A stretch of DNA of 61,304 bases from Planctomycetota bacterium (GTDB taxonomy: Bacteria; Planctomycetota; Planctomycetia; Pirellulales; Pirellulaceae): positions 1-61,304 of the forward strand of contig JAPLNM010000028.1 of the NCBI GenBank assembly GCA_026692845.1. Reading direction: 5' to 3'. Under the pieces are notes generated by a model. It was not told where the DNA came from. It made no database searches and saw only the letters and a program-made list of their open reading frames with translations. A program made the translations under genes and the position numbers. Positions 1 to 61,304 of the stretch are shown piece by piece. How positions within the stretch are numbered: the first letter of the stretch is position 1; every line of letters begins with the position of its first letter.

Positions 1-1
1 A

Positions 2-625
2 CGCGCACAGATCGTTCATCGCAGACTCGACGAACTCTACCCAACGACCGACATCCCACTCGACCATGCCGACCCTTACACGCTCCTCGTCGCAGTCGTT
101 CTGAGCGCTCAGTGCACCGATAAAATGGTCAACCGAGTCACGCCGGATTTGTGGAAACTGGCCGATACTCCCGAAGCGATGAGCCGAGTCCCGGTCGATC
201 GGATTCAGGCGATTATTCGCCCCTGTGGGCTCAGTCCCCAAAAGGCCAAAGCCATTTCAGGCCTCTCGAAGATCTTGGTCGAGGAGCACGTAGGCAAAGT
301 CCCTCAAGATTTCGAAGCCTTGGAGCGGTTGCCTGGTGTCGGTCACAAAACCGCTTCGGTCGTCATGGCCCAAGCCTTCGGCGTACCGGCGTTTCCCGTC
401 GATACGCACATTCATCGTTTGGCCCAGCGCTGGGGACTGACCAATGGAAAGAATGTGGTTCAGACCGAATCGGATTTGAAAAAGCTATTTCCGATCGAGG
501 CCTGGAATCGTCTCCATCTGCAGATCATCTTCTACGGCCGCGAGTACTGCTCGGCCCGAGGATGCGATGGAACCGTGTGCGGGATTTGTCGCGAGGTCTA
601 TCCGTCGCGCAAGCGAAAATCTTAA
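2..625 (+). CDS. nth: Endonuclease III (5' end outside window)
   Basis: Base-excision-repair DNA glycosylase/AP lyase. The frame is open from base 2, so the true start lies upstream of the window. Seen: the helix-hairpin-helix LPGVGHKTASVV, whose Lys is the family's Schiff-base residue, followed by VDTHIHRLAQRWGL, which holds the catalytic Asp. The Cys-rich C-terminus has spacing C-x4-C-x4-C-x2-C (YCSARGCDGTVCGIC), not the C-x6-C-x2-C-x5-C of E. coli Nth. A [4Fe-4S] cluster is therefore likely but with altered spacing. The protein ends in a basic RKRKS tail. The stop is followed by a 7-bp inverted repeat without a T tract. The family call is secure; only cluster geometry is unusual. Confidence 0.95.
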   Translation, partial: RAQIVHRRLDELYPTTDIPLDHADPYTLLVAVVLSAQCTDKMVNRVTPDLWKLADTPEAMSRVPVDRIQAIIRPCGLSPQKAKAISGLSKILVEEHVGKVPQDFEALERLPGVGHKTASVVMAQAFGVPAFPVDTHIHRLAQRWGLTNGKNVVQTESDLKKLFPIEAWNRLHLQIIFYGREYCSARGCDGTVCGICREVYPSRKRKS

Positions 626-626
626 G

Positions 627-647
627 GGACACAAAACGGATGTGTCC
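627..647. repeat. Small inverted repeat after nth
   Basis: GGACACA and TGTGTCC form a perfect 7-bp stem around a 7-nt loop, two bases after the nth stop codon. No T run follows, so a Rho-independent terminator is only weakly supported. The rest of 648-892 contains no convincing gene. Confidence 0.35.
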
Positions 648-892
648 TTCGGCCAGAGCCACCAGCAGTTCCCACAAATGCCATGGCTTCGGGCAGTCTC
701 TTGTCGTCAGAGTCCGTGACGATGAATAAGGAACGCTTAGCAGCGGGTAGCCACCTGTCGCCAGACGGTGGACGGCATCATTCCTGTGCCTAGCGACGAT
801 TTTGGTACTGCAAGTGCTCATCAACTTCGAAATCGGCAACTGCTCGTCCGTTGATTGATCAAGAGCGGAATGCGGAACGGAGTCCGCTGCAC

Positions 893-1453
893 TTAGGAAT
901 CGAGGTCAAACAATTCGGCCAACGATAGCGTGGCGGTTGGCTTGCAGAGTGGACTGATCAGCGCGAATTTGTCAACCGTCTGGATCGATTGGTACTTTCC
1001 TTGGCTAGGTGTTCGGTGAATGTGAACTTGTTCGGCCTTAATATCGATCACCCAATACTCAGGTATATCGTGTTCGGCATATAGCCGGGCCTTTTCACCC
1101 AAATCCTGCTCCGTGCTGGAGTCAGAGACCTCGATCAATAGGAACAGATCCGCATGCGTCGGACGTATGCGTTTGGCGGACATCCTGCGTGACCATACAA
1201 GGTCTGGTTCAGGACGGTGATCGCCACAATGGATACTCGACTGCACTCGAATGGATACTTCTTGACGAGCGGTATTGGCATAGGACCAATTGGTTAAGTA
1301 TTCGATCTGTCCGTCATGCACTGGACCTGCTGGATTCATAAAGCGAATCTCCCCGTAAATCAACTCCACCTTTTTGGGTTCGATATCAACAAAAGCTCCT
1401 CGTAAAACCATGCGGTCAAAATCATCTGCGCTAATTTTGGTGATGGTGCTCAT
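893..1453 (-). CDS. Uma2 family (DUF820) PD-(D/E)XK nuclease-like protein
   Basis: A 186-residue protein of the Uma2/DUF820 family, which is expanded in cyanobacteria and planctomycetes and carries a restriction-endonuclease-like fold. Seen: the core RPEPDLVW (catalytic Asp region), then LFLLIEVSDSS (the Glu of the E-V motif), then EKARLYAEHDIPEYWVID, which is the family hallmark with its conserved Lys/Tyr. Length fits the family and the ATG at 1453 is the natural start. The biological role of Uma2 proteins is poorly defined; mobility and toxin-like roles have been proposed. It stands alone, next to decayed genes and REP elements. Family call firm, function open. Confidence 0.88.
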   Translation of the reverse strand: MSTITKISADDFDRMVLRGAFVDIEPKKVELIYGEIRFMNPAGPVHDGQIEYLTNWSYANTARQEVSIRVQSSIHCGDHRPEPDLVWSRRMSAKRIRPTHADLFLLIEVSDSSTEQDLGEKARLYAEHDIPEYWVIDIKAEQVHIHRTPSQGKYQSIQTVDKFALISPLCKPTATLSLAELFDLDS

Positions 1454-1702
1454 AGCTGCTTACTCAAGAAAATTCACTTGCCGTCACCGGCGAGACATCG
1501 ATCCTTCTTGATACATTCTAGTGGGTTATTAACGAGTAGTCGAATCCAAGATCCGGATATCGTGCCAGCGCGTTTTCGCATGTCCGCACGTTCAAGGACC
1601 AAGTAAACAGGTAGCCGGTAGCCACCTGTCCGAGACGGGAGAAGCGATTGAGTTATTTGCGATGCTAAATCCTGGCGCAACTCAGTTGCACCGGACCCAG
1701 AG

Positions 1703-2282
1703 TTGAGCAAAAAACGATGGGCAACGTTGAAAACTCATTTCTTAACCGAGTATATTACCTCTCTAACTCTTTTGAATGCTCAGAGTGGTCGGGCGACTTG
1801 GGAATTGCTCCGGCCAGCCACGCTCAATGCGCTCGTCGCACGACTCGACGACGAGACCAAGCCGTCGGTCGATATCCTTCACTTCGACGGACATGGTGTT
1901 TTTCGGCAGGTGTCCGAAGAGGACATCAAGAGGAAACCAGACCTGTTCGGCAAGTCGCTCCAAAGTGAAATCCAACGGGAACGCCAAGTCCGCGGCCAAG
2001 CGGCCGCTGGGAAGCCCGTCGGGGTCGGTTTGCGGTGGCCAAGACGAATTTCGTGACTTTGTTGCCACCCATGTTGGCGCGATGCGAAAGGGTGGCGGCG
2101 AGTGGCTCGCCTGTGCTGACGCGATCGAGAGCATCCTGGCTGGCGAGCGTGACGAACAACGCCTCTGCGACAACGCTGGTCCAATCTCATCGATGATCAT
2201 CGAAACCATCCTCCGCGCGATTGCCGATCCGACGACCCTGTCGGTCCTGCTGCCAGCGGAGGGGGACGGCTCTTCGACATGA
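1703..2282 (+). pseudogene. Decayed CHAT-domain (caspase-like) protein fragment
   Basis: The frame starting at 1703 contains ATWELLRPATLNALVARL and then VDILHFDGHGVF, which resembles the strand and catalytic His-Gly segment of CHAT-domain cysteine proteases. It continues with EEDIKRKPDLFGKSL and stops at 2056. The downstream Cys half of the domain is missing. A different frame (about 2035-2282) continues with coding-looking sequence (AGPISSMIIETILRAIADPT), which suggests a frameshift. No good start codon or ribosome site is visible. I read this as the relic of a CHAT protein gene. The alternative, two short real genes, is less likely. Confidence 0.5.
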
Positions 2283-2392
2283 CGCGAAGAGATGTTCGCT
2301 GACAAACGGATGGGCCGTCGGCCCTGTGAGCCTATGAAACCCCATCACCTCCAAATCCAACTCACTCGGGAATCCGGTACCCTGAACGCGCA

Positions 2393-2950
2393 GTGGTTCG
2401 CCTTGATGCCGACGTGACGTTGGTTCCCGATCAGCTCCTGATCGACCTGCAGCCTCTGCTGGCCGAAATCGCTACCGACACGATTTCCAACCAGGAAGAT
2501 TTCCAAGCGGCCGACGAGTTCCTGCTGTTGCGCGATCTGCTGGCGGACGACGAGTTCGAAAAGCTTTGTGAGACCCTCTTTCACTTCCTTTGGAGTGAAG
2601 CTCAACGGGGTGCCGCGTCGGCAGTCGTTCAAAGGGGTGATGAGGGCAAAATCTGGGTCGATCCTGACCGCCGACTTGTGCGAGTCTGGTTTGCGACGAA
2701 TCGTAAGCCCGTGAAATCCGACGACGTACTCAAGGTCCACGGCATGCACGCCCTCCCGCGCGAGGTGTTCTGGGCAGGGCTGGCCCGCAAGCTTGAAAAT
2801 TGGTGGGACGCCGGTCAACGCAACCTCTTCGTGTTGATTCACGGGTTCAACGTCAGTTTTGAGGAGGCTGCTGTTCGGGCGGCTCAGATCGGGTATGACC
2901 TGAAGGTCCCTGGCGAAATGGCGTTCTACAGTTGGCCCTCGCACATTTGA
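2393..2950 (+). pseudogene. Truncated DUF900-like alpha/beta hydrolase
   Basis: The frame has WFATNRKPV, then NLFVLIHGFNVSFEEAA, then GEMAFYSWPS. These match the beta-strand/oxyanion region and following strand of DUF900-type alpha/beta hydrolases. The reading frame ends right after WPS, so the nucleophile-elbow Ser, the Asp and the His are absent. The stretch between NRKPV and the HGFN motif is also shorter than I expect for the family, suggesting an internal deletion. The only start is GTG at 2393. The break coincides with the left flank of the RAYT/REP block at about 2950-3040. Insertion or rearrangement there is the likely cause. Confidence 0.55.
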
Positions 2951-3013
2951 GTATCACTTTGCGATCGATATTCGAGGATATGATGGCCCAAGATAGGAAT
3001 AAAGATGCACAGC

Positions 3014-3037
3014 GTGGGATAGGCTTCCAGCCTGTCC
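3014..3037 (+). repeat. REP element, left copy upstream of RAYT
   Basis: A 24-bp element starting GTGGGATAGGCTTCCAG and ending CCTGTCC. It is a perfect inverted copy of 3086-3109 and the same as 3809-3832. It carries the small imperfect palindrome GGCTtccAGCC. Confidence 0.85.
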
Positions 3038-3085
3038 GCTATGGAAAGAGATTCGCAAAGTAACCACTCACCACAACAAGAAAAC

Positions 3086-3109
3086 GGACAGGCTGGAAGC
3101 CTATCCCAC
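3086..3109 (-). repeat. REP element, inverted copy just before RAYT start
   Basis: Exact reverse complement of 3014-3037. Its end lies 9 bases before the ATG at 3119, so the pair could fold into a long hairpin in the leader of the transposase mRNA. Confidence 0.85.
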
Positions 3110-3118
3110 GGGGGGAAC

Positions 3119-3817
3119 ATGAACGGGGTCTTTAGACGACGGCATCTGCCGCATTGGGATGTAGAGGGGCATCCGGTTTTTATCACGGCGTGTTTAGAAG
3201 GAAGTATTTCTGCGGCTGGATTAACGCAAATACGCGAGTTTCGAGAGCAGCTCGAGGAGAGACCAAAACCCACTCACGTGAATGATGACGACTGGGAACA
3301 CCAGAAACACAAACTGCTGTTCGCGCAGGTCGATCAGTTGCTAGATGGACACTGCCCTGTAACGCACCTTTCCGACAACCGCCAGGCTGAGATCGTTCAG
3401 AATGCGTTCCTTCATTTCGCAAACGAGCGGTACAAACTACTCGCGTTCGTTGTCATGCAGAGCCATCACCATTGGTTGTTCCTACCAGACGAGGCTTGGG
3501 CGATCAACGCTGTTCATCGTTCGCGTGATAACGACGGCCGCGGTCGGACTCCTCGTGAAATCATCACGCACAGCATTCAAAGCTATACTGCCACAATGTG
3601 TAATCGAGTCCGAGGTGCATCAGGGGCTTATTGGCAAACGGAGACATTCGATCATTGGGTTCGCGACGACTCTGAGATGCTTCGCATCATCGAGTACATC
3701 GAACAGAATCCGGTCAAAGCGAATCTAGTGAATCGCCCTGAAGAGTGGCGGTGGTCCTCTGCGCGGCTGCGAGCCGAAACCGGCGTTGCACGCGGTCAAG
3801 CAATGCGCGTGGGATAG
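3119..3817 (+). CDS. REP-associated tyrosine transposase (RAYT, Y1/IS200-like)
   Basis: A Y1-class HUH transposase of the RAYT family, single-strand nucleases thought to spread REP sequences. Seen: FVVMQSHHHWLFLP supplies the HUH histidines, and HSIQSYTATMCN has the Tyr at the catalytic position. YWQTETFDHWVRDDSEM and YIEQNPVKANLV followed by WRWSSA are the usual C-terminal family signatures. The ATG at 3119 is preferred because the frame upstream (from 3041) runs through the REP sequence. The gene gives 232 residues, a normal RAYT length. Its last codons GTG GGA TAG lie inside the downstream REP copy. It appears intact, so it may be active. Confidence 0.92.
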   Translation: MNGVFRRRHLPHWDVEGHPVFITACLEGSISAAGLTQIREFREQLEERPKPTHVNDDDWEHQKHKLLFAQVDQLLDGHCPVTHLSDNRQAEIVQNAFLHFANERYKLLAFVVMQSHHHWLFLPDEAWAINAVHRSRDNDGRGRTPREIITHSIQSYTATMCNRVRGASGAYWQTETFDHWVRDDSEMLRIIEYIEQNPVKANLVNRPEEWRWSSARLRAETGVARGQAMRVG

Positions 3818-3832
3818 GCTTCCAGCCTGTCC
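3809..3832 (+). repeat. REP element containing the RAYT stop codon
   Basis: Same 24-bp sequence and orientation as 3014-3037. The RAYT stop codon TAG (3815-3817) is part of the repeat (GTG GGA TAG). Confidence 0.85.
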
Positions 3833-4062
3833 TAACCAGCAGGACAAGCACCCCATCCCGTCGAGAAAGTCAGAATTAAGTTTATTCTTTACGCGAGTAA
3901 TACGCAAAATAAAATGAAGGTGGAAAGGACAAGCTGGAAGCCTTTCCTAACCAGCAGGACAAGCACCCCATCCCGTCGAGAAATTCAGAATTAAGTTTAT
4001 TCTTTACGCGAGTAATACGCAAAATAAAATGAAGGTGAAAAGGACAGGCTGGAAGCCTATCC
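3833..4062 (+). repeat. Tandem duplication of a 115-bp REP-bearing unit
   Basis: Two adjacent units, 3833-3947 and 3948-4062, start TAACCAGCAGGACAAGC and end in a REP copy in inverted orientation. The first unit's REP (3927-3947) is diverged (aagctggaagcctttcc); the second (4042-4065) matches the consensus and is extended by CAC. Between them lie AGAATTAAGTTTATTC and GCAAAATAAAATGAAGG, nearly identical in both units. Together with the RAYT this forms a REP cluster. Confidence 0.88.
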
Positions 4063-4128
4063 CACGGGTCGCGTCCTTGCTGTTTCCACATAAAAGTTGG
4101 CTAGCACCTAATTCGAGGTCGATTATCT

Positions 4129-4290
4129 CAACAAAGCACGCTAAGTCCCCAAACTTACCGATGGGAAGATGATCGATATCACGACCCCACCGAATGGACG
4201 TTGGCCAGTAAGATTGTCCAAGCAGACTTCTTCGACGAAGTTTGGAAGGTCAAACCGATTCGCCCAGGGGTGGATCCAATCAAGCCGTAG
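4129..4290 (+). pseudogene. Possible 3' gene remnant, unrecognised
   Basis: Between the REP block and the DUF5722 gene one frame reads LSPQTYRWEDDRYHD, then ASKIVQADFFDEVW, then KVKPIRPGVDPIKP before TAG at 4288. Composition is protein-like and it ends like a real C-terminus. There is no start codon and no upstream gene in frame, so it may be the tail of a gene whose body was lost when the REP block arose. I do not recognise the family. Low confidence; chance coding-like sequence is possible. The remaining sequence at 4063-4128 and 4291-4462 shows nothing. Confidence 0.25.
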
Positions 4291-4462
4291 GGGTTGCAGG
4301 TAAAGCGAGGCCTCTCGTAAGAACGTAGCATCCTGGTAGGCTTAGTCGAGTTCCTCAGCTTGTCTTTTTTTCCCTTTGCGCTCTTTGCGCCTTGGCGAGA
4401 TTCGACGGAACCTGGACGCATTTATTCTTTCGCCACTAAAATCCCCTAGGAAACTCAAATCG

Positions 4463-5788
4463 ATGACCTACTACCCACGTCGCGCACGGACGATTTACTT
4501 ACTCACCGCTTTGCTAGGTTGCTGGGCATTGCGATCCGGCGCGGCCCAAACTCAGGACACTCAAGCCTTCCCCAAGCCCGACTCGATCAAGGGCCTGCAG
4601 GTCCAAATGGTCGACGATGCGATCAAGCTGGGTGTTCGCCATGGCGCGATCAACTTTGCCCTCAACGGGATGTTTGCTACCCAAGATCAGTCCGATGCAG
4701 CGAAATGGGAAAGCGGCGGGAAAACTTTTTATTTCTCGACTAGCTATTTGGCAAACATCGATCGCCAAGTCAAAACGCTCTCCGATGCAGGGCTAGTGGT
4801 CTATCTGATTATCCTGGCCATGCCCACAGGCAATCGAGCGATCGATTCGCTGGTGATCCATCCTGAGGCCATCGGGGATCGAGGCTCTAGTGATCGCAGC
4901 TATACCGTGGCCGCCAGCAACGTGCAAACCGAGGAGGGAAAAGCCTGGCTCCGGGCCGCAAGCGAGTACCTCGCGGATCGATACTCAGGCAAAGAGGCCC
5001 CCCATGGCCGGGTTTGGGGTTGGATCATCGGCAACGAAGTCAATTCGCACCATATGTGGCACTACCGCGGACCTAGCACGTTGGAGGCGCTCGTCGACGA
5101 CTACGAAAAGATCGTTCGCATCTCGTACGAATCGCTGCGAAAGTCATCACAAAACGCCCGCGTTTATCTGTCGCTCGACCATCACTGGACGCAAGCCCAC
5201 ACGCCCGATCAGCCGACCAAGTCGGTCCCTGGCAAAGACCTCATCGATGCCTTTGCCAAACTCGCCAAAGAGCGAGGGGACTTTCCATGGCATCTGGCTT
5301 ACCACCCCTACCATTCGAACCTGTTTCGAGTGGACCTGTGGAACGACACCCAAGCTCCCTTGCGAGCCGACACCCCCAAAATCACATTTCGCAACCTCGA
5401 ATTTCTCTGCGAACACATGGAACGACCGGAACTGCTATGGAAGGACAAGCCCCGAAGCATCGTCTTGAGCGAACAAGGCTTTCACAGCCAGCAGACTCCG
5501 CAGAGCGAGCAGCAGCAAGCCGCCGCGTACGCTTATGCTTGGGAAAAATGCCAGCGGCTGCCGATGATCGATGCGTTTATCTATCATCGACACGTCGATC
5601 ACTCCCAGGAGGGTGGACTCAGGCTCGGTCTGTGGCGAAACGTCCAGGGTAGCATCGCCGACCCGCATAGCCCCAAGCCGATCTACGAACTTTTTCTCAG
5701 GGCAGGAACCCCTCAGTGGCGTCAGGCCGCCGACCCGCTACTGCCTCTAACCGGCTTGAGCTCATGGGATCAGGTCATCACCAAGTAA
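4463..5788 (+). CDS. DUF5722 secreted glycosidase-like TIM-barrel protein
   Basis: A 441-residue exported protein. The ATG at 4463 begins a clear signal peptide (TIYLLTALLGCWALRSGAAQ); the frame upstream lacks this, so earlier starts are unlikely. The body begins KGLQVQMVDDAIKLGVRH, typical of DUF5722 proteins, which resemble clan GH-A glycoside hydrolases. GWIIGNEVN (Glu about 192) fits an acid/base at the end of barrel strand 4. IVLSEQGFHS (Glu about 337) fits a strand-7 nucleophile. A polysaccharide-cleaving role in the periplasm or outside the cell is inferred from these residues; the substrate is unknown. It has no obvious operon partner. Confidence 0.85.
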   Translation: MTYYPRRARTIYLLTALLGCWALRSGAAQTQDTQAFPKPDSIKGLQVQMVDDAIKLGVRHGAINFALNGMFATQDQSDAAKWESGGKTFYFSTSYLANIDRQVKTLSDAGLVVYLIILAMPTGNRAIDSLVIHPEAIGDRGSSDRSYTVAASNVQTEEGKAWLRAASEYLADRYSGKEAPHGRVWGWIIGNEVNSHHMWHYRGPSTLEALVDDYEKIVRISYESLRKSSQNARVYLSLDHHWTQAHTPDQPTKSVPGKDLIDAFAKLAKERGDFPWHLAYHPYHSNLFRVDLWNDTQAPLRADTPKITFRNLEFLCEHMERPELLWKDKPRSIVLSEQGFHSQQTPQSEQQQAAAYAYAWEKCQRLPMIDAFIYHRHVDHSQEGGLRLGLWRNVQGSIADPHSPKPIYELFLRAGTPQWRQAADPLLPLTGLSSWDQVITK

Positions 5789-5963
5789 ACTCCGGCAATA
5801 CGAGCGGTAATAATGTTTGATGATGTACCCGGAGGTTGCATACAAAATGATTACGGTGACATGTATTGGAGGTGCTGAATTCACCTTCGATCGACTGCGG
5901 CCTATCCTTATCGACGGGCCTGCTCAAAAGCCGCAATCGGGCGAGCATGTAGATAGCCAATCT

Positions 5964-6677
5964 TTAATACAGCAATACAAACGCACCATCAGCATCCAGA
6001 AAACCAGCGACGCCCTTGCCCGTCGTCGGTATGGAACCGGTGCTGCTCGTAGGTTGCATCGCGTTGCCGAAAACCTGCCATCCGATTTGATTGTCGGAGT
6101 TCCAAACGACGAGCGTCTCATCCTTGATGTTCTGAATGGTTAGCAAACCGGTGCGCATACCGGATAACCCGGTGGTTTTTACTTCGCCTGGCGATTGCAA
6201 TCGCCCGTCTTTACTAATTTTTGCCACGTATACTTCGCGCTGCGTTGGCCACGCTGCCGTCATACCTGATGAAGTGGCAGTCAAGCTGTAATAGGTCATC
6301 GGACAAGTGTCGAGTACCCAAGGTGTCTTGCTTACAGCTTTCTTGGTTAGGGCAACGAATAATTTTCCAGAATGCCCCATGGCCGTATCCCAAACATGGA
6401 ACTCTAGTCCGGGTTGTACCGAAGCCCCATCCACAAGGGGTATCGGCTTGGAAAAGCTCACCCCGTAATCTGCTGAGTGAAAGCAGACTGGGCCGTTGTC
6501 CGAGTCGGCGATCGCATAGACACCCCCACCGGCCCCTTGCAATGCTCGAACCGGTTTGGCTCCCTCTGGGCACTGGATGATCCGGACAGACCCTTCTAAC
6601 GCTTGTGCTGTCATCGGCTGGCACACCACCAAGCTGGCAAAGAACAGGCCGGAAAGAAAGGCTTGGAATCGGTTTAT
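5964..6677 (-). CDS. Secreted BNR/sialidase-like protein with abnormal start codon
   Basis: An exported protein of about 237 residues. It has repeated beta-propeller-like segments (VYAIADSDNGPVCFHSADYG, LFVALTKK, TLVVWNSDNQIGW) reminiscent of BNR/exo-alpha-sialidase folds; no catalytic set is visible. The first standard start codon is TTG at 6632, which falls inside a signal peptide. In the same frame upstream, from codon ATA at 6677, the protein would begin with NRFQAFLSGLFFASLVVC and a cleavable QPMTAQA segment. The ATA is one transition away from ATG, and the frame stays open back to a TAG at 6723-6725. Either ATA/TTG initiation is used or the start has been lost. Confidence 0.55.
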   Translation of the reverse strand: MNRFQAFLSGLFFASLVVCQPMTAQALEGSVRIIQCPEGAKPVRALQGAGGGVYAIADSDNGPVCFHSADYGVSFSKPIPLVDGASVQPGLEFHVWDTAMGHSGKLFVALTKKAVSKTPWVLDTCPMTYYSLTATSSGMTAAWPTQREVYVAKISKDGRLQSPGEVKTTGLSGMRTGLLTIQNIKDETLVVWNSDNQIGWQVFGNAMQPTSSTGSIPTTGKGVAGFLDADGAFVLLY

Positions 6678-6952
6678 AAAAGCTTTTGAAAGATGGGTTT
6701 GAAATCTGTCGAACCTAGGGGACTATTTGTTCCAAAAGAGAAGATACTTATATTATCAGGGTGAACCCGAGTATTCAAGTCCGGGGGGCGAAACGTGGGT
6801 TTGGCAATCCTCCATATCGAGCCTACCCGCCACTGCATTTCGAAGCGATCGATGCACTTGATCGACAGTGCCTACCATTCCCAAAACTTCGAAACTGGCT
6901 AACTGTTTGGTAATCACAGGGAATTCGCGATGCCGGTGGAGTAAATGACCGA

Positions 6953-7612
6953 TCAGCCATTTTCCAACATGGATTGAATCGCTTGGCGATTCAGTTCGGC
7001 GCCACTTTTGGCACACAGTTTCTTCTTGATATTCTCGCGATGGGTATCGACGGTATGGGTGCTTAAGAAAAGTTGTTCGGCAATTGCGCTTGTGCTGACC
7101 CCTGCGCCGATGAGCCTGAAGATTTCCAGCTCACGATCGGTTAGAGCAGCGAGCGGGTCATCGGTAACTTCACGTTTTCCCAGCGCAATGGTGACAAGTC
7201 GCTGCGTTGTTTCGGCACTCACATACCGATCTCCATGCAGTACGGTTCGGATGGCTTCGATAAGCTTTTCATTCGTCTCTTGCTTATTGAGATAACCCAG
7301 AGCTCCAGCGCGTAAGATTCTCTCGGCGTAGAGTGACTCCGGGAACGTAGAGACGATCAACATCTTGGTCGTTGCATCGATTAATCGGAGTCGCTTGACT
7401 AGTTCGATCCCGCTTCCCTTCTTCAACGAGAGGTCGATCAGAACAAGATCTGGGCAGAGTTGCTTTGCAAGCTCGATAGCTTCGTCCTCGGTCGCCGCTT
7501 CTCCACAGACAACCATATCCTCTTGCGAACTAATTCGCATCGTTATTCCATCTCTGATCATTGGATGGTCATCTACAATCATGATTCTAGATTTAGCTGC
7601 AATGTTTTTCAT
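6953..7612 (-). CDS. NarL/FixJ-type response regulator
   Basis: A 219-residue two-component transcription regulator. The N-terminal receiver has the acidic pair IMIVDDHPMIRDG (Asp14/15), the phospho-acceptor in DLVLIDLSLKKGSG (Asp60), and a switch Thr/Ser in MLIVSTFPES. The C-terminal LuxR-type helix-turn-helix runs from LTDRELEIFRLIGAG through TSAIAEQLFLSTHTVDTHR. Its ATG overlaps the stop of the upstream kinase gene as ATGA, so the pair is translationally coupled and almost certainly cognate. No target promoter can be named from the sequence. The 340 bases downstream of it (6678-6952) hold no supported gene. Confidence 0.95.
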   Translation of the reverse strand: MKNIAAKSRIMIVDDHPMIRDGITMRISSQEDMVVCGEAATEDEAIELAKQLCPDLVLIDLSLKKGSGIELVKRLRLIDATTKMLIVSTFPESLYAERILRAGALGYLNKQETNEKLIEAIRTVLHGDRYVSAETTQRLVTIALGKREVTDDPLAALTDRELEIFRLIGAGVSTSAIAEQLFLSTHTVDTHRENIKKKLCAKSGAELNRQAIQSMLENG

Positions 7613-9081
7613 TTAAGATCACTTAGTGTGGGTATGGTGCAACGAACGGTAGTACCGTTTCTATTATTTCGACTAACTTGCAGTTCCCCGCCAAGAATGC
7701 TTGCTCGGTATTGCATGATACGTAGTCCCAAGCCGCCGCCTTCTGAGAACGTTTCTGTTTTCTCGATGGGTTCAAAGCCGAGGCCGTTATCGGAAATCTC
7801 AAGGACTGTTTGAGCCGAGCTCAGGATGAGCGAAATCCGGATCTCGCTCGCTTTGCCATGCTTCTGAGAGTTCGTCAGAGCCTCCTGGGCAATTCGGAAT
7901 AATTGGGTAGATGCGGCCTTGTTGCCAACGGAACCCGATCCAACAAACTCGAATTTGCAGCGGAACTTCGGATTGGCATTTGCTGAGGATGCGAGATCCG
8001 CCAAGGCCGCCCAAAGCCCTTCCGCATCAATCTGCACCGGCATGATACCGTGCGAAAGCTCGTGAACATTGTGGCTCGCTTGAATCAGACTGTGGGTAAG
8101 TTTAGCAAGCGTTTGCTTAATCCGCTGATAGTCGATATCTCGTAGTATCCATTCTGTATGTTTCTTGTCTGAACGATGGGTAGCATTGTTGAGGAAGTCC
8201 TCGATTGCACCTGCAAACAGTGACATTCCAGTCAACTCTTGCTGGGTTCCATCGTGAAGCTCCTGGCCGATCCGCGATTGCTCGTCTGTAGCAATCTCTA
8301 GGATATGAGCTTGCAGTTGCTTTTGAACCGTTATGTCTCGCAAGATGCCGGTATAGAGTCCAAGGTGATCAACTCGACTTAGTGCGAGGTCCACTGGGAA
8401 GGTGGAGCCATCCTTACGTCGCGCTACAAGTTCGCGACGATTCCCAACAAGTTCCACAAGTTTTACTGTGGTGGTGTGCGATCCCTCAAGGGCTCGATCC
8501 GAATCGAACATCACAGGCATCAACAATGCTATATTTTCTCCAATGAGTTCGTCACGTTTGTATTGAAAAAATCTCTCTGTAGCTGAATTAATATTCCTGA
8601 TTTTTCCAAGTAGATCGATGGTGATGATCGAATCGGCCGTCGTGTTCAAGATTGCTTGCAAACGCTCAGCGCTTTCCTGCAGTTCCACGAAATGCCGAGC
8701 ATCCTTGTCTTCCTGTAACGTCTCCGCTGTTTTTCTATGCGTTATATCGACAAAGGAAATTACTACACCACCGACATGATTGTCGGTAGTGCGATAGGGT
8801 AGGATTCGCCGTAGATAGTATCTACGTTCATCGGTTTGGATTTCTCGAACGAGCGACTTTGTACTCTCAAGGACCAGTCGGCATTCCTCAAGTATCGTGT
8901 CGTCTGTGAAATTCGGATCAATATCCTTAAGCGGCCAAGCGACGTCTGTGGACATTAAATTTGGCAAAGAGATTGTAGACGAAGTGGGACGTTTGTCTTT
9001 CAGTTGCTTTTGATCAAGAAAGAATTTCGCGATTTCCGCACTCGACAGCAGATACATCGGGTCATTTGACTCTTGCTGCAT
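7609..9081 (-). CDS. PAS-domain NarL-family sensor histidine kinase
   Basis: A cytoplasmic-looking kinase of 490 residues without membrane segments. PAS-like region 1 covers about 1-118 and ends GGVVISFVDITHRK. PAS 2 covers about 138-255 (ILNTTADSIITIDLLGKI, RKDGSTFPVDLALS, GILRDIT). A HisKA_3 dimerisation helix follows with IGQELHDGTQQELTG (phospho-His 276), then HATPase_c with EALTNSQKHGK, ISDNGLGFE and GGGLGLRIMQYRA. The N-terminal region resembles the PAS linker of CheB/CheR-PAS fusion proteins (STDVAWPLKDIDPNF). The frame stays open upstream and still resembles that linker (ELNAVNEQPHQEVSQ), but no start codon is found there. It pairs with the response regulator. Confidence 0.93.
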   Translation of the reverse strand: MQQESNDPMYLLSSAEIAKFFLDQKQLKDKRPTSSTISLPNLMSTDVAWPLKDIDPNFTDDTILEECRLVLESTKSLVREIQTDERRYYLRRILPYRTTDNHVGGVVISFVDITHRKTAETLQEDKDARHFVELQESAERLQAILNTTADSIITIDLLGKIRNINSATERFFQYKRDELIGENIALLMPVMFDSDRALEGSHTTTVKLVELVGNRRELVARRKDGSTFPVDLALSRVDHLGLYTGILRDITVQKQLQAHILEIATDEQSRIGQELHDGTQQELTGMSLFAGAIEDFLNNATHRSDKKHTEWILRDIDYQRIKQTLAKLTHSLIQASHNVHELSHGIMPVQIDAEGLWAALADLASSANANPKFRCKFEFVGSGSVGNKAASTQLFRIAQEALTNSQKHGKASEIRISLILSSAQTVLEISDNGLGFEPIEKTETFSEGGGLGLRIMQYRASILGGELQVSRNNRNGTTVRCTIPTLSDLK

Positions 9082-9170
9082 CTGACTGACCTCTTGATGA
9101 GGTTGTTCGTTGACCGCATTTAGCTCCTGATTCTTGGATGGTTTTTTTTCGATTTGGAAGATCCCTATTT

Positions 9171-9482
9171 ATCGTAAAATCCATCGAATCGCCATCGGCT
9201 TGCGACAGGATCGATCATCCTACCTTGTTTGTGATTGCAACATGGCCGTACCGGCCGAGAGCCTGATTCCACGAATACCAAGCGTTCCGTACGGGAACTT
9301 TAGCGTTTTTTCCTAGTGCAAGTCCATTTTTTGTTCGAACTGGGCATGAACCGTTCTCCAACTCTACCATTTTTCCCACCCCGATGTGATGCAATCCGTG
9401 CAGCTGAGGACCTGTATGGTGGATTCCGCCATGCGGGTTTCAAATGACCATCCATAGGATTCGGCGAGCACCCATGTAAGAA
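9171..9482. other. Intergenic region upstream of the kinase
   Basis: About 310 bases with no supported gene, repeat or RNA. It would have to hold the promoter for the kinase/regulator pair on the minus strand; no clear promoter can be picked out. Confidence 0.4.
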
Positions 9483-9524
9483 TCACTTCGATGGCAGATT
9501 AGCAAATGATCTCTTCAACGACTT

Positions 9525-9764
9525 GTGGATTCGTTGGAGCATGGAAGCAAGAACTGCGTAATTCGAAAGGGAATGAAAATAAAGACAGGCACCACAAAGG
9601 TTGCTGCGAATTGTTGTGATGGCAAAGAATCGAAGCTCGCGGATCTTAAGTCGGGATCCACCATTCGAATGACCATGTGCAAGGACGATAAGAAAAAGAT
9701 CCTTGCCGTCGATAGCCGGAGGAAGAGGAACCGACATCTCCATCCGCCATCCAATCGGAACTAG
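9525..9764 (+). CDS. Small hypothetical protein, possibly a fragment
   Basis: From GTG 9525 (or ATG 9573) a 79- or 63-residue frame contains DGKESKLADLKSGSTIRM and then KDDKKKILAVDSRRK. This resembles small secreted beta proteins that contain a G-K-x-A-K-L-x-D-L-K-x-G motif. It lacks a signal peptide, and the C-terminus (RHLHPPSNRN) looks like random read-through. It may be the middle of a decayed gene. No partner gene is evident. Confidence 0.35.
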   Translation: MDSLEHGSKNCVIRKGMKIKTGTTKVAANCCDGKESKLADLKSGSTIRMTMCKDDKKKILAVDSRRKRNRHLHPPSNRN

Positions 9765-9848
9765 GAAGCATGGGATCCATCAGTTTTCGTTTGGATTCCA
9801 TTTTTTTCCTGGCGGACCTATCGGGTTGGGGTGCTCGTTAGGTAGCGT

Positions 9849-10307
9849 TTAGAATTCATTCGAGGCCTCTTGGACAGCTTTGGAAAGTTCCTCCCACGCG
9901 GATCTCGCTCCAGCCTCGACATCAGGCCACGCTCTGGAGGTTGCACCTCCCATTTCAGAGAGTTTTTCATTTGCCGACTTGCGTTTTTCATCAAGGGCGG
10001 CCATTTTCAGGTCCCAGTTGGCCTTGGCATCGCTCGCTAAATCCGTTCCCTTGAGGCGGAGTTTTACGATGTTTGCGTCGATGATCGCTATTTTATCTTT
10101 CATCTCTGCAAGGAGTTTATCCTTCTCCTGTTGCGAATATGCTGCGGTTGTATTCATCGAAGCGGTTGCATCTCGCTTCACGTCGTCAATCGTAACTTTG
10201 GATGGCATCGTTGTTATGGGTTTCGGTAGAGGTTGAGGTGGTTTCTGCTCACAGCCAAGGATCAAGAACAATCCAAGAGTACCGAAAGCTATTTTCTTTT
10301 TGTTCAT
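9849..10307 (-). CDS. sll1863-like stress lipoprotein
   Basis: A small lipoprotein of about 152 residues. Starting at the ATG at 10307, the n-region MNKKK and hydrophobic core lead to a lipobox (FLILGC), after which the mature protein begins EQKPPQPLPKP. The rest is a charged, Ala/Lys/Glu-rich helical region (DKIAIIDANIVKLRLKGTD, AALDEKRKSANEKLSEMGG, WPDVEAGARSAWEELSKAVQ). This is typical of sll1863/apolipoprotein-like stress proteins. An earlier ATG at 10319 adds MRYE and is possible. It is followed in the upstream direction by the DUF3309 peptide on the same strand, 24 bases away, and the two are probably cotranscribed. Function is inferred only from family resemblance. Confidence 0.75.
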   Translation of the reverse strand: MNKKKIAFGTLGLFLILGCEQKPPQPLPKPITTMPSKVTIDDVKRDATASMNTTAAYSQQEKDKLLAEMKDKIAIIDANIVKLRLKGTDLASDAKANWDLKMAALDEKRKSANEKLSEMGGATSRAWPDVEAGARSAWEELSKAVQEASNEF

Positions 10308-10331
10308 TTCGTAACGCATTGTAGGGTAATC

Positions 10332-10505
10332 CTATAGACGGCCAGTGATTAGCAGAATCAGAATAATTAAAATGATGACGCTGACGAGACTCAGTCCACC
10401 GCTCGGACCATAGCCCCAGGTTTGACTATGGGGCCAAGTAGGTAGAGTTCCGATTCCGCCCAGAAGGAAGAGGATCAGCAGAACGATTAAAACTGTTTGC
10501 AGCAT
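10332..10505 (-). CDS. DUF3309 small membrane protein
   Basis: A 57-residue protein read directly from the minus strand: ATG 10505, TAG 10332-10334. Two hydrophobic segments flank a short polar loop: MLQTVLIVLLILFLLGG, then LPTWPHSQTWGYGPSGG, then LSLVSVIILIILILLITG. The central LPTWPxSxxWGYxPSGG is the DUF3309 signature. The family is common in proteobacteria and planctomycetes, often near stress genes, with no known biochemical role. It lies directly upstream of the sll1863-like lipoprotein gene. Confidence 0.88.
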   Translation of the reverse strand: MLQTVLIVLLILFLLGGIGTLPTWPHSQTWGYGPSGGLSLVSVIILIILILLITGRL

Positions 10506-11020
10506 TCATTGAATTTCCTGCGCTACAATACGTCAATAAATGGTATGGATGAGTTGGGATTGGTTGTATCTCTCAGGGAGCGATCCAACCTCCTAGTTTT
10601 TACCGCATGAAGGGGAATCTTGTCATCGAGAGAATCTCTAAATACCGATGGGGAAATCCGCCATTCCCATCGGAGGTCTACCATCGTTAGTGCGACAACA
10701 GATTTTGTTGGAGTACGATAGCCCAGGACCGGCGACTGATCGATTCATGCGGTGAAGCGATTGCGGGTTTTTTCCTCGACAGCGATCGAGTTGGATGCCT
10801 GATCTTGTTCAACAGTCAGCCGCAGGCGTACTGATTCATTGCTATCTTCGACGGCCTGTACGCCCACGGCGTACTGTTAATCGAATCGGACCCACAAATT
10901 CTGCGAACGAACCGTTTCTTTTGGATCGGGTCCTATTGGATCGGGTCCTATTGAATAGATCGTTATGGCGAAGATTAGCTGATCTAAGATGTGATAAAAC
11001 GGTTGGTTTTCTTCGTAGTT
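10506..11020. other. Gene-free stretch with a 15-bp tandem repeat
   Basis: No supported gene in about 515 bases. It contains two exact copies of TTGGATCGGGTCCTA (10921-10950) followed by a partial third. The upstream part would carry the promoter of the DUF3309/lipoprotein pair. Confidence 0.5.
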
Positions 11021-11701
11021 TTACCAGGTTACAGCGGTCAATTCTTCGACGGTTTTTGTTTGGCTCGATTCGATGAGCATCTCTTGGCGAATGATCCGTC
11101 CGGGTACCTCATTGCTCCTCCAAAGTTTGATGGTCATCGGCCCGGTTTCATTGCTCTCGTTCCACTCGAACAACTCTGCCTTGACTGTCTTGCCATGGAC
11201 ATCCATCGATTCCTCTCCCGTTTTCTTAGCTTTCATACTCGGGAGTTGGAAATACTCCTCGGTTAAACCCTTGGGGAGAGCAAAATTTGCAGAGAAGCGA
11301 GTTGTCTCCGAGGGATTCTCTTGGAGCGACTCCCCTGTTCGGATGACATTTACTTGTGAAACCACATCAACGTGCTGATCGGATTTCTCGGACAACTTCA
11401 GTACCGTTGTGACTTGTACTTCGCCGGATTCATTCGAGACCACTCGAAAACGGGTCACTTGGGTGCCTACCGGGAAACGGTTCCAGTTCGCGAATTCAGG
11501 ATGCGCGACTGTTGGACCGGCGTCGCCCGAATCCTTTTCGGATTTCTGAACATTGCTCGGAAGAATCGGCTTGTTGGAAGATCCGCAACCGAGGGTTGCT
11601 AGACCAATCGCAAAGCCGGCAAGCAGTAATCCAGTTCTTCGGACGGTAAATTGTCGGACGGTAAACTGTCGGACGACGCCTATTCCCAGTGTATTTTCCA
11701 T
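11021..11701 (-). CDS. Planctomycete lipoprotein, function unknown
   Basis: A 226-residue lipoprotein. The signal region contains a duplicated pentapeptide (VRQFTVRQFTVRR, from a 15-bp DNA duplication) followed by GLLLAGFAIGLATLGCG with a good lipobox Cys. The mature part is Ser/Lys/Glu-rich beta sequence (FPVGTQVTRFRVVSNESGEV, ELFEWNESNETGPMTIKLW). Proteins like this commonly sit beside DUF1559 genes in planctomycetes. It lies 3 bases downstream of the small lipoprotein on the same strand, so cotranscription is likely. No enzymatic motif is visible. Confidence 0.75.
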   Translation of the reverse strand: MENTLGIGVVRQFTVRQFTVRRTGLLLAGFAIGLATLGCGSSNKPILPSNVQKSEKDSGDAGPTVAHPEFANWNRFPVGTQVTRFRVVSNESGEVQVTTVLKLSEKSDQHVDVVSQVNVIRTGESLQENPSETTRFSANFALPKGLTEEYFQLPSMKAKKTGEESMDVHGKTVKAELFEWNESNETGPMTIKLWRSNEVPGRIIRQEMLIESSQTKTVEELTAVTW

Positions 11702-11704
11702 TTT

Positions 11705-11899
11705 CTAGTTCTTTATGCTTCCTTGACTTTCTTCGTTTTCGATCGCTCGATCTTCTTTTTTGATTTTTTCCAACTGCTCCGCAGTCAACGCGTCTTTGGG
11801 CAAAACAGGACCCCCTGCATTTGAGCAGCCAACCAACGACAAGCTAAACGCCAGACCGATTAGCACCAAAAACCAATTCTTTGTTTTCATGTCACTCAC
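11705..11899 (-). CDS. Small lipoprotein
   Basis: 64 residues. MKTKNWFLVLIGLAFSLSLVGC gives an n-region, hydrophobic core and lipobox; the true start may be the second Met. The mature peptide is about 40 residues, ending KIKKEDRAIENEESQGSIKN, highly charged. Such short lipoproteins are frequent between DUF1559 proteins and other secreted proteins in planctomycetes. The role is unknown. It is separated from the DUF1559 gene by a terminator, so it probably has its own promoter in 11900-11943 or arises by read-through. Confidence 0.7.
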   Translation of the reverse strand: MSDMKTKNWFLVLIGLAFSLSLVGCSNAGGPVLPKDALTAEQLEKIKKEDRAIENEESQGSIKN

Positions 11900-11943
11900 T
11901 TTTGAGAACGATTTATTTTTTAAGACTTAAGAACTAATTCCAA

Positions 11944-11981
11944 TAAAAAAACGACTCATGGGGTGAATTCCCCACGAGTCG
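11944..11981 (-). terminator. Rho-independent terminator after DUF1559 gene
   Basis: The stem CGACTC-ATGGGG / CCCCAC-GAGTCG (11952-11981, one mismatch) is followed on the minus strand by a T7 run (A run 11945-11951 on the plus strand). It lies 24 bases past the DUF1559 stop. Confidence 0.85.
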
Positions 11982-12005
11982 ATTGAATCTGATTGAACCT
12001 ATCAA

Positions 12006-13097
12006 CTATTCGTCAGATTTGATAATCTGACCGTCGTCGATGATGCAACTGTACATCCAAACCAATGGGTCGACGTTGAACGATTGAAATCGTACCGAAC
12101 CGTCGGCATAGGTCGCATTCAAACCACCTGCGTGACTGGAACCAAAGTAGCGTCGCCAAACATTGCTTCCGTTGGCTGGGTCCGAAACCGATCCGGTAAC
12201 AATCACAGTCTTGTCAAAGTCCGAGCGTGGTGCGAAATGATAACGCAATACACATTCGTCCCAGCCGGCATTGTTCCAACGCTCGTTGTCACCGCCATCG
12301 ACTCCCCAACGGGCAGGAGGCAGACACTTTTCAGCCGCCATAATGGAATTCGAAGTTCCGTCAGTGATGTCCTGGAGACGGCGTTTCGCACCTTGGGCGG
12401 ACCAAACGATCACTCCCCTTCGACCAACCGTGTTACCGAAATTCTCCGGAGTCCTTTCGTTGCGTCGAGGTTCCATTCCCAAAGGTGCCGCAGGGATATC
12501 TCCCCAATTTTCGTGCATTTCACCCTGATAGAAACCGGCATTCCCCGCGTAATCGCAGCGAGCGAAAAGCCCTGACCCGTAAACGGCGCCGGTTCTTCGG
12601 GATGGACAGTAGTAAATCGGGATGATCGACCTGGCTACGTCATCTTCGCCGTTGTAGTTCGCCGGGCGTCCGGAGTGGATCGGCGGCAAACCAAAGTTGG
12701 CCAAGTTGTAGACCGACTGGGCTTCGACGAATGGAAGAATCTTAAACCAATGACTCCAGCCTTTGGGCGAAGCGGCATTGCAGCAAGTCGTACCACTTTC
12801 GTAAGCACCCACTGGCTCATTGTAGACCATGCCTGGGAGGCTTGGGTCGCCATCGTAAGGGCCTTGTGGCAAGTACTTGTAAGCAGACTCGTGGTTCATG
12901 AACGCAAGTCCAATCTGACGCACGTTGCTCGAACAGGACATTCGCCTAGCAGCCTCACGGGCAGCTTGGACAGCAGGCAGCAACAATCCAACGAGGATTC
13001 CGATGATGGCGATGACTACCAAAAGCTCCACGAGCGTGAAACCGTAGGGCCTAGCCTTTTGGTTGAGGCTCGACCGATACCCAAAACGTTTGACCAT
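12006..13097 (-). CDS. DUF1559 protein with type IV pilin-like N-terminus
   Basis: A 363-residue protein of the large planctomycete DUF1559 (SBP_bac_10) family. The N-terminus has the prepilin cleavage motif and helix GFTLVELLVVIAIIGILVG, followed by LLPAVQAAREAARRMSC and SSNVRQIGLAF. Near the C-terminus HAGGLNATYADGSVRF supplies the H-x9-DG motif. It is likely processed by a prepilin peptidase and exported to the envelope or surface; the precise role is unknown. A strong ribosome site (AGGAG, 9 bases before ATG 13097) supports the start. The strong downstream terminator suggests high monocistronic expression. Confidence 0.95.
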   Translation of the reverse strand: MVKRFGYRSSLNQKARPYGFTLVELLVVIAIIGILVGLLLPAVQAAREAARRMSCSSNVRQIGLAFMNHESAYKYLPQGPYDGDPSLPGMVYNEPVGAYESGTTCCNAASPKGWSHWFKILPFVEAQSVYNLANFGLPPIHSGRPANYNGEDDVARSIIPIYYCPSRRTGAVYGSGLFARCDYAGNAGFYQGEMHENWGDIPAAPLGMEPRRNERTPENFGNTVGRRGVIVWSAQGAKRRLQDITDGTSNSIMAAEKCLPPARWGVDGGDNERWNNAGWDECVLRYHFAPRSDFDKTVIVTGSVSDPANGSNVWRRYFGSSHAGGLNATYADGSVRFQSFNVDPLVWMYSCIIDDGQIIKSDE

Positions 13098-13240
13098 AGC
13101 AATCCACTCCTAAGGAAGGAAGAAACACGGGACGACGCCCGTAACCATAACGAACCCGCGTTTTTTTAGCGGAGTTCGCTCTGGCGTCCACACGAGTAGA
13201 GGTCTCTTCATCAGAGCTTCGCGAAAACTAAACCATTCAT

Positions 13241-13269
13241 AAAAAAACCGCCGATGTTTGTTAAGGCGG
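13241..13269 (-). terminator. Terminator after the secreted amidohydrolase
   Basis: On the minus strand CCGCC and GGCGG pair around a short loop and are followed by a T7 run (A run 13241-13247 on the plus strand). It lies 28 bases downstream of the amidohydrolase stop. Confidence 0.7.
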
Positions 13270-13296
13270 GGTTACTCTTCCATGAAGAGTGGTAGT

Positions 13297-15096
13297 TCAA
13301 TTCGCTGAGTAGATTATCTTGCCCCCAACGTAGGTCTCTAAGACCTTCGTCGATGCGATCTGATCGGCTGGGCATTCAAGCAGATCTCGATCGATGATGA
13401 TGAAATCGGCAAGCTTTCCTGCTTCGATCGAACCTTTTTGCTTTTCCTCGAACGTCAAATAAGCGTTGTTCCAGGTGTACAAGCGGATCGCTTCGTGTCG
13501 GGTGATCGCTTGTTCGGGGTGCAGTGCTTGTTCCATCCCTCGCGGTATGCGTTCGACCGCAATGGACATCCCCAAAAAGGGATTGTAGGGATTGACGCTT
13601 CGCAAGGATCCGATCTTCTGCATGTGATCCGAACCACCTCCAACGACGACTCCAGCGCTGGCCAAGCTGCGGTAGGGTTGGAAATAAGCGGTACGCTCCT
13701 GACCGAACTGCTTCAATAGGGTTTTGCCATCGAGCAACAACCAAGCCGGTTGCAAGTCGGCCACGATTCCCACCTTGGACATCCGCTCGATCGCTTCGGC
13801 GCTCATGAAGTTGCAGTGGGTGATGCAAGGCCGCTTGTCCCGGACCTGAAAATCCCTGGTCGAGATCCTCTCGTAGGCGTCGATCAGTGCATGCACCGCA
13901 CCGTCGCCGACGGAGTGGGCTGTGAATTGCAAATCGTTTTCCAACGCAAGTTTGGCCATCTGATACAGTTTGCTCGGCTCGACGTATAGCAGCCCGCGGT
14001 ACTTTGGATCCGTGATCGAGTAGATCGTGCTTAGCCCCCAAGGTTCGCGCATGTAGGCGCTACCGGTAAGCATCCCGCCATCGAGAAAGATCTTCACTCC
14101 ACGAAGCCAGATTCGATTGTCGTAGTCATGCCTCGGATGCGTAGCCGCCTTTTGGATCGTTTTCTCGATCTCCTCCATGGATGCTTGGGCATTTACCGAA
14201 TAGGACAGAAAGACGCGACAGGTCAGTGCATCGCGCTCGAGCAAGGATTCATAGAGCCGTATTCCGTCGTCGGTGGCCAAGCGATCGCAGATGCTCGTTA
14301 GGCCGACGCTGTTGTAATCGCGAAGAAGAAGTTCAAGACGCGAGGATCGCTCTTGATCACTGGGCTTGGTTTTCGGATCGGTCCATTGGACCAAACGTGT
14401 GCAACTACGGAGGATCCCGTTGGGCTCGTTGGTCTGCGGATCGCGCTCGATGTAACCCGGTTCCCCATCGGTGACGGCAAAGTCCTTACCGATCCCACTT
14501 AGCTCAAGGGCCAGAGAATTTAAAGCTCCATCCGGACCGGTACGGAAGAAGACTGGGTGTTCAGGAGCGACTTTGTCCAATTCGTATCTTGTTGGAAACC
14601 GTTGGTCGCTCAAGCGGGTCACGAAAACTTGGCTGACAGAAATCCACTTCCCAGGCTCAAGCACCTTGGCCCTGGAACGAATATAGGCAAGCACATCCTC
14701 GATCGTTTCCATCTCAGGGATCGGGTGGTCCCATTCGTACAACGCTGCATCCGGAGCGTGGACATGCGAGTCGATCAAACCGGGCAGTACCATTCGACCT
14801 CGCAAGTCCTTGAGAACGGTATTCGAAGTCGCTAATTTTCGCAAAGAGGAATCATCGCCGACGGCAACGATGCGGTCTTTGTGAACCGCGAAAGCTTGGG
14901 CTACCTCCGAGTTCTGATTGACCGTTACGATTCGTCCGTTGAAGTAGATCGTGTCGACCGGGGTAGCGTCTTGGGCTTGGGCGACCGAGACTATCATCCA
15001 TACCATCGTCCATACGAACACCCAGGCAAACGTCGATAAAAACGTCCATACGATGGGTCGCCGAATGGACCGGTCTGTGCGACGGATGATTTCCAT
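13297..15096 (-). CDS. Secreted amidohydrolase family 3 (YtcJ-like)
   Basis: A 599-residue metal-dependent hydrolase of the YtcJ/amidohydrolase-3 group. A long N-terminal signal sequence ends VSVAQAQDA. The beta-sandwich start VDTIYFNGRIVTVN leads to the barrel metal motif LPGLIDSHVHAPD (His111/His113). Further on: GVKIFLDGGM (candidate carboxylated Lys), FTAHSVGDGAV, ITHCNF and GGGSDH (metal His/Asp ligands). The C-terminus has TWNNAYLTFEEKQKGSIEAG and KLADFIIIDRDLL, as usual. It probably hydrolyses an N-acyl, amide or cyclic substrate in the periplasm; the substrate is unknown. The gene looks monocistronic. Confidence 0.93.
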   Translation of the reverse strand: MEIIRRTDRSIRRPIVWTFLSTFAWVFVWTMVWMIVSVAQAQDATPVDTIYFNGRIVTVNQNSEVAQAFAVHKDRIVAVGDDSSLRKLATSNTVLKDLRGRMVLPGLIDSHVHAPDAALYEWDHPIPEMETIEDVLAYIRSRAKVLEPGKWISVSQVFVTRLSDQRFPTRYELDKVAPEHPVFFRTGPDGALNSLALELSGIGKDFAVTDGEPGYIERDPQTNEPNGILRSCTRLVQWTDPKTKPSDQERSSRLELLLRDYNSVGLTSICDRLATDDGIRLYESLLERDALTCRVFLSYSVNAQASMEEIEKTIQKAATHPRHDYDNRIWLRGVKIFLDGGMLTGSAYMREPWGLSTIYSITDPKYRGLLYVEPSKLYQMAKLALENDLQFTAHSVGDGAVHALIDAYERISTRDFQVRDKRPCITHCNFMSAEAIERMSKVGIVADLQPAWLLLDGKTLLKQFGQERTAYFQPYRSLASAGVVVGGGSDHMQKIGSLRSVNPYNPFLGMSIAVERIPRGMEQALHPEQAITRHEAIRLYTWNNAYLTFEEKQKGSIEAGKLADFIIIDRDLLECPADQIASTKVLETYVGGKIIYSAN

Positions 15097-15190
15097 GGTC
15101 GTTTCTTGATCGCCGTGGATGAGGTGAGGAATACCCGTTCCTGGCCGTTATTTGCGGGTTAAGCAGTGGCTCGTCGACAAGCTGTGCGAA

Positions 15191-15670
15191 CTACTGAGGC
15201 TTGCGAGGGGGAGCGAACTTGATCCGCTCGACCAAACGCTGGATCTGATCACCCTGCCTTTGGCCTGTGACGGTCGATATCGCAGAAATCACATGCGAGT
15301 AACGCAGGTTGTAATCCAGATCGATCTCCACCTCTGGTCCCTGCTCAGGACTCGGTGGTGCGTCGCCCCCGGTCTGTTGAAGGATGAATGCTCGGAGTTT
15401 TCCAAAGTCGTTGCCAAACGATCGGGAATCATCGACGACAATATCGACCAACTCTCCGTCGGTGTTCGATCGCAATCGTAGCTTGATCGGTAGGTTTGTC
15501 GTATCGGCCGCACCGGCACCACCGCCGATCGGCATTCGGATGTTGAAGTCCCCTTCTTGAGCGGAGATCTTGAACGTCATCACAAAGAAGATCAACAGCA
15601 AAAAGATGACATCGATCATCGATGTCAGTTGCATCTCGACTTTTTCGTCGCTTCGGGATTTGAATTTCAT
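15191..15670 (-). CDS. ExbD/TolR-type biopolymer transport protein (second copy)
   Basis: 159 residues from the ATG at 15670; a start further upstream would overlap the preceding ExbD gene. A short cytoplasmic N-terminus MKFKSRSDEKVEMQLTSM leads into one transmembrane helix IDVIFLLLIFFVMTF with the conserved proton-path Asp (MIDVIF). A periplasmic domain follows (GEVDIVVDD-like, EVEIDLDYNLRYSHVISAI). It is the last gene of the TPR/TPR/ExbB/ExbD/ExbD operon, 4 bases after the first ExbD. Two different ExbD subunits with one ExbB is common in planctomycetes. Likely role: proton-motive-force coupling to envelope transport or integrity. Confidence 0.9.
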   Translation of the reverse strand: MKFKSRSDEKVEMQLTSMIDVIFLLLIFFVMTFKISAQEGDFNIRMPIGGGAGAADTTNLPIKLRLRSNTDGELVDIVVDDSRSFGNDFGKLRAFILQQTGGDAPPSPEQGPEVEIDLDYNLRYSHVISAISTVTGQRQGDQIQRLVERIKFAPPRKPQ

Positions 15671-15674
15671 GGTG

Positions 15675-16118
15675 TTATTGACCGATCTCCTCTTTGGCTC
15701 GCAAGGCAAACTTCTCGTAGCCAGACTCCTGACACTTTTTGATCAATTCCTGGACCATTCCACCTGCGGTGTTGCCGTCGGCACGGATGATCACATTGGC
15801 GTCCTTGGCACTCTTCCCGTTGGACTTGAGTACATTGGCTTCTAATTCCAAGAGCGGACGCAGACCGGCGATGGTTGCGGTCTCGGCTCCCAAATAGATA
15901 TTGCCGTTGAAAGCCAAGTTCAAAACGATCGGGTTTTCAAGCGGAGTCTCGGCTGGCTTGGCCAACTCGCTCGTCGGTAACTTGATCGCTTGATTCTGGT
16001 CGTCTTGGGAAAAGTTGATCAGCACCATGAAGAAGATGATCAACTGAAAAACCATGTCGATCATCGCCGTCATGTCGCCTTCGGCTGCCTTTGCCCCGAA
16101 CTTTGATTTGAGTGCCAT
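15675..16118 (-). CDS. ExbD/TolR-type biopolymer transport protein (first copy)
   Basis: 147 residues. MALKSKFGAKAAEGDMTAM precedes the single membrane helix IDMVFQLIIFFMVLINF, again with the conserved Asp. The periplasmic part contains AKDANVIIRADGNTAGGMVQ and ends KKCQESGYEKFALRAKEE, the usual ExbD pattern. It lies 49 bases after the ExbB-like gene and 4 bases before the second ExbD. The two ExbD copies are clearly diverged and may form a hetero-oligomer with the ExbB pentamer. Confidence 0.92.
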   Translation of the reverse strand: MALKSKFGAKAAEGDMTAMIDMVFQLIIFFMVLINFSQDDQNQAIKLPTSELAKPAETPLENPIVLNLAFNGNIYLGAETATIAGLRPLLELEANVLKSNGKSAKDANVIIRADGNTAGGMVQELIKKCQESGYEKFALRAKEEIGQ

Positions 16119-16167
16119 AGCGTCGTTCTCTGCTGAAAGCTCTGTGTCTTGGCGATTGTTTCCGAAA

Positions 16168-16935
16168 TTACCTCGCCGCAGCTTGGAATTTTTCGATTAG
16201 CTCTTCGCTCTTTGCGCCGGCATGCTGGATATGTTGTTGGACGAGGTTCCTGAGAATGTTGTAGATGACGATCGCAGGGATCGCCAAGTACAATCCGACG
16301 AGTGTCGTGTAGAGGGCCTGCTCGATACCGACTGCCAACACACTGGGCTTAGGCGTCTGGGGACTGGTCGCAATGGCTCCGAAGGAAGCGACCATCCCTT
16401 GGACCGTGCCGAGCAAACCGACCATCGGCGCGATGTTGCCGATCAAGGCGATGTAGCTGATCATATGCTCAACGCGCATCGTCTCGGCATCCCCTGCGAC
16501 TTGCATCGCCTCGAGGGCGGCGTCTTTGCCCTTGGTCAATTGACCGAGTCCTGCATTGAGCAGGTTCCCAAGAAAGCTATCGTCGGCTTTTACCAACTCG
16601 GCAGCAGCCTGTGGGTTATTCTCTGCCAAACTCGCTTCGATCCCTTGGACCAAATCTTCAGGTACAAAATTGGCCTTCTGAACCGCTAAAATCGCTCGGA
16701 CGACCAGCGCCACCAAAATCACCGACATGAGAAGAAACACGATGGCGTACATCGTCCCCAGGGCGTTCCAGGTTTTCACCAGCATGTTCTCGCCCGAGGC
16801 AGCCTGGGGCGCAGCGGCCGCTGCTTCCTGCGCTAACGAAACACCTGCCGAATAGATTATCGCGAACGCAAAAGCGAAGAACCTAGGAACGCTGACGAGC
16901 AGTTGGGCGGACCAAGTGCGGGAACAAGACGGCAT
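16168..16935 (-). CDS. ExbB/TolQ/MotA-family proton channel protein
   Basis: 255 residues from the ATG at 16935, chosen because CGGAG sits 7 bases upstream. A signal-like N-terminus (FFAFAFAIIYSAGVSLAQ) and an Ala-rich linker precede the first core helix TMYAIVFLLMSVILVALVV. The conserved cytoplasmic loop and two further helices follow (ISYIALIGNIAPMVGLLGTV with the TolQ GLLGTV motif, then GIEQALYTTLVGLYLAIPAI). It forms the channel with the ExbD subunits and sits 246 bases after the 354-residue TPR gene. A tandem 16-bp repeat (16990-17036) lies in its upstream spacer. Confidence 0.93.
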   Translation of the reverse strand: MPSCSRTWSAQLLVSVPRFFAFAFAIIYSAGVSLAQEAAAAAPQAASGENMLVKTWNALGTMYAIVFLLMSVILVALVVRAILAVQKANFVPEDLVQGIEASLAENNPQAAAELVKADDSFLGNLLNAGLGQLTKGKDAALEAMQVAGDAETMRVEHMISYIALIGNIAPMVGLLGTVQGMVASFGAIATSPQTPKPSVLAVGIEQALYTTLVGLYLAIPAIVIYNILRNLVQQHIQHAGAKSEELIEKFQAAAR

Positions 16936-16989
16936 AGTAACTCCGGTAGGATAAGAAAAGTGGAAGTGCATGAAATGCGTCGGTCTCTC

Positions 16990-17036
16990 GCAGGGCTACC
17001 GACTTGCAGGGCTAGCGACTTGCAGGGCTAGCGACT
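16990..17036. repeat. Three tandem copies of a 16-bp unit
   Basis: GCAGGGCTACCGACTT at 16990-17005, then GCAGGGCTAGCGACTT at 17006-17021, then a 15-base third copy. Located in the ExbB leader between the TPR and ExbB genes. Confidence 0.85.
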
Positions 17037-17181
17037 GGCGATGCACCCTTGCAATCTGTATCTAAAAAATATTCTAGCCAACTCCATGGCCCAAGGGGGC
17101 TATGCTGCAAAGAAACCATTCGGTTTTTGCCCAAGCTAGGGAATAACCCAGGCGCAATAACCCAGGCAGTATCGGATGGGA

Positions 17182-18246
17182 TCACTTTCGAACCCAAGCC
17201 GACGTCGGATAGAGTTTTTCGAGCTTTTGCTTCGCGTCGGCCGCACGTTGGGCCGAGCCCATCTTGGTCCATAATTGGGTTAGCCGATACAAAGCCTCCG
17301 CATGCGGTTCGCTCTGAGCCCCATAAAGCAAATCGGTCTTGAGATAGGACAACACCGCCTCCTCATTGCGACCGGCCGTGGCCAACATCGAACCGAGGGT
17401 GTTGTAGAGTTCTGCAAAAAGCTCCCCGTCGGTCGAATCCCCCTCGTCGACCATCTTCTCCAACTCGCCGATCGCTTCGCTCGCCTTGCCTTCCGATGCA
17501 TCGCACTGGATGATCCCAATCTTGGCCATCTTTTGATATTTCAGCGATACTAAGTCCGACAACTTGGCATCAAGCACCATCTGGAACTTGGCCTTCGCAT
17601 CCGAATTTTGTTTCGATGCCATCAGCGCCTTGCCCTGCAGGAAACTTCCTTTGGTCTTGAGTTCTGGAAACGGAGCAGTCGCTAAACCACCGTAGTACTT
17701 GGCTGCCTGATCCGGCGTTCCTGCGGCTACGGCCAAATCGCCCATCAACTCCGCAGCAGGATAAAACTGGTAAGACTGCGCATTGTCTTTGACCCAGTTG
17801 GTCAGCAATCCCAAGGCGTTTTTTGGATCCCCTTTGCCCTTGATGGCCAAGGTTCCTGCGATATACCCTCGCAGGAATTGGTAGTCTTGCTTCATGTCCT
17901 CCGATGGCAAGGACCCAGCGTCGATCTTCTTGAACTCCTCGACGGCTTGCTCGAGTTGTCCCTGAGCGACCAAGTCCTTGGTCCGCGAAAGGGTAGGTGG
18001 CTCCCCCTCGTAGAGGACTCGCAAGACTTCATTGGAGGGGAAATTCTGGTTGTTTCCACGAACTTCGATAACGACCCGATCGCGACTTTTCTCGACGATC
18101 TTTCCGGTCACGGCCGCTCCCTTGACGGGAAATACCCGGTCGCGTTCTTGGGCCTGCAACGGCTCGGAACCGATCCAAAATAGGGCGGCACCCACGAGCG
18201 TTATAAAGCGGCTTATCGGTAGATGGCTTGATCGAAGAATCATCAT
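17182..18246 (-). CDS. Secreted TPR protein of the Exb operon
   Basis: 354 residues with a signal peptide (RFITLVGAALFWIGSEPLQAQ). A short beta region follows (VTGKIVEKSRDRVVIEVRG, NFPSNEVLRVLYEG), common before TPR arrays in planctomycete proteins. TPR-like helical repeats follow (LVAQGQLEQAVEEFKKID; AAELMGDLAVAAGTPDQAAKYY; ELYNTLGSMLATAGRNEEAV). Its position between a 1068-residue TPR protein and ExbB/ExbD genes suggests a periplasmic partner of the energised complex, comparable to YbgF/CpoB next to Tol genes. That functional link is inferred from context. Confidence 0.85.
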   Translation of the reverse strand: MMILRSSHLPISRFITLVGAALFWIGSEPLQAQERDRVFPVKGAAVTGKIVEKSRDRVVIEVRGNNQNFPSNEVLRVLYEGEPPTLSRTKDLVAQGQLEQAVEEFKKIDAGSLPSEDMKQDYQFLRGYIAGTLAIKGKGDPKNALGLLTNWVKDNAQSYQFYPAAELMGDLAVAAGTPDQAAKYYGGLATAPFPELKTKGSFLQGKALMASKQNSDAKAKFQMVLDAKLSDLVSLKYQKMAKIGIIQCDASEGKASEAIGELEKMVDEGDSTDGELFAELYNTLGSMLATAGRNEEAVLSYLKTDLLYGAQSEPHAEALYRLTQLWTKMGSAQRAADAKQKLEKLYPTSAWVRK

Positions 18247-18298
18247 AAAGGGACTTTGCTATCGGATTAGGGGGCTATCGGATTAGGGAGACGATGCT

Positions 18299-21200
18299 TT
18301 ACTTGTCTGGAGTCGGCTCGGCTTGGATCTTGGGCAAACCTGCTAATCCAGTGGTAGGCTTGCTGGCTTTCTGCTGCAATTCTCTGAGCAAACGATCGAA
18401 TTCATTGCGTGTTTCAGGGGATCCCAATTCCGGAAACCGGGAATAGGTCTGTGAGATATCGGCGATGGCTGCCTCGTAGAGCTTCTGCTTTTCTGCTCCC
18501 GCGCTGGCGTCCCCGATGAGCCCTCGGCAACGCGCGATGTTGAGCCTAGATTCGAAAAACTCTTTTTGGAAGTTGGGGTACCGCGCCGTGACCTGAGCGA
18601 TCTGCCCCCAACCCCAAATGAGCTTCTTTTTGTTGGGCAATGGCTCAGCTCCGAGCATCGCAGCTTTGAGCTTCTCGATGTCCTTGCCACCCGAGGATAG
18701 CTGCAGGTTTCTTGCCGCCTCCATCTGGACGGTGATGTTGCTTTGGTTTTTCTGTAACGCCTCGATGAATAGCTTGTTGGCTTCGTCGTATTTCTTGGCC
18801 CCACGTTTGGCAAGTCCAAGCTTGAGCATGATCTCTTCGGGCTTGCGCTTGATTTTCTCGAGCTCTTCAGGAGACAGCGTTGCTAGTTTCGTATAAGCCT
18901 TTTCGGCCGTCGCCATCATTTCCGGTGCCCGGGCCGCAAGGGCTGGGACCTTCTCAAGATTGGTCGCCAAAACGATCATCGCAGCCCCCGCCGATTCAAT
19001 CACCGCAGGATCGCTACTGACGCCGGTCAACTGATCGATCAAGATCTTGAAGCAACTGGCAAGCTTGGCTTGTTGCTCAGGGTTCTTGTTGAGCTCCATC
19101 TGGTTTTGCAACTCGGCCGCCAAATTCTGTAGCGACTTGGGCAACATGGTTGTGTCACCGGCCTTATCGCACAAGCTCTTCATCGTGGTGATCGCTTCAT
19201 CGATCTGCTCGGCGCTCAAGTCCGATCGGCCCTGACCGGCCGATTGCACCATGGCTTGGAGATTCAATCGGTAGGTATCCAATTGCGCCGACAGGGGCGC
19301 ATCGGGCGAACCCTTCATCACGGCGATCGCACCTTTGCCTGGTTCGTTGAGCACCTTGATCGCCTCGTCGAGCCGACCTGACTGAAGATACAAACCCACC
19401 AAGTCGTTGCTTCCTTCGAGTACTCCCGATGCACTGCTCTGGAGGGATAAATTTGCCCAGGCCTCCGACAGAAGCTTTTCAGCCCGCTGGCGCAGCGATT
19501 CGTCGGCCGCCGTCGGCTCGGTCTTGGCCTGACGATGCGCATAGATCGCCTTGCGATACTCTGCCCACAATATCCTCCCGAGCAGGAACGCTTTGTCACC
19601 ACCTGCGGTCTTCTTGTTCTTGAGATACTCTTCGGCTTTATCGTACTGCTTCTCACGCAGCGCCAGGCTCACCAAAATATCGACTGCCTGCTCTCCTTCC
19701 GGGGAGCCCGGTGCTGATTCGTTCAGATCGTTCGCCAGGCGTTCCAAGTTTGCGATCAACGCGCCTTGGCTTTCAGCCGGCGAACTTTCGATGATCTGAC
19801 CGAGTGACATCAAGGCAAACGAGCCAGCCTTCTGTGCCGTTTCGGTCCCCTTGCCCGTTCGCAGTAGGACCTCGGAAATCGCCAAGCATTCCCAATAGTT
19901 TTGAAGCCTCAGATGCAGATAAGCTTGCAAAAATCGGATCTGAGCTAAGTCCTCCCGAGAATCGTCGTCGCGGTACAGTCGCAAGGCCATGTCATTCAAT
20001 TCGATCGCTTGCTGTCGATCCCGCTTCGAGTCGGTCTCGACCAAACGAACCTGATCCTCGATCGCCTTTCGCTCGGATTCTGGGGCTCCTGCAAGTTGTT
20101 TTTCCAGAAGCTTGATCGTCCCCTCCCCCTCTTCGGCACGGTCGAGCCTTGCTCGGGCTGCTTTCATCGCCTCGGTGAAGTTCTTGACTTCCGGCAGTTT
20201 CGTGTCGTCGTTTGCCTTGGCTTCGATCCCCAGATCCTTCAGGTAGTCGCGGGCCCTGTTGGCCATGGGACCATTTTTCTTGGCAAGTGCCTGAAAGGAC
20301 TCCCGCGCTTCACGGCGAATATTTCGAATCTTGCCGTCATCGGTCTTCGGATCGAGGGACTTCGTCCAAGCGATACGCGCCTCGGCTACGGCCAAGGATA
20401 ACTCCTGCCATTCGGGCTTCTCGCGTTCGCGATAATCCGCTTGCTTGAGCTGTTCCTCGCCTGCCATGATGGCCGCCTCGTACTTGCCCGAAGCCGGCGT
20501 GCTGTCCAAGCGGACCATCTCGGCGATGGCCTGAATCCTCCAAGTTCGGAAGATCCCCGCCTCGTCATTTTCCGCAACACGTTTGAACGTCTCGCGGGCA
20601 CCATCGATCTGGCCGAGCAAGGCTTGGACACGTCCACGGTTGAGCAAACTCAAATACTTCGAACCGGCGTACTTTGCGCCAGTGCTCTTTTCAGCCACAT
20701 CGCTGAGCTTCTTGTCGGCCTCCTCGAGTCGCTGCTTCCACTCCGGTGTGTTCGGTTCAAACGTCTCTGCAATCAGCTTGGCGGTGATCGCTTGGAGAAT
20801 CTGCGCTTGGCGATACTCCTTTTGAAATTTATCTCGCAACGCCAATCGCTCGGTCTCGCTGGGCTTGACGTTGGCTCCTTGCAATTGTTCAAGCGTCGGT
20901 CGCAAGGTTTCTAGTGTCGTAGAGAAAGTGTCAAAGGCTTGTTGGAACGAAGGCCTGGCTTTTTCCCGAAGCTCCTTGGCTTTCGCCTCGGTCTCCGGTT
21001 TGCCAAGAGCTTCCTTGCTATCGTCCAAGTATTTTGTCCCGCGGTTGAGGTACAAGTCGGCAAGTTTGAGAAGCGTCTCGCCTCGACGGGGATGCTCTGG
21101 GGATTTCGTCAGGAACTCCTTGAACCCCTGCTCGACTTGACCGAGCCTCTCATCGAGATCCTTCGAAGTGCGGACCTCGGCGAGTGAAAGCTGCAAAAGC

Positions 21201-21505
21201 ATCACCTTCTCCAAACCGATCTCCCCCTTCATCGACTCCGGAAGCCGATTACGCTGGGAGCTGATCTCCAGATACTTCAACGCCTCGTCATAATAACCAG
21301 CGTCCTTAAGCCCCTGGAGAAACTTAGCCGCCGGCTCCTCGGCCCATGCCCTTGGAGTTGCGATCCAAGAGGGCAATAGAGCGAAACTGCTGAGCAATAA
21401 TGCCAAGAGTCGGACCCGTTTGCGATTCGCGCGATGGTTTCGAACCACCCCGAGTTCAGGAGAAGTTCCGACTCCAATAGGCTGCCGATTGCAACTTGGT
21501 AGCAT
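18299..21505 (-). CDS. Giant secreted TPR protein, first gene of the Exb operon
   Basis: 1068 residues from the ATG at 21505; an upstream TTG (21535) is less likely. The signal peptide RVRLLALLLSSFALLPSWIA ends near TPRAWAEEPAA. The mature protein is almost entirely alpha-helical TPR-like repeats (FLQGLKDAGYYDEALKYLEI, AMLLKLADLYLNRGTKY-like, ALREKQYDKAEEYLKNKKT, EAAIADISQTYSRFPELG), rich in Lys, Glu and Ala. No enzymatic motif. It is 52 bases ahead of the second TPR gene. Inferred role: periplasmic scaffold of the Exb/Tol-type complex. Its promoter must lie between 21505 and the divergent gene at 21626. Confidence 0.85.
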   Translation of the reverse strand: MLPSCNRQPIGVGTSPELGVVRNHRANRKRVRLLALLLSSFALLPSWIATPRAWAEEPAAKFLQGLKDAGYYDEALKYLEISSQRNRLPESMKGEIGLEKVMLLQLSLAEVRTSKDLDERLGQVEQGFKEFLTKSPEHPRRGETLLKLADLYLNRGTKYLDDSKEALGKPETEAKAKELREKARPSFQQAFDTFSTTLETLRPTLEQLQGANVKPSETERLALRDKFQKEYRQAQILQAITAKLIAETFEPNTPEWKQRLEEADKKLSDVAEKSTGAKYAGSKYLSLLNRGRVQALLGQIDGARETFKRVAENDEAGIFRTWRIQAIAEMVRLDSTPASGKYEAAIMAGEEQLKQADYREREKPEWQELSLAVAEARIAWTKSLDPKTDDGKIRNIRREARESFQALAKKNGPMANRARDYLKDLGIEAKANDDTKLPEVKNFTEAMKAARARLDRAEEGEGTIKLLEKQLAGAPESERKAIEDQVRLVETDSKRDRQQAIELNDMALRLYRDDDSREDLAQIRFLQAYLHLRLQNYWECLAISEVLLRTGKGTETAQKAGSFALMSLGQIIESSPAESQGALIANLERLANDLNESAPGSPEGEQAVDILVSLALREKQYDKAEEYLKNKKTAGGDKAFLLGRILWAEYRKAIYAHRQAKTEPTAADESLRQRAEKLLSEAWANLSLQSSASGVLEGSNDLVGLYLQSGRLDEAIKVLNEPGKGAIAVMKGSPDAPLSAQLDTYRLNLQAMVQSAGQGRSDLSAEQIDEAITTMKSLCDKAGDTTMLPKSLQNLAAELQNQMELNKNPEQQAKLASCFKILIDQLTGVSSDPAVIESAGAAMIVLATNLEKVPALAARAPEMMATAEKAYTKLATLSPEELEKIKRKPEEIMLKLGLAKRGAKKYDEANKLFIEALQKNQSNITVQMEAARNLQLSSGGKDIEKLKAAMLGAEPLPNKKKLIWGWGQIAQVTARYPNFQKEFFESRLNIARCRGLIGDASAGAEKQKLYEAAIADISQTYSRFPELGSPETRNEFDRLLRELQQKASKPTTGLAGLPKIQAEPTPDK

Positions 21506-21625
21506 AGATCGCTCGTTTGACAAACGCGGGTACAATGAGGAAAAGTCGTCCGACGCATTATAACGGTCTTCGGACTAGATAAAACATCCCCGAAGAAAAG
21601 TCGTTTTCGACAACGCGGTTCCCCC

Positions 21626-24370
21626 ATGTCTCCCAATCGTCGTGAAAGATGGTACTCCCTGGACGGCCAACGCCGAATCCAACAATCGGCTCTCCAAAGC
21701 AATGCCGGTCCAAGACGCCTGATTTCCCTGATCGTCCTGCTTGTCTTGGTCCTGATCATGATCCAGCAAGTCTCCGACCCGAAGAAAGTCGGCAGAGTTG
21801 CAGGTGCCGTCGGACTTTTGCCTAAGCCGAACCAACTGGATCCCTCTTCGGTTAACGTCGCTCAAATTGCAAACGCCCAGGATTTAAACAACCCGGATTT
21901 AAACAACCCGACCGATCGAAGCGATGTCCTAAAGTCCGACGCCTTGTCCGAGGCATTGTCCGACGCCTTGTCCCGAGCGGTCGAAGGCCTTGGGCTCGCC
22001 TCCCCCGACCCCGATGTTGAACGCAAAGCCCAAGTCCTCGAATTGCTCTTGAGGAACCTGCCCAACGAGGTCAAAGCAACCCTGGCCGATCGGCTCTTTG
22101 GCATCATCGACCAAACGGCTGCTGAATCCTCCACTTCGCAATTCTCACAATCGTCACCCTCCTCCGATCCAGACGCCTCGCTGAGCCGATGGTCGACCGA
22201 AGCACAGCAGTTAGTCTTGCGATGGATCGACCTGAGCGATTCGACGTCTCCGGATCATGCGATGCTCATCTCGGTACGAGAGAATCTGGAGCTTTGGATT
22301 CAACGCGAACCCAACGCACCCCTCTCGGAATCCCAGGCCGTCTTCCAACGTAGCATGCACCTGGCCATGGACCGCACGCTGATGTCGGACCTCTCGGACA
22401 ACACTCCTTGGAAAACCACCGAGCGCTTGGCTCTGGCTAGACTCCTGGTTCGAGCCGCCAGTCTTTCCAACCGATCCGACAACACGATCCCTATCGATGC
22501 GGTTCCGACCATCGCGATCCCTCAGTTGCTCTCGCAGACCGATACCCTGCGAGGTCGCTGCTTTCGCATCCAAGGAACCATCGGGCGGATCGACCAACCT
22601 AGCAGCATCGAACTGGCCAACGGCCGCAAGCTGACCTATTCGGTCTTCTGGCTCAGGCCCGAAGACCTGAGCGACCAACCGATCAATGTGTATGTCCCCG
22701 AGGGTGTCGTAGCCACCCGGGGACTCCAAGTCGGAGACTCCCTGCAGATCGCTGGCCTGATCGCCAAACGAAGAGCTTATGCGTCGCAGCGCGGTGGCGA
22801 AATCGCGCCGGTCCTGATCGCTACGGGATTGCTCCTGGACGATGCTCCTGAATCCAAGGGCCCTTCCTTAGCGATCGCCAATGAACTGGCTCGACTCCGC
22901 AACCCGAAATCTTGGGTCCCACCTGTCGATCGACAAGCACCCCTGGATCTGGTCGCACAAGCACTCTCAGGGCACCTTGGGAAAATCCCGTTTACCCCCT
23001 CCGAGACGATCGATTCCGAGACGATCGATCTTCAATCGCTTGTCAGCAATCCCTCGGCCCTAGCGACGCTGGCTACCGTCCTAAAATTTCAAAACGAAAT
23101 CGACACGGTCGTCGCAGGCGACAATTCCGCGTTGCTTGCAATCGATCCGAATCCCAACGGACTCCAAGGGCAAGGTCTCCTAGGGGCCTGGCATGGCCAG
23201 GTCACTGAAGTCAGAACCCTTCGAATCGATCCGAACCTTCTGCCTGGACTCGGCTGGCGCGAGGTGTACGCCCTGAAGCTCGCACCAAACCTCCATGTGA
23301 TTGCCAAAGAAGTCCCTGCCTTATGGCTCACGGCAAGCCAACTGAACCAACCGATCTACGTCCAAGGCCTCGGATTGATCTCGCAGGATAAAGACAACCA
23401 ACACGTTCCCCCAGTGGTCTTCGCATCTCAGGTCGCATGGCAAGCCGATCGAAATGCGACAAGCGACAGCACGGCCCAACAGGCATCTTCATGGCAACCG
23501 GAACTCAGCGCAGGTTGGACCGCATTATTGCGATCGCATTGGGATTTGGCCCCTTGCGATGCGATCGAGCTTTTGCATGGCCAGTCGCTGACAAGCAAAG
23601 AAACCCGCCCGTTCTATACCCTCTTAGCAGCCTCGAACGCACCGGAATCGCAAGATACCGAAGTTCGAGCGCTGAACGTCATGGAATGGATTCGGCGGAC
23701 CGAGTCGATGAAATCCACCAAGACGCTTGGCAAAGAGCAACAAAGATCCGTCGGTGAGCGCATCGATGCCCGCGTCCTGATTCGGCGTATTCAGCGAGTC
23801 GATGTGCGGAACGTACAGAGCCAAACATGGTTGGGGAGCAACCACTACTACCAACTCGATGGAATGGCCGACATCGGTCCGAGTCGAATCGAGGTCAAGT
23901 ACGGCAAGGAGTACGAGCCGATCGCTTACGAGCGCGAGTTTCCGATCACGTTGGTCGCAACGAAACTCCCGCCATGGATCCTTTCGGACCCTAAGACGCT
24001 GATCTCCTCACGCGAACTCACGAGCGAAATTCCTAGCGAACTTACGCAAGAGGCGAGTGATCTGGTTTCTGCATCATCGATCGCTTGGGCGACGAAGATC
24101 CGGGTGGATGTATCTGGGTATGCTTATCGCATTTGGAGGTTCCGCACGCCCCAAGTCTCGGCCGTCACCCAGGACACGGGCTACCAGCAAGCTCCGATGT
24201 TGGTGGTCGATCGATGGAATCTGGCACAGGGTCCTTTGGAATCCGATAAATCGTCGGCCGCATCGGCTAGGTGGTCGACCGGCTCGATCCTCACGACGAT
24301 CCTAGGGCTCTTGGCGATCGCATGGTTTGCCTACCGTAGGACAGCGACTTCGAAACCCCGGTCCCTGTAG
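21626..24370 (+). CDS. Large envelope protein with terminal TM helices, function unknown
   Basis: 914 residues, anchored at both ends: an N-terminal helix RRLISLIVLLVLVLIMIQQV and a C-terminal helix SILTTILGLLAIAWFAYRR. The region between is probably periplasmic. It holds two segments of similar small-beta-barrel style (LRGRCFRIQGTIGRIDQPSS, VGDSLQIAGLIAKRRAYAS) and repeated LxVADKxxAxxx-type strands. In-frame 15-bp duplications give DLNNPDLNNP (21881-21910) and SETIDSETID (23000-23029). It is divergent from the Exb operon, 120 bases away, so the two may share a control region. I do not recognise a family beyond planctomycete hypothetical proteins. Confidence 0.75.
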   Translation: MSPNRRERWYSLDGQRRIQQSALQSNAGPRRLISLIVLLVLVLIMIQQVSDPKKVGRVAGAVGLLPKPNQLDPSSVNVAQIANAQDLNNPDLNNPTDRSDVLKSDALSEALSDALSRAVEGLGLASPDPDVERKAQVLELLLRNLPNEVKATLADRLFGIIDQTAAESSTSQFSQSSPSSDPDASLSRWSTEAQQLVLRWIDLSDSTSPDHAMLISVRENLELWIQREPNAPLSESQAVFQRSMHLAMDRTLMSDLSDNTPWKTTERLALARLLVRAASLSNRSDNTIPIDAVPTIAIPQLLSQTDTLRGRCFRIQGTIGRIDQPSSIELANGRKLTYSVFWLRPEDLSDQPINVYVPEGVVATRGLQVGDSLQIAGLIAKRRAYASQRGGEIAPVLIATGLLLDDAPESKGPSLAIANELARLRNPKSWVPPVDRQAPLDLVAQALSGHLGKIPFTPSETIDSETIDLQSLVSNPSALATLATVLKFQNEIDTVVAGDNSALLAIDPNPNGLQGQGLLGAWHGQVTEVRTLRIDPNLLPGLGWREVYALKLAPNLHVIAKEVPALWLTASQLNQPIYVQGLGLISQDKDNQHVPPVVFASQVAWQADRNATSDSTAQQASSWQPELSAGWTALLRSHWDLAPCDAIELLHGQSLTSKETRPFYTLLAASNAPESQDTEVRALNVMEWIRRTESMKSTKTLGKEQQRSVGERIDARVLIRRIQRVDVRNVQSQTWLGSNHYYQLDGMADIGPSRIEVKYGKEYEPIAYEREFPITLVATKLPPWILSDPKTLISSRELTSEIPSELTQEASDLVSASSIAWATKIRVDVSGYAYRIWRFRTPQVSAVTQDTGYQQAPMLVVDRWNLAQGPLESDKSSAASARWSTGSILTTILGLLAIAWFAYRRTATSKPRSL

Positions 24371-24398
24371 GAAGGGACGATGGGTAACGATCAGAGGT

Positions 24399-24569
24399 TT
24401 AGCGGTGTTCCTCGACCTCGGTGTAATACATCGCTCCAGCATTGATGTTGCGTCGGTCAAGCAATTCGAGATGTTCTCGCACCCGACGGTACTGAGCAAC
24501 CTGAGGTAGGATCCACAGCCACACAAAACCCAATACCGCACATCCGGCCATGAGCTTCAACCATCGCAT
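24399..24569 (-). CDS. 56-residue single-TM peptide at operon end
   Basis: ATG 24569 to TAA 24399-24401. The peptide MRWLKLMAGCAVLGFVWLW continues ILPQVAQYRRVREHLELLDR and ends NAGAMYYTEVEEHR. It has one N-terminal membrane segment followed by a charged helical tail. It starts 15 bases after the YeiH-type permease stop on the same strand, so it is probably cotranscribed as the last gene. Similar short peptides are common in planctomycetes, without a known role. The codon pattern and protein-like composition support it being real. Confidence 0.65.
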   Translation of the reverse strand: MRWLKLMAGCAVLGFVWLWILPQVAQYRRVREHLELLDRRNINAGAMYYTEVEEHR

Positions 24570-24584
24570 CGGGGTAAGCTCGCT

Positions 24585-26072
24585 TTACTTGGCCAAAATC
24601 TCTTTGACCTTATCGGCATACAGAACGCCGAACATCCAATAAGCCATCGCGAGCGAGAGGATCATGCTCCAGGCTTGTCCAAGCACATAGAGCAGCAGCG
24701 GCTTGCCTTCCTTGAGGTACTTGCCCAGTTCCCTGAAGTTCGTTTCGAGACCAAAGGCGACAAACGCCAAGCAAAAAAGCCAACTGCGAAGCGGTGTGAC
24801 GGTGTCTTTAGTGATCGTTTCAATCGCGCCCGACGGAACACCCATGGCGGGCAACAGGAAGGAAAAAGCAAGGGAAGCGGCCAAGAAGCCCAATACAAAT
24901 TTCGGGAACCTCTTCCAGATCTCTCCGAGACCGATCTTCTGCTGGTTGTCGTTTCCGCCGTAGGCCATCGTCCAATAGGCAGGCTCACCTGGATCCAAGC
25001 AAACGTTCTCTTCGGCGTTGTCGTTTCCCCCGTAAGCCATCGACCAATAGGCGGCCACCGCAAATGCGATCACGCCGATAAGAACGTTCTGAATCATCTT
25101 GACGGTCGAAGCGATCGTCTCGGCATCTTTCCCCAGAACCGCTCCGGCGGCGGCCACCGCTCCGGTCGAATCGATCGTTCCTCCCATCCAAGCCGCCCCG
25201 ACATTTTTGTCCATGCCACTCCATAAGACGAACTGGGGTTGCACGACCATCATCAGCGAAGTGAATAACAGCGAGATGCCTATCGCATAGGAAATCTCCT
25301 CGCGTTTGGCCTTGCAGGCTGCCCCTGTTGCGATGGCAGCCGAGACCCCACAGACGGACATGTCGGCTGAAATCACCATGTTCAAACTCGGTGAGTCCAT
25401 TTTTAAAACCCGCTGTCCAAACCAAAAGGTGCTGATGAGCACCACCGGCGTGACAATCCAGGAGGTAAAGATTCCAGGCGGTCCGAGAGCCACGAGTTTG
25501 TTGAACAAGACCTCGGCTCCCAAAAGCACCAATCCCAATTTGATGAGCGTGTCTCCGATGAGCATCGGACGGATCGATTGGGGGACTCCAACGGTGTTGC
25601 TGATGAGCAACCCCAGGAGCAATGCCCAAAGAACGTATTCATAGTTGTACTGCTTAATGACCTCCTGACTTGCCATCACAAAGGCCAAGGTCCCGAGTAA
25701 TGTCAGGACCAAAAATCCCGTCCAATATTCGATCGGGCGAATGCCTTTCCAAAGTCCGACAGGAACCAGCAGGATACCCAGTACGCTCCAGGTCAGGACA
25801 AGAGCCGGAAAGTGTTGGTAGGGCTTTTTGGCTTGATCCCCCGAGACAAAAGCTCGCAGAGGGTTGCTTGCCCATTTCTCCAACTTGGCAATCGTTCCCT
25901 TGGCATAGTTGACCACGGCGGGCTTCGGAGTTGGCTTTCCGGCGAGATTCCTACTGGGCGTCGGCTCAGAGTCCCATCGGACCAACGAGGCGCAAGTCGC
26001 CAGGACCAAGGCCCCTAGCAGAATGACAAGCCAGTCCTCGTGTGGAAACGCTTTTCTTAGCCACTGTGCCAT
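24585..26072 (-). CDS. YeiH/UPF0324-family putative anion (sulfate) exporter
   Basis: A 495-residue polytopic membrane protein with at least ten hydrophobic segments. Family landmarks: NTVGVPQSIRPMLIGDTLIK, LGLVLLGAEVLFNKLVALG, SADMSVCGVSAAIATGAACK, EEISYAIGISLLFTSLMM and WMGGTIDSTGAVAAAG. The C-terminal half contains an unusual internal repeat: AYWSMAYGGNDN (341-352) recurs as AYWTMAYGGNDN (365-376), reflecting a 72-bp duplication in the DNA. Its ATG overlaps the stop of the ABC ATPase gene (TGATG), so translation is coupled. YeiH proteins are annotated as putative sulfate exporters; actual substrate unproven. Confidence 0.9.
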   Translation of the reverse strand: MAQWLRKAFPHEDWLVILLGALVLATCASLVRWDSEPTPSRNLAGKPTPKPAVVNYAKGTIAKLEKWASNPLRAFVSGDQAKKPYQHFPALVLTWSVLGILLVPVGLWKGIRPIEYWTGFLVLTLLGTLAFVMASQEVIKQYNYEYVLWALLLGLLISNTVGVPQSIRPMLIGDTLIKLGLVLLGAEVLFNKLVALGPPGIFTSWIVTPVVLISTFWFGQRVLKMDSPSLNMVISADMSVCGVSAAIATGAACKAKREEISYAIGISLLFTSLMMVVQPQFVLWSGMDKNVGAAWMGGTIDSTGAVAAAGAVLGKDAETIASTVKMIQNVLIGVIAFAVAAYWSMAYGGNDNAEENVCLDPGEPAYWTMAYGGNDNQQKIGLGEIWKRFPKFVLGFLAASLAFSFLLPAMGVPSGAIETITKDTVTPLRSWLFCLAFVAFGLETNFRELGKYLKEGKPLLLYVLGQAWSMILSLAMAYWMFGVLYADKVKEILAK

Positions 26073-27010
26073 CAGATCTTTGCCCCAGCACCCTTGGTAA
26101 ACGCCATAAAGGCTGACTCCAAGTTGATTTCCTCGGCCGCAAATTTCGTAAAGAGAATCCCTTGCATTGCCAAGAGCATGCTCAGCGACGAATAGTCTTC
26201 CACGCCAGGTTTGAGTGTCACCTTGAGTTTCGCACCATCGACAGCCACCTGGTCGACCATCGGTACGGCGGAGATCGCATCGATGGCCTTGGCCGCATCC
26301 TGGGGCTTGACCAGATCGATCAGCAGGGTGGTATTAGGGCTAACGCGTTTGATAATCGACGCGACATCGTCGCTAGCAATCATCTTGCCCGAATCGATGA
26401 TGCCGACTTTGTTGCACACGTCGGCAAGTTCCGGGAGGATGTGGCTCGAGACGATGATCGTCTTGCCCATGGCCCCGAGCCTTCGCATCAAGGCCCGCAT
26501 TTCGATACGTGCCCGTGGATCCAGGCCGCTCAGGGGTTCATCCAAAAGCAAAACGGCCGGATCGTGCAGGAGGGTTCGGGCCAATCCCAGTCGTTGGGTT
26601 TGCCCACGCGAGAGCGTGTTGGCATAAGCATCGCGTTTGAAGTCCAAGTCGACGATGTCGAGCATTTCATTGCAGCGTTTGCGGCGCGCTTGAGGGCCGA
26701 TCCGATACGCCGCAGCGAAAAATTCCAGGTACTCGATGACCGTCATGTCGTCGTAGACACCGAAAAAATCGGGCATAAATCCGACCAAACGCCGGATCTC
26801 TTTGGGGTGCGTGTAGATCGAATAGTCGCACACATACGCTTCGCCTTCGGTCGGTTCGAGCAACGTAGCGACAATTCGCATTGTCGTGGTTTTCCCTGCC
26901 CCGTTGGGTCCGATAAACCCGAACAAATCCCCTTGGCCTAAATCCAAGTCGATGTCTCGGATGGCGTACATATCGTCGTACTTCTTGGTCAGTTTAATCG
27001 TCTTGATCAC
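26072..27010 (-). CDS. ABC transporter ATPase subunit
   Basis: 312 residues. Walker A GPNGAGKTTTMR, Q-loop VGFMPDFFGVYDDM, signature NTLSRGQTQRLGLARTLLHD, Walker B AVLLLDEPLSGLDPRAR and the switch-His VSSHILPELA are all intact. The C-terminal 80 residues (LLIDLVKPQDAAKAIDAIS and on) form the extra domain seen in multidrug/NatA-like and gliding-type exporters. No ABC-2 permease gene is adjacent. It lies between the 776-residue envelope protein (30 bases) and the YeiH-type permease, which it overlaps by one base. The membrane partner is therefore either the envelope protein or encoded elsewhere. Confidence 0.95.
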   Translation of the reverse strand: MIKTIKLTKKYDDMYAIRDIDLDLGQGDLFGFIGPNGAGKTTTMRIVATLLEPTEGEAYVCDYSIYTHPKEIRRLVGFMPDFFGVYDDMTVIEYLEFFAAAYRIGPQARRKRCNEMLDIVDLDFKRDAYANTLSRGQTQRLGLARTLLHDPAVLLLDEPLSGLDPRARIEMRALMRRLGAMGKTIIVSSHILPELADVCNKVGIIDSGKMIASDDVASIIKRVSPNTTLLIDLVKPQDAAKAIDAISAVPMVDQVAVDGAKLKVTLKPGVEDYSSLSMLLAMQGILFTKFAAEEINLESAFMAFTKGAGAKI

Positions 27011-27040
27011 AATCCTGCTCCGAGGCGAATCGCACTGTGG

Positions 27041-29371
27041 CTAAGGCTCATTGGATGAGGGGTCTTTGAGTAACGCAAAGGATCGATTGGCGTTCTGGAC
27101 CGTCAACACCAATCGGATCATCGAGGTCCGCTTTCCTTGAAGCTCATTTTGCTGCACACCATCGCGCTGCAAATTCCAATTGCTCGCCGACTCAGGCAAC
27201 CTTGCAAAAACAATGGCTCTATCGAGTTTGAGCAGATCCGAGCAATCCAAAGAAGCCAAGTAACGATGCTGCAATCCGGTATAGGAGGTGCCGCCAGCGG
27301 ATCGGAAAAACGACATCAATTCCGATAGTCGCTCGATATTGTCGGTGTCGGCCGGATTCCACTCGACGCCTTGTTCCTGTCCAGCCACAAAGGCGCGGCG
27401 CTGCAAGCGACGTGTGATGTCCTTGGGAATCGTCGTCGAAATCGGAACGCGTTCGTTGGGACGAATCCGGCCGGGGATCGTGTAGACCCTACCTGAAAAA
27501 TAAAGGACACCATCGAGCAAATCGATATTCAACGGATTGGAAAACGAGCCTTGCAAAAGATCGTCTTTTCCCGAAACCGTCGACAAGCCATTGGATTGCT
27601 CGGGAATCGTGACCTTCTCGGTCCATGAGTATTCGATCGCCTTGGTGCCGGCCGTCGGAATTCCCAAGCCGCCGATAAAACTGCCGGTCCCAACGGTTCG
27701 TATGCTGTAGTCGGGTAACCCGAGCTGACTCGTGACGCTCGATTCGAAGCCACCGAAACCCTTGCCGGGTTGACCGAACCAGTCCACCTGATTGGCTTGG
27801 AGAAATGTCAGTCCGTCGGAGTCGGAGCTTAAGGAACGATGGAAGGAATTGAAATCGAAAAAGCCGCTTTTTCCCCCGTAACAATGCGCAAAGCCCCTTG
27901 CTTGCAACTGCTGGGTTTGATCATCCACGTCGATCAGTTCGATCGTGTTGATCGATGCGTCCCGAGGTTTCCAACTCCGAAACAAAACCGAACTGATCAA
28001 GATGGTCGCCAGAGAGCAGGCAAGAAGGGTCCACCATGTCCAACGCGGCTTCCGCAGGTACTTGACCGTCAGATAGTAATCGATCGGTCCGATCAGAATG
28101 GCCAAAAGCCCGGCGATGAGCACCAGATGGCCGAGATTCCCAAGTTGCAGACTCGGGAAACGATCTAGGGTCGCATTCAATTGACCCGAAAAATCGTCGT
28201 AGGAAAGAAATACGTTCCTACTGGATTTCGACTCGGCCTTCTCCCAATACTCCTTCATCAAATACTTCAGTAACGAAGGGCGGGTGTCCCATGCGGCAAG
28301 CACCGGAGAGTCGATCTCGGCCGCCAGCCAAGTCACACTCCCGGTACCGTAAGCCCATCGCGCGATCAAGGGTAGTCGAACTCGCGTGGCTGTCACCCCC
28401 AGGACTTCCATCTTCCCCGAAGTCATCTTAAGTATCGAACTTTCGAGCAAATCGAGTCGGTCCTGAGACCCCAGCAACGACTCGATCGGTCCAGGTTCGC
28501 AATCGACCGCAGCACCGACTAGATTCCCAGGCAACCACGCGGCGAACTCCGGATGCTTGGCCAATTCCGGACCACCCTTGCCCCAGGTCAAAAGCATCTG
28601 ACCTCCAAAGGCAAGCCAATCGGCAAGCCCCCGGCGCTGCTGGACCGACAAGCCCTGGTTGATCTGCGGATTCGACGAGGAAAAGACAATCGCGTCTACC
28701 CCAGAATAACCGAGCTTGCTGTTGGGAATGTCCTCCAAACGGGTCAACTCCGAAACGCGCAGCTCTTCTCCGCGACCACCGGCTGACTTCATCAGCCCCT
28801 GGTCCAAGTCCAAACGCGATGTACCCAACCCGACCACCCAAGGATCGGTCGCCAAAAGCGGTATTCCTCGCTCTTGCTCGGTCAGCAAATGAACCACCGA
28901 AACCTTGCTCTCGATCAGAGCCACGACCCGGATCGGACGATCGGATCGCCCATGCTTGGCATACACATCGATGCTCGCTAGCGTTCCAGGTCCGACGTTA
29001 AAAGACCACTTGGGGTCCGAATACCGAACCGCGTTGCCATCCCCATCGACGGTCTGGATTTCCAGGATTCCGCTCAAGGCGCGTGTCGATTCGACCTGCA
29101 CGCGATGCCAAGTCGTAAAGCCGACTTTCCAACGGCCTTCAAGTCCCGATCGTACGCTCAAGCGAACCTCGCTCGGATCGGCCAGTTGCGTTACCGGCGA
29201 AGATTCCGACGAGGATGCAGGCGCACGTTCCTGTGCACGAGCCAGGGGCGATCCAAACTCCAGTCCCAAGACTAGCAGAAGGCAAAACGCCGTGAGCAAA
29301 CCCGTCGATAAGAACCCCTGCGGACGTACAGCAAGCCACCGCAGCGGGTTGGGGTAGGAAAACAAAAGCAT
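27041..29371 (-). CDS. Large membrane protein of the ABC operon, function unknown
   Basis: 776 residues from the ATG at 29371 (a TTG at 29392 is the alternative). N-terminal signal/anchor FLSTGLLTAFCLLLVLGLEF. The periplasmic part contains VVGLGTSRLDLDQGLMKS and GVDAIVFSSSNPQ, then WLAFGGQMLLTWGKGGPEL, recalling the glutamine-amidotransferase-like fold of GldG-type proteins. Membrane segments near the middle (LVLIAGLLAILIGPIDYYL; WWTLLACSLATILISSVLF). The C-terminal half is beta-rich. It is the first gene of the operon, 30 bases before the ATPase, so it may be the membrane subunit. Not assignable to a named family from sequence alone. Confidence 0.75.
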   Translation of the reverse strand: MLLFSYPNPLRWLAVRPQGFLSTGLLTAFCLLLVLGLEFGSPLARAQERAPASSSESSPVTQLADPSEVRLSVRSGLEGRWKVGFTTWHRVQVESTRALSGILEIQTVDGDGNAVRYSDPKWSFNVGPGTLASIDVYAKHGRSDRPIRVVALIESKVSVVHLLTEQERGIPLLATDPWVVGLGTSRLDLDQGLMKSAGGRGEELRVSELTRLEDIPNSKLGYSGVDAIVFSSSNPQINQGLSVQQRRGLADWLAFGGQMLLTWGKGGPELAKHPEFAAWLPGNLVGAAVDCEPGPIESLLGSQDRLDLLESSILKMTSGKMEVLGVTATRVRLPLIARWAYGTGSVTWLAAEIDSPVLAAWDTRPSLLKYLMKEYWEKAESKSSRNVFLSYDDFSGQLNATLDRFPSLQLGNLGHLVLIAGLLAILIGPIDYYLTVKYLRKPRWTWWTLLACSLATILISSVLFRSWKPRDASINTIELIDVDDQTQQLQARGFAHCYGGKSGFFDFNSFHRSLSSDSDGLTFLQANQVDWFGQPGKGFGGFESSVTSQLGLPDYSIRTVGTGSFIGGLGIPTAGTKAIEYSWTEKVTIPEQSNGLSTVSGKDDLLQGSFSNPLNIDLLDGVLYFSGRVYTIPGRIRPNERVPISTTIPKDITRRLQRRAFVAGQEQGVEWNPADTDNIERLSELMSFFRSAGGTSYTGLQHRYLASLDCSDLLKLDRAIVFARLPESASNWNLQRDGVQQNELQGKRTSMIRLVLTVQNANRSFALLKDPSSNEP

Positions 29372-29416
29372 TGGAATCTCGGTCCGATTCAATGAATCAA
29401 CTTATCGGTTCATCAA

Positions 29417-30079
29417 TCAATCGAGACGCTTGACTCGAAGATTGCGAAAGGAGACCTTGCTCCCAGGATCGTGGGCCTGGAGTGCAAAGGTTCCTTCGTC
29501 GATCTTGCGGGTAAAGTCCGAGCCAGCCTTTAGATCGTCGGGCTCGTTGTACTCGACCATCGTCTTGCCATTGACCTTCAAAGTAACTTTCTTGCCCTGG
29601 ACGATGATCTCTTGGGTGTACCACTCGTTGTCCTTGGCAGCGGCCTCTAACACGTCCTTGACCGCATAAAGGCTGCTGGTCTTGCGTGGGTCGGAGTTGT
29701 AGGACAAGTTGACTTGGCACTCGAAACCGTATTTGGGCCAACCCGATTCCTGGTACTTGGTATGGAAGTAGATTCCAGCGTTGCTGTTCGGCTCGGTCTT
29801 GACCTCGGCCTTGAAATGGAAGTTCTTGTAAGGCATATCGTTGCCGACAAAGAACAAGTGCGATCGCTCACCTTTGCAAACCAAGTTGCCGTCTTGGACT
29901 GTCCAGCTTCCTGGATTCTCGTTGACCTTCCATCCATTCATCGATTTGCCATCAAAAAGGCTTACGAATCCAGCCTCGGTTTCCTGCTTGGTCGCGTCCT
30001 GAGCAAGGATAGGACTCGATACGATCCCGGCGAAGCCAAGACCCAGCATGCCGACACATTGAAATAGACTACGAATCAT
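29417..30079 (-). CDS. Secreted DUF1080 (3-keto-disaccharide hydrolase-like) protein
   Basis: 220 residues from the ATG at 30079, which starts the signal peptide MIRSLFQCVGMLGLGFAGIV ending near PILAQDA. The mature domain has the full DUF1080 signature: FVSLFDGKSMNGWKVNENPG, SWTVQDGNLVCKG, HFKAEVKTEPNSNAGIYFHT, GFECQVN, and EGTFALQAHDPGSKVSFRNL with RVKRLD at the end. The fold is a jelly-roll lectin/glucanase type. DUF1080 proteins are greatly expanded in planctomycetes and have been linked to cleavage of 3-keto-glycosides; activity here is inferred. It is monocistronic, with its promoter at 30080-30267. Confidence 0.92.
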   Translation of the reverse strand: MIRSLFQCVGMLGLGFAGIVSSPILAQDATKQETEAGFVSLFDGKSMNGWKVNENPGSWTVQDGNLVCKGERSHLFFVGNDMPYKNFHFKAEVKTEPNSNAGIYFHTKYQESGWPKYGFECQVNLSYNSDPRKTSSLYAVKDVLEAAAKDNEWYTQEIIVQGKKVTLKVNGKTMVEYNEPDDLKAGSDFTRKIDEGTFALQAHDPGSKVSFRNLRVKRLD

Positions 30080-30267
30080 CGTGGCCAATGCCTTTCTGAA
30101 GTATAAAAACGCGCAATCGGAAGCCGATGCCGCACCATGCGACACCGTGAAACCAGCCCTATGATAACCTAAATCCATGATGCCCAGGTTCGATGCGCAA
30201 GTTCGATCGGCGATTCTCCATGGCTTATCGAGGCCTCATCCATGGCTTAGCCTTAGAAATCCTCTAG

Positions 30268-30303
30268 AAAAAAAGGCGTCCTGCGATTTTCTCAGGACGC
30301 CTT
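30268..30303 (-). terminator. Strong Rho-independent terminator after cytochrome gene
   Basis: An 11-bp perfect stem AAGGCGTCCTG / CAGGACGCCTT (30273-30283 with 30293-30303) is followed on the minus strand by a T run (A run 30268-30274 on plus). It lies 47 bases past the cytochrome stop. Confidence 0.92.
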
Positions 30304-30350
30304 CGAGCTTATCGACTATCAAGCGTTTCAATCAAGGGAATCGATGAGGA

Positions 30351-30758
30351 TTACTTGCCCTTGACGTCACCGCCTGGCAACATCCCATCCTTGATCCGCT
30401 GTCCAAACGTCTTATCGGATCCCTCGGCCTTCTTGTCTTCGATCTTCTTGAGGATCTCTTCGACCTTCTTGCGGGTCCCCTCAAGATCTTCCTTGAACTT
30501 CGCCGGTGGGAAATTCTTCTTGGTCAAACCGTCATGCTCAAGCACATCGCCATACGGATTGTGCTTCTTCTTGTTCTCACCATCGATGTGGCAAACATTG
30601 CACTTTGCTTCCATCGCAAGCTTCTTGAAACCGTCATTCGTGGACTTCTCAGCATAAATCGCTGCCCAAGCCTCACTGAATTCCTTGATGGCAAACGCAT
30701 TGGGCGAAACCATCGAAGCGGTCATCGCAACAGCCAAATAAACGATCCATTTCTTCAT
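30351..30758 (-). CDS. Small exported monoheme cytochrome c-like protein
   Basis: 135 residues with a signal peptide KKWIVYLAVAMTASMVSPNA ending at AFA. One heme-binding motif CNVCH (Cys53, Cys56, His57) lies in KLAMEAKCNVCHIDGENKKK. The C-terminal half is Lys/Glu-rich (KKVEEILKKIEDKKAEGSD). No conserved axial Met position is obvious in the short chain. Monocistronic with a strong terminator. Inferred role: periplasmic electron carrier or small heme protein. Similar small CxxCH proteins are frequent in planctomycetes. Confidence 0.85.
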   Translation of the reverse strand: MKKWIVYLAVAMTASMVSPNAFAIKEFSEAWAAIYAEKSTNDGFKKLAMEAKCNVCHIDGENKKKHNPYGDVLEHDGLTKKNFPPAKFKEDLEGTRKKVEEILKKIEDKKAEGSDKTFGQRIKDGMLPGGDVKGK

Positions 30759-31039
30759 CGAATTGTCACTCCAGAAGTGGGGGGCGGGGGCAGGGTACCG
30801 CAGTCTCTACTCTAGCTATCGACAAGCCAGCGTCCACTCTCAGAGAGTAAACCGCTAGCTTTCGAGCCTCGGACCACGAAAACGTACCGAACTATCCTGA
30901 TTTAACTTCGATCCAACCAATCTGTCAAACCATTCAAACCGGTTCAAACGCAACAAGGACCCAAGTGGCCAAAAATGTGCCGTTTTAAACCTATCAGCCG
31001 TGCTTGCATGCGGAAAAATAATGCTGCGGGCTCGGCTTT

Positions 31040-32425
31040 CTAGTAGCTACCTATCCCAAACGGCAACGAGTTCCTCCCCAAAAAGTTCGGAGCGTTCGAC
31101 GAGACTCCCAAAGGAGCAGTCGCGACACTCGGCGCGCCGTAGCTATACCCCGAGGTAGGCGGAGGAACCGCCCCAGGTGGATAACCCTTGTACGGATACC
31201 CGCCACTTGCCATCGATGCTTGGCCCCCAGTGGTCCCGAATAGTGTCGTTGGAAACAATGCTCCTTGCTGTGCATACCAAGCAGCAGCATAGGCATTGGG
31301 AGGATAACCCGCAGGAGGATAACCCGAAGGCGGATAACCCGAAGGCGGATAGCCGGCCGTTGGATATCCAGTAGGTGGATATCCCGTAGGAGGATAGCCC
31401 GTAGGAGGATATCCAGTAGGTGGATATCCCGTAGGAGGATAGCCCGTAGGAGGATAGCCATAGGGAGCCGTAGGCGCACCTGCGACGCTGTATCCTGGAT
31501 TCGGATAACCGCCCGGAGGCGCAGCCGAACCATAAACCGATGGCATCGTCGGCGGACCACTCGGCGGCGGAATCGGGGTCCCGGTCCCAGCATACATCGG
31601 AGGGTAGGCCGGTGCGGATGTCTGCGATACGATCGGAATGATCGGAGCCGTCGCCGATTGGCGTGCCGTATATTGTGGAACGGTCATCGGAGGTGGGGGA
31701 GCCAGCGTCACCGGTGCGTTCCAAGTTGTGTTCGAAGCGGTGTACCCATACACAGGGGAACCATACTTTGGTTGCGCAGGGTAATCGATCGCACGCGTGG
31801 GGTAACGGGCAGTCGTTCGATTGGCTTGCGCAAGCATCGCTGAATCTTGCACCAAATTGCTCGCTGCAACACCAGGCGTCGCGCTGGCGGACAAAGGACG
31901 GTCGACAAACTTTTGTCTCTGCTCGCTGGCATTGACCAAAACGGGGACCATCCGGCTGACTTCACGCTCCTCGTACTTCTGATAAGCGGTCATCTGAGTC
32001 GTCTGAGCGTTCCTGGGCTGATACTGTACGATCGGAACATACTCGACAATCTGTTGCGGCGCTGCAAACGGATTGGCGCTGGGGACCGATCGAGGGCGAA
32101 GTTGGTACGAGACCACCTGATCGTATTGCGTGGTCGTCGTCTGCTTGGGTTCCTGGACCCATACCGGAACCCATACCTTGTCCTTGACCTCGCGGTACTC
32201 GTACTTCGGTACTGTTACCGTTTCGGAAACCACATAGCGGCCCCAGGGTTGCCCGCTGTACATGTCCAGAAACGTCATGACCGGGGTGTTGTTCTGAAAC
32301 TGATCGACCGAAGCTGTAGGGGACTGGCCGATGGCAAGCGGGAGGATATCCACTACAATCGCACACATGACCAACCACGCGACCACCAATGAACACGAAT
32401 TCCCAGAATGGATCTTGGGAGTCAT
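31040..32425 (-). CDS. Secreted Pro/Tyr-rich repeat protein (YPPTG repeats)
   Basis: 461 residues. Signal peptide SLVVAWLVMCAIVVDILPLA ends near IGQSPTA. N-terminal half: conserved-looking YVVSETVTVPKYEYREVKDK and VWVPVWVQEPKQ, which resembles cell-surface proteins that recur in planctomycetes. C-terminal half: low complexity, with six tandem YPPTG units then variants (YPTAG, YPPSG, YPPAG, YPPNA), encoded by 15-bp DNA repeats (about 31290-31460). Tyr/Pro/Gly repeats suggest a surface or matrix protein, possibly adhesive or cross-linkable; that is inference. The ATG at 32425 overlaps the divergent Trm112-like gene by 59 bases. Confidence 0.85.
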   Translation of the reverse strand: MTPKIHSGNSCSLVVAWLVMCAIVVDILPLAIGQSPTASVDQFQNNTPVMTFLDMYSGQPWGRYVVSETVTVPKYEYREVKDKVWVPVWVQEPKQTTTTQYDQVVSYQLRPRSVPSANPFAAPQQIVEYVPIVQYQPRNAQTTQMTAYQKYEEREVSRMVPVLVNASEQRQKFVDRPLSASATPGVAASNLVQDSAMLAQANRTTARYPTRAIDYPAQPKYGSPVYGYTASNTTWNAPVTLAPPPPMTVPQYTARQSATAPIIPIVSQTSAPAYPPMYAGTGTPIPPPSGPPTMPSVYGSAAPPGGYPNPGYSVAGAPTAPYGYPPTGYPPTGYPPTGYPPTGYPPTGYPPTGYPTAGYPPSGYPPSGYPPAGYPPNAYAAAWYAQQGALFPTTLFGTTGGQASMASGGYPYKGYPPGAVPPPTSGYSYGAPSVATAPLGVSSNAPNFLGRNSLPFGIGSY

Positions 32426-32678
32426 ACGCTGCCCTAACTCAGGTACTAGTTTATCTCTGGCCTCGGCTCAACTCCTGAGCCTACTAGGAGAACGCCACGG
32501 GCGCTCCCCGATCACCAATAAGATCGGTCGTACTATTTCCGCGATTCCAACGCAAGCTCTAGTTTCTCAAGATCAACGCTGGCTCTACCCGGTAACCCAA
32601 GGTATCCCTTGCCTTTTGCCAGACGAGGCAATCTGCATCGATTTCCCACCCAAACCTGCGAACCGACAAGATAGTTAA
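32367..32678 (+). CDS. Trm112/UPF0434-like small protein
   Basis: 103 residues from ATG 32367. The conserved shape is WILGVIRCPNSGTSLSLASA at the N-terminus, and LVSQDQRWLYPVTQG with IPCLLPDEAICID at the C-terminus. This matches the Trm112/UPF0434 fold. The zinc Cys pairs are mostly missing (one Cys in RCPNSG, one in IPCLL), which is typical of zinc-less bacterial relatives. These proteins act as small activators or partners of methyltransferases; no partner is adjacent. Its start lies within the first codons of the divergent repeat protein gene. A TTG at 32415 would avoid most of the overlap. Confidence 0.7.
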   Translation: MTNHATTNEHEFPEWILGVIRCPNSGTSLSLASAQLLSLLGERHGRSPITNKIGRTISAIPTQALVSQDQRWLYPVTQGIPCLLPDEAICIDFPPKPANRQDS

Positions 32679-32704
32679 AAAAGCTTGAATGCAAGCATTT
32701 CTTG

Positions 32705-33493
32705 TCACATGCGCAGCGCGCCGTCGAGTCTGAGCACGGCCCCGTTGAGCATCGCGTTCTCCAAGACGCATTGGACCATCGCTGCGAACTCCTCGGAGTC
32801 CCCAAAGCGTCTTGGGAAAACGCTCGCCTCAAGAAGCGGTTCGCGGACCTTCTGCGATGCGGCTTGCATCATTGGTGTCTCGAATACCCCAGGTGCAATA
32901 CTAACGACACGGATCCCTAGTTTCGCAAATTCGCGAGCCATCGGGAGCGTCATCGCCGCAATAGCCCCCTTGGAGGCTGAATAAGCACACTGGCCGACTT
33001 GACCATCGAATGCCGCAATCGACGAGGTCATGACCACCACGCCCCGCTCCCCATCGGGAGCTTGTGGCTCACCCCTGGCGATCGACTCGGCCGCATAGCG
33101 AACGACGTTGAACGTCCCGATCAAGTTCACATCGATCACTTTGCGGAATGCATCGAGCGACGCGATACCGTCGCGAGGAAGTATCCGTTGGCCATGCAAA
33201 ATACCCGCACAGCACACCGCACCAGAGAACTCTCCGAATCGCTCGATCCCTTGCATAACAACTCGTTGCACCGAAGCCTCATCGGTTACATCGGCTTGGC
33301 CATGCCAATAGCGAGCTTGCAAATTGTCATTCGTGCAACCTTCAGCGGATATGCGACGCATTAGCCAATCCCCTGGCTCGGATCGGTCAAGACCCACGAC
33401 GTTGGCCCCAAGCTCTAAGAGTCTCAGCGCGCAAGCAGCCCCGAGACCGGAACTGGACCCTGAAACCAATAGCGTTCGGTTGGCGACTTGCAT
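32705..33493 (-). CDS. Short-chain dehydrogenase (3-hydroxyacyl-CoA dehydrogenase type)
   Basis: 262 residues from ATG 33493, two bases after the stop of the Gfo/Idh/MocA gene. Cofactor loop LVSGSSSGLGAACALRL; Asp after beta-2 (GLDRSEPG) suggests NAD(H). Then CCAGILH (NAG-like), catalytic Ser in VVVMTSSIAAFDG and Tyr/Lys in CAYSASKGAIAAM, followed by RVVSIAPGVFETPMM. These features match HSD10-like 3-hydroxyacyl-CoA/2-methyl-3-hydroxybutyryl-CoA dehydrogenases. It is probably translated with the upstream oxidoreductase gene, but a shared pathway is not clear from sequence. Confidence 0.92.
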   Translation of the reverse strand: MQVANRTLLVSGSSSGLGAACALRLLELGANVVGLDRSEPGDWLMRRISAEGCTNDNLQARYWHGQADVTDEASVQRVVMQGIERFGEFSGAVCCAGILHGQRILPRDGIASLDAFRKVIDVNLIGTFNVVRYAAESIARGEPQAPDGERGVVVMTSSIAAFDGQVGQCAYSASKGAIAAMTLPMAREFAKLGIRVVSIAPGVFETPMMQAASQKVREPLLEASVFPRRFGDSEEFAAMVQCVLENAMLNGAVLRLDGALRM

Positions 33494-33495
33494 CT

Positions 33496-34863
33496 TTAAG
33501 CCAGCGACCAGCCGTTGCGAGGTTCGCGTTCGATGAACTCGGTGGCCTGCGGACAATTGGTAGCTCGCAATGCCTTGGGATCCCATTCGAGCTTTTTGCC
33601 GGCCCGGTAGGCGACATTCCCCAGGTGGTTTGCGATGGTCAATAGGCCAGCGTAATCGAAGGGGCTGCCCGTGGGGGTCCCATTGCGGATCGCTTCGAGC
33701 CACTCGCGCTGCTGGCCTGGAGACTCTCGCAGAAACGGTTTGGGACCCTCGTACCCCTGGAACTTATCCTCAGGCAACAGAACGTGCTTGCCATAATCGC
33801 TCAAGAGCATCCCGTCCTTGCCGATAAACAGAATGCCGCTTTCCCAATTGGGAATCGCTTTGTCTTTCCACAGTTGGGGTTTGTCGGCCCCTTGGTACCA
33901 AGCGACCTTGCAGGCGGGCATGTCTCCGCGCGGTCCGTATTCGTAGACCGCCGTCATCGACGCAGGAGCGATCTCTTTGTGGGCAGGAGCGCCAAACGCT
34001 TCGATGGTCCGGGGATGATCGAGCTTCAATGCCCAGAAGGGCAAGTCATTGAAGTGGCTCCCTAAGTCGGACATCGTTCCGTTGGCAAAGTCCCACCATC
34101 GGTACCATTTCGGACCTGGCAAGTAGACTTCGTGAAAGGGCCGCATGGGAGCCGGTCCGACCCAAAGATCCCAATCGATCTCCTTGGGGACCGGCTGCGT
34201 CTGACTCGGACGGTCGGTCACGTACACGATATCGCCGTTCTTCTTGGAATCCTCCTGGCTCTGGAGTCCCCAAGCTCGCGAGGTCCAAACGTGGGCCTCG
34301 CTGACCGGACCGATGGCCCCAGATTGGATCAATTCCACAACCCGACGGTAGTTGGCTCCTGCATGAATTTGAGTCCCCATCTGCGTCGGCACGTTGGCCT
34401 TGGCCGACTCCTGCATGATCCTGTGCGCTTCTTGGACGTTGTAAGTCAGCGGCTTTTCGCAATAGACGGGTTTCTTTTGTTGCAAGGCCGGAAGGGTCGC
34501 AAACGCATGGGTGTGCTCGGTCGATGAAACCACCACCGCATCGATTCCCTTGAGGTCATCGAGCAATCGCCGAAAGTCCCCGTAGCGTTTGGCTTCGCTA
34601 TGCCGCTGTCCGACCCCCTCGAGCGTGTTGCGATTGACGTCGCAGATTGCACCTACCCGAACGCCCCCGGCAGAAATCATCTCCTGGAGATTCCCACCCC
34701 CGCGACCACCAACCCCGACAAACGCCAAATTCAGCATGTCGTTCGGACTCTGCGCCTTGGAGACCCTTGAACTACAGGCGATGCCCGCAAGCATGCTTGC
34801 CTGCTGCAGGAGGGTTCGTCGATTGAGTGTCGGATTGGTCGGTGTCGGTTTGGGATTCATCAT
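33496..34863 (-). CDS. Gfo/Idh/MocA family oxidoreductase, Tat-exported
   Basis: 455 residues from ATG 34863. Tat signal with twin Arg: LNRRTLLQQASMLAGIACSS. The NAD(P) Rossmann start LNLAFVGVGGRGGGNLQEM is followed by GAICDVNRNT and the family motif VYCEKPLTYNVQEAH (EKP Lys). The C-terminal half carries the MoCA-like beta-sheet domain, with SDLGSHFNDLPFWALKLDHP. Planctomycetes encode many such secreted proteins, presumed to act on sugars from polysaccharide breakdown. The tandem GGAAACAAGG repeat at 34918-34942 lies in its leader. Confidence 0.92.
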   Translation of the reverse strand: MMNPKPTPTNPTLNRRTLLQQASMLAGIACSSRVSKAQSPNDMLNLAFVGVGGRGGGNLQEMISAGGVRVGAICDVNRNTLEGVGQRHSEAKRYGDFRRLLDDLKGIDAVVVSSTEHTHAFATLPALQQKKPVYCEKPLTYNVQEAHRIMQESAKANVPTQMGTQIHAGANYRRVVELIQSGAIGPVSEAHVWTSRAWGLQSQEDSKKNGDIVYVTDRPSQTQPVPKEIDWDLWVGPAPMRPFHEVYLPGPKWYRWWDFANGTMSDLGSHFNDLPFWALKLDHPRTIEAFGAPAHKEIAPASMTAVYEYGPRGDMPACKVAWYQGADKPQLWKDKAIPNWESGILFIGKDGMLLSDYGKHVLLPEDKFQGYEGPKPFLRESPGQQREWLEAIRNGTPTGSPFDYAGLLTIANHLGNVAYRAGKKLEWDPKALRATNCPQATEFIEREPRNGWSLA

Positions 34864-35007
34864 TTTCGATCGCTCGAGGCGATTCTCCTTGGGGTTTGCT
34901 TGCAAGGGTTGCAAGCACGGAGGAAACAAGGGAGGAAACAAGGCAGGACCGCACCCATCCTACACGAATCGCCGACCCAAATAAACCAGCCACTACCTAG
35001 ACAGATG

Positions 35008-36819
35008 CTATTTGCGATAGACTTCGATCAAGCCTTTTTTGGGGAAGCTTTCGAGCGTATCGGCTATCCCATAGCCATGGCTATCAAGCAATCGCTGCGC
35101 CTCTGGACTGGCCTGATGGACCACAACCCATCTGGGGGGCAGCTCGACCGAAAGAGCCTTCTGTAAACATGGATCGTCGGGGCAGAAATTCAACGTCTGC
35201 TCAGAATAAAAAACCATGCTGGGTCGAAACATGCCAACAACCACCGGATCCCCTTGCGCGGAACCTCGCTTGGGAGTCGATCCGTTGCTTCCCGACGGCG
35301 CAAGATGCTCGATGGCGATCTGCTGGGGTGTTTGAAATCGATCGATTCGCGGTAGGATCAACTGCCAAATCAAAACCACCCATGCCACGCACACTCCAGC
35401 CAGGATGCTCAGCGACCAAACCGGCTTGCACTGACGCTCCAAGAGCCATCCGACGAACCCACCGCAGAGCAACAAAACCCCTAACCATGCGAAAGTCGCA
35501 ATCGCAGGAAGCATCTTCGGGTCGACTTCTAAATTTTCCAACCAGGGTTCGACGAACCAGGACGCCAAGATCAAGGGCAGTGCGCTCAGGACCGCTCCGG
35601 TTACGACCATGAACGTCCAACCGGCCATGGGCCAAAACCGACTTCGATGCGAATCGCTCGAAGTCGTCCGATCGAGCCAACCGGAAAAGTAACTCCCGAT
35701 CCAAAGTGCGACTGCAGGGTACGCCGGGATGATGTAGTTTGGCAGTTTCGTGCTGGCTAGGGAAAACACCCCAAGGTAAAAAAACAACCAAACGCCTAGC
35801 ACCGTCCAAGCGAAACGTGACCGCCCGGAGGATCTTGCCCCTAACGCATACAAACCGATCGGGATTGCAAACGAGGTCCAAGGGAAAAACCCCACCAAAA
35901 TCGAGATCAAGTAGTAGTAGATCGGGCCGCTGTGGTTGTCCATCGGTTTGGAGAAGCGTTCCAAATGTTGCACTCCAAAAAACTCACCGAAAAACGCTCC
36001 ATCGGTTCGCTCATGGACGATCCAAAACCAAGGTGCAGCGATCGCAATCAATGCCACCGCACCGACCCAAGGTTGCATCGACACAGTCGCTCCGAGAAAC
36101 CGCTTGGGCGTCAACAGGCTCCAAAGGGCCACGCGCTGACCCTTTACCCACGGCCATAGCAAGGTCAAGGTTCCTAAAATGGCAATCGGAAACGCGAATC
36201 CAATCGGTCCTTTGGAAAGTACCGCAAAAGCGATCGCTACATAGATCGACAACCATGTCCACCCATGCGTAACCGGATAATCCGACGCCCAGTGGCCGCC
36301 CGTAGAGATACGATTTAGCGATTGTTTTGCATCGCGAACCCAAAGCGTTAAAGCTACCAAAACGAAGAAGCCCAAGTGCACGTCGGCAGTCGCCGAGCGA
36401 GCGACCACCGTGAACATCAAACTGCAGGCCAATACCAATGCAGACATCAAGGCCGTTTGGCGATCGATCAGCAATCGTCCCATCCAATAGGTCATCAGGA
36501 CCATTCCAGTCCCAAAGATTGCCGATACCCATCGCGCGGAAAACTCCGAAACACCAAAGAGATGGAAACCGCAGATCATCCCCCAATACATCAAAGGCGG
36601 CTTGTGCGCAAAAAGCTTTTGGTTAAACGTTGGTACCACCCAATCCTGACGCTCATACATCTCGCGCGCCACGCTGGCGTAGTACCCCTCGTCCTGATCC
36701 CAAAGTCGGGTTGCCCCAAGTCCGATCCAGAGAACCACAACGCAAACGGCCAGGAGCAATAGAATGTCCCAGCGCCAGTTGCCCTTCATCTCAAGATCGA
36801 TCGCTCGTTGGGATTCCAT
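35008..36819 (-). CDS. GT39/ArnT-like membrane glycosyltransferase
   Basis: 603 residues, polytopic. The N-terminal helix ILLLLAVCVVVLWIGLGA is followed by the catalytic loop motif RLWDQDEGYYASVAREMYE (the DE pair of ArnT/PMT enzymes) and HKPPLMYWGMICGFHLFGVS with a second family motif. Many further TM helices follow, with a periplasmic C-terminal domain (VVVGMFRPSMVFYSEQTLNF). These enzymes transfer sugars from polyprenyl phosphate to lipid A, lipids or proteins on the periplasmic side. It starts 9 bases after the GT2 gene stop, so the two are likely a donor-maker plus transferase pair. Confidence 0.92.
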   Translation of the reverse strand: MESQRAIDLEMKGNWRWDILLLLAVCVVVLWIGLGATRLWDQDEGYYASVAREMYERQDWVVPTFNQKLFAHKPPLMYWGMICGFHLFGVSEFSARWVSAIFGTGMVLMTYWMGRLLIDRQTALMSALVLACSLMFTVVARSATADVHLGFFVLVALTLWVRDAKQSLNRISTGGHWASDYPVTHGWTWLSIYVAIAFAVLSKGPIGFAFPIAILGTLTLLWPWVKGQRVALWSLLTPKRFLGATVSMQPWVGAVALIAIAAPWFWIVHERTDGAFFGEFFGVQHLERFSKPMDNHSGPIYYYLISILVGFFPWTSFAIPIGLYALGARSSGRSRFAWTVLGVWLFFYLGVFSLASTKLPNYIIPAYPAVALWIGSYFSGWLDRTTSSDSHRSRFWPMAGWTFMVVTGAVLSALPLILASWFVEPWLENLEVDPKMLPAIATFAWLGVLLLCGGFVGWLLERQCKPVWSLSILAGVCVAWVVLIWQLILPRIDRFQTPQQIAIEHLAPSGSNGSTPKRGSAQGDPVVVGMFRPSMVFYSEQTLNFCPDDPCLQKALSVELPPRWVVVHQASPEAQRLLDSHGYGIADTLESFPKKGLIEVYRK

Positions 36820-36828
36820 TGCGATCGA

Positions 36829-37929
36829 TCAGCCCGCTTTGCGAGGCGAGGCCGGCAGAACGATCGGACCATAGATGCGAGGCTCGATGCGGACAGCCGA
36901 CGGGGCCTCCTGCGTATCGAGCCACAAGGCTCTCGGTTGCTCGGGGGAATGCTCGATGTTGCACACTTGGCTAACGACATACAACGGGCGACTTTTTGAT
37001 TCCTCAAAAACCCTGCCGACATAGTCTCCCAAGAGCCCGATGGCTGTCATTTGAAGCCCGCTTAATCCCAGCAGAAACGAGACCCAGGCCCAATTCGAAG
37101 TGGCGTTCCAAGAAGCAAAAAAGCCAACCAGGAAAAGACACGCTGCGCACGCGGAACTCAAAAGCATCGCCGCACCAAGATACGAACTGGCCTTGAGCGG
37201 AAGGGGCGAGGACGACGATATGGCTGTCCAAGCTAACTTGATCAATTTCGATACCGGATACTTCGTCTGGCCGGCTGCCCTGGCCGGACGATGGAACGGC
37301 AAGATCGCCTCTTTGAGACCTAACCAAGCGACCAAGCCCCGCATGAATCGGTGCTGCTCGCGGAACGCACGTATCGCATCGGCAGCCCGTCGTGTGTACA
37401 TCCGGAAATCACCCACCTCGGGCGGTATCCGCTTGTCGATCCCCAATCGCATGATCTGATAAAACGCGGTCGAACTGCATCGCTTAAAAATCGATTCCCC
37501 CTGGCGACCTATCCGCTTGCACGAGACGACATCGTATCCTTGATGGATCTTATCGAGCATAGGTCCGAGCATCTCGGGCGGGTCTTGCATGTCGCAATCC
37601 ATCACCACAACAATATCCCCGGTGACGCAATCCAATCCCGCCGTAATTGCGGCCTGCTGCCCGAAATTCCGACTGAATTGAACCAACTTGATCCTGCTGT
37701 CCAATTCCGCACGCTCGCGAATCACACGGTCCGATCCATCGGTACTGCCGTCATCGACCAAAATGATTTCGTAGTGATCCGTCAGTTTCACCAACGCTTT
37801 AGGCAACGCATCGAACAAATAAGGAAGGACTTCGTATTCGTTATACACAGGTGAAACGATAGATATTTTCACGATCGAGACTCCAGACCGGTTCTGCATC
37901 GGTGGGTCGACACCAAACGTCAACTCCAT
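36829..37929 (-). CDS. GT2 dolichyl/undecaprenyl-phosphate sugar transferase-like
   Basis: 366 residues. GT-A fold: ISIVSPVYNEYEVLPYLFDA, EIILVDDGSTDGSDRVI, QFSRNFGQQAAITAGLD, and the metal motif VVVMDCDMQDPPE. Then the GDFRMYTRRAADAIR segment and RGLVAWLGLKEAILPF. Two C-terminal membrane helices (LGAAMLLSSACAACLFLVGF and WAWVSFLLGLSGLQMTAIGL) match the DPM1/ArnC/GtrB group. It should charge a polyprenyl phosphate with a sugar from a nucleotide donor, to be used by the GT39 protein next door. An alternative start is Met11 (37899). Confidence 0.93.
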   Translation of the reverse strand: MELTFGVDPPMQNRSGVSIVKISIVSPVYNEYEVLPYLFDALPKALVKLTDHYEIILVDDGSTDGSDRVIRERAELDSRIKLVQFSRNFGQQAAITAGLDCVTGDIVVVMDCDMQDPPEMLGPMLDKIHQGYDVVSCKRIGRQGESIFKRCSSTAFYQIMRLGIDKRIPPEVGDFRMYTRRAADAIRAFREQHRFMRGLVAWLGLKEAILPFHRPARAAGQTKYPVSKLIKLAWTAISSSSPLPLKASSYLGAAMLLSSACAACLFLVGFFASWNATSNWAWVSFLLGLSGLQMTAIGLLGDYVGRVFEESKSRPLYVVSQVCNIEHSPEQPRALWLDTQEAPSAVRIEPRIYGPIVLPASPRKAG

Positions 37930-38045
37930 GCAATCTGTAGCAATAGTGAAAACGCAGGACCTGCGTCAAGACCGACCGGCCCATTGGAATTGCCCAAGCC
38001 AACCGACGTCTACAACCGACTCCCCATGGCCGAAGTGGGCCTAGA

Positions 38046-40718
38046 CTAAGCGTCGGGATCGAAAAGCATCGGTTGGTATGCCTGATTTTTCAAGCCTGTA
38101 TCGCGGGCAAGCCCGTTTTGCTCGATCCAATGCCGGTAGACTCCACCTGCCATCGCCGCCCCGGACTCCAAGGCCCTCTCAATCCCATTGGGACGAACAA
38201 TCGAGCACGGGTTGCCCTCTTTAGAGACCCAATCGCCAGAGACCCAATCGCCACAGGCACCCAACAGCAACTGCGGGTCCCACAGATAAGGAATTTCGCC
38301 CCCGAGTCGATTGCCCGCCGATGCGGCTTGGCCGTACCGCCAACGGTGGGCTTGAACATGCACGACCTGCGGAACCGCACCGACGCCCAAGCCTGAAATC
38401 GCATCGATCAATCCGGAAATGACCGACTCAGGCTCGCTCTCAAGATGCTCGCCAGTCCATTTGCTCGTCGCCTGGATGCACCAAGCCTCCGGCCCCGAAG
38501 GCCCTTGAGATTTGACCGAGGTGCTAGCCGATTTGCTAGACTCGCGGCTGATCCATGCAAGACTCGGATGATCCTCCAAATGGATCGCATCGAAGGGTAT
38601 CTCCCAGCGTCTGGCAAACTCGATCATCAGGGTCCATATCGGCTCCATCGCGCGTGAACTTGCCACGTCCCTCCATTGGCAATTCCGATCGACCATGGCC
38701 GACACTTGCGGGGAGGGAACGGCCAGTACCACGCAGTCAAAGGGACCTGCTTGGAAACTCTTAACGCTGGTTTCGCCTTGGACATTCCCGTTAAGCATCC
38801 ACCCCGGATCGCTTCGATCGATCCGTTCGATCGTGGTGCGATAGCCGATCGCAAGCCCCTGCGCTAGGTGCTTACCGATCTGATTCATCCCGCCTTTACC
38901 CACCCACCACGGGGCGGTCCCCAAGGCACACGGCGCGACTGCACACGGCGCGACTGCACACGGCGCGTCCGAACCGACCTGCGGGCTGCCTTTCCAAACA
39001 CCCAACCTCGGCTCCCATCGAGCGATCACCGAATCTTGCTCCCAGGATTTTAAGAGTCCCTCCCAGCGTCCCGAGGCAATCTGAAAACAGGGCGCACCGT
39101 GGTCGATCCGTCCCCCGGAGTCCAACCGACGCGTCGCACCCCTACCTCCCGAACCGCGCGACTTCTCGAAGACCTCGACCTCAAAGCCGACATCCGCAAG
39201 CGATCTTGCGCAAAGGAGCCCAGAGATACCCGCTCCGACAATCGCCACCCTACAGGTGCGAGCCGAAACCCTACGACGCACGATCCGCTGGTATTTGTCA
39301 AAGTCCAATCGGTTCAAGTGTTCGGAGGTCGGTCTTGCGCGCACCGTGCCGAGCACCGGTTGCTCAGGATAAAAAGGCCGATCGAACTGTCCTAGGCACC
39401 AGAGGATTCCGCCATAGGAAGCCGGATCGCGACCATCGAGCGCATAGCGATGGTTCAAATCGATGATCCACCCAAGGGCCTGTTCGGGCGATTCGGTCCA
39501 GGACAAAAGGGCTTTGCCCCAAGTCATTCGCAGATTGTTGTGGAGCTCACCGTGGCGAAGCAAACTCTCCTGGCATGCGTTCCAGAGCGCATCGTCGGTT
39601 TTTCCACGAGCAAGCGTCTCCCAAGAGTACAGTTTCTCACGACGATCCTTCTGGTGCGCTCGCAACGTCTCGACGGCCCACGACCCAAGCGTGTCGATCG
39701 ATCGATAGTCGCTTCGATAGAAACAATATCCATAAGCGAGTTCTCGCCAGATCAGAAGCTCGTCGAGGTACTTCTCGGCCCTGCGCTCGTTGGCTTCGCG
39801 GGCCAATCGCATCGGAGAAACCATGCCATAGTGCAAATACGCCGACATGCGACTGGAGTACTCGGCACAAGGGTCATTGCGTTTCGCAGCGTACTTGGCT
39901 ATCCGATACTTCAAAAAATCGTTCCACCTCTCGTACCCGGCTCGACTCCCACCGCACGTGTCGGCAACCGGTGGGACCATCGGGTCGATGTCGCACTGCG
40001 ATACGATCTGCAAAGGCTCGATCTTCGAGCAGTCCAATGCCTCGAATGGCAACTGGCCATCGTATCGCTCCGGGATACTCTCAAGAGTAGGCCAAGGCCT
40101 CGAGAGCCGCTCCTTGTAGAGCTTGGCCGTCGCATCGCGAAAGGCAAACGCCCGATCAAACGGCCGGCCTACAAGCTGCATCGGAACGACGCAAGCGGTA
40201 TCGACGGCAAGAACCGTCAAGCCCTCCAAGTGCGTCAATCGCTTGAGCCATCGATCCGTGGGCTCCCCTGGGAAATCGTCGGTGATCAACAAATCGGTTT
40301 GCTGGGCCAGATGCAACAGACCTGGAGCGCCGTCGGTTCGCCTCTGGAGATGGAACGCATAGCGGAACCCTCGCTGGGAATACTCCTGCTGCAGATCCTT
40401 GGCCCCCTGGATCTGAAACACATGATGGCGATCCGAGGCATACCGGTACTCAGACGATAGGCCGTGATAGACCACCAAAGGCCGTTTGAGCGCACAGGCA
40501 AGCGTGCAGGCCACATCGAGCGCAGGATTCTCCTCAACCCGTTGGGCATGGTGCGTCCAATAGACCACCGGCATGCGGTCGAACGACGATGACGGCGATA
40601 GAGACGACGGCGATGGGCGTGAACGTCGCGACGCGGGCCTGGGGATTCCTCGGGTGCGTTCCTGCAGGTGAGCAGGTAGGAGCGAAATCAATTCTTCGGA
40701 TCGATAAGATCGATTCAT
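38046..40718 (-). CDS. Class II-like photolyase/cryptochrome fused to FAD/NAD(P)-binding oxidoreductase
   Basis: 890 residues from ATG 40718, overlapping the zinc-ribbon gene stop as ATGA. N-terminal domain (about 40-485): VVYWTHHAQRVEENPALDVA, LLIWRELAYGYCFYRSDYRS, then GELHNNLRMTWGKALLSWTE and LNHRYALDGRDPASYGGILW, diagnostic of class II-like photolyase FAD binding. C-terminal domain (about 490-880): dinucleotide motif VAIVGAGISGLLCARSLAD, then FEVEVFEKSRGSGGRGATRR and a C-terminal LLGACGDWVSGDWVS segment, resembling renalase/amine-oxidase-type flavoproteins. One uninterrupted frame joins them. In-frame 15-bp repeats occur (APCAVAPCAVAPCA; GDWVSGDWVS). Predicted soluble; DNA repair or light-driven redox role inferred. 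Confidence 0.9.
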   Translation of the reverse strand: MNRSYRSEELISLLPAHLQERTRGIPRPASRRSRPSPSSLSPSSSFDRMPVVYWTHHAQRVEENPALDVACTLACALKRPLVVYHGLSSEYRYASDRHHVFQIQGAKDLQQEYSQRGFRYAFHLQRRTDGAPGLLHLAQQTDLLITDDFPGEPTDRWLKRLTHLEGLTVLAVDTACVVPMQLVGRPFDRAFAFRDATAKLYKERLSRPWPTLESIPERYDGQLPFEALDCSKIEPLQIVSQCDIDPMVPPVADTCGGSRAGYERWNDFLKYRIAKYAAKRNDPCAEYSSRMSAYLHYGMVSPMRLAREANERRAEKYLDELLIWRELAYGYCFYRSDYRSIDTLGSWAVETLRAHQKDRREKLYSWETLARGKTDDALWNACQESLLRHGELHNNLRMTWGKALLSWTESPEQALGWIIDLNHRYALDGRDPASYGGILWCLGQFDRPFYPEQPVLGTVRARPTSEHLNRLDFDKYQRIVRRRVSARTCRVAIVGAGISGLLCARSLADVGFEVEVFEKSRGSGGRGATRRLDSGGRIDHGAPCFQIASGRWEGLLKSWEQDSVIARWEPRLGVWKGSPQVGSDAPCAVAPCAVAPCALGTAPWWVGKGGMNQIGKHLAQGLAIGYRTTIERIDRSDPGWMLNGNVQGETSVKSFQAGPFDCVVLAVPSPQVSAMVDRNCQWRDVASSRAMEPIWTLMIEFARRWEIPFDAIHLEDHPSLAWISRESSKSASTSVKSQGPSGPEAWCIQATSKWTGEHLESEPESVISGLIDAISGLGVGAVPQVVHVQAHRWRYGQAASAGNRLGGEIPYLWDPQLLLGACGDWVSGDWVSKEGNPCSIVRPNGIERALESGAAMAGGVYRHWIEQNGLARDTGLKNQAYQPMLFDPDA

Positions 40719-41416
40719 TCTGGTCTGTAAAGCCATCGACCACAACTCGAACAAGGGATGGGATGCCCCTGGCGCAGTTGGTCGACGACACGAGGAGGTA
40801 GGCTTGTATTGCAGCCGCCACAGGAGCGATCTTCGAGCGGAGCGAAGGCGTCCTCGGCGCTGGTTTTGACAAGAGGATGGTAGATCGCTGCAAAGTCAGC
40901 TGGCAATTGGCCTTCGGCTTGCTTGAGCTCCTCTTCGACCCTGACAAGCTCACCACGGAGCAAGACGATTCGATCCTGAAGTTTGACTTGAGCCTTGGCC
41001 GTGTCCTCTTCGACCGTTTTGAGTTCGCCTTCCAAACCCACCAATTGGCCTTGCAGGGTGTCGAGGCTTTCGAGGGCTTCAAAGATTTCATCCGACAGCA
41101 CGCTGTTGGCTTGGGTGTCGGCTGCGATCTGATCCTTGACCGCTTGGTACTCCCGATTGTTCGACGTCCCGTTGAGCTTCCCTTGCCACTCGTAGAGCTT
41201 GGCTTCGTATTGCCGCTGCTGGAGCTGCTTGCGGTCGGCATCCATGCGGTTTTTCTTGATTGTCTCTTTGCAAGCGGCCACCAAATCGCGGGCTTGCTGG
41301 GCACGATTCTGAGCCGCCTTGATTTGCTTGGGACCCCTTTCGATCTGCCCTCGAATATCTGCCACTTGGAGCAGGACCTCGTGAAGTCGACGGACGATCG
41401 CATCGGTAACTGGCAT
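40715..41416 (-). CDS. Coiled-coil zinc-ribbon protein (CT398/zf-RING_7-like)
   Basis: 233 residues from ATG 41416 (TTG at 41425 is an alternative). Long coiled coil (AIVRRLHEVLLQVADIRGQI through LRGELVRVEEELKQAEGQLP), then a C4 zinc ribbon: SCGGCNTSLPPRVVDQLRQG and PIPCSSCGRWLY (CxxC and CxxC). This layout matches the CT398/zf-RING_7 group, a presumed nucleic-acid-binding or scaffold family. Its stop overlaps the photolyase-fusion start by four bases (ATGA), so the two proteins are probably made together. Whether they interact is unknown. Confidence 0.88.
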   Translation of the reverse strand: MPVTDAIVRRLHEVLLQVADIRGQIERGPKQIKAAQNRAQQARDLVAACKETIKKNRMDADRKQLQQRQYEAKLYEWQGKLNGTSNNREYQAVKDQIAADTQANSVLSDEIFEALESLDTLQGQLVGLEGELKTVEEDTAKAQVKLQDRIVLLRGELVRVEEELKQAEGQLPADFAAIYHPLVKTSAEDAFAPLEDRSCGGCNTSLPPRVVDQLRQGHPIPCSSCGRWLYRPE

Positions 41417-41669
41417 AGCGGTCAAACTCTAGGGGTGCAGGTCTTGGACGGGCATTCAGATGGTTCTTTAGGCAATGTACCTACAAGCCACCGTGAAAAC
41501 CAGGGATATTGCCGATGCTCCAGCCAGGTTTTTTGCTATGATATTTCGAGCGTTTCATGATTCGAATCCGGAGAATTAGGCCCGGATGGAGAAACCGTCC
41601 ATGAAGGGAGTCCAAGGAATGGGCCGAGGAATGATGGTGCACGTTTTGGCGGAGCAAAAGAGGTTCGGT

Positions 41670-42926
41670 ATGTCCAGGTTGCCTTGTCGGATCGGCCGCA
41701 AAGCGCTGCTGATGGGCCTGTTGGCTTGCTTGGGCAGCGCGGTTTCGTGTCCCGATGCGCTCGCGCAGCGATCCATCCCCCGAACCACTTGGGACGAAAA
41801 AACTAGCCAGGACCCACAACCCGATTTGCCTGAGCAAGCCACCCCTGCGGCCCCTACGGAAGATCCCGCCGATGCCGAGCTCGCCAAACGGACCCAAAAC
41901 GCCAAGGATGTGCCAGGCGGAGTGCCCGCGGACCTGCAGGCCCTCTTCGATGCGGCACAGCAAGCCCGAGCCGTCATCGAACTCAATAGCGTCATCGAAC
42001 GCTGCAAAAACATCGCGGGCGATTCGACCCGAATCGTCTCGGAACGCAACTATACGAAAAAACTTCTCAGTTGGGCTGCCAACCGTCGCGGTGAACTGCG
42101 ATCCGATATGGCCGGTCAAATGGTCTCCAATCGGCAATTGGATGAAGCCGAAAACCTCGATCGCGCCGCCCTCGACGATTTCCGCTTGGCGATCCAACAC
42201 GATCCGGGCCGATGGCGCGCTCACCATAACCTCGGGGTCATCCTGGCAATCGCCGGAGACTTCAACAACGCGATCCAAGCCTTCAGCAAAACCATCGAAC
42301 TGAATCCCAAATTCGTCGAGGCCTTCCACAATCGAGGCGAAATCCATTTCCGAAAAGGAAATCACAACGCGGCTATCGAAGACTACAACCAAGCCATCGC
42401 GCTGGACAAACAAGTCGCCGATCTGTTCAGCGGACGAGGCAACGCTCGCTTTGCCCTCGGACAAACCGAAGCCGCCTTGGCCGACTACCAATCGGCCATG
42501 AGCCTAGCTCCGGACTCCCCAAAAATCGCTACCGAATTCGCCGATACCTGCCAGTCCCTCGGCCGCTGGAAAGAAGCCGCCGAAGCCTACCAAAAGGCCA
42601 TGAAAGCCGATCCGAACTACCTGCGAGCCCTCCAAAATGCTGCTTGGATGATGGCCACCTGCCCGGAGGACTTCTACCGCGATCCCGACGCGGCCGCAAA
42701 GACCGCCCAAAAGGCGATCGATGCAAGCAACGGAAACCTTACCGGCCATCTGCTCGATGTGCTTGCGATGTCCCAAGCGGCCCAAGGCGAATTCGGCAAA
42801 GCGATCGATACGATCAATCAAGCCATCCAAATCACCGACGACGGGGCGCTTCGCAGCGAACTTGCCGAACACCGAGCCCTGTTCCAAAAGAAAAAAAACT
42901 ATCGCCAACCTGCTCCCTCCAACTGA
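41670..42926 (+). CDS. Secreted TPR protein
   Basis: 418 residues from ATG 41670, preceded by AGAGG at good spacing; upstream Met codons give no better signal. Signal peptide IGRKALLMGLLACLGSAVSC with DALAQ cleavage. A proline-rich linker, then TPR units: WRAHHNLGVILAIAGDFNNA, EAFHNRGEIHFRKGNHNAAI, DLFSGRGNARFALGQTEAAL, EFADTCQSLGRWKEAAEAYQ and others, about six repeats. Likely a periplasmic scaffold. It heads a plus-strand operon: 32 bases to the next gene. The intergenic space 41426-41669 holds divergent promoters. Confidence 0.88.
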   Translation: MSRLPCRIGRKALLMGLLACLGSAVSCPDALAQRSIPRTTWDEKTSQDPQPDLPEQATPAAPTEDPADAELAKRTQNAKDVPGGVPADLQALFDAAQQARAVIELNSVIERCKNIAGDSTRIVSERNYTKKLLSWAANRRGELRSDMAGQMVSNRQLDEAENLDRAALDDFRLAIQHDPGRWRAHHNLGVILAIAGDFNNAIQAFSKTIELNPKFVEAFHNRGEIHFRKGNHNAAIEDYNQAIALDKQVADLFSGRGNARFALGQTEAALADYQSAMSLAPDSPKIATEFADTCQSLGRWKEAAEAYQKAMKADPNYLRALQNAAWMMATCPEDFYRDPDAAAKTAQKAIDASNGNLTGHLLDVLAMSQAAQGEFGKAIDTINQAIQITDDGALRSELAEHRALFQKKKNYRQPAPSN

Positions 42927-42958
42927 TTCCACACGACCAACCCCCAAGTCCAAGGCCT

Positions 42959-43447
42959 ATGATCAAACCTCACCCCAATCCCATGAGTCGATCCTTTCGA
43001 GCCTTCCTGTGCTTGCCGCTGTGTCTTGGTCTGCTGGCTGGCTCTGAAAATGCCATCGCCCAAGAAGCCATCGCCCAAGAAGCCATCACCCATCAAACCG
43101 GTGCTTGGCTCCAAGATGGCAATCCCCAAGGCAGATGGAAGGGCCGATGGCAAAGCGAATCGACCGGCCACAGCGGACCGATGAACGTAGCGATCACACC
43201 GACGGCAAAAGGGACTTACCAAGCACGTTTCACAGGCCGATTTGCACTCGTGATCCCCTTTGCCTACCGCGCCGAACTCGTCCCGCAAACGACATCCGAA
43301 GGTCAAACGGTTCTCAGCTCGTCGAAGAAATTAGGCCCGATCCTCGGCAGCTATCAGATGCAGACTCAAGTCACCGGGGACTCGCTTTCCGGAGGCTTCC
43401 AAGCCGCCGGCGATCGCGGATCGATCAAGATGCGCCGCGTTCGCTAG
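42959..43447 (+). CDS. Small secreted protein, function unknown
   Basis: 162 residues from ATG 42959 (ATG 42983 is possible). Signal peptide FRAFLCLPLCLGLLAGSENA, then the duplicated AIAQEAIAQEAI created by two copies of a 15-bp DNA unit (43052-43081) near the cleavage site. The mature domain is beta-rich: GRWKGRWQSESTGHSGPMNV, YQARFTGRFALVIPFAYRAE, SKKLGPILGSYQMQTQ, GSIKMRRVR. Similar small domains occur in planctomycete secreted proteins of unknown role. It lies between the TPR protein and the hydrolase in the same operon. Confidence 0.75.
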   Translation: MIKPHPNPMSRSFRAFLCLPLCLGLLAGSENAIAQEAIAQEAITHQTGAWLQDGNPQGRWKGRWQSESTGHSGPMNVAITPTAKGTYQARFTGRFALVIPFAYRAELVPQTTSEGQTVLSSSKKLGPILGSYQMQTQVTGDSLSGGFQAAGDRGSIKMRRVR

Positions 43448-43473
43448 ATCTGAAAATTCCATTTTTGTGAGTG

Positions 43474-44304
43474 ATGCCCGCGAGCATGAGCCAAGCGAAC
43501 CGAAAAAGCCTCCGGGTAGAGTTTCCGGGCCGACGTGGACAACTGGCCGGGATTCTGGAGATTCCCCATGGTGAGATCTCCCATCGAGAGATTCACGGCT
43601 GGATCCTCTTCTCGCACTGCTTTACCTGCAACAAAGATCTCAAGGCGATCGTGCGCATCGCGCGCGGGCTAGCCGATTGCGGCTGGGGAGTGCTTCGGTA
43701 TGACTTCAGCGGACTGGGGGCAAGCCAAGGGGATTTCTCCGAAACCAACTTCAGCACCAACTGCGAAGATCTCGCGGCGGCCGCTGGGTTTTTGTCCAAT
43801 GAGCACCAATCGCCTAGCTTCCTCATCGGGCACAGTTTCGGCGGCGCAGCGAGTTTGGCCATGGCCGGAACCATCCCGAGCGTCCAAGGGAGCATTGCGC
43901 TGGCGGCTCCTAGCGACACGCATCACCTTGCTGACCTCTTGATTCGAATGGACCCGGATATCGCGAGTCTCGGGCAAGGGACCGTAAGTATCGGCGGACA
44001 GAAGCATCAAGTCCAACGCCAGATGGTCGAGGATTTTCGAAGCCATGACTTGAGAGCCACTGTTGCGAACCTTCGAAAACCCCTCCTGATTTTCCATTCT
44101 CCCGAAGACGAAACCGTGGGCTTCTACCACGCGATTCGAAACGCAGGGTATGATCAAAACGACCCCTCGGAGGCTTCGAAAGCAGCTGGGCCACGCACGC
44201 TCGTCGCGCTGCCCGGTAGCAACCATCTTCTGACCAACAACGAAAGAGACATCCCGATGATCGTCTCGATCACCCATGCCTGGTGCACACGGATCAACGG
44301 ATGA
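43474..44304 (+). CDS. Alpha/beta hydrolase
   Basis: 276 residues from ATG 43474; GTG 43471 and ATG 43486 are alternatives. ILFSHCFTCNKDLKAIVRIA supplies the oxyanion strand; FLIGHSFGGAASLAMAG holds the nucleophile Ser in GHSFGG; LLIFHSPEDETVG supplies the Asp; PGSNHLLTNN supplies the His. The N-terminal LRYDFSGLGASQGDFSETNF and SHCFTCNKD are typical of the hydrolase domain often fused to OsmC in other bacteria; here it is stand-alone. Its stop overlaps the oxidoreductase start (ATGA). Substrate unknown. Confidence 0.9.
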   Translation: MPASMSQANRKSLRVEFPGRRGQLAGILEIPHGEISHREIHGWILFSHCFTCNKDLKAIVRIARGLADCGWGVLRYDFSGLGASQGDFSETNFSTNCEDLAAAAGFLSNEHQSPSFLIGHSFGGAASLAMAGTIPSVQGSIALAAPSDTHHLADLLIRMDPDIASLGQGTVSIGGQKHQVQRQMVEDFRSHDLRATVANLRKPLLIFHSPEDETVGFYHAIRNAGYDQNDPSEASKAAGPRTLVALPGSNHLLTNNERDIPMIVSITHAWCTRING

Positions 44305-46319
44305 AACCCAACACAACGATTCGCGTCCTTCCCTCCGTATGCGCCTTGGATTGCCCAGACGCCTGCGCCCTTCATATCCAAGTCGACGGAGACAAGGTCG
44401 TCGGACTCACTGGAGATCCCAACCATCCGATCACCCGGGGGTTTGCGTGCGTCAAGACCGCTCGGTATCCGGAACGCCAGGAGCAATCCGACCGACTCTT
44501 GCATCCCATGCGTCGAACGGGTCGCAAAGGGGAAGGAAAATTTGAGCAGATTACTTGGGAAACGGCTCTGAACGAAATATCAGAGCGACTCGGCACGATC
44601 CTCAAGACCTACGGTGGGCAATCTGTCCTGCCTTACCATTACGCGGGAACCATGGGGGTCATCCAAGGGGACAGTCCGAGCGCTTTTTTCAGGGCCATTG
44701 GAGCCTTGGAACTCGACCAAACGATCTGCGCGACCACCGGCGGAGCAGCTTGGGAGGCAAACTATGGGCCCAACAGGATCGGGACCGATCCGGAAGACCT
44801 TGTCCATTGCCGCTACATCGTTCTTTGGGGAATCAACGTCCTGCGCAGCAATTCGCACTTAGCACCGATCCTCAAAGAGGCTCGCAAGCGTGGAGCGAAA
44901 ATTCTTCATATCGATCCTTATCGAAACGAAACCTCCCGTTTCGCCGACGAGCACTGGCAGATCCGAGTCGGCACCGATGCGGCATTGGCCTTGGCCATCG
45001 GCCGCGAGATCCTGGCCCAAGGCTGGGAGGACCGCGAATACCTTGATTCGTTTGCCAGGGGGCTCGACGAGTACCGCCAAGCATGCGAGCCATGGACGCT
45101 CGAACGCGCCTCTGCGTTTTGCGATGTACCGCTCGAATCCCTCCGAACCATGGTCGCTCAGTATGCGACGAGTCCGTCGAGCTTTATCAAAGTCGGCTAT
45201 GGAATGACGCGGAACGAAGGTGGAGGGAATGCTTGCCGGGCGGTCACCCTCTTGCCCGCCTTGATAGGCTCGTGGAAAAACCTTGGGGGGGGCGCTGTCC
45301 TAACCACCAGCGGGGCGTTTCAGCTCAATCGTCATGAGATCACCGGCTTGGCACGTCGCAAGCCCGATCGCCGGCACGTCAATATGAACCTATTGGCTAG
45401 CGAACTCCTAGCCGATCCCCAAAACATCCATGCGTTGTTTGTCTACAACAGCAACCCTGCGGCCGTCGCACCGGATTCTGCAAGGGTTCGCCAAGGCCTA
45501 TCACGACCCTCGCTCTTGACCGTTGTGCTCGAGCATTTCCAAACCGATACTGCCGATTACGCCGACTACTTGCTCCCGGCTACGACCTTTTTGGAACACC
45601 CGGACATCTACACTTCCTACGGCCACTATTACCTGCAGTATGCCGATGCGGTGGTGGCCGCTAGGGGCCAGGCCAAGCCCAATCGATGGATCTTCCAGGA
45701 AATCCTGCAACGTCTCGGAATCGATGCTCCCGAATTGCAATGGGGGACCGACGCGTTGATCGACCGGATGCTCGATTCTGCGAACCCATGGCTCAAGGGG
45801 ATCGACCGAACGAAGCTAAAAACTGAGCTTTCGGTAAAACTATCTCTGCCCGTTCCGTTTGTGCCTTACGCGCAAGGAAGCCATTATCCGGACAAGAAGG
45901 TTCGCTTTGCGCCGGCTCCGGTGCAACTGGAATTCCAGGAAGAGTTGAATCAGGAGTTTCCATTGCGCTTGATATCTCCACCCGGTGCGGTGGTGGTCAA
46001 CACAACGATGGGAAACGTCCCGAGCATCATCAAGCTTGCCGGGGGTGAGCCGACGCTTCTGATTCACCCCCACGACGCGGCGCTTTGCAAGATACACGAT
46101 GGACAGAGGATACAGGTCACCAGTCGTTATGGATCGATCGAGCGTAAAGCGGTCGTCACTGCCGATGCCAAGCAGGGGGTGGTCATCTCGGTGGGGCAAT
46201 GGTGGCCAAAGCTTTCCCCGGACAAAAAAAGTTTGAATGACCTTACCAGCGAACGTTTGACCGACCTGGGCGGCGGCAGCACCTTTGGCAACATCGCCGT
46301 GAGAATATCGGTTGTGTAA
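44301..46319 (+). CDS. Molybdopterin oxidoreductase with N-terminal [4Fe-4S] cluster
   Basis: 672 residues from ATG 44301, overlapping the hydrolase stop. Four Cys at 14, 18, 22 and 50 (C-x3-C-x3-C-x27-C: SVCALDCPDACALH and GFACVK) bind an iron-sulfur cluster. The molybdopterin regions follow: YHYAGTMGVIQGDSPS, CATTGGAAW, YIVLWGINVLRSN, FIKVGYGMTRNEGGGN, and the C-terminal NTTMGNVPSIIKLAGGEPTL domain. The protein lacks a Tat signal, so it is likely cytoplasmic. The family includes formate dehydrogenase-like and anaerobic-type enzymes; substrate is not predictable here. Confidence 0.92.
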   Translation: MKPNTTIRVLPSVCALDCPDACALHIQVDGDKVVGLTGDPNHPITRGFACVKTARYPERQEQSDRLLHPMRRTGRKGEGKFEQITWETALNEISERLGTILKTYGGQSVLPYHYAGTMGVIQGDSPSAFFRAIGALELDQTICATTGGAAWEANYGPNRIGTDPEDLVHCRYIVLWGINVLRSNSHLAPILKEARKRGAKILHIDPYRNETSRFADEHWQIRVGTDAALALAIGREILAQGWEDREYLDSFARGLDEYRQACEPWTLERASAFCDVPLESLRTMVAQYATSPSSFIKVGYGMTRNEGGGNACRAVTLLPALIGSWKNLGGGAVLTTSGAFQLNRHEITGLARRKPDRRHVNMNLLASELLADPQNIHALFVYNSNPAAVAPDSARVRQGLSRPSLLTVVLEHFQTDTADYADYLLPATTFLEHPDIYTSYGHYYLQYADAVVAARGQAKPNRWIFQEILQRLGIDAPELQWGTDALIDRMLDSANPWLKGIDRTKLKTELSVKLSLPVPFVPYAQGSHYPDKKVRFAPAPVQLEFQEELNQEFPLRLISPPGAVVVNTTMGNVPSIIKLAGGEPTLLIHPHDAALCKIHDGQRIQVTSRYGSIERKAVVTADAKQGVVISVGQWWPKLSPDKKSLNDLTSERLTDLGGGSTFGNIAVRISVV

Positions 46320-46686
46320 GGGGGCAGGGGGTAAAGGGTAAGCCACTTTGAGCCTAAATGCTCGCGTTGGACGACTCACAGGTGATTCGCACCCGTTAAT
46401 CCTGAAGGATTACTCCCAGTAAGTCCAATCGACATTTGGATCGTTGAGAATCAGATTGTCTCGCCAAGGCGCCAAGCTCGCAAAGCTGGACACAATGCGG
46501 TGTTGAACCAAGGCCTTTTTCGTTAGCTGTAGCTCTTCGACTTGGCGAACTTGGCGAACTTGGCGGTAAGGTTGGGACGTTTTCCGACGGGCACGTCTAA
46601 ACAAATATTATCGAATGACCTGTTTTGGGACTCACCGGGCAGCTTGCGTAGCTCCGCTAGGATCGCCCGCTTTTACGGTATTGGAG
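46320..46686. other. Convergent intergenic region without genes
   Basis: About 370 bases between converging genes. Only a 9-bp tandem repeat (CTTGGCGAA, nearly three copies, 46541-46566) and a few short palindromes such as ATCCTGAAGGAT (46400-46411) are visible. No gene or clear terminator. Confidence 0.5.
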
Positions 46687-49600
46687 TTACTCCTGAAGGG
46701 CTACTCCTGGACCCAAACGATGGATCGTGTTGTGAATCGTTCCGTGGATCAACGGACCATCGGTACTGCGGAACGTGTACTGGATCTCCATCCCCCAACT
46801 GGGCTCAAGCTTTTGGCTCTCGATTCGAACCGTCTTGCCGTCCTCGGATAGACTCACTCTCTGGACATCGATCCCATGCTGGTCGATATGGTCCGACCCG
46901 TAGCGTTCAGAGCGTTTGAGCCCCCATTGCTCCAGGCGTATTTTCGCTGGATCGATCGATTTCGGATCGATCGGGCTCGCGAAATCCAATTCGATACGGC
47001 CTTCAAGAGCCCGCATTTGCAAAGGCAAATGGCTGTCCTGGGAAAGCTTGCGGATCCGATACAGCCCACCCGGGGCAGTCGCATTGCCCGCCCATGAAAA
47101 CATCCCACACAAGTACAAATGGTGATCCCCAGGCGAATAGCGCCCCCTCATCACCCCGGTCGGAAACGCAGGGATAGGCAACTCGATCATCCCTCCTTGA
47201 CGTTCCCCTGGCGATTCTCCGTGTATCTCTTCATGCAACACCAAATACACTTTGCCGTACCCATACGATAGATTCAGCAGACTTCCTTGCAACTCACCCC
47301 ATGTCGGACTCTCGACCCAAAGAGGCTCCGCCGGCGATCGATCGAATGCATTGGTGATCCAACACAACGGCGACTCCATCGCCGCATCGGACGTGTCGGT
47401 CACGTCATGGTATCCGAACATGTTTCCGTAAAACTTTGGCCCTTTACCTTCCTGGACCGTGACCCAATTGATCCGATTCTTGGGATTCCAAAACCCCTCT
47501 TGGTCGGTCACGATAAAGGATCCGTCAGGATTCAAACAAACCCCATTGGCTGCTCGGAAACCTGTCGCCAAAATATCGGTCTTGGACCCGTCGGGCGAAA
47601 CCCTCAGCAACGTACCATGCTGCGGCACGACGGCCTTGAGCGCATGACGTCCAGATTTGGCGTAATAAAAATTCCCCTCTTGGTCCATCTGCAATCCCAT
47701 CGCGAACTCATGGAAATGCTCCGTGACCTGATGGTCGTTGTTAAAACACTCGATGTAGTCGATGTGGTCGTCTGCATTGAAATCATGCAGCGCAGCGAGC
47801 TGATCGCGACAGGTCAAAAACACCTGGTCATCGACCACCTTGACGCCCAACGGTTGGTACAGACCGGTTACCATCCGCTTCCAAGTCCAACCCATCGCGT
47901 CGAGATTTTCTCGCACATGCCAAACATCCCCATCCCAAGTCGAAACGGCCATCGAGCCGTCGGAGAAGAAATCCAACCCCGTGAGACGCATCTGCGCAAA
48001 CCACGGATTGGATTCCGGGGAAACGATCGTGTCGACAGCAAAAGCTCCTTTGGCAAACGTCTCGATAGTTCGAGTCTCGAGCACTTGCTCCCAACGCTCG
48101 GGGTGGATCCGAAGCTTGCTGAGCAAATCCAAATCGATCTCCAAGCTCTCGGGCTCCTCGGACAATAGCTTGCTGCACCACACGGCGAACCGCTGCGGTT
48201 GGTCGCTAGGGGGAATCGATACCGTCAGCTTGCGATCCCTGACGTTCCACGCCAAGGTCTCCATCTGACCGAGCACTCCAAAGGATCGCTCGTTGGATGT
48301 CCATCGCTTTTCTCCTGCTCGGTCGGCGAGCGATGCCGTCGCCGATTCCAATTCCGGTTGCAATTCCGACTCGGACTCGCCCAAATCGGCCACCCTCAGC
48401 TCGATCGCGTGGGCATGGGGCGCGATGTTCAGTACCCGAGCAAACGCCGCATGGCCCTGGCCGCTGAGGAGCTGTTTGGGAGATTCGAGGATCTGTGCAT
48501 CGGCAATCGAATACGACACAATGGTCTGCGAACCGCTGACGAACTGGCCATTGAACTTGCCCCATTCCTTGGGCAATGGCCCATAGCGGCGCGAATCGCG
48601 TCCCTCGGCGCGGGCGTTATCCTCAAAGGATGATCCGGGCGCATTGGGGTTCGCCCAACCCGGCCCGCTGGCATTCCTCAAGACGATGTCTCCAACGATT
48701 CTCGGATGGATTCCGTGTTCGCCATTGAACTGGATATCGCGCCAATCGATGAACACCTTCTTGGGATCCTCGTCGGAGATTTGCCATCCTGCGGCCCATC
48801 GCAAGGTGTCGGTATCAAATACCATCCATTGGCTTCCTCGGGTGATCCCTCCGGGCCCCGGATCGAGTCGTACGGCGATGCCTTTGTAAGCGATATTCAG
48901 TGAATCGCCGGGGACCTCGTAGCAGTGGGTGAGCATATTCCCGTAGTCCATCGCGCTCCAGGCTTCAATGCTGCTGGGCTCTGGGCCTCGGGAATCGCCA
49001 CGCGGCAGCTTGCCCAAATAGTCTTCATCGATCGCAAGCGACCTTGCGTTGGGATTCGACTCGAGGAACTCTTTGCGAATGTAGTGAATCACATCGTACT
49101 TCTGCGAGGGGACCATCCATGCCTGAGCGGCCATGTATCCGTAACCATGCGTCAGAGTCCGGTACATGGAATACGGATCTGCCCCATTCTTGAATCTGCC
49201 TTCGCCGAACCGCAGCGCCGTCGGGAGCGACCCGATGAGGTCTTTGGTGCCATGGCAATTGGCGCATACGCGCCGATAGATTTCGCCTCCACGAGCATAA
49301 GCCTCCTGGTTCCAATCGCGAATCATTCCCGCATGATCCATGTTCGATTCGTACTCGGGGATTTTAACGGCCAAGAGCGACATATCCGGCTGCAAGGTTG
49401 CAGCCCGCTTGGGCCCCGCATCGCGGATTTCGAACAAGTACTTCACAAGGTCCAGGAAGGCTTGCTCGGTGCCAAGTTGCTGCACCAGACCCGCTGGCAT
49501 CAGGGACTGGGTACTCGTTGCCGAAGCCTCGACTTGGTCGGCTTGGATCTCAATCGCTTCGCCGTTGGCGTTTCTGAGCCTCCATCGCTTGGGGTCTTTG

Positions 49601-50088
49601 TCGACCAAAAGGCCAGTGACAACCTCTCCATCGTCCAGACGCAGAGTGATCGATTCGTATCCCTTGCGAATCGACTTCGAAGGTTCAAGAATCGATTCGA
49701 CGAGCTGTTGGTCGTTGAGTTTTTCAGCCTCGGCAATCACGGCGGCATGACCGAGGTTCGGACCCAACGCACGGGCTTGAGGATCCCCAGGCAGGTGGCA
49801 TCGGACACACGCAAGGCTCGCTTGGTAGAACACATTCACACCCCGTGATGCGTCCCCTTGCTCCTGAGCCAACTGAGCCCACTCTGCGGTGGACTTTGCC
49901 TGAAAGAACTCCGCTGGGAGCTGGGCCTGCGCCCAAGAAGTTGGCCAGCAAACCGATCCGGCAAGGATCACCAGACAGGCGAGCTTAGCCAATCCGGCAA
50001 GCTTAGCCAATGCGGCGAGCTTCAACAATCCAGAGCCGGTTCTAGGGAAAGCGGCTTGTAAGTTCCGACGTTTCATCGCATCGCTCAT
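46687..50088 (-). CDS. Large secreted diheme cytochrome c/membrane-bound dehydrogenase-like protein
   Basis: 1133 residues. N-terminal signal with a tandem 18-bp repeat (LAKLAGLAKLACLVILAG). Two c-type heme motifs: SLACVRCHLPG (Cys94/97, His98), and RRVCANCHGTKDLIG (Cys275/278, His279). A long middle domain (DIQFNGEHGIHPRIVGDIVL) lies between the hemes and a C-terminal beta-propeller-like part (GLDFFSDGSMAVSTWDGDVW, FRAANGVCLNPDGSFIVTDQ, GYHDVTDTSDAAMESPLCW). This architecture is common in planctomycetes (PVC-type heme proteins with an NHL/PQQ-like domain). Probable periplasmic electron-transfer dehydrogenase; substrate unknown. Confidence 0.9.
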   Translation of the reverse strand: MSDAMKRRNLQAAFPRTGSGLLKLAALAKLAGLAKLACLVILAGSVCWPTSWAQAQLPAEFFQAKSTAEWAQLAQEQGDASRGVNVFYQASLACVRCHLPGDPQARALGPNLGHAAVIAEAEKLNDQQLVESILEPSKSIRKGYESITLRLDDGEVVTGLLVDKDPKRWRLRNANGEAIEIQADQVEASATSTQSLMPAGLVQQLGTEQAFLDLVKYLFEIRDAGPKRAATLQPDMSLLAVKIPEYESNMDHAGMIRDWNQEAYARGGEIYRRVCANCHGTKDLIGSLPTALRFGEGRFKNGADPYSMYRTLTHGYGYMAAQAWMVPSQKYDVIHYIRKEFLESNPNARSLAIDEDYLGKLPRGDSRGPEPSSIEAWSAMDYGNMLTHCYEVPGDSLNIAYKGIAVRLDPGPGGITRGSQWMVFDTDTLRWAAGWQISDEDPKKVFIDWRDIQFNGEHGIHPRIVGDIVLRNASGPGWANPNAPGSSFEDNARAEGRDSRRYGPLPKEWGKFNGQFVSGSQTIVSYSIADAQILESPKQLLSGQGHAAFARVLNIAPHAHAIELRVADLGESESELQPELESATASLADRAGEKRWTSNERSFGVLGQMETLAWNVRDRKLTVSIPPSDQPQRFAVWCSKLLSEEPESLEIDLDLLSKLRIHPERWEQVLETRTIETFAKGAFAVDTIVSPESNPWFAQMRLTGLDFFSDGSMAVSTWDGDVWHVRENLDAMGWTWKRMVTGLYQPLGVKVVDDQVFLTCRDQLAALHDFNADDHIDYIECFNNDHQVTEHFHEFAMGLQMDQEGNFYYAKSGRHALKAVVPQHGTLLRVSPDGSKTDILATGFRAANGVCLNPDGSFIVTDQEGFWNPKNRINWVTVQEGKGPKFYGNMFGYHDVTDTSDAAMESPLCWITNAFDRSPAEPLWVESPTWGELQGSLLNLSYGYGKVYLVLHEEIHGESPGERQGGMIELPIPAFPTGVMRGRYSPGDHHLYLCGMFSWAGNATAPGGLYRIRKLSQDSHLPLQMRALEGRIELDFASPIDPKSIDPAKIRLEQWGLKRSERYGSDHIDQHGIDVQRVSLSEDGKTVRIESQKLEPSWGMEIQYTFRSTDGPLIHGTIHNTIHRLGPGVALQE

Positions 50089-50146
50089 GGGTGTTGCAGG
50101 AGATCCAAAAGGATTTACCAGGGTTATTTAGATTTACCAAATGTAA

Positions 50147-51916
50147 TTAACTGGGCGAACCGATCGGATCGGTACCGCTGTGCCGATCGGTCATCGGGCG
50201 CGTCATTTTCGAGACGATCAAAATCGCTAGAAAGCTCAGCGGGATCGTCACGATTCCCGGTTGGCTAAAAGGGACCCATGCGCTCTTGGGGTCCAAACCA
50301 TACATGCTTTTGTACATCTCGGGACACAACGCGATCCATAGGACCGAACTGACTGTCCCGAGGAGCACCCCGGCAATGATCCCTTGTTTGGTCGTCCCTT
50401 TGTAAAACAACAGCATCAGCAGCGCGGGCAAATTCGCCGAAGCGGCGATTGCAAAGGCCCATCCGACCAGATAGGTCACGTTCATCCCTTCGAAGGCCAA
50501 GCCGGCCATGATGGCGATCGCACCGATGGCGATCGATGCGATTTTCGCCACCCGGATCAGTTGCTGATCGTTCAGTTGCATTCCTAGCATTCCGGCGACG
50601 AAGTCGTGCGCGACGCATCCTCCGGCCGCGACGATCAATCCGCTAACCGTCCCTAAGACGGTGGTAAAGGCGATCGCTGAGACAGCGGCAAAGAGCAACT
50701 CGGAAAAGCTTTTCGCAAGCAATGGGGCGGCCATGTTGCTGTCGCTCGGGTCGATCGACCCACTGACCATCGCTCCGAATCCGATATACAGGGTCAGTAG
50801 GTAAAAGAAACCGATCGTCGCGATGCCGACAATGGTGCTCTTGCGCGCGGAGGCTTGGTCTTTGACCGTGTAGTATCGGATCAAAATGTGGGGAAGCGAC
50901 GCGGTACCTCCAAAGAGTGCCAACATCAGCGAGATAAAATCGAGTTTGGGAAACCATTGCTGCTGCCGGATCCCTTGGAAGGTCGGGTGATTTCCAGGTG
51001 CCATCATCGCTGAGCCTTGGACAACCCTGGGTGCATACTCGACAACCGGCTTGCCGTCCTGGGTGCTTTTGACCGTTTGCGAAAGTTCGATCTTGGCACC
51101 CGAAAGCTCTGTCAAGAAGGAGATGGGGCCTAACGGGCCGGTCGATGTTTTTCCGCCGGACAATTCGAGCACTCTGCCGACGGGCTGCACGTTGCCTTGG
51201 TCTTGATTTAGACCCAGCCGTAGGCCGTCGATGTATTTGTTTTTTTGATCGTCGACGGTGATCCGTTGCGGGACGGTCCGAGGCTCACCTTCAGATCGTG
51301 AAAGCCCTCGATTCAAGACCATGATGGTCAAGACCAGCGAGAATAGGACCAGCAATCCTCCTTTGAGAAACTGCACGTAGGTGGTGCTGACCATACCGGC
51401 CGTCACGACGATCACCACGACGATCGAGCCGACAAGCACGACCCCCTGCCAGTACTGCAAACCTAGCAGTGGCTTGACCAAGGCTCCGGCTCCGACCATC
51501 TGTGGGATCAGGTAAACCAAGCTGACGACCAAGGTGCTAAAGCCCGCCGCCGATCGAATCCCCGACGACTTAAACTTGCTGGCTAACGCATCGGCAAAGG
51601 TGTACTTACCAAGCCGTTTGAGAGGTTCGGCAATGACCAACAGGGCCACCAACCAACCGGCTAGGTAGCCGATCGAGTAGAGGAATCCGTCGAATCCGTA
51701 GAAGGCGATCATGCCGCAGATCCCCAGAAACGAAGCGGCTGAAAGATAGTCTCCAGCAAACGCGATCCCGTTGACAAACCAGTGTATTTCACCGCCGGCG
51801 GCAAAGTAACCTGCGCTCGATTTGGCCTTGGAACCCAAATAGAAACTCAGAGCAACGGTCCCAAGGACCATCACCAAAAAAACGATGACAGCAAGGCTGC
51901 TTGAAGTGTAGATCAT
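50147..51916 (-). CDS. Sodium:solute symporter (ActP-like)
   Basis: 589 residues, about 13 TM helices. The N-terminus has LGSKAKSSAGYFAAGGEIHW, FVNGIAFAGDYLSAASFLG (SSS signature), and LAGWLVALLVIAEPLKRLGK. Substrate-site-like QFLKGGLLVLFSLVLTI and GTASLPHILIRYYTVKDQ follow. An extracytoplasmic insert of about 110 residues (about 205-315: VPQRITVDDQKNKYIDG through MMAPGNHPTFQG) separates helices. ActP-type carriers import acetate or other short organic acids with Na+. Its start overlaps the DUF485 gene stop (ATGA), as in many yjcH-actP pairs. Confidence 0.93.
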   Translation of the reverse strand: MIYTSSSLAVIVFLVMVLGTVALSFYLGSKAKSSAGYFAAGGEIHWFVNGIAFAGDYLSAASFLGICGMIAFYGFDGFLYSIGYLAGWLVALLVIAEPLKRLGKYTFADALASKFKSSGIRSAAGFSTLVVSLVYLIPQMVGAGALVKPLLGLQYWQGVVLVGSIVVVIVVTAGMVSTTYVQFLKGGLLVLFSLVLTIMVLNRGLSRSEGEPRTVPQRITVDDQKNKYIDGLRLGLNQDQGNVQPVGRVLELSGGKTSTGPLGPISFLTELSGAKIELSQTVKSTQDGKPVVEYAPRVVQGSAMMAPGNHPTFQGIRQQQWFPKLDFISLMLALFGGTASLPHILIRYYTVKDQASARKSTIVGIATIGFFYLLTLYIGFGAMVSGSIDPSDSNMAAPLLAKSFSELLFAAVSAIAFTTVLGTVSGLIVAAGGCVAHDFVAGMLGMQLNDQQLIRVAKIASIAIGAIAIMAGLAFEGMNVTYLVGWAFAIAASANLPALLMLLFYKGTTKQGIIAGVLLGTVSSVLWIALCPEMYKSMYGLDPKSAWVPFSQPGIVTIPLSFLAILIVSKMTRPMTDRHSGTDPIGSPS

Positions 51917-52170
51917 GACCTTGTTCGGCTAAGTAGACCGTAGAGCATCGCGATAACCAACGATAGGAGGATCAAGCCGACCCCATAAGCGACCGTCAGG
52001 GGGATTCCGGCAATTTTGGTTTGAGTGATCCACTCATAGGCGAACGTGCACAGTCCGATGAAGCTCGCATAGGCGATCGTAAAAAATAGAAGCAACGTCA
52101 CCCCGATGCGCTGACGTTTGGCGATGACATGGTCTTCTTCGTCGTCGGTGGTGTTGGCCGAATGGTGCAT
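51913..52170 (-). CDS. DUF485 small membrane protein (YjcH-like)
   Basis: 85 residues from ATG 52170; a TTG further upstream (52269) would add a Pro/His-rich tail and is unlikely. Two membrane helices: LLLFFTIAYASFIGLCTFAY and VAYGVGLILLSLVIAMLYGL. DUF485 proteins sit directly before ActP-type symporters; here the pair overlaps by four bases. It is thought to be an accessory subunit. Upstream 52171-52313 contains a 20-bp-like tandem repeat (GTGGCTCxGxGTTTGGGTGG, about 52207-52246). Confidence 0.88.
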   Translation of the reverse strand: MHHSANTTDDEEDHVIAKRQRIGVTLLLFFTIAYASFIGLCTFAYEWITQTKIAGIPLTVAYGVGLILLSLVIAMLYGLLSRTRS

Positions 52171-52313
52171 GTTGCAGAATGGTGGTGCAGAATGGTGAAG
52201 ATCCGAGTGGCTCGGAGTTTGGGTGGGTGGCTCAGCGTTTGGGTGGGAACCGGGGAAGCGAATTCGCAAGGAGGGTGCTATAGCTTAATCAAATCTCCAA
52301 CGCTAAACACCCA

Positions 52314-53561
52314 TCAAGGCCCAGGCTCTCGAAAGGATTGAAGTTTCTTTGAAAGTCCTGGGATGATCCGGCAAGCGTTTTGGTAGTAGACTTTCTCAAG
52401 CAGTTCCCGGGGCAGTCCGATGCCATAGATACGCCAGTCTCCCTGCGGAGGCGGGGATTTCTCGGAGTAATGAAAGTACTCGTCTTGGGTCTCGAGGAAT
52501 CGCCAATAGATGCGAAGTCGCTGCTCGGGGAACGGTCCATCGGTCCCTAGTAGGATTCGGTCCTGGAACTTCTCAAAGAATCGTTTGGCAGAGTACGGTT
52601 GGCGACCGAGCTCGTTGATGCGCGACGACAACTCGACATAGAGATTCGGGTACTGATCGAGCCAGCCGGACAACTCGGCGAGATTCTCTGCATCGTTGCC
52701 AAAATGCGCCGCGATGAATTGGGTCTTGGGATGCTTCGCAATGACCCGATTGCGCGCTTGGTGCAAGCTCTGGCGGCTGGGGAACTCAGGGCCCGTGAAA
52801 GCCCATTCGGGTCGGGCTTGAAGCTCTCCGATTCGCTCATTGGTGTCATCCAAACGACGAAAGAATGCGCTCGGGTCGGCCGTATGCATCAAGACCGGAA
52901 TTCCAAGCTCGGCGCAGGTATCCCAAATCGGATCCCAGCGAGGATCATCGATCTGGATCAAAGTACCGTCTGCATTCTTCCAACGCAGCCCAAAGTCCTT
53001 AAAAAATTTCAGTCCGCAAACCCGCCCCCGTTTGACCTCCGCGCGAAGCGTCTCGACGGTATCGAAGACAAAGGTGGCTTGATTGCAAGCCCAGCTCGAC
53101 GGGTCGTCGAGCTTGCCCGTACCCCGAAAATCGATATTTGCAAAGATCGCAAAGCGCTCGGGGTATTTCGACCATAGGTAGGCCGCATGCGCTTCGAGCT
53201 GAGGTCCAAGCGTGCCATCGAGCGACACACTGACGGCGATTCGGTTGCGATCCATCATCTCGACATAGCGCTCGAGCAACTCCGGATCGTGTTTCCCTTT
53301 GACAAAGAAATGGGTGTGCACATCGACCACCGGAAAGGATGCTTGTTCGATCCGCGACTCCGGCACAATCAAGCTTGGGATCCGCTCGGCCGAGCTGCTT
53401 TGGGCCAAGCACCCCGTCGGCAGCATCATGCTCAACAACCAAACAGACGACAGCACGGACAATAACGCGCAGTGCGAACTTGCGATCGACAAGCGTACGA
53501 TAGCCCAGTGTGCGATCGCCCAGTGTGCGATCGCCCAGTGTGCGCAAACAAGTCTGAACAT
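52314..53561 (-). CDS. Secreted amidohydrolase (TIM-barrel, amidohydrolase 2-like)
   Basis: 415 residues. The signal region contains AHWAIAHWAIAHWAIV, from 15-bp DNA repeats (53503-53544), followed by LLSVLSSVWLLSMMLPTGCL. Metal site FPVVDVHTHFFVKG (His82, His84), catalytic-looking VCGLKFFKDFG Lys, ADPSAFFRR, IAAHFGND, ILLGTDGPFP Asp. The C-terminus has DEYFHYSE and IPGLSKKLQSFRE. Probably a decarboxylase or hydrolase of the amidohydrolase 2 (ACMSD-like) group; substrate unknown. Its start overlaps the epimerase gene stop (TGATG). Confidence 0.9.
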   Translation of the reverse strand: MFRLVCAHWAIAHWAIAHWAIVRLSIASSHCALLSVLSSVWLLSMMLPTGCLAQSSSAERIPSLIVPESRIEQASFPVVDVHTHFFVKGKHDPELLERYVEMMDRNRIAVSVSLDGTLGPQLEAHAAYLWSKYPERFAIFANIDFRGTGKLDDPSSWACNQATFVFDTVETLRAEVKRGRVCGLKFFKDFGLRWKNADGTLIQIDDPRWDPIWDTCAELGIPVLMHTADPSAFFRRLDDTNERIGELQARPEWAFTGPEFPSRQSLHQARNRVIAKHPKTQFIAAHFGNDAENLAELSGWLDQYPNLYVELSSRINELGRQPYSAKRFFEKFQDRILLGTDGPFPEQRLRIYWRFLETQDEYFHYSEKSPPPQGDWRIYGIGLPRELLEKVYYQNACRIIPGLSKKLQSFREPGP

Positions 53562-54553
53562 CAGTGAGCCATTTCCGCAAAGAGTGAGGATAATCCACTG
53601 CGATAGTCAGGGAATGCAAAGCGAATCGAGTGCTCCTCGACGAGTCGGCGGTTGCTTACTCGCTTGTTGCCCTGGCTGCGTCGTCGAGGAACCGATGACT
53701 GCAGTTGCGATGGCTGCAGTTGCGATGATTCCAGTTGCGTGGAAAGAAGGCCTTCGCAAGGAACATAGTTCGGCGGTGGCCAGCCCATGCTCTGGGAAAT
53801 GAACGCATAGTAGTCGCGGCGTTGGACACTGTGACCATCGCTCACGCAGTACAGACGCCCAGACAAGGAACCTTGACTGACGACCGCGATGACCGTCGCT
53901 AGATCGTCGACATGGATCAAGTTCAAGTAGCTATCGGGATCGACGGCCATGGCTTGGCCTTCACGCAGCGGTTGGACGTTGGGAATACGTTTCGGTCCAT
54001 AGATGCCTGCGGGTCGCAGGATCACATGCTCGATGGCTGAACTTTCGAGCCAGCGTTCGGCTTCGAGCGCCGCGATCGAGCCGGGGCGACTCGGTCCGAC
54101 AGGGGACGATTCATCGACCCAAGGCTCTGGACTTCCTTGAGGGTCTGCAAAAACACCGGTAGTCGACAAGTAAACCCAACGCGTCGCTCGGGCCGTTTGG
54201 GATTTGGACAAAAAGCGTTCAAGATGGGTAAGTCCGAGCCTATGCGATTGAGCCGGTGGGGTGCCGGGCATGGGAGCATGCGAGACGGCCACCAGGACAG
54301 AGTCCAGTTGCGATGGACCGGAGTTTTCGGGCTGCGAAAGCCAGGATTCATCGAGCCAATCCCAGACGATCGGTTCGATCCCGAGCTTTGCTAATTCAGC
54401 AGCTTTTTGACTCGAGCGAGTCACGGCCAGGACGCGGTCACCTGCTGCGAGCCACAGGCTCGCGACACGCAGGCCCACGTATCCACAGCCGACAATTAGG
54501 CGAGTTGGGCGATCCGAATCGGAAACTGGCGGGTTGGTTGACTTAGGGATCAT
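53561..54553 (-). CDS. NAD(P)-binding epimerase/YeeZ-like extended SDR
   Basis: 330 residues. Rossmann start RLIVGCGYVGLRVASLWLAA; VLAVTRSSQKAAELAKLGIE; VLVAVSHAPMPGTPP; the YLSTTGVFADPQGSP strand; WLESSAIEHVILRPAGIYGP. The active-site Tyr-x3-Lys is not clear, so it is closer to atypical YeeZ-type SDRs. In-frame 15-bp repeats (53694-53738) yield QLESSQLQPSQLQSS. It is upstream of and coupled to the secreted amidohydrolase; a functional relation is unproven. Confidence 0.88.
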   Translation of the reverse strand: MIPKSTNPPVSDSDRPTRLIVGCGYVGLRVASLWLAAGDRVLAVTRSSQKAAELAKLGIEPIVWDWLDESWLSQPENSGPSQLDSVLVAVSHAPMPGTPPAQSHRLGLTHLERFLSKSQTARATRWVYLSTTGVFADPQGSPEPWVDESSPVGPSRPGSIAALEAERWLESSAIEHVILRPAGIYGPKRIPNVQPLREGQAMAVDPDSYLNLIHVDDLATVIAVVSQGSLSGRLYCVSDGHSVQRRDYYAFISQSMGWPPPNYVPCEGLLSTQLESSQLQPSQLQSSVPRRRSQGNKRVSNRRLVEEHSIRFAFPDYRSGLSSLFAEMAH

Positions 54554-54735
54554 TTATCCTTCCGAACCGTTACGAACCGACCTGCGGGGAAGTTTCTTGA
54601 CATTCCGGAGTGAACTTTCTGAAGTTCTTTGGGGTAAAGGGTTTTAATTTGAGCTCTGATACCGAATAATCGGTCTTATCATACCGTGCGTCAGGGCGTA
54701 TCGCCTTGGGGTCAACTGCGTTTAGGGGAATTGGA

Positions 54736-55860
54736 ATGCTGCGGCTAACCAACCGGTTCGTATTGCTTTGCTCGGCTTTGCTCGGCTTAGGCCTCGTTGC
54801 CGCGAGTCTGCCGGCCTACGCCCAAGACGTATTGCCCGAAGCGCCGTCGAAGCAACGCATGGCGGCCCCTGTGGATCGAAACACCGACGGGGAACCCAAG
54901 GGTGCGACCTACGTTTCTTTGGACCCGAGTTTAGACCGACTCTTTTCCGGCGAGGACCCCAAGACACTTACGGATCTGAAGGCTTTGCAGACGCAACAGT
55001 CCAAGGTCGCAGGAAAGGTCCACCAAGTCACCGTCAATCTTCAGCACGGCAGCACGCAGGGAAGTGGTGTGCTGATCAACGAAGATGGATACATCCTGAC
55101 AGCAGCGCACGTAGCCGGTAAACCCAAGCAAAAGATGTGGGTTGTGCTACACGATGGTCGCCGAGTCGAAGGGATCAGTATGGGAGTCAACCGCGATACC
55201 GATGCGGGACTGGTTCGCATTCTGAAAACCCGCGACGAAAACAATCAACCTTGGCCTCATGCGGCCCTCCCGGCCGTCGGCGAACGCGTCAAGTCCGGGC
55301 AATGGTGCATCGCCGGTGGGCATCCAGGAGGGTGGGTTTCTGACCGTCCAGCCGTCATCCGCGTCGGGCGAGTCCTCGGAGTGACCGATTCGACAGTCGT
55401 TACGGATTGTTCGCTTATCGGCGGGGACAGCGGAGGACCACTTTTTGATCTTCAGGGCAAGCTCATCGGCATCCACAGCCGGATCGGGATCGACGTCGAC
55501 GACAACATGCACGTCCCGATGAACGTCTACATGGAATCCTGGGATCGCTTGGCCAACAGCGAAGCCTGGGGCGTCCTGCCGGGCTTCAGGCCCATCATCG
55601 GCGTGACGGCCGATCGCCAATCGGACACCAAAAGCGAATGCATCATCGGAACGGTCGCACCCAGAGGCCCTGCGGCCAAAGCTGGAATCGTTCCCGGGGA
55701 TCGGATCGTTCGTTTCCACAACGCCGATATCACCAGCTTCGATCGACTTAAAGAAGAAGTCGATGCGATGGTGCCAGGCGAAAAGGTCAATGTCGAAGTC
55801 TTGCGCGACGGCAAGAAGGTGAATTTGAAGTTGATTATCGGAGTTTCTGACGAGCCTTAA
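54736..55860 (+). CDS. Secreted serine protease with C-terminal PDZ (HtrA/trypsin-like)
   Basis: 374 residues from ATG 54736 (a TTG at 54706 is weaker). Signal peptide RFVLLCSALLGLGLVAASLP ending YAQDV. Trypsin-fold catalytic set is intact: GYILTAAHVAG (His125), DTDAGLVRIL (Asp156), LIGGDSGGPLFDL (Ser232). PDZ domain about 280-374: FRPIIGVTADRQ, PRGPAAKAGIVPGDRIVRFH, VPGEKVNVEVLRDGKKVNL. A periplasmic quality-control or processing protease. Its TAA overlaps the next ATG (TAATG), so it is coupled to the degenerate paralogue. Confidence 0.93.
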   Translation: MLRLTNRFVLLCSALLGLGLVAASLPAYAQDVLPEAPSKQRMAAPVDRNTDGEPKGATYVSLDPSLDRLFSGEDPKTLTDLKALQTQQSKVAGKVHQVTVNLQHGSTQGSGVLINEDGYILTAAHVAGKPKQKMWVVLHDGRRVEGISMGVNRDTDAGLVRILKTRDENNQPWPHAALPAVGERVKSGQWCIAGGHPGGWVSDRPAVIRVGRVLGVTDSTVVTDCSLIGGDSGGPLFDLQGKLIGIHSRIGIDVDDNMHVPMNVYMESWDRLANSEAWGVLPGFRPIIGVTADRQSDTKSECIIGTVAPRGPAAKAGIVPGDRIVRFHNADITSFDRLKEEVDAMVPGEKVNVEVLRDGKKVNLKLIIGVSDEP

Positions 55861-57302
55861 TGCTACCGAGAGACCGCATCATGAAGTTTGGGATCGACAA
55901 ATTATTGCTGCTCAGTTGCCTGGGGCTCTGGGGCGGAATGCTCGCCGAAAGTTCCCTCCGCACGCGCGACCCGCGATGCTTCGATGGGTCTTGCACCCCT
56001 GTTGCTCCCGCATTGCAGTTTCCTACGAGCATCGATAAAGACTCTAGGAGCCGAAGTTTTGAGGCTCTCCAAGAAGCCAACCAATCAGAAGCCAACCGGC
56101 CAGAAGCTAAACAAGCCGATCAAGAAGCCCAAGCGAGCGATTCGCTCGGGGATTTTCAGTTGGAACCCAGCGAGGATTTCGGTCCCCAGCGATTGATCCA
56201 ACAGCAGATGCGCGAGCAAGCCGGCGCCAATCGAGGACGAGACGGCCGTTTTGCAAGCAGCCGAGCCCGTCAGAGAAGTCAGTATGCGACGCTTCGGGCG
56301 TTCCGAGAAGCGATGGGTGAGCATTGGAAATCCACCGTCCAGATTTTCGACCAAAACCAACAAATCGCGCTCGGCGCTATCGCCCGACCCGATGGGTGGA
56401 TTGTCACGAAATCCTCCGAGATTCCAGACTCTGCCATCGAAATCCGATTGCATGACGGAACCAAAATCCCGGGTGTCGTCAAGGTCCGGAGGCCCGAACT
56501 CGACTTGGTATTGATCAAGATCGATCGCGATGGATTGCCAGCCATCCGTTGGAGTACCGATACGAAAGTACCGCTAGGGGGTTGGATCGCCAGCGCCGAT
56601 TCCAGATCGTTGCCTCTAGCCCTTGGGGTCGTGAGCGTCGAGAAAAGGAATATCCAAGCGCAACGAGCGCTGCTGGGGATCCAGTTGTCCTCGGTCCATC
56701 AAGGACCCCTGGTCGAAAACGTGGTGGTAGGTAGCGGCGCCTATAGAGCCGGTATACTCCAAGGGGACGTCATCATCAAGATCGAGGGCAAGCCCGTTGA
56801 GACCCGCCAAGAAGTTCTCAATTACCTGATGACCCTGACGGCAGGAAAAAGACTTACTGTCGATGTGAATCGAGACAGCAAGGCGATCTCTTTCGAAGCC
56901 CAGATGATGGACTTGACCAACATCATGCTCGATCCGACGGAACTCCAGGTCAATGGAAGCGTCTCTGCACGTTCGACAGGGTTTCGCGAAGTCATCGAGC
57001 ACGACAGCGTTCTGGAACCCCAGCACTGCGGGGGACCGATCGTCGACGTCGATGGAAACGCGATCGGATTGAATATCGCCCGGGCCGGACGCGTCAGTTG
57101 CTATGCGCTGATGGCCAAGACAGTTTCGAAGGCGATCGAGGAAATGATTCAAACCGCATCGACGCTCCAAGAGCAAACTGTCGGTCAGCAGCAGGATGCC
57201 GCGATTGGCGACAGTAGCACAAGCCTCGACTCCTCGGAAGTCGGCAGTGGTCTGAAGATCGAAGCCCTCAAGCCGCCGACTCCAGCCTCTCCTCTCCCTT
57301 AG
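55860..57302 (+). CDS. Catalytically degenerate protease paralogue with inserted PDZ
   Basis: 480 residues; signal anchor KLLLLSCLGLWGGMLAESSL. The trypsin-like N-lobe has GWIVTKSSEIPD where the active His would be (Ser186 in its place), and LDLVLIKID keeps the Asp (215). The C-lobe has LEPQHCGGPIVDVDGNAIGL, with Cys390 in place of the catalytic Ser. A PDZ domain (about 268-350: ALLGIQLSSVHQGPLVENVV, AYRAGILQGDVIIKIEGKP) lies between the two lobes instead of after them. In-frame 15-bp repeats (56073-56117) precede the lobes. Start is coupled to the active protease. Likely a pseudoprotease that binds or regulates its partner. Confidence 0.88.
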   Translation: MLPRDRIMKFGIDKLLLLSCLGLWGGMLAESSLRTRDPRCFDGSCTPVAPALQFPTSIDKDSRSRSFEALQEANQSEANRPEAKQADQEAQASDSLGDFQLEPSEDFGPQRLIQQQMREQAGANRGRDGRFASSRARQRSQYATLRAFREAMGEHWKSTVQIFDQNQQIALGAIARPDGWIVTKSSEIPDSAIEIRLHDGTKIPGVVKVRRPELDLVLIKIDRDGLPAIRWSTDTKVPLGGWIASADSRSLPLALGVVSVEKRNIQAQRALLGIQLSSVHQGPLVENVVVGSGAYRAGILQGDVIIKIEGKPVETRQEVLNYLMTLTAGKRLTVDVNRDSKAISFEAQMMDLTNIMLDPTELQVNGSVSARSTGFREVIEHDSVLEPQHCGGPIVDVDGNAIGLNIARAGRVSCYALMAKTVSKAIEEMIQTASTLQEQTVGQQQDAAIGDSSTSLDSSEVGSGLKIEALKPPTPASPLP

Positions 57303-57340
57303 AGACGCTATCGGTCCACCTCCAAATTGAAATCAACGCT

Positions 57341-58162
57341 ATGGTTGGCCCGGCCCCGAATTCAAATGGCGAATCGTCGGTCCAAGAAGTCCTCTTGCAT
57401 CTGAATCAAATCGCCCCTCTCGGACTAGCAGAAAGCTGGGACAACGTCGGACTCCTGGCAGGCGATCCGGCCATGCGAGTCAAGACTCTGATGACCTGCC
57501 TGAGCTTGACCGACTCGGTGCTCGAAGAAGCGATCCGACACGGCGTAAACTTGATCGTTGTCCATCATCCCGTCCCCTTCAAACCCATCGATCGAATCAC
57601 GACGCAGACGACCACCGGAAAGCTCCTCTGGGATGCCATCCGCCATTGCATCGCGATCTACTCCCCGCATACAGCTTGGGATAACGCACCCAAAGGTATC
57701 AATCGCCAATTGGCCCAGATCCTCCAACTCGGTAACTTGCGTCCTTTGCAAGTCTCTCCCAAGCCGGAATTCGCTCAGTCCGAACTTGGATCTGGTATCG
57801 TCGGCGAATTCGCCACAGCGACCAAACTTTCCGACCTATGGGCCCGACTCGAAAGTGCCATCCCGGGGATTCGTCCAAGGTGTACCGATCCGCAGGATTC
57901 CCATGTCGGTCGAGTCGGCATCGTCTGTGGTTCTGGGGCCAGTCTTATGCCGCTTGTGCTCAAGCACCAATGCGAAGCGTTCGTCACAGGGGAGGCGACG
58001 TACCATCAGTCGCTTGAGGCCCAAGCCCAAGGCGTCTCGATGCTGCTCATGGGCCATTTCGCAAGCGAACGCTTCGCGATGCACAAACTCGCATCGATGC
58101 TTCAGGCAAGCTTGCCCAACGTGCGATGTTTCGCGAGCCAAACCGAGCAATCGGACTTCTAG
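57341..58162 (+). CDS. Nif3-like (DUF34) dinuclear metal protein
   Basis: 273 residues. Metal motifs: AESWDNVGLLAGDPA, NLIVVHHPVPFKPIDRI, IAIYSPHTAWDNAPKGINRQ, GRVGIVCGSG, and EAFVTGEATYHQSLEAQAQ with LLMGHFASERFAMHKL. All the usual Nif3/YqfO His, Asp and Glu ligands are present. The family forms hexameric barrels; function is debated (GTP cyclohydrolase type Ib-like or metal chaperone). It starts 38 bases after the pseudoprotease gene, so may be cotranscribed. Confidence 0.92.
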   Translation: MVGPAPNSNGESSVQEVLLHLNQIAPLGLAESWDNVGLLAGDPAMRVKTLMTCLSLTDSVLEEAIRHGVNLIVVHHPVPFKPIDRITTQTTTGKLLWDAIRHCIAIYSPHTAWDNAPKGINRQLAQILQLGNLRPLQVSPKPEFAQSELGSGIVGEFATATKLSDLWARLESAIPGIRPRCTDPQDSHVGRVGIVCGSGASLMPLVLKHQCEAFVTGEATYHQSLEAQAQGVSMLLMGHFASERFAMHKLASMLQASLPNVRCFASQTEQSDF

Positions 58163-58173
58163 GCCCTCGCCGT

Positions 58174-58194
58174 AAGATAGCTTCCAATCTGTCC
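58174..58194 (+). repeat. Degenerate REP copy
   Basis: AAGATAGCTTCCAATCTGTCC matches the REP core (GGATAGGCTTCCAGCCTGTC) with one gap and a few changes, immediately after the Nif3-like gene and far from the RAYT cluster. Confidence 0.4.
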
Positions 58195-58543
58195 GTGTCT
58201 AAACTTCAACGCGCATCGATCGTAAACCACTAGTAGCCAAATCGCCGTTTTCGGGCCGCGAGGCTTGCGAATTAAGCTTCGACGGGTCAACCGCTATGGC
58301 TATCCCGGGCAGTTCTCCAATGCGAGGAGGCGAGCTGTAGCATTTCCTAAAGCATTCCTCGGAAACCTGTTAACTCATCAGTTCGAACCTGCATTTCCAA
58401 AACGGGACCGAACGGGTCTCGAGCTCCGTAAGTCATTGCCTTTAAATGCTTTACGTTTTCCAGGCGAAGAGAGTATTGTTACGAAGAGGGTTGCGCTCGG
58501 GGAGCGTTCAAATCCTAGGAATTTCCGAGGATTCGATTTAACC
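58195..58543. other. Gene-free spacer
   Basis: About 350 bases without a convincing gene; reading frames present have no protein-like composition. It precedes a hairpin at 58544-58575. Confidence 0.45.
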
Positions 58544-58588
58544 GAGAAGCCGAGGATTAGTTCCCTCGGCTTCTCTCGTTGTTTTTCC
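58544..58588 (+). terminator. Hairpin with T run
   Basis: A perfect 12-bp stem GAGAAGCCGAGG / CCTCGGCTTCTC (58544-58555 with 58564-58575) is followed by TCGTTGTTTTT on the plus strand. Good terminator form, but the nearest upstream gene ends 380 bases before it. Confidence 0.65.
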
Positions 58589-58659
58589 AGGGTTGCGGAG
58601 TTTCTTGCCAAGCTCGGTCCCAAACAGAGATCGCTCTGCCTTGGCCTGAATGCTACAGT

Positions 58660-58893
58660 ATGACCCCGTTGGAACGCTGGGATGAGTCGGCAAAATTGTG
58701 GCAGTTCTACTTGGATGCTGGTGGCTCACTTGATCCCGAACCCGATAGCCAAGGTCCTTTCGACGCTCTCATGCCACACGGTACGGCACCTGCTTATGGG
58801 CGACCTGCTTATGGGCGACCTGCTTATGGGCGACCTGCTTATGGGCGACCTGCTTATGGGCGACCTGCTTATGGGCGGTCAGGAAATGAGTAA
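58660..58893 (+). CDS. Small protein with six PAYGR repeats
   Basis: 77 residues from ATG 58660. N-terminus MTPLERWDESAKLWQFYLDA with GGSLDPEPDSQGPFD looks like the start of a conserved family, followed by six PAYGR pentapeptides coded by six copies of a 15-bp unit (58789-58878), then GRSGNE and stop. The repeat may have replaced the original C-terminus. Whether the product is functional is unknown. It lies 48 bases before a hypothetical gene on the same strand. Confidence 0.5.
   Translation: MTPLERWDESAKLWQFYLDAGGSLDPEPDSQGPFDALMPHGTAPAYGRPAYGRPAYGRPAYGRPAYGRPAYGRSGNE
58789..58878 (+). repeat. Six tandem copies of a 15-bp unit
   Basis: CCTGCTTATGGGCGA repeated six times (last copy ends GGCGG). 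The same block read in the next frame gives LMGDL repeats, so only the codon context decides the product. Confidence 0.95.
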
Positions 58894-58941
58894 AAAAACA
58901 AACAGGATTCAAGTTGCATCAACGAGAAGTAATTGCCGCGA

Positions 58942-60081
58942 ATGAGCGAATACCAAATAGTCAAATTCAGAGCCATTGATCGTCCGCTCTCGGATGAGCA
59001 ACTCCAGTTCATGGACCGCCAGTCGTCACGCGCTGAGTTCACCAAATGGGAATTCAAAGTTGAATACCATTACAGTTCGTTTCGTGGCGACATCGATGGA
59101 ATGCTGCGCAACGGCTACGACATCTTCTTGAACTATTCCAATTACGGGTACCGCGAGATTCGAATGCGGTTGCCCAACGGGTTGCCTTTCGCCAAAAGCG
59201 TTTGGTCAAAGTACATCAGCGTCAAAGGGTTCACGTGGACGCCAGATAAGACTGGAAAGGCAGGTATTCTTGCGATAGCTCCTTATCTAGACGAGGCGTA
59301 CGATCAAGTCTGGGCGTTCGATGACTACCTGGATGCGTCCGCAAAGTTGAGAGAGATGTTGATCGCTGGAGATCTCCGCGCGCTATACGCACTTTGGATG
59401 TGCGGTGCGATATCATCAGGCGATGAAGACGACGCAGTGATGGAACCGCCAGTACCTCACGGACTTGGGGAATTTTCGAGTGAAGCCGCTGAGCTATTTT
59501 ACTTTTTCGAAGCGGACCCATTACTTGTCGATGCTGCTGCCACTGGTATCCCAATGTTTAACGCTCTAGGCTCACAAGGTGATTCGGTAAAGGCTTGGTT
59601 TACCACAATAACCGATTCGCGCCGAGTCGCCATAATTCAGCGGTTGCTTTCGGAAGACCCAGTCGGCTTGAAAGCTGAGTTGCTCTCTGAGATTCGCGAC
59701 AGCCAACAAGCACCAAGTTGGCCCGTCAAACCGCCGACTCGCACCGTGGCACTACTGCGTCAAATGTGCGAGTCGCTACGTCAGAAAGAAGACGAAAAGG
59801 AGAAGAAGCAAGCTGCGGCCAAAGCCAAACGCGATGCCGATAATGCTGAGAAGCAGCGTCAAGCGAGGATGGTCGAGATTAAGTCTGCCCCAGATTCGTG
59901 GTTGAAGAAGGCCTCAAAGCTTGTTGAAAAACGCGGTACTGATAACTACCGTGAAGCAGCTTCCATTCTCGCCGACTTGCGAGATGCCTTGGGAGGTGAG
60001 CAAGGCAACCAAATCGCTCGCAAACATGCGGCACATCTTGCCCAGAAATATCCAACTCTCAACCTACTTAAGTCTTCTTGA
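58942..60081 (+). CDS. Hypothetical protein of an accessory family
   Basis: 379 residues from ATG 58942 (a TTG at 58933 is possible). The N-terminus reads SEYQIVKFRAIDRPLSDEQL, then SSRAEFTKWEFKVEYHYSSF, RNGYDIFLNYSNYGYREIRM and RLPNGLPF. I recognise this as the start of a widespread uncharacterised family often found in accessory regions. The middle has DLRALYALWMCGA; the C-terminal half is a charged helix (KEDEKEKKQAAAKAKRDADN). No enzymatic motif. Function unknown. Confidence 0.75.
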   Translation: MSEYQIVKFRAIDRPLSDEQLQFMDRQSSRAEFTKWEFKVEYHYSSFRGDIDGMLRNGYDIFLNYSNYGYREIRMRLPNGLPFAKSVWSKYISVKGFTWTPDKTGKAGILAIAPYLDEAYDQVWAFDDYLDASAKLREMLIAGDLRALYALWMCGAISSGDEDDAVMEPPVPHGLGEFSSEAAELFYFFEADPLLVDAAATGIPMFNALGSQGDSVKAWFTTITDSRRVAIIQRLLSEDPVGLKAELLSEIRDSQQAPSWPVKPPTRTVALLRQMCESLRQKEDEKEKKQAAAKAKRDADNAEKQRQARMVEIKSAPDSWLKKASKLVEKRGTDNYREAASILADLRDALGGEQGNQIARKHAAHLAQKYPTLNLLKSS

Positions 60082-60796
60082 TACAGTTGGCTTCCCGAAG
60101 GAAGAATTATTTGGTTTGACTTCACAAATTCGGCGTGCTGCGGTTTCCCTGGAATCGAAGATTGCAATGAATCCAGTACGCCTTCGGCTAACTGTTAAAC
60201 GAAGAATCTGGATGACCTGTAACCACGGCGGCTACGGGTCCGGGAGCGAGACTCTCTCGGTTAACGGGGGCAGGCGGGTTAACAGAGAGCTTGAGACAGC
60301 TTACCCATAAGGTTCACTCGATACATCGCGTAGCCTATTCAGCTCGTTTCGGTCGCGAACTGATGTCTTACGACACGCCCTACGCAAAACAGCCAACGCG
60401 CGACTCATAACCTACGCGAAAACCGATAAGCAACGAGCACTCACGGAGCCAGAATCAGTCACTAAAAATACGAAAGGATAGAAAAAAGCAATTTCACGAT
60501 CGTCTGCGATGCGTCTCTGAAGGATGTTCTCCAAAAATACAGAAATATCGTCCAGCGAATCTTCCAATATCGAAGAAACCGAACTTCATAGCGACAGCGG
60601 CAACGCTCAAAAGTACAGGGGAGCGGAGCCTCTGCAACGCCCCGAGTCTGGGAAGCTTACTCGATTTTCGAGCTTTTGCGGATTTTACATAGAAAGGCAG
60701 GTTCCATTGGCTAAGTTGTTCCTGTTATACTCTAGGGAGGCATTCCCTGGCACTCAGGTCATTACAAGAACAACGCGTCCTCCACCGGAACCACTC
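60082..60796. other. Gene-free stretch before the sulfatase remnant
   Basis: About 715 bases. No gene with protein-like sequence. Contains a short inverted repeat GGTTAAC...GTTAAC (60258-60283) and A/T-richer sequence at 60440-60540. It may be left over from rearrangement. Confidence 0.45.
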
Positions 60797-61304
60797 ATGA
60801 GAAACCACTTACCTTTCAACATCCTTTTGCTCATAGCCGCGCTGGTGGCTTACGCGGCACTGGTACCGGCGGCTCAAGCCCAAACTGCAAAGAAACCCAA
60901 CATTCTTGTCATCTGGGGAGATGACATCGGCACGGAAAACATCAGCTACTACAACCGTGGCATGATGGGTTACAAGACACCCAACATCGACCGAATTGCC
61001 AAGGAAGGTGTGTTCTTCACGGACTACGTTGGCAGAAGACCGATGTCACCATGGCTACCGTCATGAAGAGCCTTGGCTACAGCACCGGTCAGTTCGGGAA
61101 GAATCATCAGGGCGACCGCGACGAACATTTGCCCACAATGCACGGCTTCGATGAATTCCTCGGCAATCTCTATCACCTCAACGCAGAGGAAGAGCCAGAG
61201 AACGAGGACTATCCGGGCGACATGAAATTACCTGGCGGCAAAACCTTCCGCGAGGCTTTCGGACCACGCGGAGTGCTGCATTGCAAAGCCGACGGCAAGG
61301 GAGG
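60797..61304 (+). pseudogene. Broken arylsulfatase (runs off window)
   Basis: The ATG at 60797 begins a signal peptide (ILLLIAALVAYAALVPAAQA) and the sulfatase start KPNILVIWGDDIGTENISYY (metal Asp pair), YKTPNIDRIAKEGVFFTDY. Sequence then jumps at about 61031: the first frame reaches a stop at 61064-61066, while the +2-shifted frame continues as sulfatase, DVTMATVMKSLGY, TGQFGKNHQGDRDEHLPTMH, GFDEFLGNLYHLNAEEEPEN, to the end of the window. The missing part holds the C/S-x-P/A-S/T-R motif of the formylglycine residue. An inactive deletion allele is the straightforward reading. Confidence 0.8.

Follow-up and report, generated by a model that had tools for sequence, protein, structure and literature searches.

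A class II photolyase fused to a renalase-like domain, a candidate bifunctional photodamage-repair flavoprotein

Class II CPD photolyases, with structures from M. mazei (MmCPDII, PDB 4cdn and 2xry) and rice (3umv), and bacterial renalases (PDB 4zcc, 4zcd and 5krq; 3kkj from P. syringae) are the described systems closest to the two halves of the protein analysed here. Class II photolyases are said in the accessible text of PMC5885780 to conserve Tyr345, the tyrosine of the photoreduction chain, almost strictly, and the roles of photolyase residues are taken from that text and from the accessible parts of PMC9649867. The latter also describe the PhrSph98 group, bifunctional CPD/(6-4) photolyases that are sister to class II. 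Known renalases are reported, in the accessible portion of PMC7660482, to oxidise 1,2- and 1,6-NAD(P)H, as the human enzyme does; with ordinary 1,4-NAD(P)H the human enzyme is reported to show no activity. Genes for a photolyase, a flavin oxidoreductase and a short-chain dehydrogenase also occur together in sets regulated by light or singlet oxygen (PMC9758184; the PSPTO_1043/RpoE-ChrR regulon, PMC5507510) and, similarly, a short-chain dehydrogenase or amine-oxidase family gene flanks some of the fusions described below; however, in the accessible parts of both sources the photolyase and oxidoreductase genes are separate. The initial annotation knew of no characterised protein with the order photolyase-oxidoreductase, and neither did our literature search on photolyase fusions and oxidoreductases reveal one, as judged by titles and the beginnings of abstracts. 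It returned no paper containing both 'photolyase' and 'renalase', most subscription papers being outside its scope, and the words 'fused', 'fusion' and 'oxidoreductase' are absent from a broad survey of photolyases and cryptochromes (PMC7560933).

The window (the whole stretch of 61,304 nucleotides that was analysed) contains the fusion gene at 38046..40718 on the minus strand, with its ATG at 40718 and its stop codon at 38046-38048. Translation of this strand yields 890 residues and a single terminal stop, confirming the unbroken frame initially annotated; on the plus strand, frame 1 of this interval is interrupted by stops. The genome possesses one copy of the fusion and, on contig C27, a separate class II photolyase of 510 residues. 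Immediately upstream, a gene at 40715..41425 (minus strand) ends in a stop codon overlapping the start of the fusion (ATGA). In a profile search its product showed a Zn_ribbon_9 domain, with a CT398-like coiled coil below the cut-off. Both the overlap and the zinc ribbon agree with the coiled-coil zinc-ribbon neighbour initially described, and the two genes may well be translationally coupled as proposed there. Homologues of this gene adjoin the fusion in 10 loci, all from the genus of the window or from near copies of such genomes, so that the association is a local one. Elsewhere in the window, positions 31040-32425 (minus strand) encode a protein in which nearly identical YPPTG repeats follow one another over a long stretch.

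Sequence and predicted fold place the N-terminal half among the class II photolyases, as initially annotated, and the FAD pocket motifs quoted at that stage correspond to residues 390-409 and 421-437. The NCBIfam model phr2 (class II) matched residues 48-478 (39285..40577, minus strand) with an E value of 2.9e-95 and 320 bits, under its curated cut-off of 550 bits; this cut-off appears strict here, since the stand-alone homologue of the same genome (355 bits) also falls short of it. PDB sequence matches over residues 26-462 were to class II photolyases, and the fold was matched structurally over residues 10-481, with about 31% identity to the M. mazei enzyme over the structural match. Among the Pfam families, DNA_photolyase was found at residues 51-183. 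Of the two families initially suggested for a domain search, NAD_binding_8 was recovered at residues 493-557, whereas FAD_binding_7 was absent among the 13 Pfam families matching the fusion up to an E value of 1.

The numbering of the M. mazei enzyme, transferred by alignment with it, allowed us to compare individual residues. As in MmCPDII, the window protein has the Trp381-Trp360-Trp388 chain and the FAD-binding N403 (as W400, W379, W407 and N422), together with E301, W305, M379 and W421. Residues 393-407 (HNNLRMTWGKALLSW; 39498..39542, minus strand) retain M379, W381 and W388 and carry N376 and T380, a signature specific to the fusions; residues 421-425 (LNHRY; 39444..39458, minus strand) retain N403, followed by a histidine (H423) instead of D404. 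Along with a variable position 345 and the fused renalase-like domain, these replacements distinguish the fusion from MmCPDII. Residue counts were made on 124 fused and 52 stand-alone rows with a nearly complete photolyase half, near-copies included; L012 (ending at a contig end within the second domain) and L172 and L215 (with a divergent second domain) were labelled fused by hand, and L216 formed a class of its own. E301, W305, R378, M379, W381 and W421 were each retained in 123/124 fused rows, and W360, W388 and N403 in 122/124. N376 and T380 occurred in 123 of the 124 fused rows, the exception being L227, and in none of the 52 stand-alone ones. Position 404 was histidine in 114/124 fused and 2/52 stand-alone rows and aspartate in 9/124 and 11/52, respectively, so that D404 is not strict among the stand-alone homologues either. 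Position 345 was tyrosine in 51/52 stand-alone rows versus 40/124 fused rows (17 others were gapped). Judged by the residue numbers published in the accessible text of PMC9649867, the fusion shares with PhrSph98 an asparagine at 375 and the equivalents of E310, W314 and M388, but has T, H and W in place of Y389, D413 and A430; the same text describes no fused domain in PhrSph98.

The second flavoprotein domain, initially placed from about residue 490, can be specified as renalase-like: PDB sequence matches over residues 488-827 were to renalase, and the domain (residues 489-867; 38118..39254, minus strand) has a predicted renalase fold with the FAD-binding GxGxxG motif at residues 495-500, within the stretch quoted in the initial annotation (VAIVGAGISGLLCARSL, residues 491-507). 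In the window protein, DHGAPCFQ (residues 539-546; 39081..39104, minus strand) replaces the motif DHGAQYFT, present without change in all 15 stand-alone renalases of the comparison; these changes (Q543P, Y544C and T546Q) are partly common to its near relatives. We scored 67 core columns, near-invariant in those 15 renalases and picked from the same 15 rows, leaving out rows with an incomplete renalase match. The window protein kept 49/67, as against medians of 61/67 in 97 fused rows and 66/67 in the stand-alone renalases; two fusions, L053 and L027, kept 66/67 each. With 18 of the 67 core positions changed, including the three above, the renalase activity of the window protein itself is doubtful, and in its lineage this half may have a changed or weakened activity. 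G495, G497, G500, G525, R526, G541, W793 and G823 were nonetheless invariant across an alignment of 38 sequences that included it. Comparison with the three nearest relatives gave dN/dS values of 0.10-0.11 for the photolyase half and 0.21-0.25 for the renalase half (Nei-Gojobori, own script), the latter being under constraint, though less than the former. It also contains two 15-bp tandem repeats on the minus strand, one of 2.8 copies (38926..38967) in a low-confidence loop (APCAVAPCAVAPC, residues 585-597) and another of 2.1 copies (38223..38253) that doubles the conserved GDW motif (GDWVSGDWVS, residues 823-832).

The two domains are connected by an interdomain stretch at residues 464-489 (39252..39329, minus strand). 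The linker measured 25 residues in 72 of the 88 complete fusions and 22-25 in 84 of them. The predicted model reached a pTM of 0.90 over the 890 residues, which suggests that the two domains keep a fixed arrangement, and the renalase-like domain was modelled mostly at high confidence.

A survey of genomes, as initially proposed, showed the fusion in many related genomes and in several phyla. Of the 26 other genomes in the genus of the window, 24 contained the gene, whole or truncated by contig ends (in one of them, G015, only up to residue 343); in the remaining two (G003 and G011) we saw a stand-alone photolyase alone and no fusion. Among 392 genomes drawn from its phylum, 13 besides that of the window matched across both halves. 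Outside this phylum, each sample was centred on a genome already known to carry the fusion, and the counts include that carrier: 5/119 genomes in the order of Thiohalocapsa halophila, 10/140 in the phylum of a Myxococcales MAG (with weak matches to the second half in G604 and G641), 8/150 in the phylum of a Gemmatimonadetes MAG (G978 being partly masked), and 1/190, plus the divergent L227, in the class of a Geminicoccaceae MAG. A search with query-derived patterns found 171 loci, and both domains occurred in this order in all of the best 80, several of which end at contig ends. Phylum names for these 80 rest on record titles, mostly of MAGs, and include records named Desulfosarcina and the like. 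Named isolates with the fusion comprise Thiohalocapsa halophila DSM 6210, Halochromatium glycolicum and roseum, Aporhodopirellula aestuarii and strain TBK1r. From the genus of the window and the best 80 loci we read 105 open frames with both halves, 101 of them distinct and 88 complete. That a sequencing frameshift or misassembly had joined two genes has a negligible probability: we found no point in its favour, the frame is open throughout, the best 80 loci include isolates and complete chromosomes and only two of them (L068 and L093) are split by frame breaks.

A tree of 150 photolyase domains, again limited to rows in which this half is nearly complete, separated the 111 fused rows from all others by a branch whose support was 100 and whose stem measured 0.79; after the addition of 27 rows (FastTree) the 52 stand-alone rows still lay on one side (support 99). 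Together with their signature, this indicates that the fused photolyases are a distinct class II clade. By contrast, the fused renalase domains did not form one clade relative to 15 stand-alone renalases, with 7 changes over 112 rows, mostly at weak forks; a stand-alone renalase (L177) adjoined the fused domain of Halochromatium roseum. Since the photolyase tree splits cleanly and the renalase tree does not, the photolyase lineage was most simply fused once and its renalase half may later have been released or replaced, or else the renalase tree is poorly resolved. Some natural separations were found. L216 (positions 1102-2847, plus strand, of genome G603 from the Myxococcota sample), nested inside the fused clade of the photolyase tree, encodes an intact fused-type photolyase that stops just after this half, with no downstream frame of at least 100 residues matching renalase within 1.5 kb. 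Conversely, L227 (positions 1450-3867, minus strand, of G724, a 1.8 Mb genome from the alphaproteobacterial sample) retains a recognisable renalase half (115 bits) and, in the alignment, lacks E301, W305, R378, M379, W381, N403 and W421 in its photolyase half, although its very long branch makes both its place in the tree and these aligned residues less sure. The renalase half is also weakened and weakly recognisable in L211 and L215. Judging from L216 and L227, each half can survive without a working partner, which argues against an obligate relay between them.

Some of the fusions lie near other photolyase or repair genes. Among 116 fused loci, which include near-copies, truncated loci and relatives and are therefore not independent, a photolyase-related PF04244 gene was found in 17 (99 had none, many of these loci being short), a DUF2256-DUF3253 gene in 15 from several phyla (e.g., L104:7416-7805, plus strand), a short-chain dehydrogenase gene in 14 and an Fpg/Nei glycosylase gene in 8; most of the 116 had none of the four families within the DNA examined. 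The respective counts were 2, 0, 2 and 0 in 34 stand-alone class II photolyase loci, one of the two PF04244 cases being the stand-alone locus of the window genome, and 1, 0, 3 and 0 in 14 stand-alone renalase loci. Each neighbour family was confirmed with Pfam on one example; three of the named families represent photolyases or repair proteins, and no signalling family is among those named. All 16 genomes checked had PF00875 matches and 14 had at least two, so the fusion is rarely the sole photolyase of a genome, even though some class II enzymes, the one on C27 among them, escape this model. In the complete genome G389, the fusion is both the sole PF00875 match and the sole class II photolyase match, alongside one PF04244 protein.

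We consider it about an even bet that the fusion is a bifunctional photodamage-repair flavoprotein. Its N-terminal half would split pyrimidine dimers in DNA by means of blue or UV-A light and its FADH-, and its C-terminal half would act as a renalase with its own FAD, which in typical members would return 1,2- and 1,6-NAD(P)H, off-pathway forms that inhibit dehydrogenases, to NAD(P)+. One gene would thus provide for the repair of two cell components damaged together by light and photo-oxidation, which might be the reason for the tethering. Light may form the NAD(P)H isomers in cells, but the accessible text of PMC7660482 speaks of a non-specific photochemical reduction outside cells. For the copy in the window, one has to take seriously the alternative that its renalase half is weakened. 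A stronger version, in which the C-terminal half has ceased to be an enzyme in that lineage and serves as a folded domain for stabilisation or partner binding while the photolyase alone works, would account for the 18 changed core positions, for the two tandem repeats, for a dN/dS roughly double the photolyase value and for the weak or missing domain in L211, L215 and L216. However, these dN/dS values are still well under 1, the FAD motif and the other glycines, arginine and tryptophan listed above are invariant and the domain is mostly modelled with confidence, so that we regard this version as unlikely.

The proposal in the initial annotation that an NAD(P)/FAD partner supplies the photolyase with electrons survives in part. 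A plain NADPH-dependent reductase is unlikely because human renalase is reported to be inactive on 1,4-NAD(P)H (accessible text of PMC7660482), and electron supply cannot be essential throughout the family because L216 has no renalase and the photolyase half of L227 lacks key residues. Supply by the wrong isomers is a tenable form of the idea: the renalase flavin would take a hydride from them and the tryptophan chain would feed the photolyase FAD, which would thereby stay reduced as FADH- in darkness or under oxidative stress. The suggested fixed arrangement of the domains, the nearly constant linker length, the frequent absence of Tyr345 and the histidine next to the FAD asparagine fit such an internal donor, but class II photolyases that stand alone do without a partner of this kind and both separated lineages speak against it, which makes it improbable. 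Even less probable in our opinion is a two-flavin redox machine, in which the renalase half passes the hydride from damaged NAD(P)H to the photolyase flavin and not to oxygen. If this were true, one photodamage would pay for the repair of the other without peroxide being made, and the fixed docking, the frequent loss of Tyr345 and the change to H404 would be adaptations to the transfer. A light-gated oxidoreductase or photoreceptor, with the photolyase half sensing light and controlling the renalase half, appears very unlikely. Cryptochromes did arise from photolyases, and the second PF00875 match in most genomes checked could free the fusion for signalling, but sensory cryptochromes often lose the lesion-contacting residues that the fusion retains, and its named neighbour families include three of photolyases or repair and none of signalling.

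Little is known about the physiological setting in which bacterial renalases act. Records from five phyla contain the fusion, which gives direct evolutionary evidence of a renalase and a photolyase taking part in the same process, and the link with photolyase suggests that faulty NAD(P)H may arise from light damage. The lineages that have dropped one half make this coupling testable.

As a minor observation, the stand-alone class II photolyases scoring best against the fusion in the Gemmatimonadota sample (L237 and L238), at 40-41% identity, are a candidate sister group of the fused photolyases.
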